A stretch of 64,000 nt of DNA from Mesorhizobium sp. M8A.F.Ca.ET.218.01.1.1 (GTDB taxonomy: Bacteria > Pseudomonadota > Alphaproteobacteria > Rhizobiales > Rhizobiaceae). This document shows positions 1-64,000 of this stretch, one piece after another. The stretch covers positions 1 to 64,000 of the forward strand of contig NZ_SRUZ01000011.1 in NCBI RefSeq assembly GCF_004791165.1, read 5' to 3'. The notes beneath the pieces are model-generated. The model made no database searches and had not been told where the DNA came from. It saw only the letters and a program-made list of their open reading frames with translations. The position numbers and the translations under genes were made by a program. Numbering within the stretch: the stretch's first letter is position 1; each line of letters opens with the position of its first letter.

Positions 1-17
1 GACGTATGAAGCTCGTC

Positions 18-60
18 CGCCGCAGCGCCGCGCCAACCAAACCGCTTGGCGCTGCGGCGG
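18..60. repeat. Long inverted repeat at the window edge
   Basis: A 14-bp arm (TCCGCCGCAGCGCC type) is repeated in inverted orientation about 18 bp further on, so the stretch can form a strong hairpin. No gene is visible around it. It may be the 3' end signal of a gene left of the window or part of a mobile-element end. Confidence 0.5.
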
Positions 61-77
61 ATGCATAGGGGGAGAAC

Positions 78-120
78 TGTTACCTATGTATCCGGTTCAA
101 TCTGTTACCCATCTATCGGC
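78..120. repeat. Two imperfect 18-bp direct repeats resembling an IS end
   Basis: TGTTACCTATGTATCCGG (78-95) and TGTTACCCATCTATCGGC (103-120) are imperfect copies 25 bp apart. Multiple short terminal repeats starting TGTTACC are typical of the ends of some insertion sequences (IS21-like and IS481-like) in rhizobia. No transposase follows, so this would be a solo end or a remnant. The family assignment is from memory and tentative. Confidence 0.35.
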
Positions 121-125
121 TGGAC

Positions 126-150
126 ACCGGCAGGCAGGTGAGGGGCAGCG
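126..150. repeat. Partial copy of palindromic repeat family A
   Basis: The stretch matches the distal part of the repeat seen in full at 3873-3925 (a CCGGCAGGC... GAGGGGCAGCGC core) but lacks the CTTCTCCCC hairpin half. Confidence 0.5.
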
Positions 151-231
151 CAAACGCCCCGCAAGGTACCAATTCAAACCCAACGCCTTTGCCCCGGCCG
201 TAAAACCCCACACAAACCCGCATTTTCGGGG

Positions 232-260
232 TTACATCGGGCAAAACTCTTCCCTATAAG
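232..260 (+). promoter_or_regulatory. Predicted sigma-70 promoter of carB
   Basis: TTACAT (232-237) and TATAAG (255-260) are separated by exactly 17 bp, giving a predicted start near 267 and a leader of about 90 nt before the carB ATG at 358. Predicted by eye only. Confidence 0.5.
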
Positions 261-293
261 GCCCTCCTAGCCTGATACCAGAATCGCGAGCAC

Positions 294-324
294 AACCGGC
301 CGGGTCTTCCCGTCCCGGTTTTTT
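294..324 (+). terminator. Terminator-like hairpin in the carB leader
   Basis: AACCGG (294-299) pairs with CCGGTT (315-320), with an inner CGGG/CCCG stem (301-304 with 309-312) and a TCTT loop. A run of six T (319-324) follows. It lies between the predicted promoter and the carB start, so it could be an attenuator. It could also be the terminator of a gene left of the window. Confidence 0.55.
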
Positions 325-357
325 GTGCAAGCCCGCTGCCGAACGGAATTCACAGAC

Positions 358-3861
<3,504 letters not shown>

Positions 3862-3872
3862 GCGATTAGCTC

Positions 3873-3925
3873 TCTTCTCCCCGTTCACGGGGAGAAGGTG
3901 CCGGCAGGCGGATGAGGGGCAGCGC
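3873..3925. repeat. Palindromic repeat family A, single copy after carB
   Basis: CTTCTCCCC and GGGGAGAAG form a hairpin, followed by the GCCGGCAGGCGGATGAGGGG core. It lies between the convergent ends of carB and the binding-protein gene, so it could also act as a transcript end. The same sequence recurs at 31.6, 31.7, 34.8 and 34.9 kb. Confidence 0.8.
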
Positions 3926-3956
3926 TCACATCTCAAGTTGGGACTGCCAAGCGGCC

Positions 3957-5108
3957 CTATTTCATCGGCTCCAACGACAGGCCACCGTTCGCCTGTTTCG
4001 TCCAGACATACATCGCCACATCAGGCTGGCGCCGATCGCCTTTCGCGTCGAACGTCAGATCGCCCAATACGGTCGAAATCGGCTTGCCTGATTTTATGGC
4101 GGCGGCGACGAGCCTCGGCGCTTGGACTCCTGCCATCTCGATACCTCCGGCGATGACCTGGACGGCGGCATAGGACTTCAACGTATAAGCCTCGGGCTCG
4201 AACCCCTGAGAGCGAAAACGCGCAACCACATCCTTTGCAGCTGGATTGGACCGGTCCTCGGGGGAAAACACGATCAGGGTCCCCTGAACAGCCGGCCCGG
4301 CCAAGCCAGTCAGACCCTTGACCATGGCTCCGTCACCGGAGATGAATTGCAGGTGCATATCAGCCTCGTCACTTTGACGAATAAGCCGACCCAACTGGTC
4401 CCCCAACCCGGCAAAGAACGCAACGTCGATCTTCGCGGCTTTCATTTTGCCGATCAGGTCTCCAAAATTGGTCTGATCATATCTAACCTTGATAGCCAGC
4501 TTTTCAGGATGCCCCTTTGCTCGCAGCGCCTTCCGGGCCTTGTTCGCCAAGCCGTCTCCATAGGGCGTACCATCACTTACGATGGCCAGATTCCGAGCTG
4601 CGAAATGATCCGCCATGTATTCGCCGGCAAACGTCCCTTGAACATCGTCACGCCCCGCTGTGCGAACAACATTCCAGAGCTTGAATTCGGTAAGCCCGGG
4701 ATTTGTGGATGCTGGACTGACCATCAAAGTATTGTTCTTGGCGTAAATTTGCGAAGCTGGAATTGAAGACCCTGAATTGTAGTGGCCAACAACAAAGCGA
4801 ACTCTGTCCCTAGCAAATGCCTTGGCAATGCCGATGGCGGTATCCGGGGTGCCCTGATCATCAAGGACGACAAGCGCTATCTTGCATCCCCCAATCCCAC
4901 CTTTGGCATTGATGTCGTCTGCTGCGAGTTGAGCGCCACGGCGCATTTCCTCGCCGTAAACGGCCCAATCTCCCGTCATGGGGCCGGCCACGGCCATGGG
5001 AATATCAGGGCAAGCCGCGGCCGCTGATTGAGGAGCCGTTGACGCCGCCAACAGGCCCAAGGCCAATATTGTAAAAAGCCGAGGAAGCCCAAGCCAAAAA
5101 CTACGCAT
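3957..5108 (-). CDS. Branched-chain-type ABC transporter substrate-binding protein
   Basis: A 383-residue periplasmic solute receptor of the LivJ/Leu-Ile-Val type (type 1 periplasmic fold). The start chosen gives a clear signal peptide (MRSFWLGLPRLFTILALGLL, then ...AAA), and the mature protein begins CPDIPMAVAGPMTGDWAVYG, the usual N-terminal lobe of this family. An upstream in-frame ATG at 5162 would bury the signal peptide. No permease or ATPase genes are adjacent, so it is an orphan receptor and its ligand cannot be told. Its bases look somewhat less GC-rich than the neighbours, which might mean later acquisition. Confidence 0.85.
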   Translation of the reverse strand: MRSFWLGLPRLFTILALGLLAASTAPQSAAAACPDIPMAVAGPMTGDWAVYGEEMRRGAQLAADDINAKGGIGGCKIALVVLDDQGTPDTAIGIAKAFARDRVRFVVGHYNSGSSIPASQIYAKNNTLMVSPASTNPGLTEFKLWNVVRTAGRDDVQGTFAGEYMADHFAARNLAIVSDGTPYGDGLANKARKALRAKGHPEKLAIKVRYDQTNFGDLIGKMKAAKIDVAFFAGLGDQLGRLIRQSDEADMHLQFISGDGAMVKGLTGLAGPAVQGTLIVFSPEDRSNPAAKDVVARFRSQGFEPEAYTLKSYAAVQVIAGGIEMAGVQAPRLVAAAIKSGKPISTVLGDLTFDAKGDRRQPDVAMYVWTKQANGGLSLEPMK

Positions 5109-5220
5109 TTCCGCCCCAGAAAGGTATTTAGAAAGTAGCCTTCCAAAAGAGAAAGATAACATGCGCTTTCAGCAAATTGAAGGTCTCCGCCGCAGCGAAC
5201 GGAATCTTGTAGTGCGCCCC

Positions 5221-5613
5221 TCACCCCACCGCCACGCACTCAATCTCGATATCGAACTCCATCGGCCATGACGCCACCGGCACGAAACTCCGTGCCGGCG
5301 GGTTCTCGCTGAAATACCGGGCATACACCCTGTTTATCACGTTGTAGAAGCCGGAATTGACGGCGTAGATGCGCACCATCACGACATTCTCCAGCGAGGT
5401 GCCGGCCGCTTCCAGGCAGTGTTTCAGCGCTTTCAGCGACGCCTCGGTCTGGACCTCGATGTCGCCGCGCACCATCTCGCCGGTCACCATGTCCACCGGC
5501 GGCGTCGCCGAGATGAACACGAAGCCGTTGGCCTTCACCGCCGTCGAACAAGGCAGGCCGAGTGAGCGTACCTTGTCCGACATGACGGGTACTTCGATGA
5601 CTTGTTTCTTCAT
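5221..5613 (-). CDS. RidA family protein (YjgF/YER057c/UK114)
   Basis: A 130-residue protein of the RidA superfamily, whose best known members hydrolyse reactive enamine/imine intermediates released by PLP enzymes. The family landmarks are visible: VFISATPP in the first third, EASLKALKHCLEAAGTSLENVV in pieces across the middle, and the C-terminal PARSFVPV...FDIEIECVAV strand. The arginine of the catalytic region is retained in ENPPARSFVP. It lies upstream of the binding-protein gene on the same strand with a 112-bp gap, so co-transcription is possible but not shown. Confidence 0.88.
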   Translation of the reverse strand: MKKQVIEVPVMSDKVRSLGLPCSTAVKANGFVFISATPPVDMVTGEMVRGDIEVQTEASLKALKHCLEAAGTSLENVVMVRIYAVNSGFYNVINRVYARYFSENPPARSFVPVASWPMEFDIEIECVAVG

Positions 5614-5680
5614 GGGTGTGCTCCCTGGGGTTTCGCGGGGAGCTTAGCGCGGCGACGACGGAACGCCAGCGCCGTTCTTC

Positions 5681-5740
5681 CTTCTCCCCTTGTGGGAGAA
5701 GGTGGATCGGCGCGAAGCGCCGAGACGGATGAGGGGTGCG
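5681..5740. repeat. Palindromic repeat family A variant, left arm of a pair
   Basis: A CTTCTCCCCTTGTGGGAGAAG hairpin variant is followed by GGTGGATCGGCGCGAAGCGCC and GACGGATGAGGGGTG. The inverted partner is at 5811-5870. Confidence 0.75.
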
Positions 5741-5810
5741 TGAAGGAACGAGACGTTGCTGGTTTCGTCCGTTTTCACCCTGCCCGGCATGAACGTGGCG
5801 CCAAGCCGGA

Positions 5811-5870
5811 ACACCCCTCATCCGTCTTGCCGCTTCGCGGCAATCCACCTTCTCCCACAAGGGGAGAAGG
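5811..5870. repeat. Palindromic repeat family A variant, right arm (inverted)
   Basis: ACACCCCTCATCCGTC leads into GCCGCTTCGCGGC and the CTTCTCCCACAAGGGGAGAAG hairpin. It is the inverted counterpart of 5681-5740, with about 70 unrelated bases between the two. Confidence 0.75.
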
Positions 5871-5900
5871 AAGGCCCGCGTCGCGCGCCGCCCCCGGGGT

Positions 5901-6362
5901 TCACCCCTGCCCCGGATACGGCGTTCCATCATTGTGCAAAAACCGCCCATCGGAACTCGGGCTCATCATGTCGATGTCGCAGGTGATGACGTCGTCCGGA
6001 TTGCGCGAGCCGACCTCGAGGTAAACAGCCGTCGTCGCCGAGCGGTTGATCATATGGTGGCCGTTGCCGCTGTTTTTGGCGAAGGCAGCACTGTCGCCGG
6101 CCCTGAGCAGCGTCTCGCCGCCATCCTCGACCAGCACCAGTTCGCCCTCCAGCACATAGACGAGCTCGTCCTCATGGCTGTGCCAGTGGCGCTGGCTCGA
6201 CCGGCCGCCTGGCGGCAAGGTCATCAGGTTGACGCCGAAATCGGTGAGCCCGCCGGCATCGCCGAGGCGCCGGCGCGTGCAGGTCGCGCAAGGGGCGTCG
6301 AAGGGCGCGGGGTAGCCGGAGCCTTTGCGGACGGGCACGGATGCGAGATCGATCTTGGGCAT
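5901..6362 (-). CDS. Cupin-domain protein
   Basis: A 153-residue single-domain cupin. The metal-binding cupin motif is visible as HWHSHEDELVYVLEGE around residues 59-74, with the second half motif at GNGHHMINRS. These beta-barrel proteins bind a metal and often sense or modify small molecules; the substrate is unknown. An N-terminal PCATCTRR segment adds a CxxC pair not needed for the cupin fold. It is flanked on both sides by repeat pairs. Confidence 0.85.
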   Translation of the reverse strand: MPKIDLASVPVRKGSGYPAPFDAPCATCTRRRLGDAGGLTDFGVNLMTLPPGGRSSQRHWHSHEDELVYVLEGELVLVEDGGETLLRAGDSAAFAKNSGNGHHMINRSATTAVYLEVGSRNPDDVITCDIDMMSPSSDGRFLHNDGTPYPGQG

Positions 6363-6472
6363 GGGGTGCTCCCGAGGGTGATGCCGGGCAGTTTAATTCA
6401 TGGCGGGTGGGGGCACAGGGCTAGGTTGGGTGTGGGGTTTGCCAGGGGCTAGAGCGCCTGACACCCCCACCT

Positions 6473-6535
6473 TCGTCATCCTAGGGCGAAGCAGCCGCGG
6501 AGCGGCGTCGCGGAGACCCTAGGATCCATGCCGCG
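6473..6535. repeat. Palindromic repeat family B, left arm of a pair
   Basis: CGTCATCCTAGGGCGAAGC continues through AGCGGCGTCGCGGAGACC to CCTAGGATCCATGCC. CATCCTAGG and CCTAGGATC make an internal palindrome. The inverted partner is at 6595-6658. Confidence 0.8.
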
Positions 6536-6594
6536 ACATCAATCGAGGACGCAGCGGAACAGAATCCCGCACTGTAGCAACGCTTTGAAGTCCC

Positions 6595-6658
6595 GGCATG
6601 GATCCTCGGGTCTGCGCCGCGTCGCTGCGCTCCTTGCTCCGCCCGTGGATGACGAAAT
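6595..6658. repeat. Palindromic repeat family B, right arm (inverted, diverged)
   Basis: GGCATGGATCCTCGGGTCTG runs to CTCCTTGCTCCGCCC and GGATGACGAA. It is the reverse complement type of the left arm. The matching pair at 39.1-39.3 kb is better conserved. Confidence 0.75.
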
Positions 6659-6714
6659 GAAGGGGGCTCCACCAGCCGGAAGGATGGCCTGCACTCGAAC
6701 AACTCGCCCAGCCG

Positions 6715-7260
6715 CTAATGCACCGCCGCCACATCCCTCAGATGCATCTCGTGCATCTTCAGCACCTCCAGCGTCTTCTTGGCGAATTCCTTCAACGCCG
6801 GGTCGTCGCCGGAGCGGGCGTAGGTGGAAAACAGCGCCACAGCCTGCTTGTGCGCTTCGGTCTGCAAGGCGATGTACCTGGCCTGGAAGGCCTCGCCATC
6901 CAGCGTCTTGAGCTGGTCGAGCATTGCCTGGTCTGCCGGCAACAGCGGCGGGCCTTCGGGCTTGATGGATGCCGTGGTCTGGCTCTTTTCCAGCGCCGCC
7001 TTGAAATCCTGGCCGGCCTTGGTGTGGTCCTTGACCATCAACGCGGCGAAATCGGCGACATCAGCCGCGACGCCCTTTTTCTGCGCCAGCTTGCTGCTTT
7101 CGATCTCGAAGCGGCTGGCGCTGACCACCGTCTTGGTGAAGGTGTCGGTGTCGACCTTGGTCTCCGACACCGCCGGCAAGGTGCTGGCCGCCTGCTGTGA
7201 AAAGGCTGAAGGCGTTCCGGCCAGAAGGGCCAGCATGACAATGGCGAGATGCGGTTTCAT
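6715..7260 (-). CDS. DUF4142 exported protein
   Basis: A 181-residue protein with an N-terminal signal peptide (MKPHLAIVMLALLAGTPSAFS). One DUF4142 domain, an alpha-helical ferritin-like bundle, fills the rest. Recognisable family segments are TKTVVSASRFEIESSKLAQ, FAALMVKDHTKAG and the C-terminal HEMHLRDV. Members are periplasmic or outer-membrane associated with no firm function. It lies downstream of the BrkB-like gene on the same strand, 102 bp away. Confidence 0.85.
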   Translation of the reverse strand: MKPHLAIVMLALLAGTPSAFSQQAASTLPAVSETKVDTDTFTKTVVSASRFEIESSKLAQKKGVAADVADFAALMVKDHTKAGQDFKAALEKSQTTASIKPEGPPLLPADQAMLDQLKTLDGEAFQARYIALQTEAHKQAVALFSTYARSGDDPALKEFAKKTLEVLKMHEMHLRDVAAVH

Positions 7261-7362
7261 CGAAACGCTCCGTGAAGGTGTCCTCGCAGACCCAACGCGG
7301 CAGATGCGGTGAGGTTGCCAGCCGCGTCCCTTCTCCTCGCGCGAGGAGCAGCGGCTCTCTCC

Positions 7363-8361
7363 CTACGGGCGACGAGGCCCCAGCAGAAAGGCTGTCATCG
7401 TTGCGCTCACGCACGCCACCGCCAACAACGCAACGGCGCCCGAAGAGCTGGGCCTTCGGCGCATTGAAACAAGATTTTGCGGAGCGGGAGCATTTTGAAC
7501 CCACCCGTCCAGGTCGGACCTGCTCCCATGGCGAACGGAATAGGCGCGGGTCAACTCCGCGCCGAGCAGAAAGATTTCCGATGAATAATAGACCCAGAGC
7601 AGTATGACGAGCAGCCCTCCGGCCGCACCGTATGACGATGCGATCGCACTCGTGCCGATATACCAACCGATAAGCGACTTCCCCAATGTGAACAGAGCGG
7701 CGGTCACGACAGCACCGATCGCGACATCCCGCCACTCCAAGGCACGGTCCGGCAGGACCTTGTAGATCGCCGCAAACATCACGGAGATCAGGGAAAAGGA
7801 AATCAACGTGTTGATCGCGCTCAGAACAAATTCGCCGAACGGCAAATGAGCGCTGATCACATTGCCCAGGGCGGAGATCGCCGCACTCGCCACCAAGGAC
7901 ACCAGCAACATAAAGCCGAGGGCGGCGACCAGGCCGAGACTTGCCGCACGCGCCCGCAAGAGACGCGACAGCGAACTCCCTTTCGCTTCAACCTTCCATA
8001 TTGCATTGAGGGCCTGCTGCATCTCGCCAAACACCGCGGAGGCGGTGACGAGCAAAGTGGCCACGCCGATGATGGCCGCCAGGGTCCCCGATGATTTGCT
8101 GGATGCCCCTTCGAGCGCTGCCTGAAGGAGCGCCGCACTTTCCGAACCCATCAGCCCCGATATCTGGGCAGATAAAGCCAACTGCGCCGCGTCATGGCCA
8201 AATGCGATGCCAGCTATCGCGACGACAATTATCAGAACCGGCGCCAGCGACGTGGCGGCATAAAAGGCCATCGCCGCGCCATGACTAAGCGCATTGTCGT
8301 CGACAAAGCCAACCGCGCTTTCTCGCACCAGGTCCCATACGTTTTTGAGTGTGGGTCGCAC
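7363..8361 (-). CDS. YihY/virulence factor BrkB family membrane protein
   Basis: A 332-residue inner-membrane protein of the YihY/BrkB (formerly RNase BN) family. It starts with the family's typical FVDDNALSHGAAMAFYAATSLAP segment and has about six hydrophobic segments, including LIIVVAIAGIAFG and GAAGGLLVILLWVYYSSEIFLLGAE near the end. The last motif (YYSSEIFLLGAE) is diagnostic. The biochemical role is unsettled; the old ribonuclease label is wrong. A C-terminal tail with one further hydrophobic stretch closes the protein. Confidence 0.9.
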   Translation of the reverse strand: MRPTLKNVWDLVRESAVGFVDDNALSHGAAMAFYAATSLAPVLIIVVAIAGIAFGHDAAQLALSAQISGLMGSESAALLQAALEGASSKSSGTLAAIIGVATLLVTASAVFGEMQQALNAIWKVEAKGSSLSRLLRARAASLGLVAALGFMLLVSLVASAAISALGNVISAHLPFGEFVLSAINTLISFSLISVMFAAIYKVLPDRALEWRDVAIGAVVTAALFTLGKSLIGWYIGTSAIASSYGAAGGLLVILLWVYYSSEIFLLGAELTRAYSVRHGSRSDLDGWVQNAPAPQNLVSMRRRPSSSGAVALLAVACVSATMTAFLLGPRRP

Positions 8362-8464
8362 TTCGAATCCGTGAAAGGGGTCGCAAACCGTCTCCTATCA
8401 ATGCAGCGGGTCTTCCGATGTTCCGGCCGACTTTAGCGAGAGTTTCAGCGAGGGCGCGCCTGCC

Positions 8465-9208
8465 TCAGTGGCAGCACGCCTTGCCATATTGCAGCTGCTC
8501 GTTCCAGTCCGGCCGGCCTTGCGGGGTAAAGTCCATCAGGTTCCACAGGATCTCGCAGGTGCCGATGGCGCGCGGGTCCTGGCCGGGCTCGGTCGGTGCA
8601 AAACCAAGCTCCGACGACCAGAAATGCCTGATGCCGTCACCATCCCTGTGAAACACCGACAGCAGCGGGATCTGCGCACCGTCGGCCGACTCGGCGTTGT
8701 AATCGCGCTTGAAGCTGTTGTTGGCCGAAGACACCAGCCGCATGTTGCGCCAGCCGCGATCGCTGCCCAGCGTGACCAGGTTTTCCAGCGCCGTCTTGGC
8801 CACGACGGCGAAGTTGAAGCCGGCCGCTTCGAGATGGCCGACCGCGCCGTCGAACTGGTCGAGCAGCGCGGTGCAGGACGGGCACGGCTGGTCGGGCCGC
8901 GCGAGCTTCGCCGTGCCGCCGCTGGTCGCCACGTCGCGCGTCTCTTGCGGGTGGCGCGGAAACATCATCTGGTAGAGGATCAGCGTGTCCTTGCCGGGCG
9001 CGAACAGCTCCGACAGTTTTATCCGCGTCGGCTTGCCGGCGATATCCAGCCCCTCGAACACATAATCCTTCGGCACCAGCCCGCCCGGCGGCAAGGTGCG
9101 CCGCGCCTCGGCCACGGCTTCCATGGCGCGGCGCAGCTCGATTTCCTTCTTCAGCAGCTTTTCGCGCGCGGTGCGGTATTTGGCGGATTCGTTGGGAAAG
9201 GTGATCAT
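8465..9208 (-). CDS. DUF899 thioredoxin-like protein
   Basis: A 247-residue DUF899 family protein with a thioredoxin-like fold. It opens with the family's WxxAREKLLxKE-like helix (TAREKLLKKEIELRRAME), then VPKDYVFEG and LFAPGKDTLILYQMMFP. PCPSCTALLDQ carries a CxxC pair, and FHRDGDGIRHFWSSEL is the usual late motif. The C-terminus ends in CCH. Members are often called dithiol-disulfide isomerases on fold alone and no activity is proven. It is a single gene, with about 155 bp to the divergent gene at 9364. Confidence 0.85.
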   Translation of the reverse strand: MITFPNESAKYRTAREKLLKKEIELRRAMEAVAEARRTLPPGGLVPKDYVFEGLDIAGKPTRIKLSELFAPGKDTLILYQMMFPRHPQETRDVATSGGTAKLARPDQPCPSCTALLDQFDGAVGHLEAAGFNFAVVAKTALENLVTLGSDRGWRNMRLVSSANNSFKRDYNAESADGAQIPLLSVFHRDGDGIRHFWSSELGFAPTEPGQDPRAIGTCEILWNLMDFTPQGRPDWNEQLQYGKACCH

Positions 9209-9363
9209 GATCTGCTCCTTGGTTCCGCGTGCCGGCGTCCCGGCAGGGTGCTCTACCCCCTAAGGACGCGACACGCCGGCCGGTTCCGACATTTTGCATC
9301 GGAACCGCTCCGGCTTTGCGACATTGCCTTCATCGGCTACAGCTTCCAGCACAGGGGGACGAA

Positions 9364-9702
9364 ATGAGCGAGACCGACGAGATCGACCTGCGCTGTCCGC
9401 AAGTGGTGGCCGACAACGCCGCCAAGGGCTTGCGGCTGGGCAAGCAATTCGGGCGCGGCGGCACCGAGATCGGCATCGCGCGGGCCACCGAACTGAAGAA
9501 CCGCGAGAAGCTGGCGCCGTCCACCATCCGCCGCATGGTCAGCTACTTTGCCCGCCACGAGATCGACAAGCGCGGCAAGAACTACGGCAATGAGGACAAC
9601 CCCTCCGCCGGATACATCGCCTGGCTGCTGTGGGGCGGCGACGAGGGCCGCGCCTGGGCGCTGGAGCTCAAGCAGAAGATCGGCAACGCGCCGGATATCT
9701 GA
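9364..9702 (+). CDS. Small protein with a phage-structural-type accessory domain
   Basis: A 112-residue protein starting MSETDEIDLRCPQ, with a purine-rich site (GGGGACGAA) just before the ATG. The pattern of KGLRLGKQF, then STIRRMVSYFARHEIDK and PSAGYIAWLLWGGDEGRAWA, resembles a small domain I know from phage portal/protease-linked proteins, where it precedes a WLLWGGDAG-type end. Here it stands alone with no phage genes around. Function unknown. Upstream in-frame codons from 9229 were rejected because they lack conservation and a ribosome site. Confidence 0.7.
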   Translation: MSETDEIDLRCPQVVADNAAKGLRLGKQFGRGGTEIGIARATELKNREKLAPSTIRRMVSYFARHEIDKRGKNYGNEDNPSAGYIAWLLWGGDEGRAWALELKQKIGNAPDI

Positions 9703-9718
9703 GCGCAAGGTCCGCGCT

Positions 9719-10543
9719 TCACCCTTTCACCCCGCCGGCGGTGAGGCCGGAGACGATCTTGCGCTGGAAGATCAGCACCAGCACCACCAGCGGCACCGTG
9801 ACGATCACCGAGGCGGCCATGATGTTGCCCCACGGGATTTCGAACTGCGAATTGCCCGAGAGCAGCGCGATCGCCACCGGCACCGTCCGCCGTGCATCGT
9901 TGGAGGTGAAGGTCAGGGCAAACAGGAACTCGTTCCACGCGCCGATGAAGGCCAGCAGTCCGGTGGTCGCCAGCGCCGGCCACATCAGCGGCAGGAAGAT
10001 GCGGGTGATGATGATCCATGGCGTCGCGCCATCGAGGATCGCCGCCTCCTCGACCTCGACCGGCAGGTCGCGGACAAAGGCGGTGAGCACCCAGACGGTG
10101 AACGGCAAGGTGAAGATCATGTAGGAGAAGATCAGCGCGAAGAGCGAATTGTAGAGGCCGAACATCCGCACCAGTTCGAACAGCCCGGCCAGCACCGCCA
10201 CTTGCGGAAACATCGAGACCGACAGGATGGCGAACAGCAATGCCGAGCGGCCGCGAAAACGGACACGCGCCAGTGCGTAAGCCGCGGTGACGCCAAGGAA
10301 CAGCGAGAGTGCCACCACCGCGCCCGAGACGACCAGCGAATTCAGGAGATTGAGCATGAAGGCACCCTCGGCCAGCACGTTGCGATAATTGTCGAGGCTG
10401 GGTGCCTTCGGCCACGGATCGGCCTGGAACAGTTCGGTCCCCGATTTCAGGCTGGTGACGATGGCATAGTAGAACGGGAACACCGCGATGAGCACGATTG
10501 CCCCGACCAGCAGATAGAAGCCCGTGCGCTTCAGGAGCCACAT
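9719..10543 (-). CDS. Carbohydrate ABC transporter permease (MalG/UgpE type)
   Basis: A 274-residue inner-membrane permease with six predicted membrane helices (first [20 protein letters not shown]). The EAA loop reads [21 protein letters not shown] at about residues 170-190, where the ATPase docks. It is the last gene of a minus-strand operon of binding protein, permease, permease. Its ATG begins 1 bp after the stop of the preceding permease (TGA-g-ATG). It belongs to the CUT1 sugar family; substrate unknown. Confidence 0.93.
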
Positions 10544-10544
10544 C

Positions 10545-11510
10545 TCAGCGGCCTCCTTCCAGGCTTATCCGGCCGACGCGGATGGTGAGGATGGTGAGCA
10601 AGGCGAGGACGAGGAAGAGCAGGGTCGAGGCGGCCGAGCCATAGGCGAACTTGTCGAACTCGAACAGGTTCTCGCGGGCGAATACCGACATCGACTTGGT
10701 GTGCGCATTGTTGGGCGTCAGCACATAGATCAGGTCGAAGATGCGCAGCGCATCGAGCGCCCGGAAGATCACCGCCACCATCACCGCCGGGCGGATCAGC
10801 GGCAAGGTCACCCGCCAGAAGATCTGCCAGGGATTGGCGCCGTCGAGCCTGGCGACCTCGATGATCTCGCGCGGCAGCATCTGCAGCGCGGCCAGGATCA
10901 GCAGCGCCATGAAGGGCGTCGTCTTCCAGATGTCGACGATCAGCACCGCCGCCATCGCGGTGTCGGCACTGGCTGTCCAGGCGATCTTGGTGTCGATCAG
11001 CCCCAGATTGATCAGCACGACATTGATGATGCCGAACTGGTCGTTCAGCATCCACTGCCACATCTTGGCCGACACGATGGTCGGGATCGCCCAGGGGATG
11101 AGGATCGCCGCCCTGACGATGCCACGGCCGGGAAATTCGGCGTTGAGCACCAGGGCGACGACCATGCCGAGGATCGTCTCGCAGGTCACCGAAACCACCG
11201 CGAACCGCACGGTGTTCCAGACGGCGCCCCACCAGACCGGGTCGAGAAGCAGCCCATCGTAGATGACCTTGCCGCTGGGCATGCGCAGAACCGAGACATA
11301 ATTGGCGATGCCGACCCATTGGCGGGCGTCGAGATCGGACAGCGAGGCATCGGTGAAGCTGAAATAGACCGTGCGGGCAAGCGGCCAGCCGGCAGCGGCG
11401 GCGAGCACCAGAAGCATGGGCGCCAGGAACAGCCACGCCGAGCGCACACGCTGGCGCATCAGCCGCGAGCCCTGGCGCCGGTCGGCGGCATCAGACGGTC
11501 GCGCGCTCAC
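10545..11510 (-). CDS. Carbohydrate ABC transporter permease (MalF/UgpA type)
   Basis: The 321-residue partner permease of a CUT1 sugar importer. The first helix is [20 protein letters not shown], and the EAA loop motif is [20 protein letters not shown]. The chosen start is GTG at 11508-11510, overlapping the stop of the binding-protein gene by 4 bp (GTGA), a normal translational coupling. An in-frame ATG at 11459 would give a shorter N-terminus (MRQRVRSAW) and is the alternative. Confidence 0.92.
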
Positions 11511-12775
11511 CAGCCCTTGCCTTTCAGCCGGGTCAGCGTCGCCTCGAGGTCAGCCAGATTGTCGGCGGCGCTGCCTTCGCCGGACAAGGTCTTGTGGACG
11601 GCGTTCCAGAACTGGCTCGACGCCTCGTTGTACTTATTCCTGGTCACCGCCGAGGGCCGCGGCCCGGCATTGAGGAAGACATCCTTCCAGTGCGGAATGA
11701 TCGGCTGCTGGCTGGCGATGTCGGCGTCGTCATAGAGCGCCTGGATGGTCGGCAGGTTGGCGGTCTTCAGCGTGCGGTATTTCTGCATTGCCGGCGAGGC
11801 AATGAACTTGACCAGTTCGATCGCCGCATCCGGGTGCTTGGAATATTTCGAGACCGCGAGGTTCCAGCCGCCGAGCGTCGCCGCCGGGCGGGCGCCCTCG
11901 CCCGTGCCCGCCGGCAGCGGCGCGACGTCGAACTTGCCCTTGATCGGCGATCCCTGGCTGTTGCCCAGCGCATAGGCATAGGGCCAGTTGCGCATGAAGA
12001 CCGCATTGCCGGTCTGCCAGACGCCGCGCGCCTCCTCTTCCTGATAGGCGAGCACACCCGGCGGCGCGATGGTGCCGATCCAGCCCTTGGCCATGTCGAG
12101 CGCGGCCGCCGCCTGGGCGTTGTTGATGGAAATCGCGCCATCCGGCTCGACGATATGGCCGCCGCCGTTCGACACGACCCATTCGAACGCGTCGCAGGTC
12201 AGCCCCTCATAGGCGTTGCCCTGGAAGACGAAGCCCCAGATATCCCTGTTGCCCGAGGCCCGCTCATTGTCCATCACCAGCCTGGCGGTGTCGCCCAGTT
12301 CCTTCCAGGTCGCCGGCACCTTGGCGCCGTATTTGTCGAGCAGATCCTTCCGGTAATAGAGCGCCGGCGCATCGGTGAAGATCGGCAGCGCCACCAGCCT
12401 GCCGTCGACGGTCTGCGACTGGATGATCGACGGGAAATGACTGGCCACGACATCCCTGGTCGCTTCAGTCAGGTCGACGAACTGGCTGGCGAGCTGCGGC
12501 GCCCAGATGACATCGGTCTGGTAGACGTCGACGTCGCTGTTGCCGGCCGCGAGCCACAGCCTGTACTGGCCGAACTGGTCGGTCCCGGACGACGGCATGG
12601 CGACGATGGTGACCTTGTCGCCGCTTACTTTCTCATAGCGGTCGAGGATCTCGCGCAGCACCTTGAGGCCGTTGCCGGTGTCGCCCGACACGATCGACAG
12701 CTCGACGGCCCGCGCCGAACCCCCAGCGAGCACGGCAGCGACGCTCAACGCCAGCAATGCGTGGAAAACCTTCAT
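11507..12775 (-). CDS. Sugar ABC transporter substrate-binding protein
   Basis: A 422-residue type 2 periplasmic receptor, the first gene of the importer operon. The start at 12775 follows a good ribosome site (GGAGAT) and gives a signal peptide (MKVFHALLALSVAAVLAGG...ARA). The mature part has the family's YEKVSGDKVTIV, DVYQTDVIWAPQLA and YYRKDLLDKYG segments and a late GGWNLAVSKYSKHPDAA, typical of the MalE/trehalose-maltose group (LpqY/ThuE-like). Substrate is inferred only as a sugar. No ATPase gene is adjacent, so the system probably shares a MalK/UgpC-type ATPase encoded elsewhere. Confidence 0.92.
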   Translation of the reverse strand: MKVFHALLALSVAAVLAGGSARAVELSIVSGDTGNGLKVLREILDRYEKVSGDKVTIVAMPSSGTDQFGQYRLWLAAGNSDVDVYQTDVIWAPQLASQFVDLTEATRDVVASHFPSIIQSQTVDGRLVALPIFTDAPALYYRKDLLDKYGAKVPATWKELGDTARLVMDNERASGNRDIWGFVFQGNAYEGLTCDAFEWVVSNGGGHIVEPDGAISINNAQAAAALDMAKGWIGTIAPPGVLAYQEEEARGVWQTGNAVFMRNWPYAYALGNSQGSPIKGKFDVAPLPAGTGEGARPAATLGGWNLAVSKYSKHPDAAIELVKFIASPAMQKYRTLKTANLPTIQALYDDADIASQQPIIPHWKDVFLNAGPRPSAVTRNKYNEASSQFWNAVHKTLSGEGSAADNLADLEATLTRLKGKGW

Positions 12776-12865
12776 CGGTGGATCTCCTTGGCAGCCGGCG
12801 GCGCATAACACCGGCAACCGGTCAGACCCCACCGTTCATTGAATGCGGAGCAGCGCTTTGGGTTC

Positions 12866-12907
12866 CGAACAGGCCATCACCGGTGGTCGAACAGGCCATG
12901 ACCGGTG
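12866..12907. repeat. Two near-identical 20-bp direct repeats, period 22 bp
   Basis: CGAACAGGCCATCACCGGTG (12866-12885) and CGAACAGGCCATGACCGGTG (12888-12907) differ at one base. They lie upstream of the sugar-binding-protein gene and downstream of the GNAT gene. A possible operator, or a local duplication. A shared 13-mer GGTCGAACAGGCC recurs at 20796-20808, upstream of the EF-G-like gene. Confidence 0.6.
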
Positions 12908-12929
12908 ACGGGTGGGTTAACGCCCCCGG

Positions 12930-13418
12930 TCAGCCTTCCCAGGCGACCGGCCGCATGCCCAGCCGCTCGTAGAGCCGCACGGCGGCCGCGTTCTCGACCG
13001 TATTGGTCTTGAGATCGACATGGGCGGCCCCCCGGTCGCGAAAAATGGCGAAGGCGTGCCACATCAGCGCTTCGCCGACACCCTTGCCGCGTGCCTCCGG
13101 ATGAACGGCAAGGTCCTTGACGAATGCCGAGCTCCAGCACAGTGCGGCCGCGGCCAGCCGGCCCTTGGCATCGATGACGAGGAAACACAGCGCCGGGTCG
13201 AATTCGGGATCTTCGGATATGCGTGGCCACCATTCGTCGAAGGGGCCGTCTGTGCCATCGTCGAACACTTCGCCCAGCAACGCATGCAGCGGCAGCGCGT
13301 CGCCGCGCTCGAAGCCGCGCATGGCAAAGCCGTCAGGCCAGTGCGGCGCAACCAGCGTCTCGTCGAGGATCTTGCGCAGCCGGATGTCGTTTGGAGCCGG
13401 CGGACGCGGTTCGGGCAT
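12930..13418 (-). CDS. GNAT family N-acetyltransferase
   Basis: A 162-residue acetyl-CoA-dependent acetyltransferase. Motif A is visible as VKDLAVHPEARGKGVGEALM at about residues 104-123, with the R/Q-x-x-G-x-G/A pyrophosphate loop as ARGKGVG. The C-terminal NTVENAAAVRLYERLGM is the usual GNAT strand 6-7 region. The acceptor substrate cannot be inferred. It follows the lytic transglycosylase gene on the same strand with a 5-bp gap, so the two are probably co-transcribed. Confidence 0.88.
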   Translation of the reverse strand: MPEPRPPAPNDIRLRKILDETLVAPHWPDGFAMRGFERGDALPLHALLGEVFDDGTDGPFDEWWPRISEDPEFDPALCFLVIDAKGRLAAAALCWSSAFVKDLAVHPEARGKGVGEALMWHAFAIFRDRGAAHVDLKTNTVENAAAVRLYERLGMRPVAWEG

Positions 13419-13423
13419 CGCGC

Positions 13424-14362
13424 TCAGGCGTCGGGCTGCAGGCGCCCGCGCTTGCGGTCGACACCGAGGCCGGTGGCCTCGAGCAGGCCCTTGCGCTTGG
13501 CGTCGAAATAGTAGCCGGTCTGGTAGAGCCAGTCGGCCTTCTTGGCGTTGCCGTTCGACACCAGCCAGGCGCCGCGGAGATATTTGACCGCGTATTTGAG
13601 ATTGGTCTCGGCGTCGAACAGGCCCTTGGCCGGCCCGTCATAGCCCATGCCGCGCGCCGTCGCGTGCTTGATCTGCATCAGTCCCCAATGGCCGTTATTG
13701 TAGGCCTTGGGATTGTAGGTGCTTTCGCGGTTGACGACATGGCGCACCAGATCCACCGGCACCTGGTAGAAGGCGGCGTATTTGACGATCAGCCGGTCGA
13801 CGTCGCCGCGCATGCCGGTCGCATGCTGTTCTTCCGCCGGCTCGACCGGCGCCGACGGGAACTGCACCAGGGCAGCCGGGTTCTGCGGCACGACATAGGC
13901 CACCTGCTGCACGCCGGGCATTTTCTGGCCGCCCTTGGCAACCGCCGGCACGATGAGCCCCGCGGTCGTGTAGGTCCCGGCGACCCCGACCGGCTGGCCG
14001 GCCTTGGACGGCGGCGGCGCCTGCCAGGCATTGGCGGTCATCACGGCGGGGACTGCCGGCGTTGTAGGCGTTGCCCCGGCAAAGGCGGCGGTCGCCGCGG
14101 CCGGCTGGGCGGCGGGATCGAGTGCCGGGGTGGCCGGGCCGGGGGTCAACTCGGCCGTCTGAACCGGCGTGATTCCAGAGGATTGAGGCAGCACCGAAAC
14201 CGTGTCCGGCAGCGGCACGGTGAAGCCGGCATCGCTGCCTGCCATGGTCGCGGTTTCGGTCAGGGACGGCGCGGCCTTCATCTGCGAGGTCGAGGTGCAG
14301 CCGCTCATGCCGGCTGCCGCGACGATCACACCGATGGCGATAAGGGTTTGTTTTGCTGGCAA
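13424..14362 (-). CDS. Lytic transglycosylase lipoprotein (SLT domain)
   Basis: A 312-residue exported peptidoglycan lytic transglycosylase. The N-terminus is a lipoprotein signal (MPAKQTLIAIGVIVAAAGMS-GC), with the lipobox cysteine at about residue 22. A long Ala/Pro/Thr-rich linker follows to about residue 185. The C-terminal SLT domain has the catalytic glutamate in VVNRESTYNP, followed by HWGLMQIKHATARGMGY and NLKYAVKYLRG. The enzyme cleaves the MurNAc-GlcNAc bond to form 1,6-anhydro ends. It probably shares a transcript with the GNAT gene. Confidence 0.92.
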   Translation of the reverse strand: MPAKQTLIAIGVIVAAAGMSGCTSTSQMKAAPSLTETATMAGSDAGFTVPLPDTVSVLPQSSGITPVQTAELTPGPATPALDPAAQPAAATAAFAGATPTTPAVPAVMTANAWQAPPPSKAGQPVGVAGTYTTAGLIVPAVAKGGQKMPGVQQVAYVVPQNPAALVQFPSAPVEPAEEQHATGMRGDVDRLIVKYAAFYQVPVDLVRHVVNRESTYNPKAYNNGHWGLMQIKHATARGMGYDGPAKGLFDAETNLKYAVKYLRGAWLVSNGNAKKADWLYQTGYYFDAKRKGLLEATGLGVDRKRGRLQPDA

Positions 14363-14544
14363 GCCGCGCTCGGAGTCCGGTTTGTCGGGTCGTTAAGATT
14401 TCCCTTACACCAGCGATTCTTGGGTAGCAATCGGGGCCATCTGGTGGTTTTCGGGTGGCGGGATGCAGGCGGCGATGCCATATTGTTCGTGATATGTACC
14501 GGCAGGAATCCCGGATTCCGCCGCTTTGCGGAAAGGAGCGCAGC

Positions 14545-15114
14545 ATGGAAACGACCTCTTCGATCACAGCTGGCCACGCAGTGTTAGAAACAGTGATCGG
14601 TTTCATGGGCATCGCCTGGAGCGAAAAGGGCCTGATCCGGCTCTGCCTGCCCGAACGCAGCAGCGAAGCGGTGGAGCGGCGGCTGATGCGCCACGCCGGC
14701 GTTTCCGCCTCCACGGCCCAGCCGTCATGGGTGGTCGAGCTGATTGCCTCGATCAAGGCCTATGCCGCGGGCGAGGACGTCGATTTCACCGGCTTTCCCG
14801 TCGATCTCGACGGCATCGACGATTTCCGCCTCGCCATCTACGACGCGGCACGAAAACTCGGCTATGGCGAAACCACCACCTATGGCGAACTCGCCAAGCG
14901 CGCCGGCCATGCCGGCCTGCCGCGTGAAACCGGTGCCGCCCTTGGCGCCAATCCGGTGCCGCTGGTCATCCCGTGCCACCGCATCCTGGCCGCCGGCGGC
15001 AAGATCGGCGGCTTCTCGGCGCCCGGCGGCTCCGTCACCAAGGAAAAGATGCTGGCCATGGAAGGCGTGCGCGTCGGCCCGCCGCCGCCGGCGCAGGTGT
15101 CCTTCGGGTTTTGA
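14545..15114 (+). CDS. ogt: Methylated-DNA--protein-cysteine methyltransferase
   Basis: A 189-residue suicide repair protein that takes the alkyl group from O6-alkylguanine onto its own cysteine. The active site is PLVIPCHRIL near residue 150. Upstream are the DNA-binding helix YGETTTYGELAKRAGH and the asparagine hinge GANPVP, and downstream is GGFSAPGGSVTKEKML. The start was set at 14545 because AAAGGAG lies 7 bases before it; an upstream in-frame ATG at 14455 lacks such a site. It lacks the AraC-like domain of Ada, so Ogt is the better label. Confidence 0.93.
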   Translation: METTSSITAGHAVLETVIGFMGIAWSEKGLIRLCLPERSSEAVERRLMRHAGVSASTAQPSWVVELIASIKAYAAGEDVDFTGFPVDLDGIDDFRLAIYDAARKLGYGETTTYGELAKRAGHAGLPRETGAALGANPVPLVIPCHRILAAGGKIGGFSAPGGSVTKEKMLAMEGVRVGPPPPAQVSFGF

Positions 15115-15125
15115 TGTCAGCCGCG

Positions 15126-15452
15126 CTAATGGCGGCGTATGAAGCGATGCCTGAAACGCTCATTGTCCGGCCGCTTGCAGATATAGACCGGGCAGGACTT
15201 GGTGTCGGCGCTGGGCACATAGGCCCGCGTCCTCACCTCGCTCGTGGTGCAGAACTGCTGGCTCTGCACGTAGCGGTCGTAGAGCGGCAGCCCCGGCACC
15301 CGTTTCGACTGATAGCGCAGGATGACCGCGCCTTGGCGCGCGATCGTCGACTGGACCTTGCCGCAGCTCATGCGCGTCGGGTCGTAGCGCGAGATCGCCT
15401 GCGCCTGGGCGGCCACCAGCGTGAGGCAGGCGGCAAGCAGGATGGTTTTCAT
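15126..15452 (-). CDS. Small secreted hypothetical protein
   Basis: A 108-residue protein with a signal peptide (MKTILLAACLTLVAAQAQA) after a good ribosome site (GAGGGGGAGAGGACC). The mature part (about 88 residues) is basic with four cysteines: MSCGKVQ, QQFCTTSE and SCPVYICKR. The spacing suggests two disulfides in the periplasm. The family is not recognised with certainty, although small cysteine-bearing periplasmic proteins of this type are common in Rhizobiales. Confidence 0.7.
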   Translation of the reverse strand: MKTILLAACLTLVAAQAQAISRYDPTRMSCGKVQSTIARQGAVILRYQSKRVPGLPLYDRYVQSQQFCTTSEVRTRAYVPSADTKSCPVYICKRPDNERFRHRFIRRH

Positions 15453-15563
15453 GGTCCTCTCCCCCTCGATCCGCCGCCCGGGGACGGCGCGATCTTGCGC
15501 CACGGTTTCACCAGATTGGGGCGGCCGTTGGGCGGCCCCCGATCACGGCTTTTTCACGCAGTC

Positions 15564-15592
15564 TTGTTTTTTGTGCGAAAGCAGCCTATATC
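15564..15592 (+). promoter_or_regulatory. Predicted cspA promoter
   Basis: TTGTTT (15564-15569) and TATATC (15587-15592) with a 17-bp spacer. The predicted start near 15599 gives a 5' leader of about 130 nt, as is usual for cold-shock genes. Confidence 0.55.
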
Positions 15593-15728
15593 AGCCCCAT
15601 TGATATTTCGGCCGATCGATCCGGGCCTCGCGATCTTCGCGTTTGCTGACGTCTATCTCCAAAATCTCGATGCACACCGGCTGGATTTCGGTCCGGTCAT
15701 ACCAAAGCAAATGTGAAGGACTATTTTT

Positions 15729-15941
15729 ATGGCAACTGGAACGGTCAAGTGGTTCAACGCCACCAAGGGTTTCGGCTTCATCCAGCCTGACAGCGGCGGC
15801 GCGGACGTTTTCGTCCACATCTCGGCTGTCGAGCGCGCTGGCCTGTCGACCCTGGTCGAAGGCCAGAAGATCAACTTCGAGATCGAGCAGGACCGCCGCA
15901 CTGGCAAGTCGTCCGCTGGTTCTCTGAGCAAGGCAGCCTGA
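15729..15941 (+). CDS. cspA: Cold-shock protein (CspA family)
   Basis: A 70-residue single cold-shock domain that binds single-stranded RNA/DNA and acts as an RNA chaperone. RNP1 is KGFGFIQ (residues 13-19) and RNP2 is VFVHISA (about residues 27-33). The start [10 protein letters not shown] is the family start. It has a long predicted leader (about 130 nt) that may fold in a temperature-dependent way, and a terminator about 165 bp after the stop. Several rhizobial paralogues are usual, so the symbol is generic. Confidence 0.95.
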
Positions 15942-16106
15942 TTTTGAAAATGGCGCGCGCCGGACGAGAGTTCGGGGCGCGCGGCAAGTCACGGATGTAC
16001 TGACGGTCGCGCGAGAAGCGCGCCGGAGTGGAAAGACCCGACAAGCTGGAACAGCAGATAGCTGCCAGCCCGGACCGGACGCTCCCGATCAGGCTACCGA
16101 AATGGG

Positions 16107-16132
16107 AAGGCGGGATTTATCCCGCCTTTTTA
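16107..16132 (+). terminator. Rho-independent terminator after cspA
   Basis: AAGGCGGGA (16107-16115) and TCCCGCCTT (16120-16128) with loop TTTA, followed by TTTTA. It would end the cspA transcript; the 165 bp between the stop codon and this hairpin hold no visible gene. Confidence 0.85.
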
Positions 16133-16165
16133 TTTGCCTGGATTTTGAATACTTTCGCCAGTCGC

Positions 16166-16774
16166 CTACCCCACCCACTCGACCGGCACATGCCCCGGAT
16201 CCGCCTCCACGCGGCCGAGCCAGGCCACCACCTCGGGATAGGCGTCGAGCTGGAAGCCGCCCTGCTCCGCCGTGTGCGTGTAGGCATAAAGCGCGATGTC
16301 GGCGATGCTGAAGGCGCCACCGGCGAAGAAAGCGTTGTTTTCGAGATATGTGTTCATGACGCCGAGCGCCTTGTTGCCGCGCTCCAGCGTCGCCGCCAGC
16401 CGCTCGGGCGTCGCGTCCGCGGCCCGTTCGGGAAAAGTCAGCAGCGCCTTGCGCACGGCTATGTAAGGCTCGTGGCTGTACTGCTCGAAGAACAGCCACT
16501 GATAGGCGAGCCCGCGCTCGTATCTGTCCGTCGGCAGCAAGCGCGTGCCTTCCGCGAGATAGAGCAGGATGGCGTTGGATTCGGCCAGCCGCCGGCCATC
16601 GTCCAGTTCCAGCAGCGGCACCATGGCGTTCGGATTCTTGGCGACGAAATCGGCTTTGCGCGTGTCGCCGGTATGCGAACTCACCTCGACGGTGGTGAAC
16701 GCGAGGCCGAGCTTGGCCATCAGCAGCCTGGGCTTGTAGCAATTGCCGCTGTCGATCATGCTGTAAAGTATCAT
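16166..16774 (-). CDS. Glutathione S-transferase family protein
   Basis: A 202-residue cytosolic GST. The N-terminal thioredoxin-like domain has SGNCYKPRLLMAKLG and the cis-proline motif NAMVPLLE, followed by LAESNAILLYLAEG. That last motif carries the ES pair that contacts glutathione. The C-terminal helical domain shows FFAGGAFSIADIALYAYTH, the usual N-capping box. It belongs broadly to the bacterial beta/theta-like GSTs; substrate unknown. Single gene. Confidence 0.92.
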   Translation of the reverse strand: MILYSMIDSGNCYKPRLLMAKLGLAFTTVEVSSHTGDTRKADFVAKNPNAMVPLLELDDGRRLAESNAILLYLAEGTRLLPTDRYERGLAYQWLFFEQYSHEPYIAVRKALLTFPERAADATPERLAATLERGNKALGVMNTYLENNAFFAGGAFSIADIALYAYTHTAEQGGFQLDAYPEVVAWLGRVEADPGHVPVEWVG

Positions 16775-16857
16775 TGCCGGTCCCCGGAGCGCTGCTTCTG
16801 CGGGCCGATTATCGCAACGGCGGCATCCTCAACCAATGATTTGTTTTGGCGCGACCA

Positions 16858-17712
16858 TCAGCGCCGCTTATGCAACGGCACGACCTTGTTGTCGAAGCCC
16901 AGCAGCGCATCGACCGCAAGCGGCTCTTCGTTGAAAATGGTGCCGGCAAGCGCCGGACGCCCGAGAAGAAAACCCTGCAGCAAATCGACCCCACCTTCGA
17001 GCGCGACGCGCAGGTGGGTGGGCTGCTCGATTCCCTCGACCAGCACCTTGGCGCCACGGTCGTGCAGGCTGGACACCAGCGGGCGGAAGAAGCGTTCCGC
17101 GGCGGCGTGGCGGCAGAATTCCGCGAACCAGCCGCCATCGATCTTGACGATGTCGGGCTGAAGCAGGCTCACCCGCTCCTCGGTCGAATGGCCGGTCCCG
17201 AAATCATCGATGGCGATGCGGATGCCGTCGCGCCGCATTTCACGCACCAGCCTGGCCAGCAGCGCATCGTCCGCCGCCTGTTCGGTGATTTCACAGACCA
17301 GCATGGCGGGCGCCAGGCCGAGTTCGTCGAGATGCCGGCTCATCAGCCGGATCTCGGCCAGCGCCCGGCCAGCATGGTCGTTGACCAGTGGATTGTAGTT
17401 GAAGAACAGGTCGAGCCTATCGACGCCGATATTGTGGAAATTCCTGAGATGCAGCATCCGGCACATGGTTTCGACGAACAGGCGGTCCGAGGCCGCGACG
17501 CTGTCGAAGAACATCCGCGGCGACCCCGGGCGGCCGGCCCGGTGCGGCTCGATCAGGCCTTCCACGGCCACCGGGTGCAAGCTGCCGCCGTGCGGGGCGT
17601 AGATCGGCTGGTAGGCGCTGCGCAGGCGGAAGTCGCCATGGATGCCATATTCGATGCCGATCTCATCGACGAAGATCGCATCGCCAATGGTGCGCCGGCG
17701 CTCGACACTCAT
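16858..17712 (-). CDS. EAL-domain cyclic-di-GMP phosphodiesterase, second of a pair
   Basis: A 284-residue stand-alone EAL protein. Key residues are largely present: EGL (usual EAL, followed by IEP instead of LxR), FFNYNP asparagine, CEITE, AIDDFGTGHS, DIVKIDG lysine, LVEGIE and LLQGFLLGRP glutamine. The catalytic metal ligands therefore look intact and phosphodiesterase activity is plausible. It has no GGDEF or sensor domain. Its ATG overlaps the stop of the upstream EAL gene by 4 bp (ATGA), so the two are translationally coupled. Confidence 0.88.
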   Translation of the reverse strand: MSVERRRTIGDAIFVDEIGIEYGIHGDFRLRSAYQPIYAPHGGSLHPVAVEGLIEPHRAGRPGSPRMFFDSVAASDRLFVETMCRMLHLRNFHNIGVDRLDLFFNYNPLVNDHAGRALAEIRLMSRHLDELGLAPAMLVCEITEQAADDALLARLVREMRRDGIRIAIDDFGTGHSTEERVSLLQPDIVKIDGGWFAEFCRHAAAERFFRPLVSSLHDRGAKVLVEGIEQPTHLRVALEGGVDLLQGFLLGRPALAGTIFNEEPLAVDALLGFDNKVVPLHKRR

Positions 17713-18653
17713 GGCACGATCCTGCGCCCGAAAGCCTTTGCCCGCCGCCCCGTGCGCGGCGCAACCGCGGCGGGAGCGGTCGTATGGCTTGCGGCGGGGA
17801 CAGGTTCGGGACTGCTCATCGCGAAAACACGGAAACTTGTCGGCGCGAGTTCTGGACGGGCCAGCACGTAGCCCTGGACCATCGAGGCGCCCGATCGCTC
17901 GGCCAGCTCCAGTTGCCAGCCTTCCTCGATGCCCTCGAACACGGTGCGGATGCCCTGGTCCTCGAAGCTCCTGACCATGGATGTCAGCAGCGCGAAACCA
18001 GCGCCCGATTCCATCAGTTGCGTGATCCAGTGCGCATCGAACTTGACGATGTCGGGGCGCAACTCCTTGACGCGGGTGATGTCGGAATCGTCGGCGCCAT
18101 AGTCGTCGACGGCGATCCGGAAGCCGTTGGCTCTGAGCGCGGTGACGAAGCTGTGCAGGGTCTCCTGCGATTCCGATCTCTGCTCCGTCACCTCGCACAC
18201 GACGCGGCCCGGATCGATACCGGCTTCGTGCAGGACCAGCCTCATGTCACGCAAGGCGTTGTCGACGATCGATCGCTCGGTGAACACCGAGGGATCGAAA
18301 TTCACGAAGATCGATGCCTCCTGCGGCAGGCAGGCGCCGGCATTGAGCAGATGCAGTGTCCTGGTCAGCGCTTCGACATGCAGGCGGTCGGCCGCCGGAC
18401 ATGTCGAGAAGAAGGTCATCGGCGATTGCGGCTCGCCGTCGCGAAACGGGCGGATCAGCCCTTCGAACGCGGCGACCGACAGCTTGCCCTCGCTGAAGGC
18501 AAAGATCGGCTGGAAGGCGCTTTGCAGCGTATAAATGCCCCAGACACCGCTCGAGGTGCCGTCATCATGACGGATGATATGGGCAAGTCCGATGCTGCGT
18601 GACAAGGGTTCCTCGCTCCGCGACCTGGCGGAATTGAACCGCGATCCTGCCAT
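17709..18653 (-). CDS. EAL-domain cyclic-di-GMP phosphodiesterase, first of a pair
   Basis: A 314-residue EAL protein, promoter-proximal in the pair. Motifs: FEGLIRPF (EAL position), IFVNFDP, VCEVTEQ, AVDDYGADDS (usual DDFGTGYS), DIVKFDA, VFEGIEE and MVQGYVLARP. Metal ligands appear kept, but loop 6 is altered (GADDSDI in place of GTGYSSL). A basic, alanine-rich C-terminal tail of about 45 residues follows the domain. No sensor domain is visible. A paralogue of the next gene, probably from a tandem duplication. Confidence 0.88.
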   Translation of the reverse strand: MAGSRFNSARSRSEEPLSRSIGLAHIIRHDDGTSSGVWGIYTLQSAFQPIFAFSEGKLSVAAFEGLIRPFRDGEPQSPMTFFSTCPAADRLHVEALTRTLHLLNAGACLPQEASIFVNFDPSVFTERSIVDNALRDMRLVLHEAGIDPGRVVCEVTEQRSESQETLHSFVTALRANGFRIAVDDYGADDSDITRVKELRPDIVKFDAHWITQLMESGAGFALLTSMVRSFEDQGIRTVFEGIEEGWQLELAERSGASMVQGYVLARPELAPTSFRVFAMSSPEPVPAASHTTAPAAVAPRTGRRAKAFGRRIVP

Positions 18654-18758
18654 GCAAGCCTCTACCGCCCGTTAATGAACTTTCTTTTGCCGATCACGCC
18701 TCATTGACCGCGCCACGCCACCTGGCCCAGCCGACAAGGCTTGCGCTGGGGGGAATGA

Positions 18759-20024
<1,266 letters not shown>

Positions 20025-20043
20025 TCTGGTAAGTCCAAAACAA

Positions 20044-20079
20044 AACCCGGCGTCAACGCTCAGGCGTTACCGCCGGGTT
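20044..20079. terminator. Strong hairpin between convergent genes
   Basis: AACCCGGCG (20044-20052) pairs with CGCCGGGTT (20071-20079), with an inner AACGC/GCGTT stem. There is no T tract on the plus side and only an A-rich stretch before it (a short T-rich tail on the minus strand). It sits between the convergent aminotransferase and cupin genes and may serve both. Confidence 0.65.
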
Positions 20080-20099
20080 CGTCAATCCAGGCTCAGCAC

Positions 20100-20495
20100 T
20101 CAGCCGCCATATTGCGCCGGCGTCACTGCTTCCAGCCAGTCGGCATGGATGCCGTCGAGCGCCTCCTGCATGGCGATATGCGTCATCGCCGATTTCGGCG
20201 CCGCGCCATGCCAATGCTTTTCGCCGGGCGCGAAGGAGATGACGTCACCGGCCCTGATCTCCCGGATTGGCCCGTCCCATGTCTGGGCCAGGCCGGCGCC
20301 CGCGGTGACATAAAGCGTCTGCCCAAGCGGATGCGTGTGCCAGTGGGTGCGCGCGCCGGGTTCGAAACTGACCAGCGTGGCCCTGAGCCGCGCCGGCGCC
20401 TCGGTCTCGATGATCGGCGTCTGCAGAACCCGGCCGGTGAAGTATTTGTCCGGCGCTATGATGGTCGGCACGCTGCCGCAAGCAATTATTTTCAT
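20100..20495 (-). CDS. Cupin-domain protein
   Basis: A 131-residue single cupin starting MKIIACGSVPTI after an AGGAA site. The metal motif is THWHTHPLGQTLYVTAGAG and the second half is PGEKHWHGAAPKSAMTHIAM. This pattern is shared with small quercetinase-like and carboxymuconolactone-associated cupins of unknown substrate. An upstream in-frame ATG at 20582 was rejected because the family starts near MKII. Confidence 0.88.
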   Translation of the reverse strand: MKIIACGSVPTIIAPDKYFTGRVLQTPIIETEAPARLRATLVSFEPGARTHWHTHPLGQTLYVTAGAGLAQTWDGPIREIRAGDVISFAPGEKHWHGAAPKSAMTHIAMQEALDGIHADWLEAVTPAQYGG

Positions 20496-20891
20496 CGTCT
20501 GTTCCTGGAACTGGTCGGAGCTGGCGAGGCGCCGGCCCCTTGAAGTCAAATGCATTCTCGGCCCGGATTGGCCCGGACGCAACCGGCCGGGTCGCCCGCT
20601 CGGCCTGATTTTTCTTGACTACGAACCTTGCCCGCATGGGACGGCCGCGCTGTTTGCCGGGCGCTCGGTCGAACCGCTCGCGCTCAGCGCCTGAGCCGGC
20701 CAGCCGCGCCGGCTTCCTATTTTTCTTGCCCTGCCGGCAAACAAGTGGGACGATGCATCAGGGCAGGTGGACATGAAAAGAACCCCGCCCGCGACGGTCG
20801 AACAGGCCGGCCGCCGCTCAGGACCGATTGACCACGCCTGAACCATGCATGCCAGTCGGTCCTACGGGAAACGCCTGAGTGGAGGTCAGCC
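20496..20891. other. 396-bp gap with no convincing gene
   Basis: Short open frames on both strands lack ribosome sites and family features. A GGTCGAACAGGCC word at 20796-20808 repeats a word at 12885-12897. The last bases carry the ribosome site of the next gene (GGAGG). Confidence 0.6.
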
Positions 20892-22943
20892 ATGGGTACT
20901 CGCGCCGGAGGACGACGCACGGGACCGAAATGCATTGCCATAGTCGGTCCCTTCGCAAGCGGTAAGACGACACTTCTCGAAGCCATATTGGCCCGTACGG
21001 GCGCCATCCCCCGCCAGAATCCGGTTTCATCGGGCAACACCGTTTCAGATCATTCGCTCGAGGCCCGCGCCCACGCCATGAGCGTCGAGGCGTCGATCGC
21101 CACCACAGAATTCATGGGCGAGCAATTCACCTTCGTCGACTGCCCCGGGTCGATCGAATTCTCCTTCGAGGCCGAACCGGTACTGGCGGCCTGCGATGTC
21201 GCGGTGGTCGTGGCCGAGGCCGACGAAAAAAAGATTCCAGCCCTGCAGCTCATCATGCGCAAGCTTGACGATCTCGGCGTGCCACGCATCCTGTTCCTCA
21301 ACAAGGTCGACAAGGCGATCGCGGGCGTGCGCGACACGCTGAAGATGCTGCAGCCGACAAGCGCGGCGCCGCTGCTTCTGCGCCAGATTCCGCTGCGCAA
21401 GGACGGCGTCGTCATCGGCTCGATCGATCTGGCGCTGGAGCGCGCCTACATCTACCGCGAGTACGCCGAGAGCGAGGTGGCCGAGATACCCGGCGACGAC
21501 AAGGCGCGCGAACTGGAGGCGCGCTTCTCCATGCTGGAGACGCTGGCCGACCATGACGACCAGCTGATGGAGCAGTTGCTCGAGGAGATCGAGCCGCCCA
21601 GGGACGCGATCTTCGACGATCTCGCCGCCGATCTGCGCGACGGCGCGGTGACACCGGTGCTGATCGGCACCGCCGAGAAAGGCAATGGCGTGCTGCGCCT
21701 GTTGAAGACGATCCGCCACGACGCGCCCGACATCGAGGCGACCCGCAAGCGGCTCGGTGCCCCGGACGGCAACGCGACGGTGGTCCAGGTGATGAAGACC
21801 ATCCACACGCCGCATGGCGGCAAGCTGTCGGTGTCGCGCATTCTGTCGGGCCAGGTCGCCGACGGCTTGGAACTGTGGCTGCCCGGCGGCGACACCGCCA
21901 AGGTTTCCGGCATCTACAGGATGCTGGGCAAGGACCAGGTCAAGCTGACCGCCGCCAGAACCGGCGACACCGTGGCGCTCGGCAAGCTGGACGCGGTCAA
22001 GACGGGCCAGACGCTCAGCTCCGCCAAGGGAGGCATCAAACAGCTCTTCGATGTCGAGCCGCCGCAGCCGGTCTTCGCCTTCGCGCTGCGCCCCAAGGAG
22101 CGCAAGGACGAGGTCAAGATGTCGGCGGCCATCCAGCGCCTGGCCGAGGAAGACCCCTCGCTCAGCCTGCGCCAAAACCAGGACTCGGCCGAGACCGTGC
22201 TGTCGGGTCACGGAGAGATGCATCTGCGCGTGGTGCGCGAGCGGCTGGAGGGCAAGAACCAGATACCGGTCGAAGGCCATGCGCCGGCGGTGCCCTATCG
22301 CGAGACGATCCGCAAACCGGTGCAGCAGCGCGGCCGTCACAAGAAACAGTCGGGCGGCCACGGCCAGTTCGGCGATGTGGTGATCGAGATCAAGCCGCTG
22401 CCGCGCGGCTCCGGCTTCCAGTTCACCGACACCATCACCGGCGGCGTCGTGCCCAAGACCTACATCCAGTCGGTCGAGACCGGCATACGCGACTATCTGA
22501 AGACCGGCCCGCTCGGCTTCCCCGTGGTTGACGTCGCGGTCAACCTGTCGGACGGCTCCTACCATGCGGTCGATTCCTCCGACATGGCGTTCCAGATGGC
22601 GGCAAAGCTCGCCATGAAGGAAGGCATGGCCGCCTGCTCGCCGGTGCTTCTGGAGCCGGTGATGAAGATCGAGATCGTCACGCCGTCGGACGCGACATCG
22701 AAGATCATCGCGCTGATCCCGCAGCGGCGCGGCCAGATCCTCGGCTATGACGCGCGGCCCGATTGGCCCGGATGGGATGTCGTCGAGGCGACCATGCCGC
22801 AGGCCGAGATCGGTGATCTGATCATCGAGTTGCGGTCGGCCACTTCAGGCGTTGCCAGCTACCGCGCCGCCTTCGACCATATGGCCGAGCTGACTGGCCG
22901 TCTCGCCGACGAGGCGATGAACGCCAACGGCAAGGCCGCCTGA
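20892..22943 (+). CDS. Elongation factor G-like GTPase
   Basis: A 683-residue EF-G paralogue with all five domains. P-loop GPFASGKT (G19-T26), G3 DCPG (83-86), G4 NKVD (137-140). Domain IV follows a GRHKKQSGGHGQFGDV segment and domain V ends in GVASYRAAFDHMAELTG. The histidine that follows DTPG in true EF-G/EF-Tu (DTPGH) is a serine here (DCPGS), as in the EF-G-like group rather than in canonical FusA. The canonical fusA is expected elsewhere. Ribosome binding is likely; classical translocation activity is uncertain. Confidence 0.9.
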   Translation: MGTRAGGRRTGPKCIAIVGPFASGKTTLLEAILARTGAIPRQNPVSSGNTVSDHSLEARAHAMSVEASIATTEFMGEQFTFVDCPGSIEFSFEAEPVLAACDVAVVVAEADEKKIPALQLIMRKLDDLGVPRILFLNKVDKAIAGVRDTLKMLQPTSAAPLLLRQIPLRKDGVVIGSIDLALERAYIYREYAESEVAEIPGDDKARELEARFSMLETLADHDDQLMEQLLEEIEPPRDAIFDDLAADLRDGAVTPVLIGTAEKGNGVLRLLKTIRHDAPDIEATRKRLGAPDGNATVVQVMKTIHTPHGGKLSVSRILSGQVADGLELWLPGGDTAKVSGIYRMLGKDQVKLTAARTGDTVALGKLDAVKTGQTLSSAKGGIKQLFDVEPPQPVFAFALRPKERKDEVKMSAAIQRLAEEDPSLSLRQNQDSAETVLSGHGEMHLRVVRERLEGKNQIPVEGHAPAVPYRETIRKPVQQRGRHKKQSGGHGQFGDVVIEIKPLPRGSGFQFTDTITGGVVPKTYIQSVETGIRDYLKTGPLGFPVVDVAVNLSDGSYHAVDSSDMAFQMAAKLAMKEGMAACSPVLLEPVMKIEIVTPSDATSKIIALIPQRRGQILGYDARPDWPGWDVVEATMPQAEIGDLIIELRSATSGVASYRAAFDHMAELTGRLADEAMNANGKAA

Positions 22944-22963
22944 TTTCACTCGTTTCATGAGAA

Positions 22964-22987
22964 GCCCCCTCGAAGGATCGAGGGGGC
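22964..22987. terminator. Perfect hairpin after the EF-G-like gene
   Basis: GCCCCCTCGA (22964-22973) and TCGAGGGGGC (22978-22987) with loop AGGA. It lacks a plus-strand T tract but is the first hairpin after the gene, 20 bp past the stop. The next hairpin (22997-23026) has T runs on both strands. Confidence 0.6.
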
Positions 22988-22989
22988 AA

Positions 22990-23180
22990 AAACCAAAAAC
23001 GGCGCCCGGGGGGCCGGACGCCGTTTTGTTGTGCGGACCGTTTTCTTGGGAGGAGAAACGGCAGGTCCGCCGCATGTAGGTCGCCGAACTTCGGCGGAAA
23101 AGGTTCGGACGCGGTAGCCGCCTGAGCCCGGGCCGTACGAGTGATGCCCCCATCTCCCGTCCGAACCACACCGCGTCCTA
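22990..23180 (-). ncRNA. Predicted anti-Shine-Dalgarno sRNA A
   Basis: On the minus strand a hairpin (plus coordinates 23035-23068, outer arms GGACC/GGTCC plus an AAACGG-type inner stem) presents CUCCUCCC in its loop (complement of 23048-23055). A terminator with T-rich tail follows at 22997-23026, and a promoter fits at 23186-23214. This is the architecture of alphaproteobacterial anti-SD sRNAs (alpha-r families). At about 185 nt it is longer than usual, so the 5' end could lie further inside. The family was not checked by covariance search. Confidence 0.55.
22997..23026. terminator. Bidirectional terminator (EF-G-like gene and sRNA A)
   Basis: AAACGGCG (22997-23004) pairs with CGCCGTTT (23019-23026). 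On the plus strand TTTTGTTG follows. On the minus strand TTTTTGGTTTTTG follows, so it would end the minus-strand sRNA and back up the plus-strand gene. Confidence 0.75.
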
Positions 23181-23185
23181 GCATC

Positions 23186-23214
23186 TACATAGCAGCGGAA
23201 GGCATCGTTGTCAT
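23186..23214 (-). promoter_or_regulatory. Predicted promoter of sRNA A
   Basis: Read on the minus strand: ATGACA (23209-23214) and TATGTA (23186-23191), 17-bp spacer. It would start transcription near 23180 towards lower coordinates. Confidence 0.45.
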
Positions 23215-23290
23215 GTTACCAGAGGTTACATGACACTGTTACGTGGCAATTCTGATGAAATTTTCGCTCGTCCCGCCCGGGTCCGGGCAA

Positions 23291-23406
23291 CAAAAAAGCC
23301 GGATCAACGAAGATCCGGCTGAGTTTGATTGGAAGTGCCTGTTAAGGCTAACCTCCAGAGGGGAACACTCGAGGGCGCTAATGGGAGGAGAACGCGCCCA
23401 GGAGAT
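23291..23406 (-). ncRNA. Predicted anti-Shine-Dalgarno sRNA B
   Basis: About 115 nt on the minus strand. From 5': a GGGCGC/GCGCCC hairpin (arms at 23394-23399 and 23373-23378) whose 15-nt loop shows CUCCUCCC (complement of 23383-23390). A middle region with a CCTC/GAGG mini-stem follows. Last is a terminator AGCCGGATC/GATCCGGCT (23297-23320) with a T-tail (23292-23297). Length, single-stranded anti-SD loop and terminator match the rhizobial alpha-r14-like anti-SD sRNAs that can base-pair with ribosome binding sites. No protein-coding frame there is convincing. Confidence 0.72.
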
Positions 23407-23412
23407 GACCTA

Positions 23413-23441
23413 TATATGTGCTCATCATGCCCAAGAAACAA
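23413..23441 (-). promoter_or_regulatory. Predicted promoter of sRNA B
   Basis: Minus strand TTGTTT (23436-23441) and CATATA (23413-23418), 17-bp spacer, inside an AT-rich patch. The predicted start near 23406 places the anti-SD hairpin at the very 5' end. Confidence 0.55.
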
Positions 23442-23670
23442 GCATCTATTTTGCAACACACGCATGCAAAAAGGCACAGGCTGTGGTCCAACCCATTTGG
23501 GGAGCCAATAGGACCAGCAGAATCGTGAAAATGAAGCGTACTTTCGGGTCATTCTCGTCTCGAAAACGCCAATCCCAACCGATTTTGTTCCCAAAATGCC
23601 GAAAAACACTGATGATGTGGAATGAGGCACCGGCGGTTCAATTCCAAGGCAGTCAAGCGGAGATCAACCA

Positions 23671-24168
23671 ATGCGTAGGTTTTCGGCGATTGCCGGCAGC
23701 GGCATTTTCCTGATTGCTGCCCCCGGCGTGGTCGCCGGGCTGATTCCCTGGCTGCTCAGCGAGCGCTGGAGCCTGCCATGGTCGCCCCTGCCCGGCCTTG
23801 TCGTCGCCGGCGGCGTCCTCATTGTCGCCGCGGCCGCCGTGCTGCTACATGCCTTCGCCCGCTTCGCACTGGAGGGGCTGGGCACGCCGGCCCCCGTCGC
23901 ACCAACCGAAAGACTGGTGATCGGCGGCATCTACCGCCATGTCCGCAATCCCATGTATGTCGCCGTGCTGTCGATCATTATCGGCCAGGCGCTGTTGTTC
24001 TCGAGCTGGTCGATCGCCACCTACGCGGCGATCGCGGCGGCTGAAATGGTGACCTTCGTCAAGCTCTATGAGGAGCCGACGCTCGCCGGCCGCCATGGCG
24101 CCGAATACAAAGCCTACCGCCACAACGTACCGGGGTGGCTGCCGCGGATTACGCCCTGGAAAGGATAG
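23671..24168 (+). CDS. Isoprenylcysteine carboxyl methyltransferase-family membrane protein
   Basis: A 165-residue integral membrane protein with four to five hydrophobic segments (for example GSGIFLIAAPGVVAGLIPWLL and LPGLVVAGGVLIVAAAAVLLH). The ICMT/PEMT-type SAM-binding signature is in the second half: GGIYRHVRNPMYVAVL, then LYEEPTLAGRHGAEYKAYRH. The RHPxY and EE motifs define the family. Bacterial members methylate unknown, probably lipid-like, substrates. The start follows a weak GGAG (AGCGGAGATCAACCA). Confidence 0.88.
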   Translation: MRRFSAIAGSGIFLIAAPGVVAGLIPWLLSERWSLPWSPLPGLVVAGGVLIVAAAAVLLHAFARFALEGLGTPAPVAPTERLVIGGIYRHVRNPMYVAVLSIIIGQALLFSSWSIATYAAIAAAEMVTFVKLYEEPTLAGRHGAEYKAYRHNVPGWLPRITPWKG

Positions 24169-24189
24169 GCTCGCGGAGCTGACCCTGGA

Positions 24190-25086
24190 TCAGAAGGACC
24201 AGCTTCTGGCCTTGGCGATGATGAAGTCGCGGAACACGTGCAGCTTGGCCTGGTTCTTCATCGCGTCGGGATAGGCGAAATAGGTGTCGAAGGACGGCAC
24301 CTCGGTTTCCGGCAAAAGCTGCACCAGGCCGGAATCCTTGCTGATCACATAGTCCGGCAGCATGGCGATGCCGGCGCCGCCCTGCACGGCGCGCTTGATC
24401 GACAGGATGTCGTTGATCTGCAGTGTCGGCACGCGCCGGCCGCTCTCGAAATCACCGACCGTCTCCAGCCAGTTCAACTCCGACAGATGCGACGGCACAG
24501 GCAGGCCGAAGGTGACGATGCGATGGCTTCTCAACTCTGCGATCGAGCCCGGCTTGCCGTATTTGGCGACATAGGACGGTGCCGCGTAGAGATGGAAATG
24601 CACGGTGAACAGGCGGCGCTGGATCAGGTCCGGCTGTTGCGGCTGGCGCAGCCGGATGGCGCAATCGGCCTGGCGCATGGTGAGGTCGAGCTCCTCGTTG
24701 GCGAGGATCAGCTGCAGGCTGATTTCGGGGTAGAGTTCGATGAACTCCTGCACCCGCTCGGTCAGCCAGCCGGCGCCGAGGCCGACGGTCGTCGTCACCC
24801 TGAGCACACCGGACGGGCGGTCCTTGGTCTCGGTCAGCCGCGACTTGATGGTTTCCAGCTTCATCAGCACGTCATGCGCCGTGCGGAACAGCATCTCGCC
24901 CTGTTCGGTCAGCACAAGGCCGCGTGCATGACGATTGAACAGCGGCACGCCGACATCATGTTCGAGCGCGCTCACCTGTCTCGATATCGCCGATTGCGAC
25001 AGATGCAGCGTCTCGGCCGCATGCGTAAACGACCCCGCTTCCGCCGCAGCGTGAAACACGCGTAGCTTGTCCCAGTCCAACGCCAT
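24190..25086 (-). CDS. lsrB: LysR-type regulator of the LsrB/VtlR group
   Basis: A 298-residue LysR regulator. The N-terminal helix-turn-helix reads GSFTHAAETLHLSQSAISRQVSALE, preceded by MALDWDKLRVFHAAAEA, which I recognise from LsrB of Sinorhizobium and VtlR of Brucella/Agrobacterium. Orthology is supported by its neighbours trxB and lrp. In those species it controls redox, envelope and sRNA (AbcR) genes and is needed for host interaction. Only one cysteine (Cys142) is present. It reads in the same direction as trxB, 91 bp downstream of it. Confidence 0.9.
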   Translation of the reverse strand: MALDWDKLRVFHAAAEAGSFTHAAETLHLSQSAISRQVSALEHDVGVPLFNRHARGLVLTEQGEMLFRTAHDVLMKLETIKSRLTETKDRPSGVLRVTTTVGLGAGWLTERVQEFIELYPEISLQLILANEELDLTMRQADCAIRLRQPQQPDLIQRRLFTVHFHLYAAPSYVAKYGKPGSIAELRSHRIVTFGLPVPSHLSELNWLETVGDFESGRRVPTLQINDILSIKRAVQGGAGIAMLPDYVISKDSGLVQLLPETEVPSFDTYFAYPDAMKNQAKLHVFRDFIIAKARSWSF

Positions 25087-25177
25087 GATTTCCCCTCGTT
25101 CCGGTTGGCGTTTGAATGAAAAATCAGGCTTTTACACGGCGCTTCTAAGCCGTTTTTTTAACAGTTTTGCGAGCCGC

Positions 25178-26152
25178 CTATTCCGCTGCCTCGCGATGCA
25201 CCTCGATGCCGGCCAGATACTTTTCCGCTTCGAGCGCGGCCATGCAGCCGAGCCCCGCCGCCGTCACTGCCTGACGGTAGATATCGTCGGTCACGTCGCC
25301 GGCCGCGAACACGCCAGGCACGTCGGTGCGCGTCGAATCCGGCGCTGTCCACAGATAGCCGTTCGGCTTCTGCTTCAGCTTGCCGGCGAACAGCTCGACC
25401 GCGGGCGCATGGCCGATGGCCACGAAGACGCCGTCGACCTTGAGGTGGCTCTCGGCACCGGTCACGGCATGCCTGAGCTTCAGCCCCTCCACCGAAGGCG
25501 GCAGCGGTGCCTTGCCGGGGCGGCCGGTGATCTCGTCGACGATCGTGTCCCAGATGACGCGGACATTGTCCTTCTTCAACAGCCGCTCGCGCAGGATGCG
25601 CTCGGCACGGAAGTCCGAGCGCCTGTGAATGACGGTGACGCTCTTGGCGAGGTTGGACAGATAGAGCGCCTCTTCCACCGCCGAATTGCCGCCGCCGACC
25701 ACCGCGACATCCTTGCCGCGATAGAAGAAGCCGTCGCAGGTGGCGCAGGCCGAAACGCCGAAGCCCATGAAGTCCTGCTCGGTGGGAATGCCCAGCCACT
25801 TGGCTTGTGCGCCGGTGGCGATGATCAACGCGTCGGCCGTGTAGGTCGTGCCGGAATCGCCCTTGGCGCGGAACGGCCGCACATTGAGGTCGACCTCGGT
25901 GATGATGTCGTTGATGATGTCAGTGCCGACATGCTCGGCCTGCTTGAGCATCTGCTCCATCAGCCACGGCCCCTGGATCGGGTCGGCGAAGCCGGGATAG
26001 TTTTCGACGTCCGTGGTGATCATCAGCTGACCGCCCTGCTGCAGGCCGGCGACGAGCATCGGCTTCAGCATGGCGCGCGCGGCATAGACCGCCGCCGTAT
26101 AGCCGGCCGGACCGGAACCGATGATGAGAACGGGCGCATGCTTGGTGGTCAT
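25178..26152 (-). CDS. trxB: Thioredoxin reductase
   Basis: A 324-residue FAD/NADPH enzyme that reduces thioredoxin. FAD-binding motif VLIIGSGPAGYTAAVYAAR at the N-terminus, active-site disulfide in SACATCDGFFYRG (about residues 137-140), NADPH motif VVGGGNSAVEEALYLSN, and the late FAD motif GVFAAGDVTDDIYRQA. The start MTTKHAPV at 26152 fits the family length; an upstream in-frame codon at 26242 would add an unrelated hydrophobic leader. It is divergent from lrp with about 260 bp between, where both promoters must lie. Confidence 0.96.
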   Translation of the reverse strand: MTTKHAPVLIIGSGPAGYTAAVYAARAMLKPMLVAGLQQGGQLMITTDVENYPGFADPIQGPWLMEQMLKQAEHVGTDIINDIITEVDLNVRPFRAKGDSGTTYTADALIIATGAQAKWLGIPTEQDFMGFGVSACATCDGFFYRGKDVAVVGGGNSAVEEALYLSNLAKSVTVIHRRSDFRAERILRERLLKKDNVRVIWDTIVDEITGRPGKAPLPPSVEGLKLRHAVTGAESHLKVDGVFVAIGHAPAVELFAGKLKQKPNGYLWTAPDSTRTDVPGVFAAGDVTDDIYRQAVTAAGLGCMAALEAEKYLAGIEVHREAAE

Positions 26153-26414
26153 TTGGAGCCTCTGCGGGGCGGACACGAGTGTGCCTTGGAAAAAGACGTG
26201 GAATGTAGCGCTTAATGTAAGGGCTGCCAGCCACGCCAGCAAGACGAGCGAACCGTCGTCCCCGGAAAGCTTCGGCCCGTGTGGATATTCGCGCGATCAG
26301 CGCTTTTCGTTACCTGTCCAAAATCGCGTCGACGAGGGCTGGCTTCGACACAAAAGTCGTTTAATTACAAAATCGCGAAAGATTCTTGCGCCACACTGAT
26401 CATCGAGAACCCTA

Positions 26415-26894
26415 ATGCCCCTCAAGGCCGATCTTGACGCCATCGACTGGAAGATCCTGCGCGAGCTTCAGTCGGACGGGCGCATGACCAATGTCGAGCT
26501 CTCGAACCGCGTCGGCATTTCGGCCCCGCCCTGCCTGCGCCGGGTCAAGCGGCTAGAGGAAGCCGGTATCATCCGTGGCTATCGCGCGCTGCTCAACGCC
26601 CCGGCGCTCGGCCTCGATGTCGTCGCCTTTTGCCTGGTCGGGCTGCATCACCAGGCCGATGCCGAACTGCGCATCTTCGCCGACCGCACGCGCGGCTGGC
26701 CGATCGTGCGCGATGCCTGGATGGTGTCGGGCGAGTCCGATTTCCTGCTGCATTGCGTGGCAAGCGACCTCGGCAGCTTCCAGACCTTCGTCATCGAGGA
26801 ACTGACCTCGACGCCGAACGTCGACACGGTGCGCACCGCGCTCACCATTCGTCGCGTCAAGGATGAGGGTTTGGTGTCGTTCGAACGACCCTGA
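26415..26894 (+). CDS. lrp: Lrp/AsnC family transcriptional regulator
   Basis: A 159-residue feast/famine regulator. The N-terminal winged helix-turn-helix has LDAIDWKILRELQSDGRMTNVELSNRVGIS, followed by APPCLRRVKRLEEAGIIRGYRA. The C-terminal RAM effector-binding domain follows from about residue 70 (VAFCLVGLHH...VDTVRTALTIRRVKDEG). Such proteins form octamers and respond to amino acids. The lrp - trxB - lsrB order is conserved in Rhizobiales. lrp here is used in the family sense; other paralogues are common. Confidence 0.93.
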   Translation: MPLKADLDAIDWKILRELQSDGRMTNVELSNRVGISAPPCLRRVKRLEEAGIIRGYRALLNAPALGLDVVAFCLVGLHHQADAELRIFADRTRGWPIVRDAWMVSGESDFLLHCVASDLGSFQTFVIEELTSTPNVDTVRTALTIRRVKDEGLVSFERP

Positions 26895-27032
26895 GGCCAG
26901 CCGACGCCCGCGCGATAGGCGAATTCCTGACCTTCGCCACACCGGCGCCGCGTTGGTATTCGAAAGACGTTGATATACAAGGCTGAACGGCTCTGCCGGA
27001 CTTCACTGCTTGACTGGGCGCTTGACTGGTTT

Positions 27033-27086
27033 CTCAAGCCATTCCAGAAAAAATGTGTAACGGTTTTCCGCCCGGAATTGCTTGAG
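27033..27086. repeat. Repeat family C, solitary first module
   Basis: CTCAAGC-c-ATTCC (27033-27045) pairs with GGAAT-t-GCTTGAG (27074-27086). The loop contains AACGGTTTTCCG. It matches the first half of the full element at 43526-43625 (ATTCCAG...GGAATTGC) but lacks the second half. It lies 54 bp before the WaaE-like gene start. Confidence 0.7.
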
Positions 27087-27139
27087 AACAGATGGCGCGA
27101 GCACGTGAAATCCGGAAGAATCCGCATGAGAAGGGGACC

Positions 27140-27934
27140 ATGACCCGTTTTGCAAGCCCGGTCTCGGCGCTCATCATCTGCGTGAACGAGGCCGATATGA
27201 TCGGCCCGTGCCTGGAAAGCATCGATTTCTGCGCCGAGATCATCATCGTCGATTCCGGCTCGACGGACGGCACCGTCGAATGCGTGAAAAGCTATATCGC
27301 CAAGGGCTATCCGATAACGCTGCTGCACAATGACTGGCCGGGGTTCCCCCGCCAGCGGCAATTCGCGCTCGACCATGCCAACCAGCCCTGGTGCCTTTCG
27401 ATCGACCCGGACGAGCGCGTCGACGGCCGGCTGCGGCAGTCGATCGTGGCCATCACCCAGGCGGCCGGCGGCAAGGCCAGCGGATGGTACATGCGCCGCC
27501 GCGACTGGCTGAAGGGCTACGGCTATGCCCATCGCTGGGTCCTGCACAACAGGCTGCTCAGGCTTTTCCGCAGGGAAGGCGCCACCATGGATCTCACCGC
27601 GCGGGTGCATGAATCCGTTCGCGTGCCGGGCGAGACCGACACGATCGAGGACGGTGTCTTGCTGCATCGCCGTGAAATATCGGTCGAGGAGGATCTTGCC
27701 CGGGCCAACGCCTATTCCAGCCTCAAGGCGGTCACGCTGGTCGAGAAAGGCAAGAAGCCCGGCCTGGTGCGGCTGGTGCTGTCACCGTTCGGCAACTTCC
27801 TGAAATTCTACCTGGCCAAGCGCTACTTCCTGTGCGGCCGCCACGGCTTCGTCTACTCGATGTCGGTGATGATCTATTCCTTCGCCACCGAGGCCAAGCT
27901 CTACGAAGCCTCGCAGCGCGACGATAAGGCCTAG
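27140..27934 (+). CDS. Glycosyltransferase family 2 (WaaE/KdtX/LgtF type)
   Basis: A 264-residue GT-A fold transferase acting on the lipopolysaccharide inner core at the cytoplasmic membrane. The start MTRFASPVSALIICVNEAD follows GAGAAGGGGACC. DXD-type region: IVDSGSTDGTVE near the N-terminus and LSIDPDERVD in the middle. A later MRRRDWLKGYGYAHRW is typical of WaaE-like beta-1,4-glucosyltransferases, which add glucose to heptose I. Its position beside heptose genes agrees. The stop codon overlaps that of gmhB on the other strand by 4 bp. Confidence 0.85.
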   Translation: MTRFASPVSALIICVNEADMIGPCLESIDFCAEIIIVDSGSTDGTVECVKSYIAKGYPITLLHNDWPGFPRQRQFALDHANQPWCLSIDPDERVDGRLRQSIVAITQAAGGKASGWYMRRRDWLKGYGYAHRWVLHNRLLRLFRREGATMDLTARVHESVRVPGETDTIEDGVLLHRREISVEEDLARANAYSSLKAVTLVEKGKKPGLVRLVLSPFGNFLKFYLAKRYFLCGRHGFVYSMSVMIYSFATEAKLYEASQRDDKA

Positions 27935-28590
27935 GCCGGCAGGCCGCGGTCCCGACCGAGCGTCTCCACGGCCGCGAGCAGGCCGCCGAGATCGCGGTCG
28001 TCATGCAAGCGCCTGATGGCGAAGCCAGGCTGAAGTGCCCCCTCACCGTCGACCAGCCAGCCCTGCGCCAGGCCCGCGCGTTGGCCCGCCTGCATGTCGG
28101 CCAGCTTGTCGCCGACCATCAGGGAGCGCTGGAGATCGAGATCAAGGCGCCTGCCCGCCTCGATCAGCATGCCCGGATTGGGCTTGCGCATCGGATGATC
28201 GGCAACAGCGAGAAGCCCGACGCCAGCCTCGTGATAGGCGCAGGCCAGCACCATGTCGACGAACACACCCTGCCCGTTCAGCAACTCGACCACGCGGGCG
28301 TTCACCTTGGCGAAAACGTCCCAGCCGAAATAGCCGCGCGCGATGCCGGACTGGTTGGTGACGACGATCACCGGTATCCCCCTCCGGTTGGCGGCGGCGA
28401 TCGCCGGCAGCATCCGTCGCCTGAGCTCGATCTCGGCCGGATCGCTGGGATAGTCGGTGTCGACATTGATGGTGCCGTCGCGGTCGAGGAACAGCGCCGG
28501 CGAGCGTACCGGGAAAACCCGGCCGCCGATCCGCTCCACCCAGAGCCCCGGTTCGGTCAGCGGGTGCGGCGTCCCGATCCCGTCAGCCAT
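27931..28590 (-). CDS. gmhB: D-glycero-beta-D-manno-heptose-1,7-bisphosphate 7-phosphatase
   Basis: A 219-residue HAD-superfamily phosphatase, third step of ADP-heptose synthesis. HAD motif I is FLDRDGTINVD (about residue 34), motif II is VVTNQSGIARGYF, and motif III/IV is KPNPGM...MVGDKLADMQAG. A zinc-type loop (ACAYHEAGVGLLAVADHPMRKP) replaces the usual four-cysteine pattern only partly. Its start lies 8 bp inside the gmhA coding end, so it is coupled with gmhA. Confidence 0.93.
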   Translation of the reverse strand: MADGIGTPHPLTEPGLWVERIGGRVFPVRSPALFLDRDGTINVDTDYPSDPAEIELRRRMLPAIAAANRRGIPVIVVTNQSGIARGYFGWDVFAKVNARVVELLNGQGVFVDMVLACAYHEAGVGLLAVADHPMRKPNPGMLIEAGRRLDLDLQRSLMVGDKLADMQAGQRAGLAQGWLVDGEGALQPGFAIRRLHDDRDLGGLLAAVETLGRDRGLPA

Positions 28591-29155
28591 TCGACAGGCG
28601 CGCTTCGACCACCTCGCACAGATAGTGATAGAGGCACAAATGGCCTTGCTGGATGATCGGCGTCGAGGTCGAAGGTACGTTGAGCAGGATGTCGGTGAGC
28701 GGCTTCAGCTTGCCACCGGTGTCGCCGGTCAGGCTGATCACCGTCATGTCCATCATGCGCGCCTGTTCGGCGGCGGCAAGGATGCTCGGCGAATTGCCGC
28801 TGGTCGAGATCGCCAGAAGCACGCCGCCTGCGGCCCCATGCGCTTCGACCTGGCGTGAAAACACCGTGTCGAATCCGTAATCATTGCCCCAGGCGGTCAG
28901 CATCCCGGCATTGGCCGGCAGCGCAATCACATTGTAGGCCTTGCGCTCCTTCAGGAAGCGGCCGACCAGTTCGGTGGCGATATGGATGGCGTCGCTGGCC
29001 GAGCCGCCATTGCCGCAGACCAGCAAGGCCTTTCCGGAGGAAAGCGCCGACACGACGGCACTCGCCGCACGCTCCATCTCGCTGGTCAGATCTCGCTCGA
29101 CCGTGGCAGTGATGGCGGCCGCCGAGCGGACCAGATAGTCGTTCAATTCGGACAT
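28583..29155 (-). CDS. gmhA: Sedoheptulose-7-phosphate isomerase
   Basis: A 190-residue SIS-domain enzyme that converts sedoheptulose 7-phosphate to D-glycero-D-manno-heptose 7-phosphate, first step of the ADP-heptose route. The motifs GNGGSASDAIHIATEL, ERKAYNVIALP, ISTSGNSPSIL and QQGHLCLYHYLCEVVE are diagnostic. It lies between hldE (8-bp gap) and gmhB (8-bp overlap) in a minus-strand operon. Confidence 0.96.
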   Translation of the reverse strand: MSELNDYLVRSAAAITATVERDLTSEMERAASAVVSALSSGKALLVCGNGGSASDAIHIATELVGRFLKERKAYNVIALPANAGMLTAWGNDYGFDTVFSRQVEAHGAAGGVLLAISTSGNSPSILAAAEQARMMDMTVISLTGDTGGKLKPLTDILLNVPSTSTPIIQQGHLCLYHYLCEVVEARLSNG

Positions 29156-29163
29156 GAGATCCC

Positions 29164-30657
29164 TCAGTTGGTGGCGCCGCCGGCGCGCAGTTTGCCGATC
29201 GTGCCGGTGGTGCTCTTGCCGGCGACGAGGTCGACCAGCACGACGCGGCCGCCCGCCTTCTGCACCACATCGGCGCCGACCACGGTGTCGATCGTGTAGT
29301 CGGCGCCCTTGACCAGTATGTCGGGCAGAAGCGCTTCGATCAGCGCCAGCGGCGTATCCTCCTCGAACACCACCACGGCATCGACGGAAGCGAGCGCGGC
29401 GAGCACGCAGGCGCGGTCATGCTGGTCGTTGACCGGGCGGCCCGGCCCTTTCAGCCGGCGCACGGAAGCATCGCTGTTGAGGCCGAGCACCAGCCGGTCG
29501 CACTGGCTGCGCGCCGCGTGCAGCAGGCTGACATGGCCGGCATGCAGGATGTCGAAGCAGCCATTGGTGAAGCCGACGCTCAGCCCCTCCGCCTTCCATG
29601 CCGTCACCATGCGCGCGGCCGAGGCGGCGTCGAGGATAGCGTCCTTGTGGGCGGTCGGACCATGCGAGCGGAACAGGGCGCCGGTGAGTTCCTCGACGCT
29701 CAGCCGCGCGGTGCCGCGCTTGCCGACCACGACGCCGCCGGCGGCGTTGGCGATGGAGGCCGCGGCGACAGGATCGGCGCCGGCTGCAAGCGCCAGCGCG
29801 AAGGTCGCGATCACCGTATCGCCGGCGCCCGAGACGTCGAACACCTCGCGCGCCTGGGTGGCGATGTGGCGCGCCTCCTCGGGGCCGACCACGCTCATGC
29901 CCTTTTCGCTGCGGGTGGCGACGACGAAGTCGAAGCCGTGCGCCGAAATCAGTTCCCGCGCAGCCGCCACGATCTCGTCATCGGCGAACACCGCATGGCC
30001 GACGGCCTCGCCGAGTTCCTTGCGGTTGGGGGTGACGGCGGTCGCGCCGGCATAGCGCGCATAGTCGCGGCCCTTCGGGTCGACAAGCACCGGCTTGCCC
30101 GCCTCCCGGCAGATGGCGATCAGTTCGGCGGCGACGCCGTCCAGCAAGATGCCCTTGCCGTAATCGGACAGGATGACGATGTCCGCCTGTTGCAGCGCGT
30201 CCCGGAAACGGCGGATCAGCTCAGCCCGTTCCGCCTCGCCGAGCGGCCTGATCTCTTCTTCGTCGAAGCGCAGCACCTGCTGGTTGAGCGCGCTGAAGCG
30301 GCTCTTCGACGAGGTCATGCGGCCGCGCTGCTGTGAAAGGCCAGCTGTCTCTGCGCCAAGCTCGCCCAGCATCCGCGCCAGGCTGTCGCCGGCGGGATCA
30401 GTGCCGATCACCGAGACCGGAATGGCGCGCGCGCCAAGCGAGACGATGTTGGCCACGACATTGCCGGCGCCACCCATGGCCGAGCTTTCGCCGCGCCCGT
30501 GCAGCACTGGGATCGGCGCTTCCGGCGAAATCCGCTCGATGACGCCATTGACGAAGCGGTCGAGGATGAAGTCGCCGACCACCAGCACGGCGATGTCGCC
30601 GAAGCGCGCGATGGCGCGGTGCAGGGGCTCGGGAGAAGGCGGATTGTGCTTGATCAT
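29164..30657 (-). CDS. hldE: Bifunctional heptose-7-phosphate kinase / heptose-1-phosphate adenylyltransferase
   Basis: A 497-residue fusion giving steps two and four of ADP-heptose synthesis. The N-terminal ribokinase-like domain (about 1-320) has SPEAPIPVLHGRGE, GGAGNVVANI and the catalytic GAGDTVIATFALA. The C-terminal nucleotidyltransferase (from about 350) has TNGCFDILHAGHVSLL with the HAGH motif. The ATG at 30657 was preferred; a GTG four codons upstream (30669) is equally possible, as neither has a strong ribosome site. First gene of hldE-gmhA-gmhB. Confidence 0.95.
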   Translation of the reverse strand: MIKHNPPSPEPLHRAIARFGDIAVLVVGDFILDRFVNGVIERISPEAPIPVLHGRGESSAMGGAGNVVANIVSLGARAIPVSVIGTDPAGDSLARMLGELGAETAGLSQQRGRMTSSKSRFSALNQQVLRFDEEEIRPLGEAERAELIRRFRDALQQADIVILSDYGKGILLDGVAAELIAICREAGKPVLVDPKGRDYARYAGATAVTPNRKELGEAVGHAVFADDEIVAAARELISAHGFDFVVATRSEKGMSVVGPEEARHIATQAREVFDVSGAGDTVIATFALALAAGADPVAAASIANAAGGVVVGKRGTARLSVEELTGALFRSHGPTAHKDAILDAASAARMVTAWKAEGLSVGFTNGCFDILHAGHVSLLHAARSQCDRLVLGLNSDASVRRLKGPGRPVNDQHDRACVLAALASVDAVVVFEEDTPLALIEALLPDILVKGADYTIDTVVGADVVQKAGGRVVLVDLVAGKSTTGTIGKLRAGGATN

Positions 30658-30792
30658 GTCATCTGCCACGCGCGGGAAACGCCGATCTCAGATAGGTCGA
30701 AACACCAGATTTGCGAGGCCGGTCGGTCATGCCTGCCGATATACCGCAATTCGGCGCAGCGCAACGCCGGGGCGGAGGCAAACCCGGACCGG

Positions 30793-31425
30793 TCAGGTTT
30801 TCTGCAGGGCGACGTGGACGCCGAGCCCGACCAGCACCGCGCCGCCGGCCCGCTGCATCAGCCGCTGCGCCCGGCTCGAACGGCGCAGCCGGCCGATCAC
30901 CAGGCCGGCCAGGAACACGCACACGACATCGGCCGAGGAGAACATCAGGTTGACGATGGTGCCCAGCACGACGAACTGCAGCCACACCGGCAAGGCCGCG
31001 GAGGCATCGATGAACTGCGGCAGGAACGCCATGAAGAATATCGCGGTCTTGGGATTGAGCACCTCGACGGCGATGCTCTCGAAGAACGCTCGGCATGCCG
31101 ATTTGCGCTCGATCGCCGGCAGCGCCACGTCGCCCTCCACGCGCTTGCGAAACAGCGAGATGCCGAGCCAGATCAGGTACAGCGCGCCGACCAGCTTGAC
31201 CGCCATGTAGAGCGGCGGAACGGCATGGAACAGCACCGACAGGCCGGCGGCGGCGGCAAAGACATGCACATAGCCGCCGAGGTGAATGCCGAGTGCCGCC
31301 GTCAGCCCCGACCAGCGTCCGCGCGCCATGGTCTGCGCGGCGGCGTAGAGCATGGCCGGACCCGGAATATAGGCGAAGATCGCCGTGGTGGCGAAAAACG
31401 CGATCAGCAGTTCGGTCGACGGCAT
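30793..31425 (-). CDS. LysE family translocator
   Basis: A 210-residue inner-membrane exporter of the LysE/RhtB family (amino acid or similar small-molecule efflux). Six hydrophobic segments; the first reads LIAFFATTAIFAYIPGPAMLYA and includes the family's P-GP motif. The central NPKTAIFFMAFLPQF segment is diagnostic. It interrupts the heptose gene block without an obvious link to it. Substrate unknown. Confidence 0.92.
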   Translation of the reverse strand: MPSTELLIAFFATTAIFAYIPGPAMLYAAAQTMARGRWSGLTAALGIHLGGYVHVFAAAAGLSVLFHAVPPLYMAVKLVGALYLIWLGISLFRKRVEGDVALPAIERKSACRAFFESIAVEVLNPKTAIFFMAFLPQFIDASAALPVWLQFVVLGTIVNLMFSSADVVCVFLAGLVIGRLRRSSRAQRLMQRAGGAVLVGLGVHVALQKT

Positions 31426-31552
31426 TTTTTGTTCCTTTGTCGTTGGGTCTATGACAGGCAGCGCTTACTAACTTCAGCCCTTCGTCTCGTTTTGGCGATA
31501 CCACAAATGTTGGGTGTCTTCGAATTCGACCTATGACCTTTTTCTGGCGTTG

Positions 31553-31609
31553 GCGCTGCCCCTCACCTGCCTGCCGGCATCCTCTCCCCGTATAGAGACG
31601 GGGAGAGGG
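31553..31609. repeat. Palindromic repeat family A, left arm of a pair
   Basis: CTGCCCCTCACCTGCCTGCC leads into CTCTCCCCGTATAGAGACGG and GGAGAG. The inverted partner is at 31677-31734. The pair lies between the divergent lysE-like and hldD genes. Confidence 0.8.
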
Positions 31610-31676
31610 ACGCTGTCATCGATGGTTTCGCCAATTTTCAACGTTGCAAGAGAAGGCGGCGAGGTTGCGTCCAGTT

Positions 31677-31734
31677 TCTTCTCCCCGTCACTATACGGGG
31701 AGAAGGTGCCGGCAGGCGGATGAGGGGCGGCGCT
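31677..31734. repeat. Palindromic repeat family A, right arm (inverted)
   Basis: The CTTCTCCCCGTCACTATACG GGGAGAAG hairpin is followed by GTGCCGGCAGGCGGATGAGG and GGCGGCGC. Nearly identical to the arms at 34.8 and 34.9 kb. The hldD start is 140 bp downstream. Confidence 0.8.
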
Positions 31735-31873
31735 GCCCTGACGTGATTGTCAGCAAGAATCCTATGGCGACTCGCTAGACAGCAGCTTTGGGCCTAATCA
31801 CGGATCCTGCTTTGTCGACAGCCCGGCCAGCCTCCCTTATAAGGACCGGAATCGCACGCAACCAGAGGCCTTC

Positions 31874-32824
31874 ATGATCATCGTCACGGGCGGCGCCGGC
31901 ATGATCGGCTCCAACATCGTCGCCGCGCTCAATGCGGAAGGTCATGACGACATCCTGGTCGTCGACGACCTCACCGACGGCCACAAGATCGCCAACTTGG
32001 CCGATCTCAGCATTGCCGACTATCTCGACAAGGACGACCTCCTGGCCCACATGGAAGCCGGCTCGCTCGGCCGCATCGAGGCAGTCTTTCATCAGGGGGC
32101 TTGCTCGACCACCACCGAATGGAACGGCAAGTTCATGATGGACGTGAACTACGCCTATTCGAAACAGCTGCTGCATGCCTGCCAGGCGCTGCGCGTGCCC
32201 TTTCTCTACGCTTCCTCGGCTTCGGTCTATGGCGGCGGATCCGAATTTCGTGAGGAGCCGGCGTTTGAACGGCCACTCAACGTCTATGCCTATTCCAAGA
32301 AACTCTTCGACGACTATGTCAGGCGCACGGTGTTCGACAGCGATCATTCGCAGGTCGCGGGGCTGCGCTACTTCAATGTCTATGGCCCGCGCGAGGCGCA
32401 TAAGGGCGCCATGGCCTCGGTCGCCTTCCATCTGTTCAACCAGGTCGAGCGCGGCGAAAATCCGAAGCTGTTCGGCGCCCATGACGGCTTCGGACCGGGC
32501 GAGCAAAGCCGCGATTTCATCCATGTCGGCGATGTCGCCGACGTCAATCTGTGGCTATGGAAGCGTGGCGCGAGCGGCATCTTCAACTGCGGCACCGGCC
32601 GCGCCCAGCCGTTCCGCGCCATCGCCGAAACGGTCATCGACGCGCTGGGCAAGGGCGAGATCGAGTTCATAGAATTCCCCGACCATCTCAAGGGCAGCTA
32701 CCAGAGTTTTACCCAGGCTGATATGTCCCGCTTGCGCGCGGCCGGCTATAACGGGCAATTCCGCACAGTGGAAACCGGCGTCAGAGACTATGTCGAATGG
32801 CTGAAAGCCCAACGATCCTCGTGA
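31874..32824 (+). CDS. hldD: ADP-L-glycero-D-manno-heptose-6-epimerase
   Basis: A 316-residue short-chain dehydrogenase-like epimerase, the last step of ADP-heptose synthesis. The NADP motif is [14 protein letters not shown] at the N-terminus; the catalytic Y-x3-K is in [12 protein letters not shown]. Other family segments are [22 protein letters not shown] and [15 protein letters not shown]. First of a plus-strand operon; its 3' end overlaps the next gene by 28 bp. A weak promoter candidate with TTATAA at 31837-31842 lies between the repeat pair and the start. Confidence 0.96.
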
Positions 32825-33804
32825 TCGGCCCACGCTGGGTGGGCGATATGGTGATGGCGCAGTGCCTGTTCTCGGCGCTGAAGGAGCTCCATCCCAACGC
32901 CGCGATCGATGTGCTGGCGCCCGCCTGGGCGGCACCTCTGGTCAAGCGCATGCCGGAGATCCGCCAGCAGATCGACTTTCCGCTGAAGCCCGGCACGCTC
33001 GAATTCAGCCATCGCCGCCGCTTCGGCCGCCTGCTGCGCGGCCGCTACGACTTGGCCTATGTGCTGCCAGGCAGCTGGAAGTCGGCGCTGATCCCGTTCT
33101 TTGCCCGCATTCCGCGCCGTTTCGGCAATCTGCGCGAAATGCGCTATGGCCTTTTGACCGACATCGTACCATTGCCCGACGCCGTGAAACGGCGCACCGC
33201 GCAGGCCTATTTCGGCCTCGCCCAGGGCGGCAGTTTCCGCGCACCCCGGCTGACCGTGGACGCGAAAAACCAGGCCGCCCTGCTCGACCGCTTCGGTCTG
33301 GCGCCGCAAAAATTCGTGGCCCTGATGCCCGGTGCCGAGTTCGGCCCGGCCAAGCGCTGGCCAAGCGAAAGCTATGCCGGCCTTGCCCGCGAATTCATGG
33401 GCAAGGGACTGAAGGTCGCCCTGTTCGGCTCGAAGAACGACCGCGACGTGACGGCCGAAATCGCCGCATTGGCCCCCGGCGTCGTCGACCTCGCCGGCCA
33501 GACGCGGCTGGAGGACGCCATCGACCTGATCGCGGCCGCCCGGCTCGCGGTCTCCAACGACAGCGGGCTCATGCATGTCGCGGCCGCCGTCGGCACGCCG
33601 ATCGTTGCCGTCTACGGCTCGACCTCGCCTGAAAATACGCCGCCACTGGCGGAACGGCGCGAACTGGTCTGGCTCGGCCTGTCCTGCTCGCCTTGCCACC
33701 AGAAAATCTGTCCGCTCGGCCACCTTAACTGCCTCAAGACATTGGAAGTCGGGCGGGTCGCCGCGGCGGCGGACCGGCTGCTGGAAGTTCCGGCCGCGGC
33801 ATGA
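32797..33804 (+). CDS. waaF: Lipopolysaccharide heptosyltransferase II
   Basis: A 335-residue GT9 enzyme that adds a heptose from ADP-heptose to the inner core on the cytoplasmic face of the inner membrane. [20 protein letters not shown], then [51 protein letters not shown] and the C-terminal [13 protein letters not shown]...CLKTL. The cysteine-bearing tail and GPAKRWP are WaaF features. It starts inside the end of hldD (28-bp overlap in another frame) and overlaps waaC by 4 bp. Confidence 0.94.
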
Positions 33805-34781
33805 AGGTGCTGATCGTCAAGACATCGTCGATGGGCGATGTCATCCACACCTTTCCGGCACTCGAGGATGCCTGCCGCGCGCGGCCTGATATCGCTTTCG
33901 ACTGGTGCGTGGAGGAGGCGTTTGCCGGCATCGTCGCGCTGCATCCGGCGATCGGCACCATCCACACGGTGGCGATAAGGCGCTGGCGAAAGAGCCTCTT
34001 CGACACGAACACCTGGCGCCAGGCGGCGGCCCTGCGCCGTGCCTTGCGCGCCTGCCGATATGATCTCGTCGTCGATGCGCAAGGCCTGCTGAAATCGGCC
34101 CTGGTGGCACGCCAGGCGCGTGCGCCGATCGCCGGCTTCGACCGGTCGAGCGCGCGCGAACCCTCGGCGACGCTGTTCTACGACGTCCCCTACGCCGTGC
34201 CGCGCGACCTGCACGCCATCGAGCGGACAAGGCGGCTGTTCGGGTTGGCGCTCGGCTACCGGCCCGATCTTTCGACGCTCGACTCCGGCATCGTCGCACC
34301 GATGGGCACGATCGCCGGCATCGACGGAAAAGCGGCCTTCCTGCTGCACGGCACCAGCCGCGAGGACAAGAAATGGCCTGCCGAGGACTGGATCGGAACC
34401 GCCCGCCTGCTGGTCGAGCGCGGCATGACGCCGGTCACCACCTGGTCGAACGAACGGGAGAAGGCCGTGGCCGAAGCGATCGCCAAGGCCGTGCCATCCA
34501 CGGTCGTGCTGCCCAAATCGCCGCTGGCCGACATCGCAGCCATTCTCGGCCGCTCGACGCTCGTCATCGGCGCCGATACGGGATTGACCCACCTCGCCAG
34601 CGCCTTCGGCCTGCCGACGGTGGCGGTATTTTTGGCAACTGAACCGGGTTTGACCGGGCCGCGTGGGCAATATGCATCGACGCTGCTGGCAGCGTCCGGC
34701 GCGCGCGTGACGCCGGCGCAGGTGGTGGCGGAAGCGGAACGACTTTTAGAGCTTAGCCGGGCAAATACCCGGAAATACTGA
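33801..34781 (+). CDS. waaC: Lipopolysaccharide heptosyltransferase I
   Basis: A 326-residue GT9 enzyme that adds the first heptose to Kdo-lipid [71 protein letters not shown] and GADTGLTHLASAFGLPTVAVF are the WaaC pattern. The ATGA overlap with waaF indicates coupling. Repeat family A follows its stop within 30 bp. Confidence 0.94.
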   Translation: MKVLIVKTSSMGDVIHTFPALEDACRARPDIAFDWCVEEAFAGIVALHPAIGTIHTVAIRRWRKSLFDTNTWRQAAALRRALRACRYDLVVDAQGLLKSALVARQARAPIAGFDRSSAREPSATLFYDVPYAVPRDLHAIERTRRLFGLALGYRPDLSTLDSGIVAPMGTIAGIDGKAAFLLHGTSREDKKWPAEDWIGTARLLVERGMTPVTTWSNEREKAVAEAIAKAVPSTVVLPKSPLADIAAILGRSTLVIGADTGLTHLASAFGLPTVAVFLATEPGLTGPRGQYASTLLAASGARVTPAQVVAEAERLLELSRANTRKY

Positions 34782-34810
34782 CTTTTCGACCGAACGATTG
34801 GAAAGGCCAG

Positions 34811-34868
34811 CGCCGCCCCTCATCTGCCTGCCGGCATCTTCTCCCCGTATAGTGACGGGGAGAAGGGG
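34811..34868. repeat. Palindromic repeat family A, left arm of a pair
   Basis: CGCCGCCCCTCATCTGCCTG leads to CTTCTCCCCGTATAGTGACG GGGAGAAG. The inverted partner is at 34924-34977. Between the convergent waaC and greA genes. Confidence 0.82.
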
Positions 34869-34923
34869 CTGAAATACGCGGTCGGTGCCAGCCACTTGGC
34901 GAAATCATCGATGACAGCGTCTT

Positions 34924-34977
34924 TCTCCCCGTCACTATACGGGGAGAAATGCCCGGCAGGGCAATGAGGGGCGGCGC
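34924..34977. repeat. Palindromic repeat family A, right arm (inverted)
   Basis: TTCTCCCCGTCACTATACGG GGAGAA is followed by a core with GCCCGGCAGGGCAATGAGGG. The two arms are about 55 bp apart and complementary, so the whole stretch can fold into one long stem or two small ones. Confidence 0.82.
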
Positions 34978-35031
34978 AAACCTTCGCGCGGATAGCGCCT
35001 GTCAGCGCGGAGCCTCACCCAGCCGACGCCC

Positions 35032-35505
35032 TCAGATAAACTGCACCTGGACGATTTCGTACCCGCGTGCGCCACCAGGCGCATTGACCTCGATGGCGTC
35101 GCCGACTTCCTTGCCGATCAGCGCGCGCGCGATGGGCGAAGAGATCGAGATGCGGCCGGACTTCACGTCGGCTTCCTGGTCGCCGACGATCTGGTAGGTC
35201 TTCTTCTCCTCGGTGTCCTCGTCGACCAGCACCACGGTGGCGCCGAACTTGACCTTGTCGCCGCTGAGCTTGGTGACGTCGATCACCTCGGCGCGCGCGA
35301 TATAATCCTCGAGCTCGTTGACGCGGCCCTCATTGAGGCTCTGCGCCTCTTTCGCGGCATGGTATTCGGCATTTTCGGACAGGTCGCCATGCGAGCGCGC
35401 CTCGGAGATCGCCTCGATGATGCGCGGCCGCTCTTCCTGCTGGCGCCAACGCAGTTCTTCCTTCAATGACGCGAACCCCTCGCCTGTCATCGGGACCTTG
35501 TTCAT
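35032..35505 (-). CDS. greA: Transcription elongation factor GreA
   Basis: A 157-residue factor that enters the RNA polymerase secondary channel and stimulates cleavage of backtracked transcripts. The N-terminal coiled coil is visible ([20 protein letters not shown] through [17 protein letters not shown]). The acidic tip is DLSENAEY, with catalytic D and E. The C-terminal FKBP-like domain has [26 protein letters not shown] predicted promoter and a terminator-like hairpin lie in its leader. Confidence 0.96.
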
Positions 35506-35565
35506 AGTGCCTGACCTTTCCTGCCGCCGCCCCCGCGTTTCGGGGGAAGCCTTGTCGTTGGGTAC

Positions 35566-35608
35566 AAAAAGAAAACGGTCCGGCAGCCTCGGGCTAACGG
35601 AACCGTTT
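35566..35608 (-). terminator. Terminator-like hairpin in the greA leader
   Basis: Minus strand: AAACGGT-t-CCG pairs with CGG-ACCGTTT (plus 35602-35608 with 35573-35579 outermost), with an inner AGCC/GGCT stem. TTTTCTTTTTG follows. It starts about 10 nt after the predicted transcription start, about 65 bp before the greA ATG. It would release an RNA of about 50-60 nt unless read through. Confidence 0.65.
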
Positions 35609-35624
35609 CACCGCAATTTCCCTG

Positions 35625-35633
35625 AATATAGCA
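35625..35633 (-). promoter_or_regulatory. Predicted extended -10 promoter of greA
   Basis: Minus strand TTGCTATATT: the -10 is TATATT (35625-35630) with a TGn extension (35631-35633). A clear -35 is not visible at 17 bp. Start predicted near 35618. Confidence 0.45.
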
Positions 35634-35722
35634 ATCTTTGCGGGCTTTTCACGCTCAAAAATCGGTTTTGCAAAAATCATCCCTTCTTTTGTCAGCGAAG
35701 GTGGCTATGGAATGGAGCGAAC

Positions 35723-35749
35723 AAAAACGGCCGCGATCGCTCGCGGCCG
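35723..35749 (-). terminator. Terminator of the TPR-protein gene
   Basis: Minus strand: CGGCCGCG (35742-35749) and CGCGGCCG (35728-35735) with loop AGCGAT, then TTTTTGTT. It lies 23 bp past the TPR gene stop. Confidence 0.85.
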
Positions 35750-35772
35750 CTTCGAGAAACCATGGTGCCCGA

Positions 35773-36309
35773 TCAGCTCCTCATGAAATGTTCGATCTGC
35801 TCGGACAGCATGCCGTATTCGCGCGAACCCTTGCCGGTGCGCTTTTCGATCTCCGTCAGCTGCTGCTGGGCGCCGGCCAGGTCACCGATCTGCAGATGCG
35901 CCTCGCCGAGATATTCGCGCACCAGCGTGTAATTCGGGTCGATGCGCAGCGCTTCCTCGTAGTAGCCGAGGCCGACGGTAACGCGGCCGGAATGGCGGTG
36001 CGAATAGCCGAGATAGTTGAGGATGCGCGGATCCTGCTTGTTGGCGGCCAGAACGAGAACCGAGATCGCCTCGTCGTAGCGGCCGGCCATCGCCAGTGCA
36101 TGGCCCGCATCATAAATGCTGTCGTCGTCCAGCATGCCTTCCTTGGGCGGCACGCATTTCTGCTTCTTCTTATCCCAGACCTCGCCCTTTTTGCATTGGG
36201 TGACAGTCTGGTCGCTGCCACCGCTGCTGCCGGCGGCAAACGCCGGAACGGCGAGGAACTGCAGAGCGACAAGCGCGCTCGCCGCCTGGATAAGCACTCT
36301 TTTATGCAT
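35773..36309 (-). CDS. Exported tetratricopeptide-repeat protein
   Basis: A 178-residue periplasmic protein with a signal peptide (MHKRVLIQAASALVALQFLA, then ...FAAG) after a perfect AGGAGG. A Cys-containing segment (QCKKGEVWDKKKQKCVPPKE) follows. It is typical of a small chitin-binding-like or Rhizobiales-specific motif in such proteins. Two to three TPR units follow: YDAGHALAMAGRYDEAISVL, then YLGYSHRHSGRVTVGLGYYE and EYLGEAHLQIGDLAGAQQQL. TPRs mediate protein contacts; partner unknown. Confidence 0.9.
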   Translation of the reverse strand: MHKRVLIQAASALVALQFLAVPAFAAGSSGGSDQTVTQCKKGEVWDKKKQKCVPPKEGMLDDDSIYDAGHALAMAGRYDEAISVLVLAANKQDPRILNYLGYSHRHSGRVTVGLGYYEEALRIDPNYTLVREYLGEAHLQIGDLAGAQQQLTEIEKRTGKGSREYGMLSEQIEHFMRS

Positions 36310-36451
36310 GGAAACCTCCTGAGGCTGTGACAATGCCACACTAACGCCGAGCAGTCCGCGTTTCATCCCGGAAAAAAGCCCGCCTGGAGAACATGAGGTG
36401 ACGGATGCCGCAAATCCGGTATCATCCGGCAAACGACTGACGGAGAGGCCC

Positions 36452-36877
36452 GTGCAGCGGCGGCGTGAAAAGACCTGGGATCTGACGATCGGACCCGACA
36501 CCGTGCGGCTGTTCATTCTCAAGGCCAAGGCGCTGAGCGCGGCCGTCAACGAGGACTATGCCGACGGCGCCGAACACGAGGTCGAGTTCGACGGCGACAG
36601 GCATGACAACCATCACCACGACGGCCTTGCCGAGGAAAGCTCGGAAAACCTCACCGAGGAAGAGCTGCGCGAGCTGATCAACGACCTCAATATCGACGAG
36701 GCGGCCGAGCTGATCGCGCTGGCCTGGGTCGGCCGCGGCGACTACGACGCCTCGGAATGGGCCGAAGCGGTGGCGGCGGCGCGGGAGCGCGCCAACAAAC
36801 GCACGGCGAAATACCTGCTCGGCATGCCGCTGCTCGCCGACTTGCTGGAAGAGGGGCTGGAAGCAATCGGCGCGTAA
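36452..36877 (+). CDS. DUF3775 family protein
   Basis: About 141 residues if the GTG at 36452 is the start, chosen because GGAGAGG lies just before it. An upstream GTG at 36398 would add 18 residues. The family signature is WDLTIGPDTVRLFILKAKAL at the N-terminus, then LTEEELRELINDLNIDEAAELIALAWVGRGDYD in pieces. A His/Asp-rich stretch (HDNHHHDG) sits in the linker and could bind metal. Function unknown; cytoplasmic. Confidence 0.82.
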   Translation: MQRRREKTWDLTIGPDTVRLFILKAKALSAAVNEDYADGAEHEVEFDGDRHDNHHHDGLAEESSENLTEEELRELINDLNIDEAAELIALAWVGRGDYDASEWAEAVAAARERANKRTAKYLLGMPLLADLLEEGLEAIGA

Positions 36878-36953
36878 CGCGGAGGTAACCGATTGTGATC
36901 GGGTCGAAGCGCCTGTCCAGGCAACTTCAGCCGACCGGCGCCGTTTCCGAGCG

Positions 36954-38102
36954 ATGGCAACGCTGAGCTTTTCCCGATTCTGCACTCTGGCGCTGCTTTT
37001 GGCGGCGGCGGTTCTGCTGGTGACGCCGGCCGACGCCAGACATCGTCACAGACACCACGGGCCGCTAAGCCCGCGCGTGGATCAGCCGCTGACGCAGCGG
37101 GCCGACCAGCCGCTGCGGCCAAGAGGCAAGCGACAGTCGAGAGCGCGGGTCAGGCAGCATATCGCGCCAAAACCCGCACCGCAAAAAACGCAGGATGCCC
37201 AGCCGTCCGCCGATGTTCCGGTGCCCGAGCCACGTCCGGCGGACGCCCCAAAGGCAGACGCTCCAAAGACGCAGGACCGGAACACCGAAGGTCCGAAGAG
37301 CGGCGGAGCGCCCGATCTGCTCAAGGACGAAAAGTCCCATCGGAAAAGCCAGACACCGCCCGAACCACCAGCCGAAACGGAAAGCGAGCCGGAGCCGCCA
37401 GCCGTGGTGCCAACACCGACGCCTAAGCCCGACACCACGACGCCCGAGCCTCAGCCGCCGGCCGTCGCCCCCCAGCCGACGCCAAAACCGGCGGATGCGG
37501 GCGACGAGGAGAAGATGCTGCCCGATCCGCGCTCGGCCGATCTCCCCGCCGACAAGATGCCGGCTGAGGAAGTCGCCTGCCGCGAGCGCCTGAAGACGCT
37601 CGGCGTCGAATTCGAGGACCACAAAGCCGAGAGCAATCCCGAAATCGGCTGCTCGATCCCCTACCCGATCGTGCTGAAGTCGCTCGGCAAGTCGATCGCG
37701 ATTGCCCCCGGCACCGAACTCAACTGCCCGATGGCGGAGGCGGCAGTGCGTTTTGCCGCCGACGTCATCCAGCCGGCCGCGAAAGCCGAATTCGGCGCGG
37801 ACCTGAAATCGATCAGCCAGGCATCCGCCTTCGTCTGCCGGCCGCGCCACGGCACGCGCAAACTGTCGGAACATGCTTTCGGCAACGCGCTCGACATCGC
37901 CAGCTTTACGCTGTCCGACGGCAAGACGATCGAGGTCGGCCCGACACCGCCGGAAAAGGACGGCAAATTCCTCGACGCCGTGCGCAAGGCCGCCTGCGGA
38001 CCATTCAAGACCGTGCTCGGCCCCGGCGCCGACGCCGACCACGCGCTGCACTTCCATCTCGATCTCGAACCGCGCCGGCATGGCGGCACGTTCTGCCAAT
38101 AA
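36954..38102 (+). CDS. Extensin-type protein with C-terminal M15-like domain (1)
   Basis: A 382-residue exported protein. A signal peptide (LALLLAAAVLLVTPADA) is followed by a His/Arg-rich patch (RHRHRHHG) and a long Pro-rich linker to about residue 200. The C-terminal extensin-like domain (from about residue 208) has SEHAFGNALDIASF and HALHFHLDLEP. The His-x-x-x-x-x-Asp and His-x-His pattern matches the zinc-binding sites of VanY/M15-like peptidases of the same clan, so a role on peptidoglycan is possible. The next gene is a shorter paralogue. Confidence 0.85.
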   Translation: MATLSFSRFCTLALLLAAAVLLVTPADARHRHRHHGPLSPRVDQPLTQRADQPLRPRGKRQSRARVRQHIAPKPAPQKTQDAQPSADVPVPEPRPADAPKADAPKTQDRNTEGPKSGGAPDLLKDEKSHRKSQTPPEPPAETESEPEPPAVVPTPTPKPDTTTPEPQPPAVAPQPTPKPADAGDEEKMLPDPRSADLPADKMPAEEVACRERLKTLGVEFEDHKAESNPEIGCSIPYPIVLKSLGKSIAIAPGTELNCPMAEAAVRFAADVIQPAAKAEFGADLKSISQASAFVCRPRHGTRKLSEHAFGNALDIASFTLSDGKTIEVGPTPPEKDGKFLDAVRKAACGPFKTVLGPGADADHALHFHLDLEPRRHGGTFCQ

Positions 38103-38215
38103 ATGCGGCTGTTACAGGCTCGCTGCCGCATTTCAGCCGCAGGCGTGAACGCGGGCGCTGAGTTTTCCTTTACCCTTGATCGTTAAAATGCCGGATATCC
38201 AACAGGATTCCGCCA

Positions 38216-39022
38216 ATGGCCGGCACATTTCGCGCCGTTTTCCGCGCCGCCGCGCGGCAACTGAAACCTGCATCGCTGCTGGCCGCCGGTCTGGGGATGG
38301 CCGCGGTTTCGGCCTGCAACACCGGCAGCGTGCTGTCGTTGCAGCCCGCCGTCGATGTCGGCTCGCAGACCGCGGCCGTGCCTCAATATACGGGCATGCA
38401 GAGGCTTGTCCCGTCCAATCCCTACATGACGCAGGCCGCCTATCCACGCATGGATGAACCGATGTCGCCGGTGGAGCAAATCCCAGCCAGCGAAACCGAT
38501 TGCCGCCAGCAGCTGAAGCGCCTCGATGTCGCCTACACCGACCTGGCGCCGATCCATGAAGGCCAGTGCGGCATCGACTATCCGGTCAAGGTCACCGCAA
38601 TCGGCGGCATCCAGATGAAACCCGCCGCGACGCTGACCTGCGACATGGCCGCCACCTTCGCCGCCTGGACGAAGAACGAACTCGTTCCCTCCGCCCGCTG
38701 GCGCTATTTCTCCGGCGTCAGGACCATCCACCAGGGCTCGAGCTATTCCTGCCGCAACATTGCCGGTGAGGGCGTGCTGTCCGAGCACGGCAAGGGCAAC
38801 GCGCTCGACGTCATGAGCATCGAACTCAACAATGGCGATGACATCGACGTGCGCAAGCCCGGCCTGTTCGCCTTCCGCACCCGGGGCTTCCTCAACAATG
38901 TGCGCGCCGACGGTTGCCAGTATTTCACCACCGTGCTCGGCCCCGGCTACAATTACGACCACCGCAACCATTTCCACTTCGACATCAAGAACCGCAAGAA
39001 CGGTTATCGCGCCTGCCGGTAG
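38216..39022 (+). CDS. Extensin-type protein with C-terminal M15-like domain (2)
   Basis: A 268-residue paralogue of the preceding gene without the Pro-rich linker. A signal region with a possible lipobox ends at SAC (LGMAAVSACNTGS, around residue 38). The domain has cysteines in DCRQQLKRLDV and GQCGIDYPV, LSEHGKGNALDVMS and DHRNHFHFDIK, so the His/Asp/His metal pattern is retained. 113 bp separate the two genes, which read in the same direction. Confidence 0.85.
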   Translation: MAGTFRAVFRAAARQLKPASLLAAGLGMAAVSACNTGSVLSLQPAVDVGSQTAAVPQYTGMQRLVPSNPYMTQAAYPRMDEPMSPVEQIPASETDCRQQLKRLDVAYTDLAPIHEGQCGIDYPVKVTAIGGIQMKPAATLTCDMAATFAAWTKNELVPSARWRYFSGVRTIHQGSSYSCRNIAGEGVLSEHGKGNALDVMSIELNNGDDIDVRKPGLFAFRTRGFLNNVRADGCQYFTTVLGPGYNYDHRNHFHFDIKNRKNGYRACR

Positions 39023-39065
39023 AGCACCGCAATCAAGGACGATGGAATTTAGCCGGAGCCGGTAC

Positions 39066-39129
39066 TTCGTCATCCTAGGGTGGAGCAGTCGCGAAGCGAC
39101 GTCGCGGAGACCCTAGGATCCATGCCGTG
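39066..39129. repeat. Palindromic repeat family B, left arm of a pair
   Basis: TTCGTCATCCTAGGGTGGAG runs to CGACGTCGCGGAGACCCTAG and GATCCATGCC. It is the best conserved copy of the family at 6473-6535, with internal CATCCTAGG/CCTAGGATC symmetry. Confidence 0.85.
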
Positions 39130-39231
39130 ACCCCTGAGCAGGTGCGACGGTGAGATGCTATCAGAAGAACGTGTGTCCACTCTCAGGCAGTTCCGCTCAT
39201 TCTGAACCGCTGTATTCTTCGGCCGTTGTCG

Positions 39232-39296
39232 TGGCATGGATCCTAGGGTCTGCGCTGCGTCGCTTCGCTCCTTGCTCCGCCCTAGGATGACGAAGG
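39232..39296. repeat. Palindromic repeat family B, right arm (inverted)
   Basis: GGCATGGATCCTAGGGTCTG runs to CCTTGCTCCGCCCTAGGATG and ACGAA, the reverse complement type of 39066-39129. The gap between the arms is about 100 bp and holds no gene. Confidence 0.85.
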
Positions 39297-39325
39297 CATG
39301 GTGGCAGCAACGAGACAGTGAGTAG

Positions 39326-40033
39326 ATGATCCACGGAAGCCTTCGACGACGCGTAACGATCTGGCTGGTGGCAGGTCTGGCCGCCTATGTGGCGCTCGCC
39401 TATGTCGTCGCGCCGGAATTCTGGACATTCCGCGATCGCGGCTTTCGCAACCAGCGCTTCGAGATGGTCACCCACACGCCGCAAGGCATTCCCGGCGACC
39501 CGATCAATGTCGGCCTGGTCGGTACGGAGAAGGAGTTGGTGCACGCTTTCGCCGTCGCCGGCTGGGACACCGCCGACGCCGTCACCTTGAGGACCGCCAT
39601 CGATATCGGCGAGAGTGTTCTGTTTTCCCGCCCCTATCCCGATGCCCCGGTGAGCCGCCTGCTGTTCGAGGGCCGCGCCCAGGAACTCGCTTTCGAAAAG
39701 CCGGTCGGCGACAGTGCTGACCGGCGCCACCACATCCGTTTTTGGCGGACGGATACGGTCGGCGACGATGGCAGGCCGCTCTGGCTGGGCGCCGCCAGCT
39801 TCGATCGCGGTGTCGGCTTGAGCCACGACACGGGCGCCATCACCCATCATATCGGTCCCGACATCGATGCCGAACGCGACTTTGTGATCGGCGATCTCAA
39901 TGCCGCCGGCCTGTTGTCCTCGACCAGCGACCTGGCGGGCATCGGCGCCACCAAAACCGGCCGCAACGGTGGCGGCGACCCCTATTTCACCGATGGCAGG
40001 GCGATCGTCGGCGTGCTGAAGCAGTTGCGGTGA
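39326..40033 (+). CDS. LssY C-terminal-domain membrane-anchored protein
   Basis: A 235-residue protein with one N-terminal membrane segment (WLVAGLAAYVALAYVVAPEF) and an LssY-type C-terminal domain in the periplasm. Visible segments are GIPGDPINVGLVGTEKELV, FAVAGWDTAD, RRHHIRFWRTD, LWLGAASFDRGVG and ERDFVIGDL. The domain often occurs fused to PAP2 phosphatases; here it stands alone. Function unknown. Confidence 0.82.
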   Translation: MIHGSLRRRVTIWLVAGLAAYVALAYVVAPEFWTFRDRGFRNQRFEMVTHTPQGIPGDPINVGLVGTEKELVHAFAVAGWDTADAVTLRTAIDIGESVLFSRPYPDAPVSRLLFEGRAQELAFEKPVGDSADRRHHIRFWRTDTVGDDGRPLWLGAASFDRGVGLSHDTGAITHHIGPDIDAERDFVIGDLNAAGLLSSTSDLAGIGATKTGRNGGGDPYFTDGRAIVGVLKQLR

Positions 40034-40040
40034 TCACAGG

Positions 40041-41063
40041 TCAGGCCGTGGCGATGACGATCTTGCCGAACGGCCCCTTCTCCAGATGCTCGAAGGCCCG
40101 CGGCACCTCGTCGAAACCAAAGACCTTGTCGATGACCGGCTTGATCGCCAGCGCCTCGATCGCCTCGTTCATCCGTTCGAAGGCGCGGCGATGGCCGATC
40201 GAAATGCCTTGCACGACAATACGGTTGCGCAGGAAGGGCACGATCGGGAAGCTGAGTTCCATGCTGCCCAGCAGGCCGATGATCGACAGCCGCCCATCGG
40301 CGGCCAACGCGTCGAGCGATCGCCGCGCATTGTCGCCGCCGACCATTTCGAGGATATGGTTGACGCCGGCGCCACCCGTCAACTCACGCGCCACCTCGTC
40401 CCATGCCGGTTTGGCGCGATAGTTGATCACCTGCCAGGCGCCGAGCGTCTTTGCCCGCTCGAGCTTGCCGTCGCTGCTTGACGTGACGATGGCGCGCAGG
40501 CCGAAGGCGTGGGCGAATTGCAGCGCAAACAGGGAGACACCGCCGGTGCCCTGGATCAGGACGGTCTGGCCGGGCACCGGTCGTGTCGCCTCGGCCATGG
40601 CGAACCAGGCCGTCAGCGCCGCGATCGGCAGCGTCGAGGCCTCCGCGTCGTTGAGCGAGGGCGGCGCCAGCACGGCGGCGTCCTCATTCAGGAGCAGATA
40701 GTCGCTCAACGTGCCGGGCAGCGACGATCCCAGCGTGTGCTGGTGCAGCACCGGCGGCGCATCGCCATCCGGCCAGTCGGCGATCACCTGCCCCAGCACG
40801 CGCTGGCCGGTCCGGAAACGGCTGACACCGCCGCCGACCGCCACCACTTCGCCAACGGCATCGGAGGTCGGCACGAATGGAAAGGCAAGGTCGGGGATCA
40901 GCACGCCATCGACGATCATCCTGTCCTTGTAGTTCAGCGATATGGCCTTGATCCGCACCAGCAGTTCATGCGGCCCGGGCTCGGGAATCCTCCCTTCGGC
41001 CAATTCCAGCCTGGGCAGGCCGAAGCCGGTCATCCGCCAGGATCTGTTGATGTCGCTCTTCAT
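40041..41063 (-). CDS. Zinc-containing alcohol dehydrogenase-like NAD(P) oxidoreductase
   Basis: A 340-residue medium-chain dehydrogenase of the quinone-oxidoreductase side. GroES-like N-terminus with SLNYKDRMIV and FVPTSDAVGEVVAVGGG; Rossmann motif VLIQGTGGVSLFALQFAHAFG; later VNHILEMVGG and IGLLGSMELSF. The usual GHE zinc motif is replaced by DAVGEV (TSDAVGEV), so the catalytic zinc site may be missing and the zinc label is only familial. Start at 41063 after CGGGAG. Divergent from a LysR gene, which probably controls it. Confidence 0.9.
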   Translation of the reverse strand: MKSDINRSWRMTGFGLPRLELAEGRIPEPGPHELLVRIKAISLNYKDRMIVDGVLIPDLAFPFVPTSDAVGEVVAVGGGVSRFRTGQRVLGQVIADWPDGDAPPVLHQHTLGSSLPGTLSDYLLLNEDAAVLAPPSLNDAEASTLPIAALTAWFAMAEATRPVPGQTVLIQGTGGVSLFALQFAHAFGLRAIVTSSSDGKLERAKTLGAWQVINYRAKPAWDEVARELTGGAGVNHILEMVGGDNARRSLDALAADGRLSIIGLLGSMELSFPIVPFLRNRIVVQGISIGHRRAFERMNEAIEALAIKPVIDKVFGFDEVPRAFEHLEKGPFGKIVIATA

Positions 41064-41187
41064 TGCGTCTGCTCCCGATTGCATGGCTGGCGGGATATTT
41101 ACGCCGTTTCACTGTGGAAAAAAGCGCTTCCATGATCCATAATCGGAAACGAGTTGGTGATCAGATTTCTACAATGGGAATAGATCG

Positions 41188-42102
41188 ATGGAATCCGCGG
41201 ATCTGCAAGGCATCGTCGCCTTTGTTCAAACGATCGAGGCCGGAAGCTTCACCGGCGCAGGCGAGCGGCTGCGCGTGACGAAATCGGCGGTCGGCAAATC
41301 GGTCGCGCAACTGGAACAGCGGCTTGGCATCCGCTTGCTCAACCGCACCACGCGCAGCCTCAGCCCGACCAGCGAAGGCCTGTGCTATTATGAAGCCTGC
41401 GTCAGGGCGCTGTCCGAGATCGAAGCCGCCCAGGCGCTGCTGGCCTCGCGCCGGCAGGTGCCCTCGGGCCGCCTTCGGGTCGACCTGCCCTCGGCCTTCG
41501 GCCACCGCTGCGTGGCGCCTGTGCTGTTCGACATTTCCAGGCGATTTCCCGATCTGGCCATGGAGATTTCCTTCAACGACCGCCGCGTCGACCTCATCGA
41601 GGAAGGCATCGACCTCGCGGTCCGCATGGGCGACCTCGACGACAGCCTGTCGCTCGCCGCACGCCGGCTCTATACCCAGCGCTCGGCCATATGCGCCGCC
41701 CCCGCCTATCTCGACAGAAACGGCAGGCCACGGACGATCGAGGACCTCGCCGGCCATGACCTGATCGGCTACACCCGCAACGGCGTCGCCCACGCCTGGA
41801 GCATCAGGCAAGCCGATGGCCATGTCGCGAAATTCACGCCGCGGGCAAGGCTGGTGCTCGACAATGGCGAGCCGATGCTGGGCGCTGTCCTTGCCGGCTG
41901 CGGCATCACCTTCCTGCCGACCTGGCTGGTGGCGGACAGCCTCAGGAGCGGCGCGCTGGAAATGGTGCTGGTGGACACGCTGGTCGAAAACATTTCCGTC
42001 CATGCCATCTGGCCGGCGACACGAGCCTTGACGCCCAAGGTGCGGGTCGTCGTCGACGCGCTGGTCGCGCACTTCTCGTCGCCACCCTGGGATGCCGCCT
42101 GA
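41188..42102 (+). CDS. LysR family transcriptional regulator
   Basis: A 304-residue regulator with the N-terminal helix-turn-helix TIEAGSFTGAGERLRVTKSA, then VGKSVAQLEQRLG. The effector domain begins near residue 90 (GRLRVDLPSAFGHRCVAPVL). It is of the group that often controls a divergent oxidoreductase. The start codon is 124 bp from the divergent dehydrogenase start, leaving room for T-N11-A operators that I did not resolve. Confidence 0.92.
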   Translation: MESADLQGIVAFVQTIEAGSFTGAGERLRVTKSAVGKSVAQLEQRLGIRLLNRTTRSLSPTSEGLCYYEACVRALSEIEAAQALLASRRQVPSGRLRVDLPSAFGHRCVAPVLFDISRRFPDLAMEISFNDRRVDLIEEGIDLAVRMGDLDDSLSLAARRLYTQRSAICAAPAYLDRNGRPRTIEDLAGHDLIGYTRNGVAHAWSIRQADGHVAKFTPRARLVLDNGEPMLGAVLAGCGITFLPTWLVADSLRSGALEMVLVDTLVENISVHAIWPATRALTPKVRVVVDALVAHFSSPPWDAA

Positions 42103-42181
42103 TCGGCCCGTATCGCCGTCATCTTTTTAAAATGGTCGCCGACTATTTTCGAAAGCCGTGCGGCAATGCTATTGACCCCTC

Positions 42182-43492
42182 ATGTTATACGTTGAAATCG
42201 CCACCGTGGTCGTCCTCATCTGCGTGAACGGCCTTCTGTCGATGTCCGAACTCGCCATCGTCTCGTCGCGGCCGGCTCGCCTGAAGGCGATGATCGACCG
42301 CAACGTCAAGGGTGCCGGCCGCGCTCTGGCGCTTGGCTCCAATCCGGGCAAATTCCTGTCCTCCGTGCAGATCGGCATCACGCTGGTCGGCGTGCTGTCG
42401 GGCGCCTTTTCCGGTGCCACGCTCGGCCAGAGGCTGGCGCAATATCTGGCCTCGACAGGCATCCGCGAGACCATCGCCGACCCGCTCGGCGTCGGCATCG
42501 TCGTGGCCATCATCACCTACGCCTCGCTGATCATCGGCGAACTCGTGCCCAAGCAGATCGCGCTGCGCGATCCCGAGCGCGTTGCCGTGAGAGCCGCGCC
42601 GGCGATGACCATCCTCGCCACCATCTCGGCGCCTCTGGTCTTCCTGCTCGATATTTCGGGCCGTGCCGTGCTCTGGCTGCTCGGCCAGCGCGGCGAAAGC
42701 GAGGAAAAGGTCACCGACGAGGAGATCAAGATGCTGGTCGCCGAGGCCGAGCATCACGGCACCATCGAATCCGACGAGCGGCGCATGATCGCCGGTGTCA
42801 TGCGGCTCGGCGACCGCGCCGTGCGCGCCGTCATGTCGCCGCGCACCGATGTCGACTGGATCAACCTGCAGTCCGATGAACCCACCATCCGCAAGCTGCT
42901 GATGGACACCCAGCATTCGCGCCTGCCCGCCGGCGACGGCGGGGTGGACGCCATGATCGGCGTCATCCAGACGCGCGACGTGCTGGCAGCACTGCTCGGC
43001 GGCCGCGCGCTCGACCCCCGCAAATACGTGCGCGCGGCACCCATCGTGCACGACCAGGCCGACGCCCTTGACGTGCTGCAGAAGCTGAAGGAGAGCGACG
43101 TGCCGATGGCGCTTGTGCATGACGAATACGGCCACTTCGAAGGCATCGTCACGCCCGCCGACATTCTGGAAGCCATCACCGGCGTCTTCCGCTCGGACCT
43201 CGAGGCCGGCGAGGAAGAAAGCGCCGTCCAGCGCGACGACGGCTCATGGCTGCTCGCCGGTTATATGCAGGCCGACGAGATGGCCGAAGTGCTGGGCATC
43301 GACCTGCCGGAGAACCGCGATTACGAAACCGTCGCCGGCTATGTGCTGTCGCACATGCACCATCTGCCGGCGACCGGCGAATGCGTCGACGCCCAGGGCT
43401 GGCGCTTTGAGGTGGTCGATCTCGACGGCCGCCGCATCGACAAGCTGATCGCCACCCGCCTGCCCAGCGGCCACCGCGAAGTGGCGCGCTGA
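42182..43492 (+). CDS. CNNM/CorC-type membrane protein (hemolysin family)
   Basis: A 436-residue protein: N-terminal CNNM membrane domain of about 180 residues with three to four helices, opening MLYVEIATVVVLICVNGLLS and including YASLIIGELVPKQIALRDP. Then a CBS pair (VMSPRTDVDWINLQSD; VPMALVHDEYGHFEGIVTPA), and a C-terminal CorC-HlyC domain with GWRFEVVDLDGRRIDKL. Likely magnesium or cobalt efflux; the hemolysin name is historical. A fragment similar to the C-terminal domain occurs at 48500-48655. Confidence 0.93.
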   Translation: MLYVEIATVVVLICVNGLLSMSELAIVSSRPARLKAMIDRNVKGAGRALALGSNPGKFLSSVQIGITLVGVLSGAFSGATLGQRLAQYLASTGIRETIADPLGVGIVVAIITYASLIIGELVPKQIALRDPERVAVRAAPAMTILATISAPLVFLLDISGRAVLWLLGQRGESEEKVTDEEIKMLVAEAEHHGTIESDERRMIAGVMRLGDRAVRAVMSPRTDVDWINLQSDEPTIRKLLMDTQHSRLPAGDGGVDAMIGVIQTRDVLAALLGGRALDPRKYVRAAPIVHDQADALDVLQKLKESDVPMALVHDEYGHFEGIVTPADILEAITGVFRSDLEAGEEESAVQRDDGSWLLAGYMQADEMAEVLGIDLPENRDYETVAGYVLSHMHHLPATGECVDAQGWRFEVVDLDGRRIDKLIATRLPSGHREVAR

Positions 43493-43525
43493 CCGTTCAA
43501 ATGTCCAAGGCCGACGGCGGTTATT

Positions 43526-43625
43526 AGAGCAATTCCAGGAAAAGAGTGAAACGGCTTCCGTTCGGAATTGCGTAAAAACAAAGAGTTGGAGCCGTTCGCG
43601 ATTCCGTGAAACGCGGAACGGCTCT
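43526..43625. repeat. Repeat family C, complete two-module element
   Basis: AGAGC at one end and GCTCT at the other. Module 1: GCAATTCC (43529-43536) pairs with GGAATTGC (43564-43571). Module 2: GAGCCGTTC (43589-43597) pairs with GAACGGCTC (43616-43624). A known-looking rhizobial intergenic element; the first module alone is at 27033-27086. Confidence 0.8.
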
Positions 43626-43657
43626 AGCGGCGCGCCGGTTCACTGCCGGTCGGCGGT

Positions 43658-44977
43658 CTACTGCTCAGCGAAAGCCCGCGCGAATGAATCGAGCAGCGGC
43701 CGCGCGAGATACTCCAGGAAAGTGCGATCGCCGGTGCTGATGAACGCCTCGACCGGCGTCCCGGGGTAAAGCTGCTCGCGCCTCACGCCGGGCGGCAGGT
43801 CGGCGGCAATCGTCAGCTTGGCGCGGAAATAGGGTTCACGCGTGGCTGGATCGATGAGCCGATCCGCCGAAATCTGTGTCACGGTGGCTGAGACCTCTGG
43901 CGTGAGCCGCGCGTTCAAGGCGGATAGTCGCAGTTTCGCCGGCTGGCCGACACGGACCTGATCGATGTCCTTCGGCCGCAGCTTCGCATCGACGACCAGG
44001 CCAGACGCGGTGGGCAGGATTTCCATGATCTTTTCGCCCGGAGCAATCACGCTGCCCTTGGAATTGTAGGTCGACGACACCACGATGCCTGCCGCCGGCG
44101 CCTTGATCGTCGTTCGCCGCAGCACCGCCTCCGCCGTCCTGATCTGTTCCTCGACATCGGCCAGGTTGGAGCGAACGTCGTCGAGTTTCGTCAGCGCCTC
44201 CTCGACGCGTTGCGTGGTCAGGCGCTCGGTCTGCTCCTGGGCCTCCACGATCTGGGTATTGGCCGTCGCCAGATTGGCCTCCAGCATCCCGGCTTGCCCG
44301 ACGAGATCGGCCTCGCTGCGCAAAAGCTGGGAGTATTCGGTACGGTTGGTGAGGCCCCTGTCGAGCAGGCTGGTCTTGATGCCGAGTTCTTTCTTGACGA
44401 CTTCGGCTTGTTGCTGAATGGCCTGTTTCTGGGCCTGCAATCCCACCACCGACTGCCGGTGCATGGCGACCCGTTGTGCCAGGATCGATTGTTCCGACCG
44501 GAACCGGGCGAGCCTGGCGTCGAATTCCTTTTGCTGTTCTCGAATCAGGATCTCGAAATCCGGCTGGAAAGGTTCCGGCGCCGCTTTGGCGATTGGCGCC
44601 AGCCTGTCCAACCCGTCGCGTTCCGCCTCCAGCCGCGCCGCACTTGCCCTGAGCGCGATCGACTGTCGCGTCAGCCGGTTGAGCTCGGCCTGCGCGGCCG
44701 TTGGATCCAGCACGACCAGATCCTGGGCCAGTTGCACGCGATCGCCTTCATGGACCAGCAGTGCCTGGACGATACCGCCCTCGCGATGCTGGATCTGGAT
44801 GTTTCCGCCGGTTGCCGAGATCGTGCCTTGGGTGATCACCGCGCCCGACAAGGGGGCGCTGACGGCCCAGTAGCCGAAGCCGCCCGCCAGCAGCGCCATG
44901 GCTGCATAACCGGTAAGCGCCACGCGTCTTATGTCGGTGCGTGGCTGGCCGTCCAAGGCGATGCTCTGTGTCGTCAT
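43658..44977 (-). CDS. Type I secretion membrane fusion protein (HlyD/PrsE type)
   Basis: A 439-residue periplasmic adaptor: one N-terminal membrane helix (ALTGYAAMALLAGGFGYWAV), a lipoyl half domain (IQHREGGIVQALLVHEGDRV), a long coiled coil (about residues 90-280), and a C-terminal beta-barrel region with GIVVSSTYNSKGSVIAPGE. The ATG at 44977 is 1 bp after the stop of the ATPase gene, so the two are coupled. No TolC-type outer-membrane gene is adjacent. Similar to PrsE of rhizobia, which serves EPS glycanases. Confidence 0.92.
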   Translation of the reverse strand: MTTQSIALDGQPRTDIRRVALTGYAAMALLAGGFGYWAVSAPLSGAVITQGTISATGGNIQIQHREGGIVQALLVHEGDRVQLAQDLVVLDPTAAQAELNRLTRQSIALRASAARLEAERDGLDRLAPIAKAAPEPFQPDFEILIREQQKEFDARLARFRSEQSILAQRVAMHRQSVVGLQAQKQAIQQQAEVVKKELGIKTSLLDRGLTNRTEYSQLLRSEADLVGQAGMLEANLATANTQIVEAQEQTERLTTQRVEEALTKLDDVRSNLADVEEQIRTAEAVLRRTTIKAPAAGIVVSSTYNSKGSVIAPGEKIMEILPTASGLVVDAKLRPKDIDQVRVGQPAKLRLSALNARLTPEVSATVTQISADRLIDPATREPYFRAKLTIAADLPPGVRREQLYPGTPVEAFISTGDRTFLEYLARPLLDSFARAFAEQ

Positions 44978-44978
44978 C

Positions 44979-46715
44979 TCACGATCCGGAACTGCCACCC
45001 GCGCGGATCGTCGGGACGAACGACCCGGTCACCACCGTGCTCTGCTGGACGCCCTTGCCGATGACCGAGCGCCGCAGCATCTCGCTGCTTGGGCCGAAGG
45101 CTTCGATCATGCCGCCGCGCAAAAGCATCACGCGATCGCAAGCAGCCGCGATCGAAGGCTGATGGGTGATCACGATGACCGTGACGCCCGCCGTCCGCGC
45201 GGCCGAAAGCGCCGCCTCTAGCGCGGCCTCGCCGCTACCATCGAGATGGGAACTGGGCTCGTCGAGCACCAGGAGCCGCGGATTGCCGTAGAAGGCGCGC
45301 GCCAACCCGATCCGCTGGCGCTCGCCGCCCGACAACGCCCTGTCCGACGGGCCGATCATGGTCTGGTAGCCGTCGCGCTGCGCCAGGATCAGCTCATGCA
45401 CCTGGGCGCGCCTTGCCGCGTCCACGATGGCGGCATCGTGCGCCTCCGGGTCGAAGCGGGCGACGTTCTGCGCGATCGATCCCGGAAAGAGCTCGACCTC
45501 CTGCGCGAGGTAGCCGACATGCTTTCCGAGCTGGCTTTCGTCCCAGGTCCCGAGGTCGGCGCCGTCGATCCTGATTGAGCCGCCGGTCGGCCAGGCGGCA
45601 CCCACGAGCAGCCGCGCCAGCGTCGATTTGCCGGCGCCGCTTGGGCCGACGATGGCCAACGCCTCGCCCGCGCCGATCGCGAAATTCAGCCGCTTGAGGA
45701 TGGGCTCGGTGCCGGGCCGGGCATTCGGCGCCATGAAGAAAACATCCTGCGCGGAAATCGCGCCTGCCGGATCGGGCAGGATCAGTTTTCGCGGCTCGGC
45801 CGGACGCGCCGCAAGCGCCTTCTCCAGCCGCGTCCACGCGCGCCGGGCGTCGGCGATCTGCCGCCAGGCGCCGATCAGCTGGTCGAGCGGCTGCAGCGCG
45901 CGCGACGAGACCAGCGACGAGGCGAAGATCATGCCGGCCGTCATCTGCCCTTGAAGCACCAGCCATGCGCCGGCGCCGAGGATCGCCAGTTGCAGCATCA
46001 TGCGCAACGCCCGCGAGGCGCCGCTGAAGATTGCATTGGCGCTCGAGGAGCGGTCATGGAAGGCGAGCGCCGCCGCTACGTGCCGTCCCCAGACCCGCGA
46101 GGCATTTTCCACCATGCCCATGGCGCGCAGCGTCTCGGCATTGCGGGCAAAGGCCTGTTCCGCCTGGCTGGCCAGAGCCGAGCGCTCCGTGGACAAGGCG
46201 TCGTTGCGGCCGATGGCGAGCTGGTTGGCCACGACCAGGAAAATCAGAAGCACCGCGCCGGCGACCGTCACCCAGAACAGCACCGGATGGATGAGATAGA
46301 GCAACGCAAGGAAGACAGGGGCAAAGGGCAGGTCGAACAGCACCGCCACGCCGCGCGACCTGATGAAGGCGCAGACCGAGGCGAGGTCGCGCAGCGGCGA
46401 AAGAACGCCGGCATATTTTGCGCCAAGCGAAACGGCGAAGGTGCTGGCACCCAGCTTGCGGTCGACGGTCGCCGCGACGCGCTGCGTGTAAACCGCCCGG
46501 ATCGCGTCCAGCAGCCCGAGGAAGGCGAGCGCGAGAACCGCGATGCCCGAAAGATAGACAAGCGTCTCGACGCTGGAGGACGGCAGCACGCGGTCATAAA
46601 CCTGCAGCAGGTAGAGTGGAATCACCAGCAGCAGGATGTTGATCAACAGCGAGAAGACGCCGACATCGGCGATGGCACGTATGAACACTGGGCGCAGGCC
46701 GGACGGTCCGGTCAT
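44979..46715 (-). CDS. Type I secretion permease/ATPase (PrsD type)
   Basis: A 578-residue half transporter: six-helix membrane domain (first NILLLVIPLYLLQVYDRVLP), then the nucleotide-binding domain with Walker A GPSGAGKST (about residue 358), signature LSGGERQRIGLARAFYG and Walker B LLVLDEPSSHLD. The membrane domain lacks a C39 peptidase, as for RTX-type exporters. Start at 46715, after a weak GGGAAA site. Middle gene of a GH16 - ATPase - fusion protein operon. Confidence 0.93.
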   Translation of the reverse strand: MTGPSGLRPVFIRAIADVGVFSLLINILLLVIPLYLLQVYDRVLPSSSVETLVYLSGIAVLALAFLGLLDAIRAVYTQRVAATVDRKLGASTFAVSLGAKYAGVLSPLRDLASVCAFIRSRGVAVLFDLPFAPVFLALLYLIHPVLFWVTVAGAVLLIFLVVANQLAIGRNDALSTERSALASQAEQAFARNAETLRAMGMVENASRVWGRHVAAALAFHDRSSSANAIFSGASRALRMMLQLAILGAGAWLVLQGQMTAGMIFASSLVSSRALQPLDQLIGAWRQIADARRAWTRLEKALAARPAEPRKLILPDPAGAISAQDVFFMAPNARPGTEPILKRLNFAIGAGEALAIVGPSGAGKSTLARLLVGAAWPTGGSIRIDGADLGTWDESQLGKHVGYLAQEVELFPGSIAQNVARFDPEAHDAAIVDAARRAQVHELILAQRDGYQTMIGPSDRALSGGERQRIGLARAFYGNPRLLVLDEPSSHLDGSGEAALEAALSAARTAGVTVIVITHQPSIAAACDRVMLLRGGMIEAFGPSSEMLRRSVIGKGVQQSTVVTGSFVPTIRAGGSSGS

Positions 46716-46749
46716 TTGCGCATTTCCCGCCGCTGCATGACCCGGGACC

Positions 46750-48231
46750 TTACACGTGGCCCCCGAATTCGGAACCGCCGTGCAGCGTGCTGCTGGCGAT
46801 GCTGTGCGTGGCGGTGCTGCTGGTGAGGTGCAGGGCGCTCGCCGGCGCATTGTCCAGCGTATAGGCGCGGATGTAGTCGATCTTCATCTCTGCAGGCGTC
46901 GCCAGATGATCGGGAGGCGCGCCGGCAAAGCCGCCGACCGCGAGATCGGCCAGCATGTACATGGGCTTGTTCATGTCGGACGGCGTCGCCGCTTCCGCAA
47001 CCTGCACACCGTCATAGGTCCAGACGAGCTTGTCCGGTGTCCAGAGCAGGCCATAGGTGTGGAAGCCGGCGGTATCCATGGTATTCACCGTCGACGAGAC
47101 CTTGGTGTGCGTTCCCGTTTCATTCGAGTGCGCCGTCATGATCAACGAGTTCGGGTCCTGCCCGCGCGTTTCCACGACATCCAGCTCCGGCGGCCACGAA
47201 CCGTCTTCCGGCAGCAGCCAGAAGGCTGGCCAGGCGCCGGCGTTCTCGGGCAGGTCGGCCCGCATTTCGAAATAGCCGTAGGTTTGGGAGAAGGTGTCAT
47301 GCGTGGTGATGATGCCTGACGTGTATTCGTAGTTGTTGATCAGCGGCTTGATGTCGGCCGGCGCCTGCGCGGCGGTGATGGTCAGCACGCCGTTGTTCAC
47401 GCTGAACGGGTGGACGGAGCTCGTCGGCGCGTAATTGGCGTCGATGTACCATTGCAACTCGCCATTGTTGGTCAACGTGCTGCCGTTGGGCGCTCCCCAC
47501 GAGAAATTGGTATCCCATGTGCCGCCCTGGTCGTTGTGAAGATTGAGCGAGTTGAACTCGTCGCTGAACGACAGCTTCATTGCCGACATGTCGATCGGCA
47601 GTTCGAACTGGCCGGGCTGCATCTTGTCGATGGTCGTGTCCTTGAACTCGAGAATCTCACCGGATCCCAAATTCAACAGCACGTTCGATCCCGCCTGGAT
47701 CATGTTGGAATGGATGGCGTCGAACGACGTGAACCCATAGCCATTGAGGCGGACCGTGTCGGTGGCGGCAAAATTCGCGATCAGGTCGCTTCCATTGCCC
47801 TTCGAGACGATGAACGTGTCGTAACCGCCGCCGCCGTCGATCAGCACATCGTTTCCCGCGCCGCCGTCCAGGGTCTGGTGTCCGACCGTGGCGGTGATGA
47901 TGTTGTCCAACCCATTTCCGAAGGCATAGTTGTTGGCGTGTGTGACGATGAGGTTCTCGACATTGTCGGGGAGCTTGTAGCTCATCCATGTGCTGATCGT
48001 GTCGATGCCTGCGCCAGCCGCCTCCGCCACCTTGTTGCCGGCCCCATAGAGGTAATAGATGTCGTCACCCGTGCCACCATGCATGGTGACGTTGACATTG
48101 CCTGCGCCATAGAAGGAGTCATTTCCGGTGCTGCCGTACAAGTCCGGCCCGGATCCCGCCGCCGAGTACCAATGGTTGGAAGCGCCGCTATAGGGAAGAG
48201 GAACGCCCACGGCGTTGACGAAGAAGCTCAT
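46750..48231 (-). CDS. Secreted GH16 glycanase with RTX-like calcium repeats
   Basis: A 493-residue exported glycoside hydrolase. No Sec signal; N-terminal glycine-rich RTX-like nonapeptides (LYGSTGNDSFYGAG around residue 30, GGTGDDIYYLYGAG, LDGGAGNDVLIDGGGGYD near 127). From about residue 225 to 470 is a GH16 domain with the catalytic motif ELDVVE (about residues 349-354). The C-terminal tail (STATHSIASSTLHGGSE...) is the likely type I secretion signal. Related to ExsH/PlyA-type exopolysaccharide glycanases; the polymer is unknown. First gene of the operon with its own exporter. Confidence 0.9.
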   Translation of the reverse strand: MSFFVNAVGVPLPYSGASNHWYSAAGSGPDLYGSTGNDSFYGAGNVNVTMHGGTGDDIYYLYGAGNKVAEAAGAGIDTISTWMSYKLPDNVENLIVTHANNYAFGNGLDNIITATVGHQTLDGGAGNDVLIDGGGGYDTFIVSKGNGSDLIANFAATDTVRLNGYGFTSFDAIHSNMIQAGSNVLLNLGSGEILEFKDTTIDKMQPGQFELPIDMSAMKLSFSDEFNSLNLHNDQGGTWDTNFSWGAPNGSTLTNNGELQWYIDANYAPTSSVHPFSVNNGVLTITAAQAPADIKPLINNYEYTSGIITTHDTFSQTYGYFEMRADLPENAGAWPAFWLLPEDGSWPPELDVVETRGQDPNSLIMTAHSNETGTHTKVSSTVNTMDTAGFHTYGLLWTPDKLVWTYDGVQVAEAATPSDMNKPMYMLADLAVGGFAGAPPDHLATPAEMKIDYIRAYTLDNAPASALHLTSSTATHSIASSTLHGGSEFGGHV

Positions 48232-48499
48232 CGGATAAACCCTTCTCGTGATGCCTGGCCAGTTCGCATCGTTCGATTCCCGCAGGCCGCATCCGGACCA
48301 ACGTTGCCTTGCACGATATCGTTCCAGGAATTTGCCACATAGTCTGTCATAGCATCGACCATTCGGTGACATTTTCTGAGCGGACAGCACAACAGACCAA
48401 CATAAAGTCTATGGACCGTAATCACGCGGGCGAAATATTTAATAAAAATTTCATGATGTGCAGAAGTCTACTTGCGGCCCGCCTGATTCAGGTCCGCGG

Positions 48500-48655
48500 A
48501 TGAAGCTCTGCTTTTTGGCGAGCCCATACAATTGCCGCTCCGGGAACGAGGTCGAGCAAGGCTGGCGCTTCCACGTCGCCGATCTCGGCGACCGCCGCAT
48601 CGATGGCGAACCACGCTTTTTGATTACCCGACTATCTCGGCATACTCGTCGATGA
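48500..48655 (+). pseudogene. Possible remnant of a CorC-HlyC C-terminal domain
   Basis: A 51-residue open frame reads NEVEQGWRFHVADLGDRRID in its middle. It aligns with the C-terminal domain of the CNNM protein at 42182 (CVDAQGWRFEVVDLDGRRID), including the WRF-V-DL and RRID residues. The rest of the CorC domain is absent. It is probably a decayed fragment, not a gene of its own. Confidence 0.4.
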
Positions 48656-48914
48656 CGAGAAACGCCTTGTGGACCCTCTCGGGATCCAGGCGCTCATCGA
48701 CGACCAGATAATGGAAATCCCTGAAGATGCCGATGATGCTTTGCGCGCCGCGAATCTGGCGGCGTGCCTCGAAGGCCGCGCCGCCCGTGCTGGCATATCC
48801 CGCCGACCAGTCGACCTGGCCCTCGCCGACGATGAGGCCGACGGCGACGTGGCCACGCGTCGGGGACTGATCGTCCCATCCGCTCCAAGCTATCAACGCT
48901 TCATGCGCCTTCAT
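48624..48914 (-). CDS. Small hypothetical protein
   Basis: About 96 residues from the ATG at 48914 (MKAHEALIAWSGWDDQSPTR, after GCGAGGCG). It contains VAVGLIVGEGQVDWSAGYAS and FHYLVVDERLDPERVHKAFL, a plausible small fold, but I do not recognise a family. A longer frame starting at 48983 is possible. It ends inside the CorC remnant on the other strand. Moderate doubt that it is expressed. Confidence 0.42.
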   Translation of the reverse strand: MKAHEALIAWSGWDDQSPTRGHVAVGLIVGEGQVDWSAGYASTGGAAFEARRQIRGAQSIIGIFRDFHYLVVDERLDPERVHKAFLVIDEYAEIVG

Positions 48915-49285
48915 GTCATCGCCTCGCGGCATAAGCATAGGACGCTGGCTTGATGGCTTCAAACGCAAATGAGGGATTTGCAAATTTCAGGCTGAGCACT
49001 GCCGGGAGCGGTCCACCGCCGGTCCTGGAAACCATGCCGCGCCCGTTGCGCCCGGCAGTTTCGCCGCCATCCAGCCACACAAGGAATTACTTATATATAC
49101 TGCTTATATGCAGAAAATCTAATGTTGCGTTGAAGTAACGGCAGAAAAAAATCAGTAACGAACGCATCAACTGCGAGACAGGAATCAAACCCGGAGTTAA
49201 CCTATTGCCGGTTTGGTTCGGCGCGAGCCACCCGAACCGCGACATTCGGCATGGCAGGCAGCAGAGTTTCGAGCGGGGCAGACTG
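48915..49285 (+). other. Autotransporter upstream region
   Basis: An unusually AT-rich patch (about 49082-49155, with TTATATATACTGCTTATATG) lies 130-200 bp before the start of the autotransporter, which suits a promoter or nucleoid-protein site. No specific operator is visible. No gene is seen between 48984 and 49285. Confidence 0.45.
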
Positions 49286-52200
49286 ATGAAGGCGAACGGC
49301 GGCGCGCTTCGGCGCATTTGGGACGGCACGCTCCTTGCGGGTGTGAACGGCGCGGCGGTCGCCTGCCTGTTTCCAGGGATGGCATCGGCGGCGCAATACG
49401 ACGTCGCCAGCCTGGGCGAACTCAACAATGCCCTGGCCACGATCACTTCGACGGGTGACCCAACGCCCGTTATCGTCCTGAGGTCCGACATCACGACCAG
49501 CATCAACGTCCTGACTTCGACCAGCCCGCTGACGATCGACACGAATGGATACACGCTGACGGCTCCTCAATTCAGCGGTGGACAAGCGGTGATCGTGACC
49601 GGAACCGGCAATGTTGTCGGACTGAGTAACGTGGCCGGGCTTGTGGTTAATAATGGGGCTAACGTCACCAATGAGGTATCGGTTGAAGGCGCCTCATTCA
49701 GCACTCCGGGCACCACCGGACAAATTGGCGCGAGCGTCATGAACAATTCGACGCTTGCCAACAGCGGCAGCATCGTAGGCGGCAACGGCACCACGGCTGG
49801 CGGTCCAGGTGTGCAAGTGAGCTCCGGTGGCCAGTTGATAAACAACGCGGGCGGCACCATTCAGGGAGGTAGCGGTAGCCAAGGACCGGGAGGCATCGGC
49901 GTTGCGATTGGGAGTCCCGCCGGCGCGCAGACAAAGCTCACCAACAACGGTACCATCCTGGGTGGCGAGGGTACGACCAGCGGTGGCATCGGCGTAGTGG
50001 TGCGCACCAGTAATGTCGGGACGATTATCAACACCGGCAAAATCCAGGGCGGCACCGGGGCGGCCGCAATCATGACCAACAGCGTCGCGGGGTCGCTCAG
50101 CATCGTCAACAGCGGCACCGTTAGCGGCGGCGCGGGCGCCAATGCCATTTCTCTTATCGCAGGCTCGACAGGGAGCCTTAAGCTTGAACTTCAGGCCGGT
50201 TCGGTGATCGTCGGCAATGTCGTGGGCGGAAGTGGAGCCAATGACGTCCTCACCCTCGGCGGCGACAACTCCGCGGTCCTCGACGGCATGATCGGCGATA
50301 CCGGCCAGTACCGGAACTTCGACGTACTCGAAAAGACCGGCGCCGGCACCTGGGCGCTGACCGCAGACAACACCGCCACGCAAGCCTGGACGATCTCGCA
50401 GGGAATGCTTCAGATCGGCAATGGCGGTACGACCGGCAGCATTCTTGGCAATGTCACCAACAACGGCACGCTGGCCTTCGACCGCTCCGACACCTACACC
50501 TATGCCGGCGTCATCTCCGGCAGCGGCGCGGTGAGCCAGATCGGCACCGGCACGACGGTGCTCACCGGTGCCAACACCTATAGCGGTGGAACCACGATCT
50601 CCGCCGGCCCGCTCTCGGTCTCCGCCGACAACAATCTCGGCGATGCTTCCGGCGGCCTGACCTTCAATGGCGGCGTGCTGCAGGTGACCGGAACCGCCTT
50701 CACCGGCACCGACCGCACCATCACCTTGGGGTTGCTGGGCGGCAGCTTCGACATCGCCGACGCCGGTAACGCTTTCACCGCCAGCCAGGCGGTCACCGGC
50801 AGCGGCGCGCTGACCAAGCTTGGCGCCGGCACGCTGATCCTGACCGGCGACAGCAACTACGGCGGCGGCACGACGATCTCGGCCGGCACGCTGCAGCTCG
50901 GCAATGGCGGCACATCAGGTTCAATCACCGGCAACGTCGCCAACAATGGAACCTTGGCCTTCGACCGCTCGGACACCTATACCTTTGCCGGCACGATTTC
51001 AGGCAACGGCGCAGCGATCCAGCAGGGTTCGGGCACAACGATCCTGACGGCCGACAGCAACTACACCGGCGGCACGACGATCTCCGCCGGCACGCTGCAG
51101 CTCGGCAATGGCGGCCTGTCGGGTTCGATAACTGGCAACATCACCAACAACGGCACCCTCGTCTTCGACCGCTCCAACGGCTTGGTTCTTGCCGGCGTCA
51201 TCTCGGGCAGCGGCGGCGTGATCCAACAGGGTTCGAGCACCACCGCCCTGACCGGCGACAACACGTACAACGGCGGCACGACGATCTCGGCCGGCACCTT
51301 GCAACTCGGCAATCGCGGCACATCCGGTTCGATAACAGGCGACGTCACCAACAACGGCACGCTCGTCTTCTACCGCACGGATAGCTATACCTTTGCCGGC
51401 ACCATTTCCGGCAGCGGAGCGGTGAACCAGTTGGGGTCCGGCACCACGATCCTGACCGCCGACAACACCTATGCCGGCGTCACGACGATCTCGGCCGGCA
51501 CGCTGCAGCTCGGCAATGGCGGCACGTCAGGCTCGATAGCAGGTAATGTCATCGACAACGGGACGCTTGCCTTCGATCGTTCCGATGCAGTGACCTTTGC
51601 CGGCGTCATCTCCGGCAGCGGCGCGGTGAGCCAGATCGGCACCGGCACCACGATCCTGACCGCCGACAACACCTATGCCGGCGTGACGACGATCGCGGCC
51701 GGCACGCTGCAGCTTGGCAATGGCGGCACGTCAGGCTCGATAGCAGGCAACGTGACCAACAACGGCACCCTCATCATCGACCGCTCCAACGGCGTGACCC
51801 TCGCCGGCGCGATATCCGGCAGCGGCTCAGTTGTGCAGCAGGGCGCCGGCAGCACGACGCTCGCCGGTACGAACAGCTACGGCGGCGGCACGACGATCTC
51901 CGCCGGCACGCTGATCGGCCAGGCAACGAGCTTCGGCACCGGCAACATCCTGAACGACGCCGCGCTCGTCTTCGACCAGCCGGCGAACGCCACCTTTGCC
52001 TCCATCATCGAAGGCAGCGGCACGCTCACCAAGCGGGGCGCCGGCAATCTCGATCTCACCGGCATCAATACGCTGAACGGCGCGACCACGATCGAGGCCG
52101 GCAAGCTCTCGGTCAATGGCTCCCTTGCCAACTCGGCCGTCACCATTCTCGGGGGCGGAGCGCTTGGCGGTAACGGCACCGTGGGATCGACGACACTCCA

Positions 52201-53599
52201 GGCCGGCGGCGTCATCGCGCCCGGCAATTCCATCGGCCTGCTGACCATCCAGGGCAATTTCGTCGGCGCGGGCGGCACGGTCGAGATCGAGGCTATTCTC
52301 GATGGCGACGCCTCTTCCACCGACAAGCTCGTCATCACCGGCAACACCTCGGGCACCGCCAACGTCAAGGTGATTGGCCTCGGCGGTGGTGGCGCGCAGA
52401 CCGTCGACGGCATCAAGATCATCGATGTCGGCGGCACGTCGGCCGGTACCTTCAACCTTTTGGGCGATTACGTCTTCCAGGGCGACCAGGCCGTGGTGGC
52501 CGGCGCCTATGCCTACCGCATGTATCAGAACGGCATTTCCACGCCGGCCGACGGCGACTGGTACCTGCGCTCCGCGCTGATCAATCCCGTCGATCCCGGC
52601 GGCCCGACGTCGCCGCTCTACGCTCCCAGCGTGCCGGTCTACGAGGCCTATGCCGGCGTGCTGCAGAGTTTCAACCAGCTCGGAACGCTGCAGCAGCGCG
52701 CAGGCAACCGCTCATGGACCGGAGCGGCGCAACCCGATGCGGACGACCGCGTCGAGGGTGGCAGTCCGATCTGGGGCCGCATCGAAGCCGCCCACAAAAA
52801 GTTCGACCCCGGCACGTCCACGACCGGCACCGACTACGACGCGGATCTGTGGAGAGTGCAGGCGGGCCTCGACGGCCAGCTCGCGCAAATGGCCTCCGGC
52901 GTCCTGATCGGTGGCGTGACCGTTCATTACGGTACGGTGAAGTCGGATATCTCCTCGGCTTTCGGCCTCGGCTCGATCGACACGACAGGCTACGGCTTCG
53001 GCGGCACGCTGACTTGGTACGGCAACAGCGGCTTCTATGTCGACGCGCAGGCCGAACTGACCTGGTTCGACAGCGACCTGTCCTCCGCCACGCTCGGCAA
53101 AAGGCTGGTCAAGGGTAATAACGGCTTCGGCTATGGCCTCGGTATCGAAGCCGGGCAGAAGATCGGTCTCCAGGGCAACTGGTCGCTGACGCCGCAGGCG
53201 CAGCTCAGCTATTCCTCGGTCGATTTCGACAGCTTTACCGACCCCTACGGCGCCGTCGTCGCCAATGGCGGCAGCGACAGCCTGATCGGCAGGCTCGGCC
53301 TGTCGGCGGACTATGAAAGCCGATGGAAGGACAAGACGGGCAAAACGAGCCGCTCGCATGTCTACGGCATCGGCAATCTTTATTACGACTTCCTCGACGG
53401 CTCCGATGTCGATGTCTCGGGCACCGTGTTCAGCAGCAAGTCGCGGCAGCTGTCGGGCGGGCTCGGTCTCGGCGGCTCGCTGAGCTGGGCCGATGACCGT
53501 TATTCCGTCAATGGCGAGGTCTTGGCACGCACCAGCCTGGAAGACTTCGGCGACAGCCGCTCCATCGGCGGCACGGTCGGCTTCAAGGTCAAGTGGTAA
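49286..53599 (+). CDS. Autotransporter with repeated beta-strand passenger
   Basis: A 1437-residue type V secretion protein. Start at 49286 gives a signal peptide (GTLLAGVNGAAVACLFPGMA-SAA). The passenger (about 35-1130) carries autotransporter-associated beta-strand repeats of the form GTTILTADNTYxGxTTISAG, then TLQLGNGG and NNGTLxFDRS. Five consecutive units have an exact 204-bp period (phase marks 50882, 51086, 51290, 51494, 51698). The C-terminal beta-barrel (about 1158-1437) ends in GGTVGFKVKW, the outer-membrane targeting end. No passenger enzyme motif is seen, so adhesion or surface display is inferred. A TTG at 49205 is the alternative start. Confidence 0.92.
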   Translation: MKANGGALRRIWDGTLLAGVNGAAVACLFPGMASAAQYDVASLGELNNALATITSTGDPTPVIVLRSDITTSINVLTSTSPLTIDTNGYTLTAPQFSGGQAVIVTGTGNVVGLSNVAGLVVNNGANVTNEVSVEGASFSTPGTTGQIGASVMNNSTLANSGSIVGGNGTTAGGPGVQVSSGGQLINNAGGTIQGGSGSQGPGGIGVAIGSPAGAQTKLTNNGTILGGEGTTSGGIGVVVRTSNVGTIINTGKIQGGTGAAAIMTNSVAGSLSIVNSGTVSGGAGANAISLIAGSTGSLKLELQAGSVIVGNVVGGSGANDVLTLGGDNSAVLDGMIGDTGQYRNFDVLEKTGAGTWALTADNTATQAWTISQGMLQIGNGGTTGSILGNVTNNGTLAFDRSDTYTYAGVISGSGAVSQIGTGTTVLTGANTYSGGTTISAGPLSVSADNNLGDASGGLTFNGGVLQVTGTAFTGTDRTITLGLLGGSFDIADAGNAFTASQAVTGSGALTKLGAGTLILTGDSNYGGGTTISAGTLQLGNGGTSGSITGNVANNGTLAFDRSDTYTFAGTISGNGAAIQQGSGTTILTADSNYTGGTTISAGTLQLGNGGLSGSITGNITNNGTLVFDRSNGLVLAGVISGSGGVIQQGSSTTALTGDNTYNGGTTISAGTLQLGNRGTSGSITGDVTNNGTLVFYRTDSYTFAGTISGSGAVNQLGSGTTILTADNTYAGVTTISAGTLQLGNGGTSGSIAGNVIDNGTLAFDRSDAVTFAGVISGSGAVSQIGTGTTILTADNTYAGVTTIAAGTLQLGNGGTSGSIAGNVTNNGTLIIDRSNGVTLAGAISGSGSVVQQGAGSTTLAGTNSYGGGTTISAGTLIGQATSFGTGNILNDAALVFDQPANATFASIIEGSGTLTKRGAGNLDLTGINTLNGATTIEAGKLSVNGSLANSAVTILGGGALGGNGTVGSTTLQAGGVIAPGNSIGLLTIQGNFVGAGGTVEIEAILDGDASSTDKLVITGNTSGTANVKVIGLGGGGAQTVDGIKIIDVGGTSAGTFNLLGDYVFQGDQAVVAGAYAYRMYQNGISTPADGDWYLRSALINPVDPGGPTSPLYAPSVPVYEAYAGVLQSFNQLGTLQQRAGNRSWTGAAQPDADDRVEGGSPIWGRIEAAHKKFDPGTSTTGTDYDADLWRVQAGLDGQLAQMASGVLIGGVTVHYGTVKSDISSAFGLGSIDTTGYGFGGTLTWYGNSGFYVDAQAELTWFDSDLSSATLGKRLVKGNNGFGYGLGIEAGQKIGLQGNWSLTPQAQLSYSSVDFDSFTDPYGAVVANGGSDSLIGRLGLSADYESRWKDKTGKTSRSHVYGIGNLYYDFLDGSDVDVSGTVFSSKSRQLSGGLGLGGSLSWADDRYSVNGEVLARTSLEDFGDSRSIGGTVGFKVKW
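50882..51901 (+). repeat. Five tandem 204-bp units inside the autotransporter
   Basis: Each unit encodes 68 residues and is highly similar at DNA level, as shown by GCCGGCAC at 50882, 51086, 51290, 51494 and 51698. Less similar units precede (about 50330-50880) and follow. Unequal crossing-over could change the copy number. Confidence 0.9.
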
Positions 53600-53669
53600 G
53601 TCGAGCCAGGCGCGCTTTCCCCGGGAGACGGGCAGCGCGCCTGGTGTGAGCCCGGCGGCAAACCTGCCC

Positions 53670-54596
53670 TCAGACCGCGGCTTCGATCGGCTCGGCAAGC
53701 CTTGGATTGGAACGCGCCGCGATCAGGCAACTGGCCACGATGAGGCCCGCTCCCGCCAGCGTGGTCCAGGTCACCGCCTCGTCGAAGAAGAACCAGCCAA
53801 GCGCGATCGCCCAGATGAAGGCCGAGTACTCCGTCGGGATCAGATATTGCGCTTCGGCACGCGCGTAGGCCCAGCTCATCAGGAACTGGCCGGCGAGCGA
53901 CAGCGCCGTCACCCCGGCGAGCGGAAGCCAGAGCTCGCCCGGCAGGGCAATGGCGAGCCAGGGCGCCGCGAGACCGAGCATGACCGCCACGCACAGGTTC
54001 TGGAACAGCATGATCTCGATCGGCTTGGCCACCAGCGCCTGCTGCCGCGCAAGGATCAGATTGTAGGCGTAGAACACCGTCGATACCAGCACCGCCGCCG
54101 TGCCGAGCAAGGCATCCCTGGCATGGTTCGCCTGCCCGAACTGGCCGCTCACGATGATCGCGACGCCCGCTATGCCGGCCAGCGAGGCCCAGATCGCCTG
54201 CCGCTGTATGCGCTCGCCGAGCAGCAAGGCGGCAAGCAGCAAGGCAAACAGCGGCGCGACGAAACTGAGCCCGATCGCCTCCGCCAGTGGCAGGCGGGCG
54301 AGCCCCCAGAAGAAGGAGAGCAAGACAAAGCCGACGACCGCGGCACGCAGCGCATGCAGCCTGAGCACGGGAAGCGCGGGCAGCCTGCGTGGCCCCATCG
54401 ACCAGCCTGTGCCCGCAACCACGGTTGCCAGCATGCTGCGCCACAGCACCGTGTTGTAGACGCCTACCGCGATGACCAGGACCTTCATGGCCGCGTCCAT
54501 CCCCGACAGCAGGAAGATGCCTAGAGCGCAGACAAGCACCGGGACCATGGGAGAAACGGCGCCTGCCAGGCTAGATGACTTCACGAGGCCCCTCAT
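53670..54596 (-). CDS. EamA/DMT-family transporter
   Basis: A 308-residue membrane protein with ten predicted helices in two EamA repeats. The first runs from VLVCALGIFLLSGMDAAMKV, and GLSFVAPLFALLLAALLLGE is the end of repeat one. FLMSWAYARAEAQYLIPTEY, then SAFIWAIALGWFFFDE, marks repeat two. Likely metabolite export (RhaT/YdcZ-like superfamily); substrate unknown. Start at 54596 lacks a clear ribosome site; an in-frame ATG at 54548 (MVPVLVCALG) is an alternative. Confidence 0.88.
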   Translation of the reverse strand: MRGLVKSSSLAGAVSPMVPVLVCALGIFLLSGMDAAMKVLVIAVGVYNTVLWRSMLATVVAGTGWSMGPRRLPALPVLRLHALRAAVVGFVLLSFFWGLARLPLAEAIGLSFVAPLFALLLAALLLGERIQRQAIWASLAGIAGVAIIVSGQFGQANHARDALLGTAAVLVSTVFYAYNLILARQQALVAKPIEIMLFQNLCVAVMLGLAAPWLAIALPGELWLPLAGVTALSLAGQFLMSWAYARAEAQYLIPTEYSAFIWAIALGWFFFDEAVTWTTLAGAGLIVASCLIAARSNPRLAEPIEAAV

Positions 54597-54772
54597 GTGA
54601 TGGATCGCAGCCGGATATATCAGGGCGGACCGGCGGGGCCAGATGGCAGCCTCGCCGATATGGCGGTCCAACACGCGTTCGAGATCCGGGATTCGAAGTT
54701 TCTCCCGCGCCTGTCGATTTCACCATGGCCCGTTCGTCATATGATTGAACCAACCCAACCAAGGAGAAGACC

Positions 54773-55177
54773 ATGCGGTTCATGATGCTGATGATCCCCG
54801 GCGGCTACGCGGAGGCGGCGCCCGATGTCATGCCCAGCGCCGAGGCGGTGGAAGGGATGATGAAGTACAATCACGAGCTGAAGAAAGCCGGCGTGCTTCT
54901 GACGCTCGACGGCCTGCATCCGCCGTCCGCCGGGGCGCGGGTCAGCTACAAGGGTGGCAAGCCTCTGGTCGTCGACGGCCCCTTCGCCGAGGTCAAGGAA
55001 GTGCTGGGCGGCTATTGGGTGATCGACGTGCGCTCACGCGACGAGGCCATCGAATGGGCCCGCCGCTGCCCCGCTGGAGAAAATGACGTGATCGAAATCC
55101 GCCAGGTCTTTGAAATGAGCGAATTTCCCGAGGACGTCCAGAAGGTGGCGGATCGTCTCGGCAGGATCAAGGATTGA
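54773..55177 (+). CDS. YCII-related (DGPF-domain) protein
   Basis: A 134-residue protein of the YCII/DGPF family. The name-giving motif is VVDGPFAEVKEVLGGYWVID near residues 62-81, preceded by MRFMMLMIPGGYAE. These small dimeric proteins are nearly always next to an ECF42-type sigma factor, as here, and are thought to be its target or partner. The stop overlaps the start of the sigma gene (TTGA). A small-molecule or peroxide role is only inferred. Confidence 0.92.
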   Translation: MRFMMLMIPGGYAEAAPDVMPSAEAVEGMMKYNHELKKAGVLLTLDGLHPPSAGARVSYKGGKPLVVDGPFAEVKEVLGGYWVIDVRSRDEAIEWARRCPAGENDVIEIRQVFEMSEFPEDVQKVADRLGRIKD

Positions 55178-56445
55178 TCGCCAACAGAACCATCGAGGCC
55201 GTCTGGCGGATCGAGCAGCCGAAGCTCACCGGCAGATTGGCACGCACCCTCAGGGATGTCGGGCTGGCCGAGGAAATCGCGCAGGACGCCTTCGTGCTGG
55301 CGCTGGAGCGCTGGCCTCGCGACGGCATCCCGCGCAATCCGGCCGCCTGGTTGACGCAGGTCGCCAGGAACCGGGCGCTCGACCGGCTGCGCCGCACCAC
55401 CATGATCGACGGCAAGCATCGCACGCTCGCCATCGACCTCGCCGAGCTGGAGCGCGAGATGCCCGACATCGAGACGGCGCTCGACGAGGATATCGACGAC
55501 GACCTCTTGCGGCTGATATTCACCGCTTGCCATCCCGTCCTGCCCGCCGAGCAGCGCGCCGCGCTGGCGCTGCGACTCCTTGGCGGGCTGTCGACGCCGG
55601 AGATCGCCCGCGCCTTCCTGGTGCCCGAAGCCACCGCTGCCCAGCGCATCGTGCGCGCCAAGCGAACCCTTCGCGATGCCGCCATCCCGTTCGAGACGCC
55701 GCGCGCGGAAGAGCGCCGCGAGCGCCTCGCCGCAGTGCTGGAGGTGGTCTATCTCATCTTCAACGAGGGCTATGTGGCGACCGCCGGACCGGACTGGCTG
55801 CGCGCCGATCTCTGCGCCGAGGCGCTGCGCCTCGGCCGCTCGCTGGCGGCGCTGATGCCCGACGAGCCCGAGGTGCGGGGGCTGGTGTCGCTGATGGAGC
55901 TCAACGCCTCCCGCTTCGCGGCCCGCACCGGCAAAGCGGGCGATCCGATCCTGCTGCTCGACCAGGACCGCGGCCGCTGGGACTGGTCGCTCATCCGGAG
56001 CGGCCTCGACGGCCTGAATCGCGCCATGGTCCTGACCTCGGCGCCCGGCCCCTATCTGCTGCAGGCGATGATCGCGGCCTGCCACGCCCGCGCGGTCACC
56101 GCCGCCGACACCGACTGGATCGCGATATCGGCCTATTACCAGGCGCTTGCCTTGGCGGCCCCCTCGCCCATCGTCGAGATCAACCGGGCCGTGGCCGTCG
56201 GCATGGCGTTCGGTCCGGCGCAAGGCCTCGCCATCGTCGAGGCGCTGAAGGACGAGCCGCGCCTGAAGGACTCGCATCTCCTGCCCACGGTGCGCGGCGA
56301 TTTCCTGGAGAAGCTCGGCCATCGGGCGGAAGCCAGCGCCGCGTTCCGCCACGCCGCCCAATTGACCGGCAATGACAGAGAGCGCGCGCTGTTGCTGGCC
56401 CGTGCCACCCTCAATGAGCGTCCGGCGGCGGCGCCTTCGGCGTGA
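55174..56445 (+). CDS. ECF42-type RNA polymerase sigma factor with C-terminal extension
   Basis: A 423-residue sigma factor. Sigma-2 and sigma-4 regions occupy the first 180 residues (AEEIAQDAFVLALERWPRDG, WLTQVARNRALDRLRR, LALRLLGGLSTPEIARAFLV). A long C-terminal TPR-like extension (residues 190-423) replaces anti-sigma control in this group. It begins at a TTG (55174) that overlaps the YCII stop, so the two are coupled. Regulation in this family depends on the C-terminal part rather than an anti-sigma factor; no anti-sigma gene is visible. It overlaps the convergent emrB-like gene by 35 bp at the 3' end. Confidence 0.93.
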   Translation: MIANRTIEAVWRIEQPKLTGRLARTLRDVGLAEEIAQDAFVLALERWPRDGIPRNPAAWLTQVARNRALDRLRRTTMIDGKHRTLAIDLAELEREMPDIETALDEDIDDDLLRLIFTACHPVLPAEQRAALALRLLGGLSTPEIARAFLVPEATAAQRIVRAKRTLRDAAIPFETPRAEERRERLAAVLEVVYLIFNEGYVATAGPDWLRADLCAEALRLGRSLAALMPDEPEVRGLVSLMELNASRFAARTGKAGDPILLLDQDRGRWDWSLIRSGLDGLNRAMVLTSAPGPYLLQAMIAACHARAVTAADTDWIAISAYYQALALAAPSPIVEINRAVAVGMAFGPAQGLAIVEALKDEPRLKDSHLLPTVRGDFLEKLGHRAEASAAFRHAAQLTGNDRERALLLARATLNERPAAAPSA

Positions 56446-57973
56446 CATTGCGCAGGAACGGAACCAGCGCCGTCGCGATGACGAAGGCGGCCATGATCGC
56501 CAGGAAGGCGTCGGCGTAGGCCATGGTGGATGCCTCGCGATAGGCGAGCGCCCATAGCTGCTTCAGCGAAGCGGTGTGACCGTCGGCGACGGCACCGGGC
56601 AACTGCCCGTAACGCAGCGCGACGTTGTCGACCAGACGCATCGCGGCTTCGTTCTGCGGCGTCAGATGCGAAGCGATCGTCAGGAAATGGAAATTGGTGC
56701 GGTCGTTGAGGATCGCGCCGCAAATGGCGATGCCGACCGCGCCGCCGAGATTGCGCATCGTGTTGAACAGGCCGCTGGCATATTTCAGCCGTTCGGGCGG
56801 CAGGCTGCCAAGGCCGAGATTGACGCTCGGCGCGACGGCGAACACCTGCGGGAAACCGCGAAACAGTTGCGGAATGAGCAGCTCGGCCGCACCCCACTGG
56901 CTGGTGATGGCGCTGAAACTCCACATCGAGGCGCCGAAGGAGGCCAGCCCGAACATCATCAGCCAGCGCGTGTCGAAGCGCTTGGCGAGGAAGATGTAGA
57001 CGGGAACGCCGACCATCGAGGCGACGCCGGTGGAGAACACAGCGAGCCCGGTCTGCAAGGCGTCGTAGCCCCTGACATAGCCGAGGAACAGCGGCGTCAG
57101 ATAGATCGTGGCGAAGATGCCGATACCGGTGACGAAGGAGAGAAAACAGCCGATGGCGAAATTGCGGTTGCCGAAGGCACGGAAATCGACCACCGGCTGC
57201 GCAAAGGTCAGGCTGCGGATGACGAACAGAACCATGGTGATCCCGGCGACGATGGCGCCATTGCGGATCGTGGCATCGTCGAACCAGTTCCAGCGCGAGC
57301 CTTCCTCAAGGACGTATTCCGCCGTGCCCAGGCTGACCGCCATCAGCACCATCCCGATATAGTCGGCCCCCCTGAGCAGCGACGGATCGGCCTTGTCGAT
57401 CTTGACCAGCAGCGCAACGAGGATGGTGATGATGGTGCCCGGAATGACGTTGACATAGAACAGCCAGTGCCAGTTCAGCGTGTCGGTGATCCAGCCGCCG
57501 ATGACAGGCCCGAGCGTCGGCGCAATCGAGGCGATGCTGCCGACCACCGCTGCGGCATAGACCCGCCTTGGCCCCTGGAAATAATGGAACGACGAGGTGA
57601 ACACCGTCGGGATCATCGACGCGCCGAGCAGCCCCTGCAGCGCGCGGAACACGATCATGCTTTCGATGCTCCAGGCGAAGCCGCACAGCATGCTGGCGAG
57701 CGTGAAACCGGCCGCCGAAATGGTGAACAGCCAGCGTGTCGAGAACACCCGCGTGAGCCAGCCCGACAGCGGGATGACGATAATTTCCGCCACCAGATAG
57801 GATGTCTGCACCCAACCGATCTGGTCCTGCGCGGCCGACAGGCCGCCGCCGATGTCCTGCAGCGACGACGCCACGATCTGGATGTCGAGAAGCGCGATGA
57901 ACATCCCGACGCACATCACCATGAATGGCAGAATGCTGGCGATGAAGGATTGCGGGACGGCGCGCTCAGACAT
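56411..57973 (-). CDS. emrB: DHA2-family multidrug MFS transporter (EmrB type)
   Basis: A 520-residue inner-membrane drug:proton antiporter with 14 predicted helices. Motif C-like and DHA2 features: MFIALLDIQIVASSLQDIGG at the start, QIGWVQTSYLVAEIIVIPLS, LQGLLGASMIPTVF, then GPVIGGWITDTLNWHWLFYV. Downstream partner of the adaptor gene (7-bp gap), forming HxlR-emrA-emrB. Substrate range cannot be told. Confidence 0.93.
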   Translation of the reverse strand: MSERAVPQSFIASILPFMVMCVGMFIALLDIQIVASSLQDIGGGLSAAQDQIGWVQTSYLVAEIIVIPLSGWLTRVFSTRWLFTISAAGFTLASMLCGFAWSIESMIVFRALQGLLGASMIPTVFTSSFHYFQGPRRVYAAAVVGSIASIAPTLGPVIGGWITDTLNWHWLFYVNVIPGTIITILVALLVKIDKADPSLLRGADYIGMVLMAVSLGTAEYVLEEGSRWNWFDDATIRNGAIVAGITMVLFVIRSLTFAQPVVDFRAFGNRNFAIGCFLSFVTGIGIFATIYLTPLFLGYVRGYDALQTGLAVFSTGVASMVGVPVYIFLAKRFDTRWLMMFGLASFGASMWSFSAITSQWGAAELLIPQLFRGFPQVFAVAPSVNLGLGSLPPERLKYASGLFNTMRNLGGAVGIAICGAILNDRTNFHFLTIASHLTPQNEAAMRLVDNVALRYGQLPGAVADGHTASLKQLWALAYREASTMAYADAFLAIMAAFVIATALVPFLRNVTPKAPPPDAH

Positions 57974-57980
57974 GGCGTCC

Positions 57981-59084
57981 TCAGTGCGCGCCAGTATCGA
58001 CCATGACCGTGGTCGACAAGCCTGGCCGCAACGCGACCTTTTGCGCCTGGTCCTGGTCGATGGCGATGCGAACGGGCACGCGCTGGACGATCTTGGTGAA
58101 ATTGCCGGTCGCGTTCTGTGGCGGGATCACGCTGAAGATCGCTCCCGTCGCCGGCCCAAGGCTGGTGACATGACCCTTGAGCGGCGCGTCCGGCGCGATG
58201 TCGGTATAGACCGTCGCCGCCTGCCCGTCGGTCATGTCGCGCAACTGGTCTTCCTTGAAATTGGCATCGACCCACAGGCCTGAAGCCGGAACGATGGTCA
58301 GGAGATAACTGCCCGGCGACACATAGGTGCCGACCTGCGCCAGCCTGTTGCCGACGATACCGTCGATGGGCGAGCGGACCTCGGTAAAGCCGAGATCGAG
58401 CTGCGCTGTATCGACATCGGCCCTGGCGGCCGCGAGCGCGGCGGTCGCTTCCGAGATCTGGGTGTTGAGCACATCGAGCCGTTGCGTGGCGGCCGCGAGC
58501 CCGGCGCGGGAGGCGGTCACCGACGCCCTGGCCTGGCCATCGGCGGCAAGGCTTCTCTGCGCGTCCTGCTGCGTGCCGGCTTTGGTGCTGGCCAGCGCCT
58601 CATAGCGTTTGGCGTCCTGGGCGGTGAAGACGGCCGCCACGTTCTTGGCCTCGAGATCGGCTTGCGCCTGCTCGATCAGCGAATTCTGCAGCGAGACCTG
58701 GGCGCGAAGATTATCGAGGGCCGATTGCTGCTGCTGGACGGCGGCCCGCGCACGGTCCAACGCCGCCATGAACGGCCGGTCGTCGATGCGGATGACGAGC
58801 TGGCCCGCCGTGACATGCTGGTTGTCCTCGACGAGGATCTCGTCGATGTGCCCGGCAACGCGTGGCGCCAGCGGCGTGACGTTGCCGCCGACATAGGCAT
58901 CGTCGGTCGAGACGAGGAAACGGCCTGCCTGCCACCATTGGAGGCCATACCATCCGGCGACGCTGACAGCGACCAGGGCGCCCAATACCAGCAACGGCTT
59001 GCGGCGCTTCCTTGCCGGCGCGGGAATTTCAACGGTCGAGGGCTGCACTGGCTGCAACTCGGCAGCGGAGAGAACCTTGTTCAT
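57981..59084 (-). CDS. emrA: HlyD-family efflux adaptor (EmrA type)
   Basis: A 367-residue periplasmic adaptor: basic N-terminus, one membrane helix (PLLVLGALVAVSVAGWYGLQ), lipoyl domain (STDDAYVGGNVTPLAPRVAG), a coiled coil of about 110 residues, and a C-terminal beta region (LDLGFTEVRSPIDGIVGNR). It bridges EmrB to an outer-membrane channel not found here. It overlaps the HxlR gene stop by 4 bp (ATGA). Confidence 0.93.
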   Translation of the reverse strand: MNKVLSAAELQPVQPSTVEIPAPARKRRKPLLVLGALVAVSVAGWYGLQWWQAGRFLVSTDDAYVGGNVTPLAPRVAGHIDEILVEDNQHVTAGQLVIRIDDRPFMAALDRARAAVQQQQSALDNLRAQVSLQNSLIEQAQADLEAKNVAAVFTAQDAKRYEALASTKAGTQQDAQRSLAADGQARASVTASRAGLAAATQRLDVLNTQISEATAALAAARADVDTAQLDLGFTEVRSPIDGIVGNRLAQVGTYVSPGSYLLTIVPASGLWVDANFKEDQLRDMTDGQAATVYTDIAPDAPLKGHVTSLGPATGAIFSVIPPQNATGNFTKIVQRVPVRIAIDQDQAQKVALRPGLSTTVMVDTGAH

Positions 59085-59635
59085 TTGCTCCGCGCCTCTT
59101 CACGGCTTTGATCAACCAGCGCGTTGTCGACAAGCGGCAGGCCGGAGCCGTTGCTGGTGAAGCGATATCGCTGGCGCATGCGGTCGGTGGCCATCGGCCC
59201 CGTGGCCATGGTGAAATCATCGCTGTCGAGCTGCCTGCCGCTCTGGCGATCCACCAGAACCGGCTCGGCCCAGCGACCATCAGTCTTGTCCACGACCACC
59301 AGGCTCGGGCCCTCGGGCGCCAGATGCTTGTTTCCCCAGGCGAGCAAGGAAAGCAGGACCGGGCGGAAATCGCGCGCCTTGGCGGTCAGCACATATTCGT
59401 GACGAAGCGGCCGTTCGCAATAGACGCGCTTTTCGAACAGCCCGCGCTCGACCAGGCTGTTCAGCCGCCGCGTCAGGATGTTGGGCGCGATCGCCAGGCT
59501 CTTTTGAAACTGGTCGAAGCGCGTCAGCCCCTGGAATGCGTCCCGCAGAAGCAGGATGCTCCACCACTCGCCGACATCGTCGAGGCTGCGCGCGATCGGG
59601 CACGGGCGTGTTTCGAAGCTTGTTTTCGCAACCAT
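59081..59635 (-). CDS. HxlR-family regulator of the efflux operon
   Basis: A 184-residue regulator with a winged helix in its first 110 residues: CPIARSLDDVGEWWSILLLR, then FDQFQKSLAIAPNILTRRLN, and LVERGLFEKRVYCERPLRHE. A C-terminal domain of about 70 residues of unknown role follows. First gene of the HxlR-emrA-emrB operon. A 9-bp inverted repeat lies 26-65 bp upstream and is the best operator candidate. Confidence 0.9.
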   Translation of the reverse strand: MVAKTSFETRPCPIARSLDDVGEWWSILLLRDAFQGLTRFDQFQKSLAIAPNILTRRLNSLVERGLFEKRVYCERPLRHEYVLTAKARDFRPVLLSLLAWGNKHLAPEGPSLVVVDKTDGRWAEPVLVDRQSGRQLDSDDFTMATGPMATDRMRQRYRFTSNGSGLPLVDNALVDQSREEARSK

Positions 59636-59660
59636 GATCGACAGCCTCTTTCAAGATGAA

Positions 59661-59700
59661 AGTGACTTGTAGCCAAGTTAGTTGCATTATGCAAGTCACT
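59661..59700. promoter_or_regulatory. Inverted repeat, likely operator of the efflux operon
   Basis: AGTGACTTG (59661-59669) and CAAGTCACT (59692-59700) are perfect inverted copies. They lie 26-65 bp upstream of the HxlR start, overlapping the expected promoter. Autoregulation is inferred. Confidence 0.6.
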
Positions 59701-59778
59701 CGGTCGTGATCATGCGAGTGGGCGCGAGAGACGCAATTGACTGCGGGCGCAGCCGCAACTTCTTTGCAAGAACCCCAA

Positions 59779-59807
59779 TGAAAAAGGGCGGCGCAAGCGC
59801 CGCCCTT
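59779..59807 (-). terminator. Terminator of the FMN-reductase gene
   Basis: Minus strand: AAGGGCGGCGC (59797-59807 strand-complement) and GCGCCGCCCTT with a 2-base loop, followed by TTTTTCATT. It ends the minus-strand transcript about 27 bp after the stop. Confidence 0.85.
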
Positions 59808-59833
59808 CGGGAGGATGATGATCTGCTACGAGA

Positions 59834-60439
59834 TCAGGCCGCCTGGGCTTCCCCAACGACGGCATCGGCGGCACGAGCGGCTTTCAGTACCTTGGCCCAC
59901 CAGGCGACGTCGTTGACCAGCGCGGTGGCGGCCTGGTTCAGGTGCTCGAGATCTTCGAGCTTCTTCTCGCCCTGGCGCACGGCAAGGAAATCGCCCCAGG
60001 CGATATGGACGGCGGACTTGACCGGCGCCATCTGCAATTCGACGGCGTGCAGACGAAGCTGCTCGACGGCGCGCGAGCCGCCGACACTGCCATAGCCGAC
60101 AAAGCCTGCCGGCTTCTTGTTCCACTCGTTGGCGGCGTAGTCGATGGCGTTCTTCAGCACGGCCGTCGGGCCGTGATTATATTCGGCGGCGGTGAAGATG
60201 AAGCCGTCGAATCCGGCGACCTTCTTCTGCCAGCGCTGTGCGACTTCGTTCTGCGACGGCGCCCAGGCCGAAGACGCTACCTCATCGAAGAAGGGCAGCG
60301 GAAAGTCGCGCAGATCGACAATTTCGACATCGATATCGGCATGTGCCTTGGCGATCTTGGCGATCCACTGCGTCGGCACGTCGGCGAAGCGGGCGGCGCG
60401 CGTCGAACCGATGACAATGGCGATTTTGGGCTTGGACAT
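59834..60439 (-). CDS. NADPH-dependent FMN reductase
   Basis: A 201-residue flavodoxin-fold oxidoreductase (NADPH-dependent FMN reductase / quinone reductase family). MSKPKIAIVIGSTRAARF is the start of the family, and GFIFTAAEYNHGPTAVLKNA, then IDYAANEWNKKP, is the flavin-contacting motif (TPEYN-like). Start at 60439 after GGAG; an upstream in-frame codon at 60517 was rejected. Divergent from an HxlR regulator, as is common for such enzymes. Confidence 0.93.
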   Translation of the reverse strand: MSKPKIAIVIGSTRAARFADVPTQWIAKIAKAHADIDVEIVDLRDFPLPFFDEVASSAWAPSQNEVAQRWQKKVAGFDGFIFTAAEYNHGPTAVLKNAIDYAANEWNKKPAGFVGYGSVGGSRAVEQLRLHAVELQMAPVKSAVHIAWGDFLAVRQGEKKLEDLEHLNQAATALVNDVAWWAKVLKAARAADAVVGEAQAA

Positions 60440-60465
60440 AAGGGGCTCTCCTTGCGGGAATTTTT

Positions 60466-60482
60466 GGTATCGTTTGGATACC
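60466..60482. promoter_or_regulatory. Palindromic operator candidate between FMN reductase and HxlR
   Basis: GGTATC (60466-60471) and GATACC (60477-60482) around GTTTG. A further GTGATAC lies at 60492-60498. It is in the 90-bp divergent promoter region and fits the short palindromes bound by HxlR regulators. Confidence 0.6.
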
Positions 60483-60529
60483 GGCGCTATATGTGATACT
60501 GACAAACAGGCGCGCAAGGAGGCACGTTT

Positions 60530-60898
60530 TTGTTACTGAGGCACCCGCATAACACCGAGGACTGCCGGGCCGTGTCGGAGATCCTGCAGCGCGTCGGCGA
60601 CAAATGGACCGTGCTCGTGGTCGGCAAACTGGGCGGCGGACCGCTGCGTTTCAACGAGCTGCGCGCGGCCGTCGGCGGCATCTCGCAGAAGATGCTGACG
60701 ACCACCTTGCGCGGCCTGGAGCGCGACGGCTTCGTCACGCGCAAGGTGTTTCCGACCATTCCGCCGCGCGTCGATTACGAGCTGACCGAACTCGGCCATG
60801 AGTTGCTGGTACCGGTCGGCGCGCTTGGCGAATGGGCGCGCAAGAACACCCAGCGCGTTCAGTCGGCGCGCGCCAGATTCGACGAGATGCAAGCCTGA
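60530..60898 (+). CDS. HxlR-family transcriptional regulator
   Basis: A 122-residue single-domain winged-helix regulator: CRAVSEILQRVGDKWTVLVV, RFNELRAAVGGISQKMLTTT, LRGLERDGFVTRKVFPTIPP and VDYELTELGHELL. It starts at a TTG (60530) 7 bases after AAGGAGG; no ATG is available near it. Divergent from the FMN reductase. A CCCTTGC/GCAAGGG hairpin (60901-60917) follows the stop. Confidence 0.9.
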   Translation: MLLRHPHNTEDCRAVSEILQRVGDKWTVLVVGKLGGGPLRFNELRAAVGGISQKMLTTTLRGLERDGFVTRKVFPTIPPRVDYELTELGHELLVPVGALGEWARKNTQRVQSARARFDEMQA

Positions 60899-61087
60899 AA
60901 CCCTTGCACGGCAAGGGCTCCGGAATTCGCACCGAGCGACGCTGCGTGTTTGCAGGGAAGTCATGGTTCCCTGAAATAGACGCCTTGGTCCGCTGAAAAA
61001 GACCTGGGAGTTTGTCTGTGGCGCTCGAGGCTCGGCCTCACGCATGCTCGCGCCCCGCGACGGTGACCGCATTCCAAAGGCAGCCAA
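60899..61087. other. Gap with a hairpin and no gene
   Basis: Apart from the hairpin CCCTTGC(acg)GCAAGGG at 60901-60917, which lacks a T tract, no feature or convincing coding frame is seen. Confidence 0.55.
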
Positions 61088-61291
61088 TCAGGCTCTTGGC
61101 GCCATGGCCCCGCAAGGCATCGGGCTGCAGATCGCGCACGTCGCTCTCCGCTCCTTCACACCAGTCGTGTCATGCAAACAGGCGGTGCGCCCGAGGTCCT
61201 GTTTGACTTCGGCATAAGCAGTTATGCCGAGCAGGCAGGCCAGGGCGGCGAGAGCCGCCGCAAGCCAGCCGTTCAATAGGTGTTGACGCAT
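61088..61291 (-). CDS. Small secreted hypothetical protein
   Basis: A 67-residue protein with a signal peptide (MRQHLLNGWLAAALAALACL, then ...ITAYAEV) and a very good ribosome site (GGAGGAAG, 6 bases before the ATG). The mature part of about 40 residues has cysteines in TACLHDTTG and ATCAICSPMPC. No family recognised. Confidence 0.5.
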   Translation of the reverse strand: MRQHLLNGWLAAALAALACLLGITAYAEVKQDLGRTACLHDTTGVKERRATCAICSPMPCGAMAPRA

Positions 61292-61402
61292 TGTCTTCCT
61301 CCGACGCCAGCAGAATTGGCCGTGGAGGCAACGGCAGGATGTCGCTGAGCGCATCGCTCCGCTCGGGCGATGTTACAAATGTCGCGCGGTGGCGGTATCG
61401 AA

Positions 61403-61798
61403 TCAATTCTCGGCTGGAACGGCTTTCGGCTTGCCCTCGCCGTCGAGCGCCACCATGACGAAATCGGCGTGGGTGACCTTTTCCATCAGGTCGGAGAGAT
61501 AGCGCTGCGCCCAGGCCTCGACCTTGAGCGTCATCGAGGTGCGGCCGACGCGTTCGACATGAGTGTAGATGCACAGCGTGTCGCCGATCTTCATCGGCTT
61601 GGCGAAGGACATCTCCTTGACCGCCGCCGTCACCACGCGGCCCCTGGCGCGCTCGGCGGCGCGAATGCCGCAGGCAAGGTCCATCTGCGCCATCACCCAG
61701 CCGCCAAAAATGTCGCCGGCCGCATTGGCGTCCGAAGGCATGGCCAGCGTGCGCAGCGTCAGGTCTCCGATCGGCCGTCCATCCGCGTACTGCACCAT
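61403..61798 (-). CDS. Acyl-CoA thioesterase (YciA type)
   Basis: A 131-residue hotdog-fold thioesterase that hydrolyses acyl-CoA. MPSDANAAGDIFGGWVMAQM, then DLACGIRAAERARGRVVTAA, is the catalytic helix with the family's GD-x-F-G-G-W/MD motif. FAKPMKIGDTLCIYTHVERV, then GRTSMTLKVEAWA, marks the second half. Cytoplasmic. A family A-like repeat pair lies upstream. Confidence 0.92.
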   Translation of the reverse strand: MVQYADGRPIGDLTLRTLAMPSDANAAGDIFGGWVMAQMDLACGIRAAERARGRVVTAAVKEMSFAKPMKIGDTLCIYTHVERVGRTSMTLKVEAWAQRYLSDLMEKVTHADFVMVALDGEGKPKAVPAEN

Positions 61799-61924
61799 GC
61801 GAGAAATCCCTCGATATAATGATCATCGGTATCGCCACGGCAGGAATAGGTCAACGCAAGGCAGCCCCCGCTTCCTCGCCTCCATGGGATCACAGGCTCG
61901 CCGGTGGTGCGGTTTTGGAGAGGG

Positions 61925-62105
61925 CTTCCCCCACTCCGTCGCTGCTTCGCAGCGCCACCTCTCCCCCCTCCGGAGGGAGAGGAAGGGAGCCCGGCCGGGC
62001 AAGCTCGCGCCTTTCCTCTCCCCGTCGATCGGGGGGTCCGAAGGACGGGCGAGACCCGCGGCTCGCCCCGGCAAGGTGTCGAGCGAAGCTCGACGGAGTG
62101 GGGGT
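61925..62105. repeat. Composite palindromic repeat, another family A relative
   Basis: Left part (61925-61986): CTTCCCCCACTCCGTCGCTG, then CTTCGCAGCG, then CTCTCCCCCCTCCGGAGGG. Right part (62012-62105) is inverted: CCTCTCCCCGTCGATCGGGG through TCGAGCGAAGCTCGACGGAG TGGGGG. ACTCCGTCG and CGACGGAGT are the outer inverted ends. It resembles the A and 5.7-kb variants in layout. Confidence 0.7.
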
Positions 62106-62150
62106 CGACTGCGCGGCGTAAGACCAGGCGCTAGCTGAGAGACGCACCTC

Positions 62151-63092
62151 TCAAAAATAATCTGCAAGGTTAGCTCGGATACGATCGAGAACCGTATCCC
62201 CGGAAAGGTCGGGAACGAATGCCTTGCCCGTAATCGCCTCGAAGGCCTGGGCATAGACACGCGAAGCCTGTTCGACGACCTCGTCCGGGATCCTCGGGAT
62301 CGGATCCTTGTAAGGATCGCAGCGCGCCGCCACCCACGAGCGGATGAAATCCTTGTCGAAGCTCTCCGGCCGCGTGCCATCAGCCAGCGCCTGTTCGTAG
62401 CTCGCCGCGATCCAGTAGCGGCTGCTGTCGGGCGTGTGGATTTCGTCGGCGAGAATGATCGTCCCGTCCTTGTCGGTGCCGAATTCGTATTTTGTGTCGG
62501 CCAGGATCAGGCCGCGCTCGGCGGCGCGCGCCTGGCCGCGGGCGAACAGCTGCAAGGCGTAGCTCGAAACGGTCTCCCACTGCGCCGGCATGAGCAGGCC
62601 CTGCCCCAGGATCTCGGCCCTGGACAGCGGCTCGTCATGGCCGCCATCGGCGGCCTTGCTCGTCGGCGTGATGACCGGTTCGGCCAGCTTCTCATAGTCG
62701 CGCAGGCCGTCCGGCAGGCGCATTCCGTACATCTCCCGTTCGCCGCGCTTGTACCGGGTCAGGATGGAGGTGCTGGTGGTCCCGGCCAGATAGCCGCGCA
62801 CGACGATCTCGACCGGCAGGATCTCGAGCCTTGTGCCGACGACGACGTTGGGGTCGGGATATTCCAGCACATGGTTCGGACAGATGTCGGCGGTTTCCTC
62901 GAACCAGTAGCGCGCCGTCTGCGTCAGGATCTCTCCCTTGAACGGGATCGAGGTCAGGATGATGTCGAAGGCGCTGAGACGGTCGGTGGCGATGATGATG
63001 CGCCTGCCGTCGGTCAGGTCGTAATTTTCGCGGACCTTGCCCCGGTAATAGCCCGGCAGTTCGGGAATGAAAGCATCCGACAGGACACGCAT
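62151..63092 (-). CDS. purC: Phosphoribosylaminoimidazole-succinocarboxamide synthase, long form
   Basis: A 313-residue SAICAR synthase, the ATP-dependent addition of aspartate to CAIR in purine synthesis. [60 protein letters not shown] and [20 protein letters not shown] are the diagnostic segments. It is of the longer class (about 300 residues) rather than the 240-residue class. Start at 63092 after AGGAG. Rhizobia often carry a second, short purC elsewhere; that is not tested here. Confidence 0.95.
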
Positions 63093-63297
63093 GGGTTCTC
63101 CTGCCTTGTGCAGAGTGGCCGATGTCCCCGCATAGTCCGTCGACCCCATGCATATCAAGCGCGATTGTCGGTATTCCCCACAACCCGGCCGGATAGACCA
63201 GTCGCTTTTTTCACAACCGATGCCGGAAGGCGCGGCGACGCGGCGAACTCGTGGCGTCTAGGCTGCGCCCTGTTTTCAGGAGCCGCCCATTTCCATC

Positions 63298-64000
63298 ATG
63301 CAGACCTATGATTTCATCATCGTCGGCTCCGGCTCGGCCGGCTCGGTGCTCGCCGACAAGCTCTCGGCCTCGGGCCGTTTCTCCGTGCTGGTGCTGGAGG
63401 CCGGCGGCAGCGACCGTCGCTTCTACGTGCAGATGCCGCTCGGCTACGGCAAGACCTTCTTCGATCCCACGGTGAACTGGAACTACAAGACCGAGCCGGA
63501 TCCCGGCCTTGGCGGCAATGTCGACCACTGGCCGCGCGGCAAGCTGCTCGGCGGGTCGAGTTCGATCAACGCCATGGTCTGGATCCGCGGCGCGCGCGAG
63601 GATTTCGACGACTGGCGCGCCGCCGGCAATCCCGGCTGGGGCTATGACGATCTGTTGCCGGCCTTCAAGGCGCTCGAGGACAATGAGGCCGGCGCCGACC
63701 AATGGCGCGGCACCGGCGGCCCGCTTCACATCAGCGACACCACGAACGCCGTCCACCCGCTGACGAAGCGTTATCTCGCCGCCGGCCAGCAGGCCGGCCT
63801 GCCGCTCAACCCCGATTTCAACGGTGCTGCCCAGGAAGGCGTCGGCATCTACCAGATCTCGACCAAGAACGGCCGCCGCATGTCGGCCGCCCGCGCCTTC
63901 CTGCGCCCGGCGATGAAGCGCGCCAATGTCCGCGTCGAGACCAACGCGCTGGCGAGCCGCATCCTGTTCGAAGGCAAGCGCGCCGTCGGCGTCGAATATC
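63298..64000 (+). CDS. GMC-family oxidoreductase, truncated by the window
   Basis: The first 234 residues of a choline-dehydrogenase-like flavoenzyme. The FAD-binding motif is FIIVGSGSAGSVLADKLS at the N-terminus; PRGKLLGGSSSINAMVWIRG is the second FAD motif (GMC signature 1). The catalytic histidine region lies beyond the window. An alcohol or choline substrate cannot be told from this part. Confidence 0.92.
   Translation, partial: MQTYDFIIVGSGSAGSVLADKLSASGRFSVLVLEAGGSDRRFYVQMPLGYGKTFFDPTVNWNYKTEPDPGLGGNVDHWPRGKLLGGSSSINAMVWIRGAREDFDDWRAAGNPGWGYDDLLPAFKALEDNEAGADQWRGTGGPLHISDTTNAVHPLTKRYLAAGQQAGLPLNPDFNGAAQEGVGIYQISTKNGRRMSAARAFLRPAMKRANVRVETNALASRILFEGKRAVGVEY

Follow-up and report, generated by a model that had tools for sequence, protein, structure and literature searches.

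The window analysed here, 64,000 nucleotides of a Mesorhizobium contig, very probably holds a real gene for a small RNA (sRNA) of a known type, AbcR. The gene is an AbcR1-type copy within the alpha-r15 family, its precise identity being AbcR1, and it adds one member to a published family that includes M. loti. We are highly confident in the account as a whole, according to which this Mesorhizobium gene would be activated by the LysR-type regulator LsrB and its RNA would act as an anti-Shine-Dalgarno (anti-SD) repressor of many mRNAs. At the locus itself we found the family match, both anti-SD motifs, the predicted structure, a terminator, the position of the LsrB box, conservation and linkage to lsrB. 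The features are collected in Table 1.

Table 1. Features of the region between the EF-G-like gene and lsrB, with positions in the window.
Feature	Position	Strand	Basis
EF-G-like translation GTPase gene, neighbour, probably unrelated	20892..22943	plus	NCBIfam NF009379, 1008 bits
RNA2, structured RNA in tandem with the sRNA	22993..23179	minus	covariation; no Rfam match at cut-off
RNA2 terminator-like stem, 14 pairs	22996..23027	minus	terminator scan and structure
RNA2 hairpin, CUCCUCCC in the loop here	23033..23070	minus	sequence and structure
Three GTAAC repeats, RNA2 promoter region	23215..23242	minus	alignment
AbcR1-type (ar15) sRNA gene, about 115 nt	23292..23406	minus	Rfam RF02345 match; fold
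Intrinsic terminator stem-loop, 9 pairs, then T6	23297..23320	minus	sequence and terminator scan
aSD2, UUCCCCUC, between hairpins 1 and 2	23358..23365	minus	sequence and fold; equals S. meliloti aSD2
aSD1, CUCCUCCC, in the 5' loop	23383..23390	minus	sequence; same as S. meliloti aSD1
Sigma-70-type core promoter, CTTGTT-N17-ACATAT	23414..23442	minus	by eye against published PabcR1; conserved in 88-locus alignment
Putative LsrB/VtlR operator, dyad TTTTGCA-N9-TGCAAAA	23449..23471	minus	dyad and half-motif conservation
Inverted repeat CTGGTCCTAT...GGACCACAG, upstream of the operator	23481..23517	minus	88-locus alignment
Likely lsrB (vtlR) orthologue, LysR-type, probable activator of the sRNA	24190..25086	minus	Pfam, identity
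GAGGGGAA, lsrB ribosome-binding site, exact aSD2 complement	25090..25097	minus	leader comparison

When the whole 64-kb window was scanned with all 4227 Rfam families, no family except ar15 (RF02345) reached its cut-off. The ar15 match, at 23292-23406 on the minus strand, spans the full model (positions 1-112 of 112) and scores 43.9 bits, just 3.9 bits above the cut-off of 40, with an E-value of 1.1e-5 over 64 kb. An earlier note on this DNA had proposed a minus-strand sRNA running from 23406 to 23291 and recommended a covariance search; the Rfam scan gives a match above cut-off whose limits agree within one base. The note was also right in seeing an alphaproteobacterial anti-SD sRNA, but the family is alpha-r15 (AbcR) and not one of the suhB/mmgR or alpha-r7/alpha-r14 groups that it named.

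The predicted fold consists of three hairpins, namely a 5' hairpin, a second hairpin and the terminator, as in the definition of alpha-r15, which has three hairpins with UCCUCCC exposed by the 5' loop (PMC3712013). The 5' hairpin with an anti-SD octamer in its loop, already described in the earlier note, is present: a GGGCGC/GCGCCC stem closes a 15-nt loop containing CTCCTCCC at 23390-23383. The strong intrinsic terminator was likewise recovered, with a 9-pair stem at 23320-23297 followed by T6 (AGCCGGATC-TTCGTT-GATCCGGCT-TTTTTT), and the fold predicts an unpaired stretch ahead of it, in the place of the A/U-rich Hfq site of the ar15 family. At -46.2 kcal/mol the fold lies well below the shuffle mean of -26.7 (z -6.4), and none of 200 shuffles did as well. 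Covariation adds little, with only two pairs changed on both sides in a Mesorhizobium-only alignment of 14 sequences (11 distinct; shuffle mean 1.0, reached in 125 of 500), because the stems hardly vary there, 98.1% of cells being paired. On a mixed alignment of 39 ar15 sequences RNAalifold returned six pairs only, probably a result of misaligned variable stems.

Two 8-nt anti-SD motifs have been described for AbcR1/2 of S. meliloti (PMC8844928): CUCCUCCC, carried by the 5' loop, and UUCCCCUC, located between hairpins 1 and 2. The window sRNA carries both letter for letter. The octamer CTCCTCCC alone occurs at chance level in the window (2 occurrences, 2.55 expected) and was dropped as stand-alone evidence; it is the covariance match and conservation, not frequency, that make it significant. 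This conservation was assessed in 88 extracted loci, comprising the 80 best lsrB loci and 8 more, with the window copy included and some genomes possibly occurring twice. The aSD1 octamer and the second motif are kept in 87 of the 88, the exception being cut by a contig end, and in 87 of the 88 aSD2 sits inside GTTCCCCTCTGGAGGT. Loss of the octamer in related genomes, which the earlier note had said would speak against the sRNA, is thus not what we found.

At all 80 loci examined the sRNA region lies downstream of lsrB in the same orientation, one locus being cut by a contig end; these loci are the best 80 of 386 lsrB relatives, and 78 of them are titled Mesorhizobium. Conservation in the 88-locus alignment drops on either side of the stretch from about 23520 to about 23288. 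The product of 24190-25086 has Pfam HTH_1 and LysR_substrate domains and shares about 67-70% identity with the LysR proteins encoded next to ar15 in other genera. The gene is likely an lsrB orthologue, as judged against those LysR proteins. An lsrB match at E 1e-60 was present in 149 of 151 family genomes, and the adjacency of lsrB/vtlR to the AbcR1 gene has been described for S. meliloti and A. tumefaciens. Here lsrB and the sRNA have an ICMT-like gene between them, and the adjacency that marks the AbcR1 branch is retained. The earlier note had remarked that the EF-G-like neighbour might be there by chance; we too judge it probably incidental, the informative neighbour being lsrB on the other side.

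All 146 searched genomes of the window's genus gave an ar15 match, 145 of them above cut-off, and of 199 genomes sampled from the family 151 had a match at E 0.001, with 132 of these exceeding the cut-off. The published alpha-r15 alignment includes M. loti MAFF303099, according to a figure legend in PMC3712013, and the family was therefore already known from Mesorhizobium. The 7.13-Mb, 251-contig genome studied here has three ar15 copies, all above cut-off, two of them on contigs other than that of the window.

With S. meliloti AbcR1 (alpha-r15) the window sRNA shares both 8-nt anti-SD motifs, the three-hairpin fold, a sigma-70-like core, an LsrB box at -61 to -49 and synteny with lsrB. Unlike it, the window sRNA has a low Rfam score, is separated from lsrB by the ICMT-like gene and has as its tandem neighbour a different RNA, here called RNA2, instead of AbcR2, the other ar15 copies lying on other contigs.

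The earlier note had called a promoter with 17-bp spacing. By eye, CTTGTT-N17-ACATAT does align with CTTGAC-N17-CTATAT, the core published for S. meliloti PabcR1, but a generic sigma-70 scan was silent. In the same promoter of S. meliloti an LsrB/VtlR box, GCAT-N3-TG-N3-T, is reported at -61 to -49. The corresponding box here, GCATGCGTGTGTT at 23467-23455, falls at exactly -61 to -49 if the sRNA starts at 23406. A. tumefaciens AbcR1 under VtlR likewise has a LysR activator and a proposed GCAT-N3-TG-N3-T box, whereas the Mesorhizobium half-motif belongs to a full dyad, TTTTGCA-N9-TGCAAAA. The half-motif is common in the window (13 occurrences, 8.5 expected); among the extracted loci it matches in 78 of 88 and the dyad is found in 88 of 88. 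Perfect TTTTGCAT-N8-TGCAAAA occurs at one site in the 7.1-Mb genome, at the sRNA. In a search for an LsrB regulon that allowed up to three mismatches, the operator gave 76 matches, counted on both strands with many sites double-counted, vs 29 for the reversed control.

The distribution of the operator was followed in 61 ar15 promoters, the best-scoring loci of the ar15 searches with one cut locus left out. GCA-N9-TGC is in place in 26 of 28 copies that have lsrB in the fetched flanks (8/8 in the genus, 18/20 in other genera). Among non-adjacent copies it is in place in 3 of 24 within the genus and 8 of 9 in other genera. These counts indicate that, within the genus, the operator sorts AbcR1-type from other copies; dispersed ar15 copies of other genera can keep it without lsrB nearby.

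Several further observations concern these elements. The inverted repeat upstream of the operator, CTGGTCCTAT...GGACCACAG, has one match in the genome; it is kept in two loci whose lsrB-sRNA gap is too short for the ICMT-like gene (L035, L063) and has diverged in L053. Some genomes of the genus hold ar15 copies scoring 95-112 bits (L004-L006, L154-L162); none of these 12 has lsrB in its 1.5-kb flanks, and all 12 have GCAT-N3-TG-N3-T at about -61. The third ar15 copy of the genome (L143:4951-5038, or G000:C251:93450-93537) is located 133 bp past the repC gene of a repABC operon, and its promoter resembles, by eye, the published RpoH1 consensus. A general repC-ar15 link was dropped after no other fetched locus matched this RepC as query.

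By analogy with S. meliloti and A. tumefaciens, we infer that the gene is transcribed, and activated by LsrB, and that its RNA uses Hfq and represses its targets. LsrB, encoded by the neighbouring gene, would bind the dyad spanning -61 to -49 and activate the sRNA promoter. The resulting RNA of about 115 nt would expose aSD1, CUCCUCCC, and aSD2, UUCCCCUC, probably with Hfq. Both motifs would then cover the ribosome-binding sites of many mRNAs, mainly those for periplasmic binding proteins and metabolism, and translation of these mRNAs would fall. A wide regulon has been reported for S. meliloti AbcR1/2, and livK is a reporter-confirmed AbcR target there (PMC8844928); by the same analogy the regulon of the window sRNA may be wide.

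AbcR sRNAs set the nutrient uptake of rhizobia, and in Mesorhizobium the window sRNA can be expected to down-regulate genes for such uptake. We compared 46 leaders of periplasmic binding protein genes in this genome with 60 control leaders (30 SDR and 30 LysR). They were taken best-scoring first, as 16 of 16 Peripla_BP_6 (including 3 that score under the family cut-off), 30 of 31 SBP_bac_5, 30 of 95 SDR and 30 of 90 LysR, and the start codons, here as in the lsrB-leader tests, were picked by script. The pooled binding-protein leaders pair more strongly than the controls with both aSD1 (p 0.006) and aSD2 (p 0.011). SD strength differs nearly as much in this pooled test (p 0.06) and explains part of the signal; shuffled motifs reach the pooled difference in 11 of 200 cases for aSD1 and 2 of 200 for aSD2. 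LivK-type leaders (Peripla_BP_6, n=16) pair better than all 60 controls (p 1e-4 for aSD1, 0.002 for aSD2) and better than SDR alone (p 0.005 and 0.03). SBP_bac_5 leaders are no better paired than the controls (p 0.20, 0.12) or than SDR alone (0.85, 0.60), and the two binding-protein families, when combined, do not outperform the SDR leaders (p 0.33 and 0.25). The pooled signal stems from Peripla_BP_6 and from weak LysR leaders. Target pairing thus fits the AbcR model in part, without proving it. A literature search returned no functional study of an AbcR sRNA in Mesorhizobium, and the locus provides a testable wiring of activator, operator, sRNA and targets.

An addition to this account, possible although we lean against it, is that aSD2 also pairs with the lsrB ribosome-binding site, GAGGGGAA, so that AbcR1 would repress its own activator. 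The lsrB start is preceded by GAGGGGAAATC-ATG. In the best 80 of 386 lsrB loci the exact 8-nt complement is found in 59 and GAGGGG in 77, while leaders of neighbouring genes at the same loci have none (0/79 for trxB, 0/65 for the ICMT-like gene, 0/72 for the EF-G-like gene). Of the 30 top-scoring lsrB matches in the family search, two of which (L314 and L315) lack a start codon at the position picked, 16 are exact and 23 have GAGGGG; for the 28 from other genera, that is, excluding the window and a genus-mate, the figures are 15 and 21. The pattern GAGGGGAA-N1-9-ATG has 21 matches (20 sites) in this genome, 9 of them before reading frames of at least 100 aa, vs 1 for the reversed pattern. As a control the reversed pattern is weak, given that purine-rich sites are in any case to be expected ahead of ATG. 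GAGGGG occurs in 4 of 106 leaders of four gene families, lsrB among them. By aSD2 pairing energy, however, lsrB ranks only 11th of these 106, and one other leader also has GAGGGGAA. In a first set of leaders from other genera the exact octamer occurs in just 2 of 18, and shared ancestry together with SD function could account for the conservation of the lsrB ribosome-binding site.

Co-occurrence with ar15 gave no significant support for feedback. The test used 80 lsrB loci, 45 from genomes with an ar15 match and 35 from genomes without, the latter consisting of 19 listed as matchless and 16 inferred from absence among the listed matching genomes; 34 of the 35 were re-scanned. The ar15 group was counted only where UUCCCCUC lay downstream, which gave 17, 16 and 37 loci in three identity ranges. 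In these distant genera pairing leans better with ar15, not significantly (p 0.23, 0.17 and 0.06 in the three ranges), and GAGGGG is present with vs without ar15 in 4/17 vs 4/29, 4/16 vs 2/22 and 15/37 vs 5/30. At one locus of the group without ar15, L352, both motifs occur downstream, and an ar15 copy may have gone undetected there. A literature search that covered few subscription papers found no published claim of LsrB-AbcR1 feedback. With the lsrB ribosome-binding site, such feedback can be probed by a simple reporter assay.

RNA2 was detected through a second CTCCTCCC, at 23055-23048. It sits about 110 bases downstream of the sRNA, and its region was found by BLAST in 79 of 80 lsrB loci (the best 80 of 386) and, with a nucleotide profile, in other genera. 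Across an alignment of 20 genomes, 7 from the window's genus and 13 from outside it, pairing holds in 94.3% of cells, and 23 of the 42 pairs are changed on both sides. This covariation was reached by none of 500 shuffles and by no slid version, although the structure was derived from the same alignment used for the test, which favours it. The anti-SD hairpin (helix 3) has one-sided changes only, and the folding energy of the single sequence is moderately low (z -2.1). Of 1079 alignment gaps in RNA2 and its promoter region, 85 are multiples of three, a scarcity that argues against a coding function. The full CTCCTCCC is present in 8 of 80 RNA2 extracts, and CCTCCC in 15 of the 20 aligned genomes.

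In RNA2 no Rfam family reached its cut-off, the best being ar14 (33.3 bits, cut-off 58.8) and anti-hemB (29.6 bits, cut-off 49.5). Judged from this comparative evidence, RNA2 is very likely a genuine structured RNA for which Rfam 15 has no family, and would add a conserved structured RNA to those catalogued there. The order lsrB, ar15, RNA2 on one strand holds in 13 of 13 loci of other genera, which were chosen because RNA2 was present. RNA2 was not recovered everywhere: in the fetched lsrB flanks of other genera it was clear at 10 of the 28 nearer loci and at 3 of another 80. Matches in L318, L388 and L397 are weak, and those in L388 and L397 score close to opposite-strand echoes. In one genome outside the window's genus, RNA2 follows three tandem ar15 copies (L313:2496-3176). 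Two ideas on the regulation of RNA2 were discarded: an exact palindrome as its operator, which occurs in 12 of 80 extracts only, and the GTAAC repeats as a ChvI/BvrR site, given that GTAAC is absent from the main text of two papers and that the ChvI consensus sequences quoted in one of them differ. In M. huakuii, MH_s25 is described as a Northern-positive 187-nt RNA on the minus strand with both flanks on the plus strand (PMC5596092), which makes it a candidate counterpart of RNA2 by orientation and length.

More speculatively, the lsrB-EF-G interval could hold a two-RNA module, a reading that we consider unlikely. LsrB would activate AbcR1, AbcR1 would repress lsrB via aSD2, and RNA2 (~190 nt, with a CCUCCC loop and a GTAAC-repeat promoter region) would occupy the tandem place of Sinorhizobium AbcR2, respond to another regulator and act either as a second anti-SD RNA regulator or as a partner of AbcR1.

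That the element is instead a 5' leader or a 3'-UTR product, as lsrB upstream on the same strand might suggest, is very improbable: it has its own conserved promoter-like stretch and operator directly upstream, a gene on the opposite strand separates it from lsrB, a strong terminator closes it, and the next minus-strand frames (22822-23184 and 22845-23171, 108-120 aa) overlap RNA2, which looks noncoding.

We give still less credence to an ar14 (NfeR1) or suhB/mmgR-type sRNA in place of ar15, although such RNAs have the anti-SD octamer in a 5' loop in common with the window sRNA, ar14 (RF02344) aligns weakly with it (16.4 bits) and the clan of ar15 includes suhB/mmgR (RF00519), so that these families are related, one lower-scoring match of the same clan having been left out of the sRNA listing; the ar14 score is 42 bits below its cut-off of 58.8, no suhB match reached cut-off in the window, the window sRNA scores higher against ar15, and aSD2 and linkage to lsrB are AbcR traits. 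NfeR1 (alpha-r14) shares the anti-SD mechanism and is activated by LsrB in S. meliloti, but it differs in its structure, described as three hairpins each bearing CCUCCUCCC (PMC10746234).

In other genomes, ar14-type RNAs were seen in the corresponding slot. Of 34 lsrB loci scanned in family genomes where no ar15 was detected, five (L348, L353, L358, L360 and L368) have an ar14 match at E < 1e-4 directly downstream on the same strand, the curated cut-off being reached in L358 and L360. An exchange of this kind between ar15 and ar14 next to lsrB is relevant to the replacement of one anti-SD sRNA family by another. Weaker ar14 matches were seen in L347 and, on the other strand, in L349, and SorX-like matches below cut-off in L354, L355, L357 and L362. 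In L368, four ar14 copies follow lsrB in tandem.
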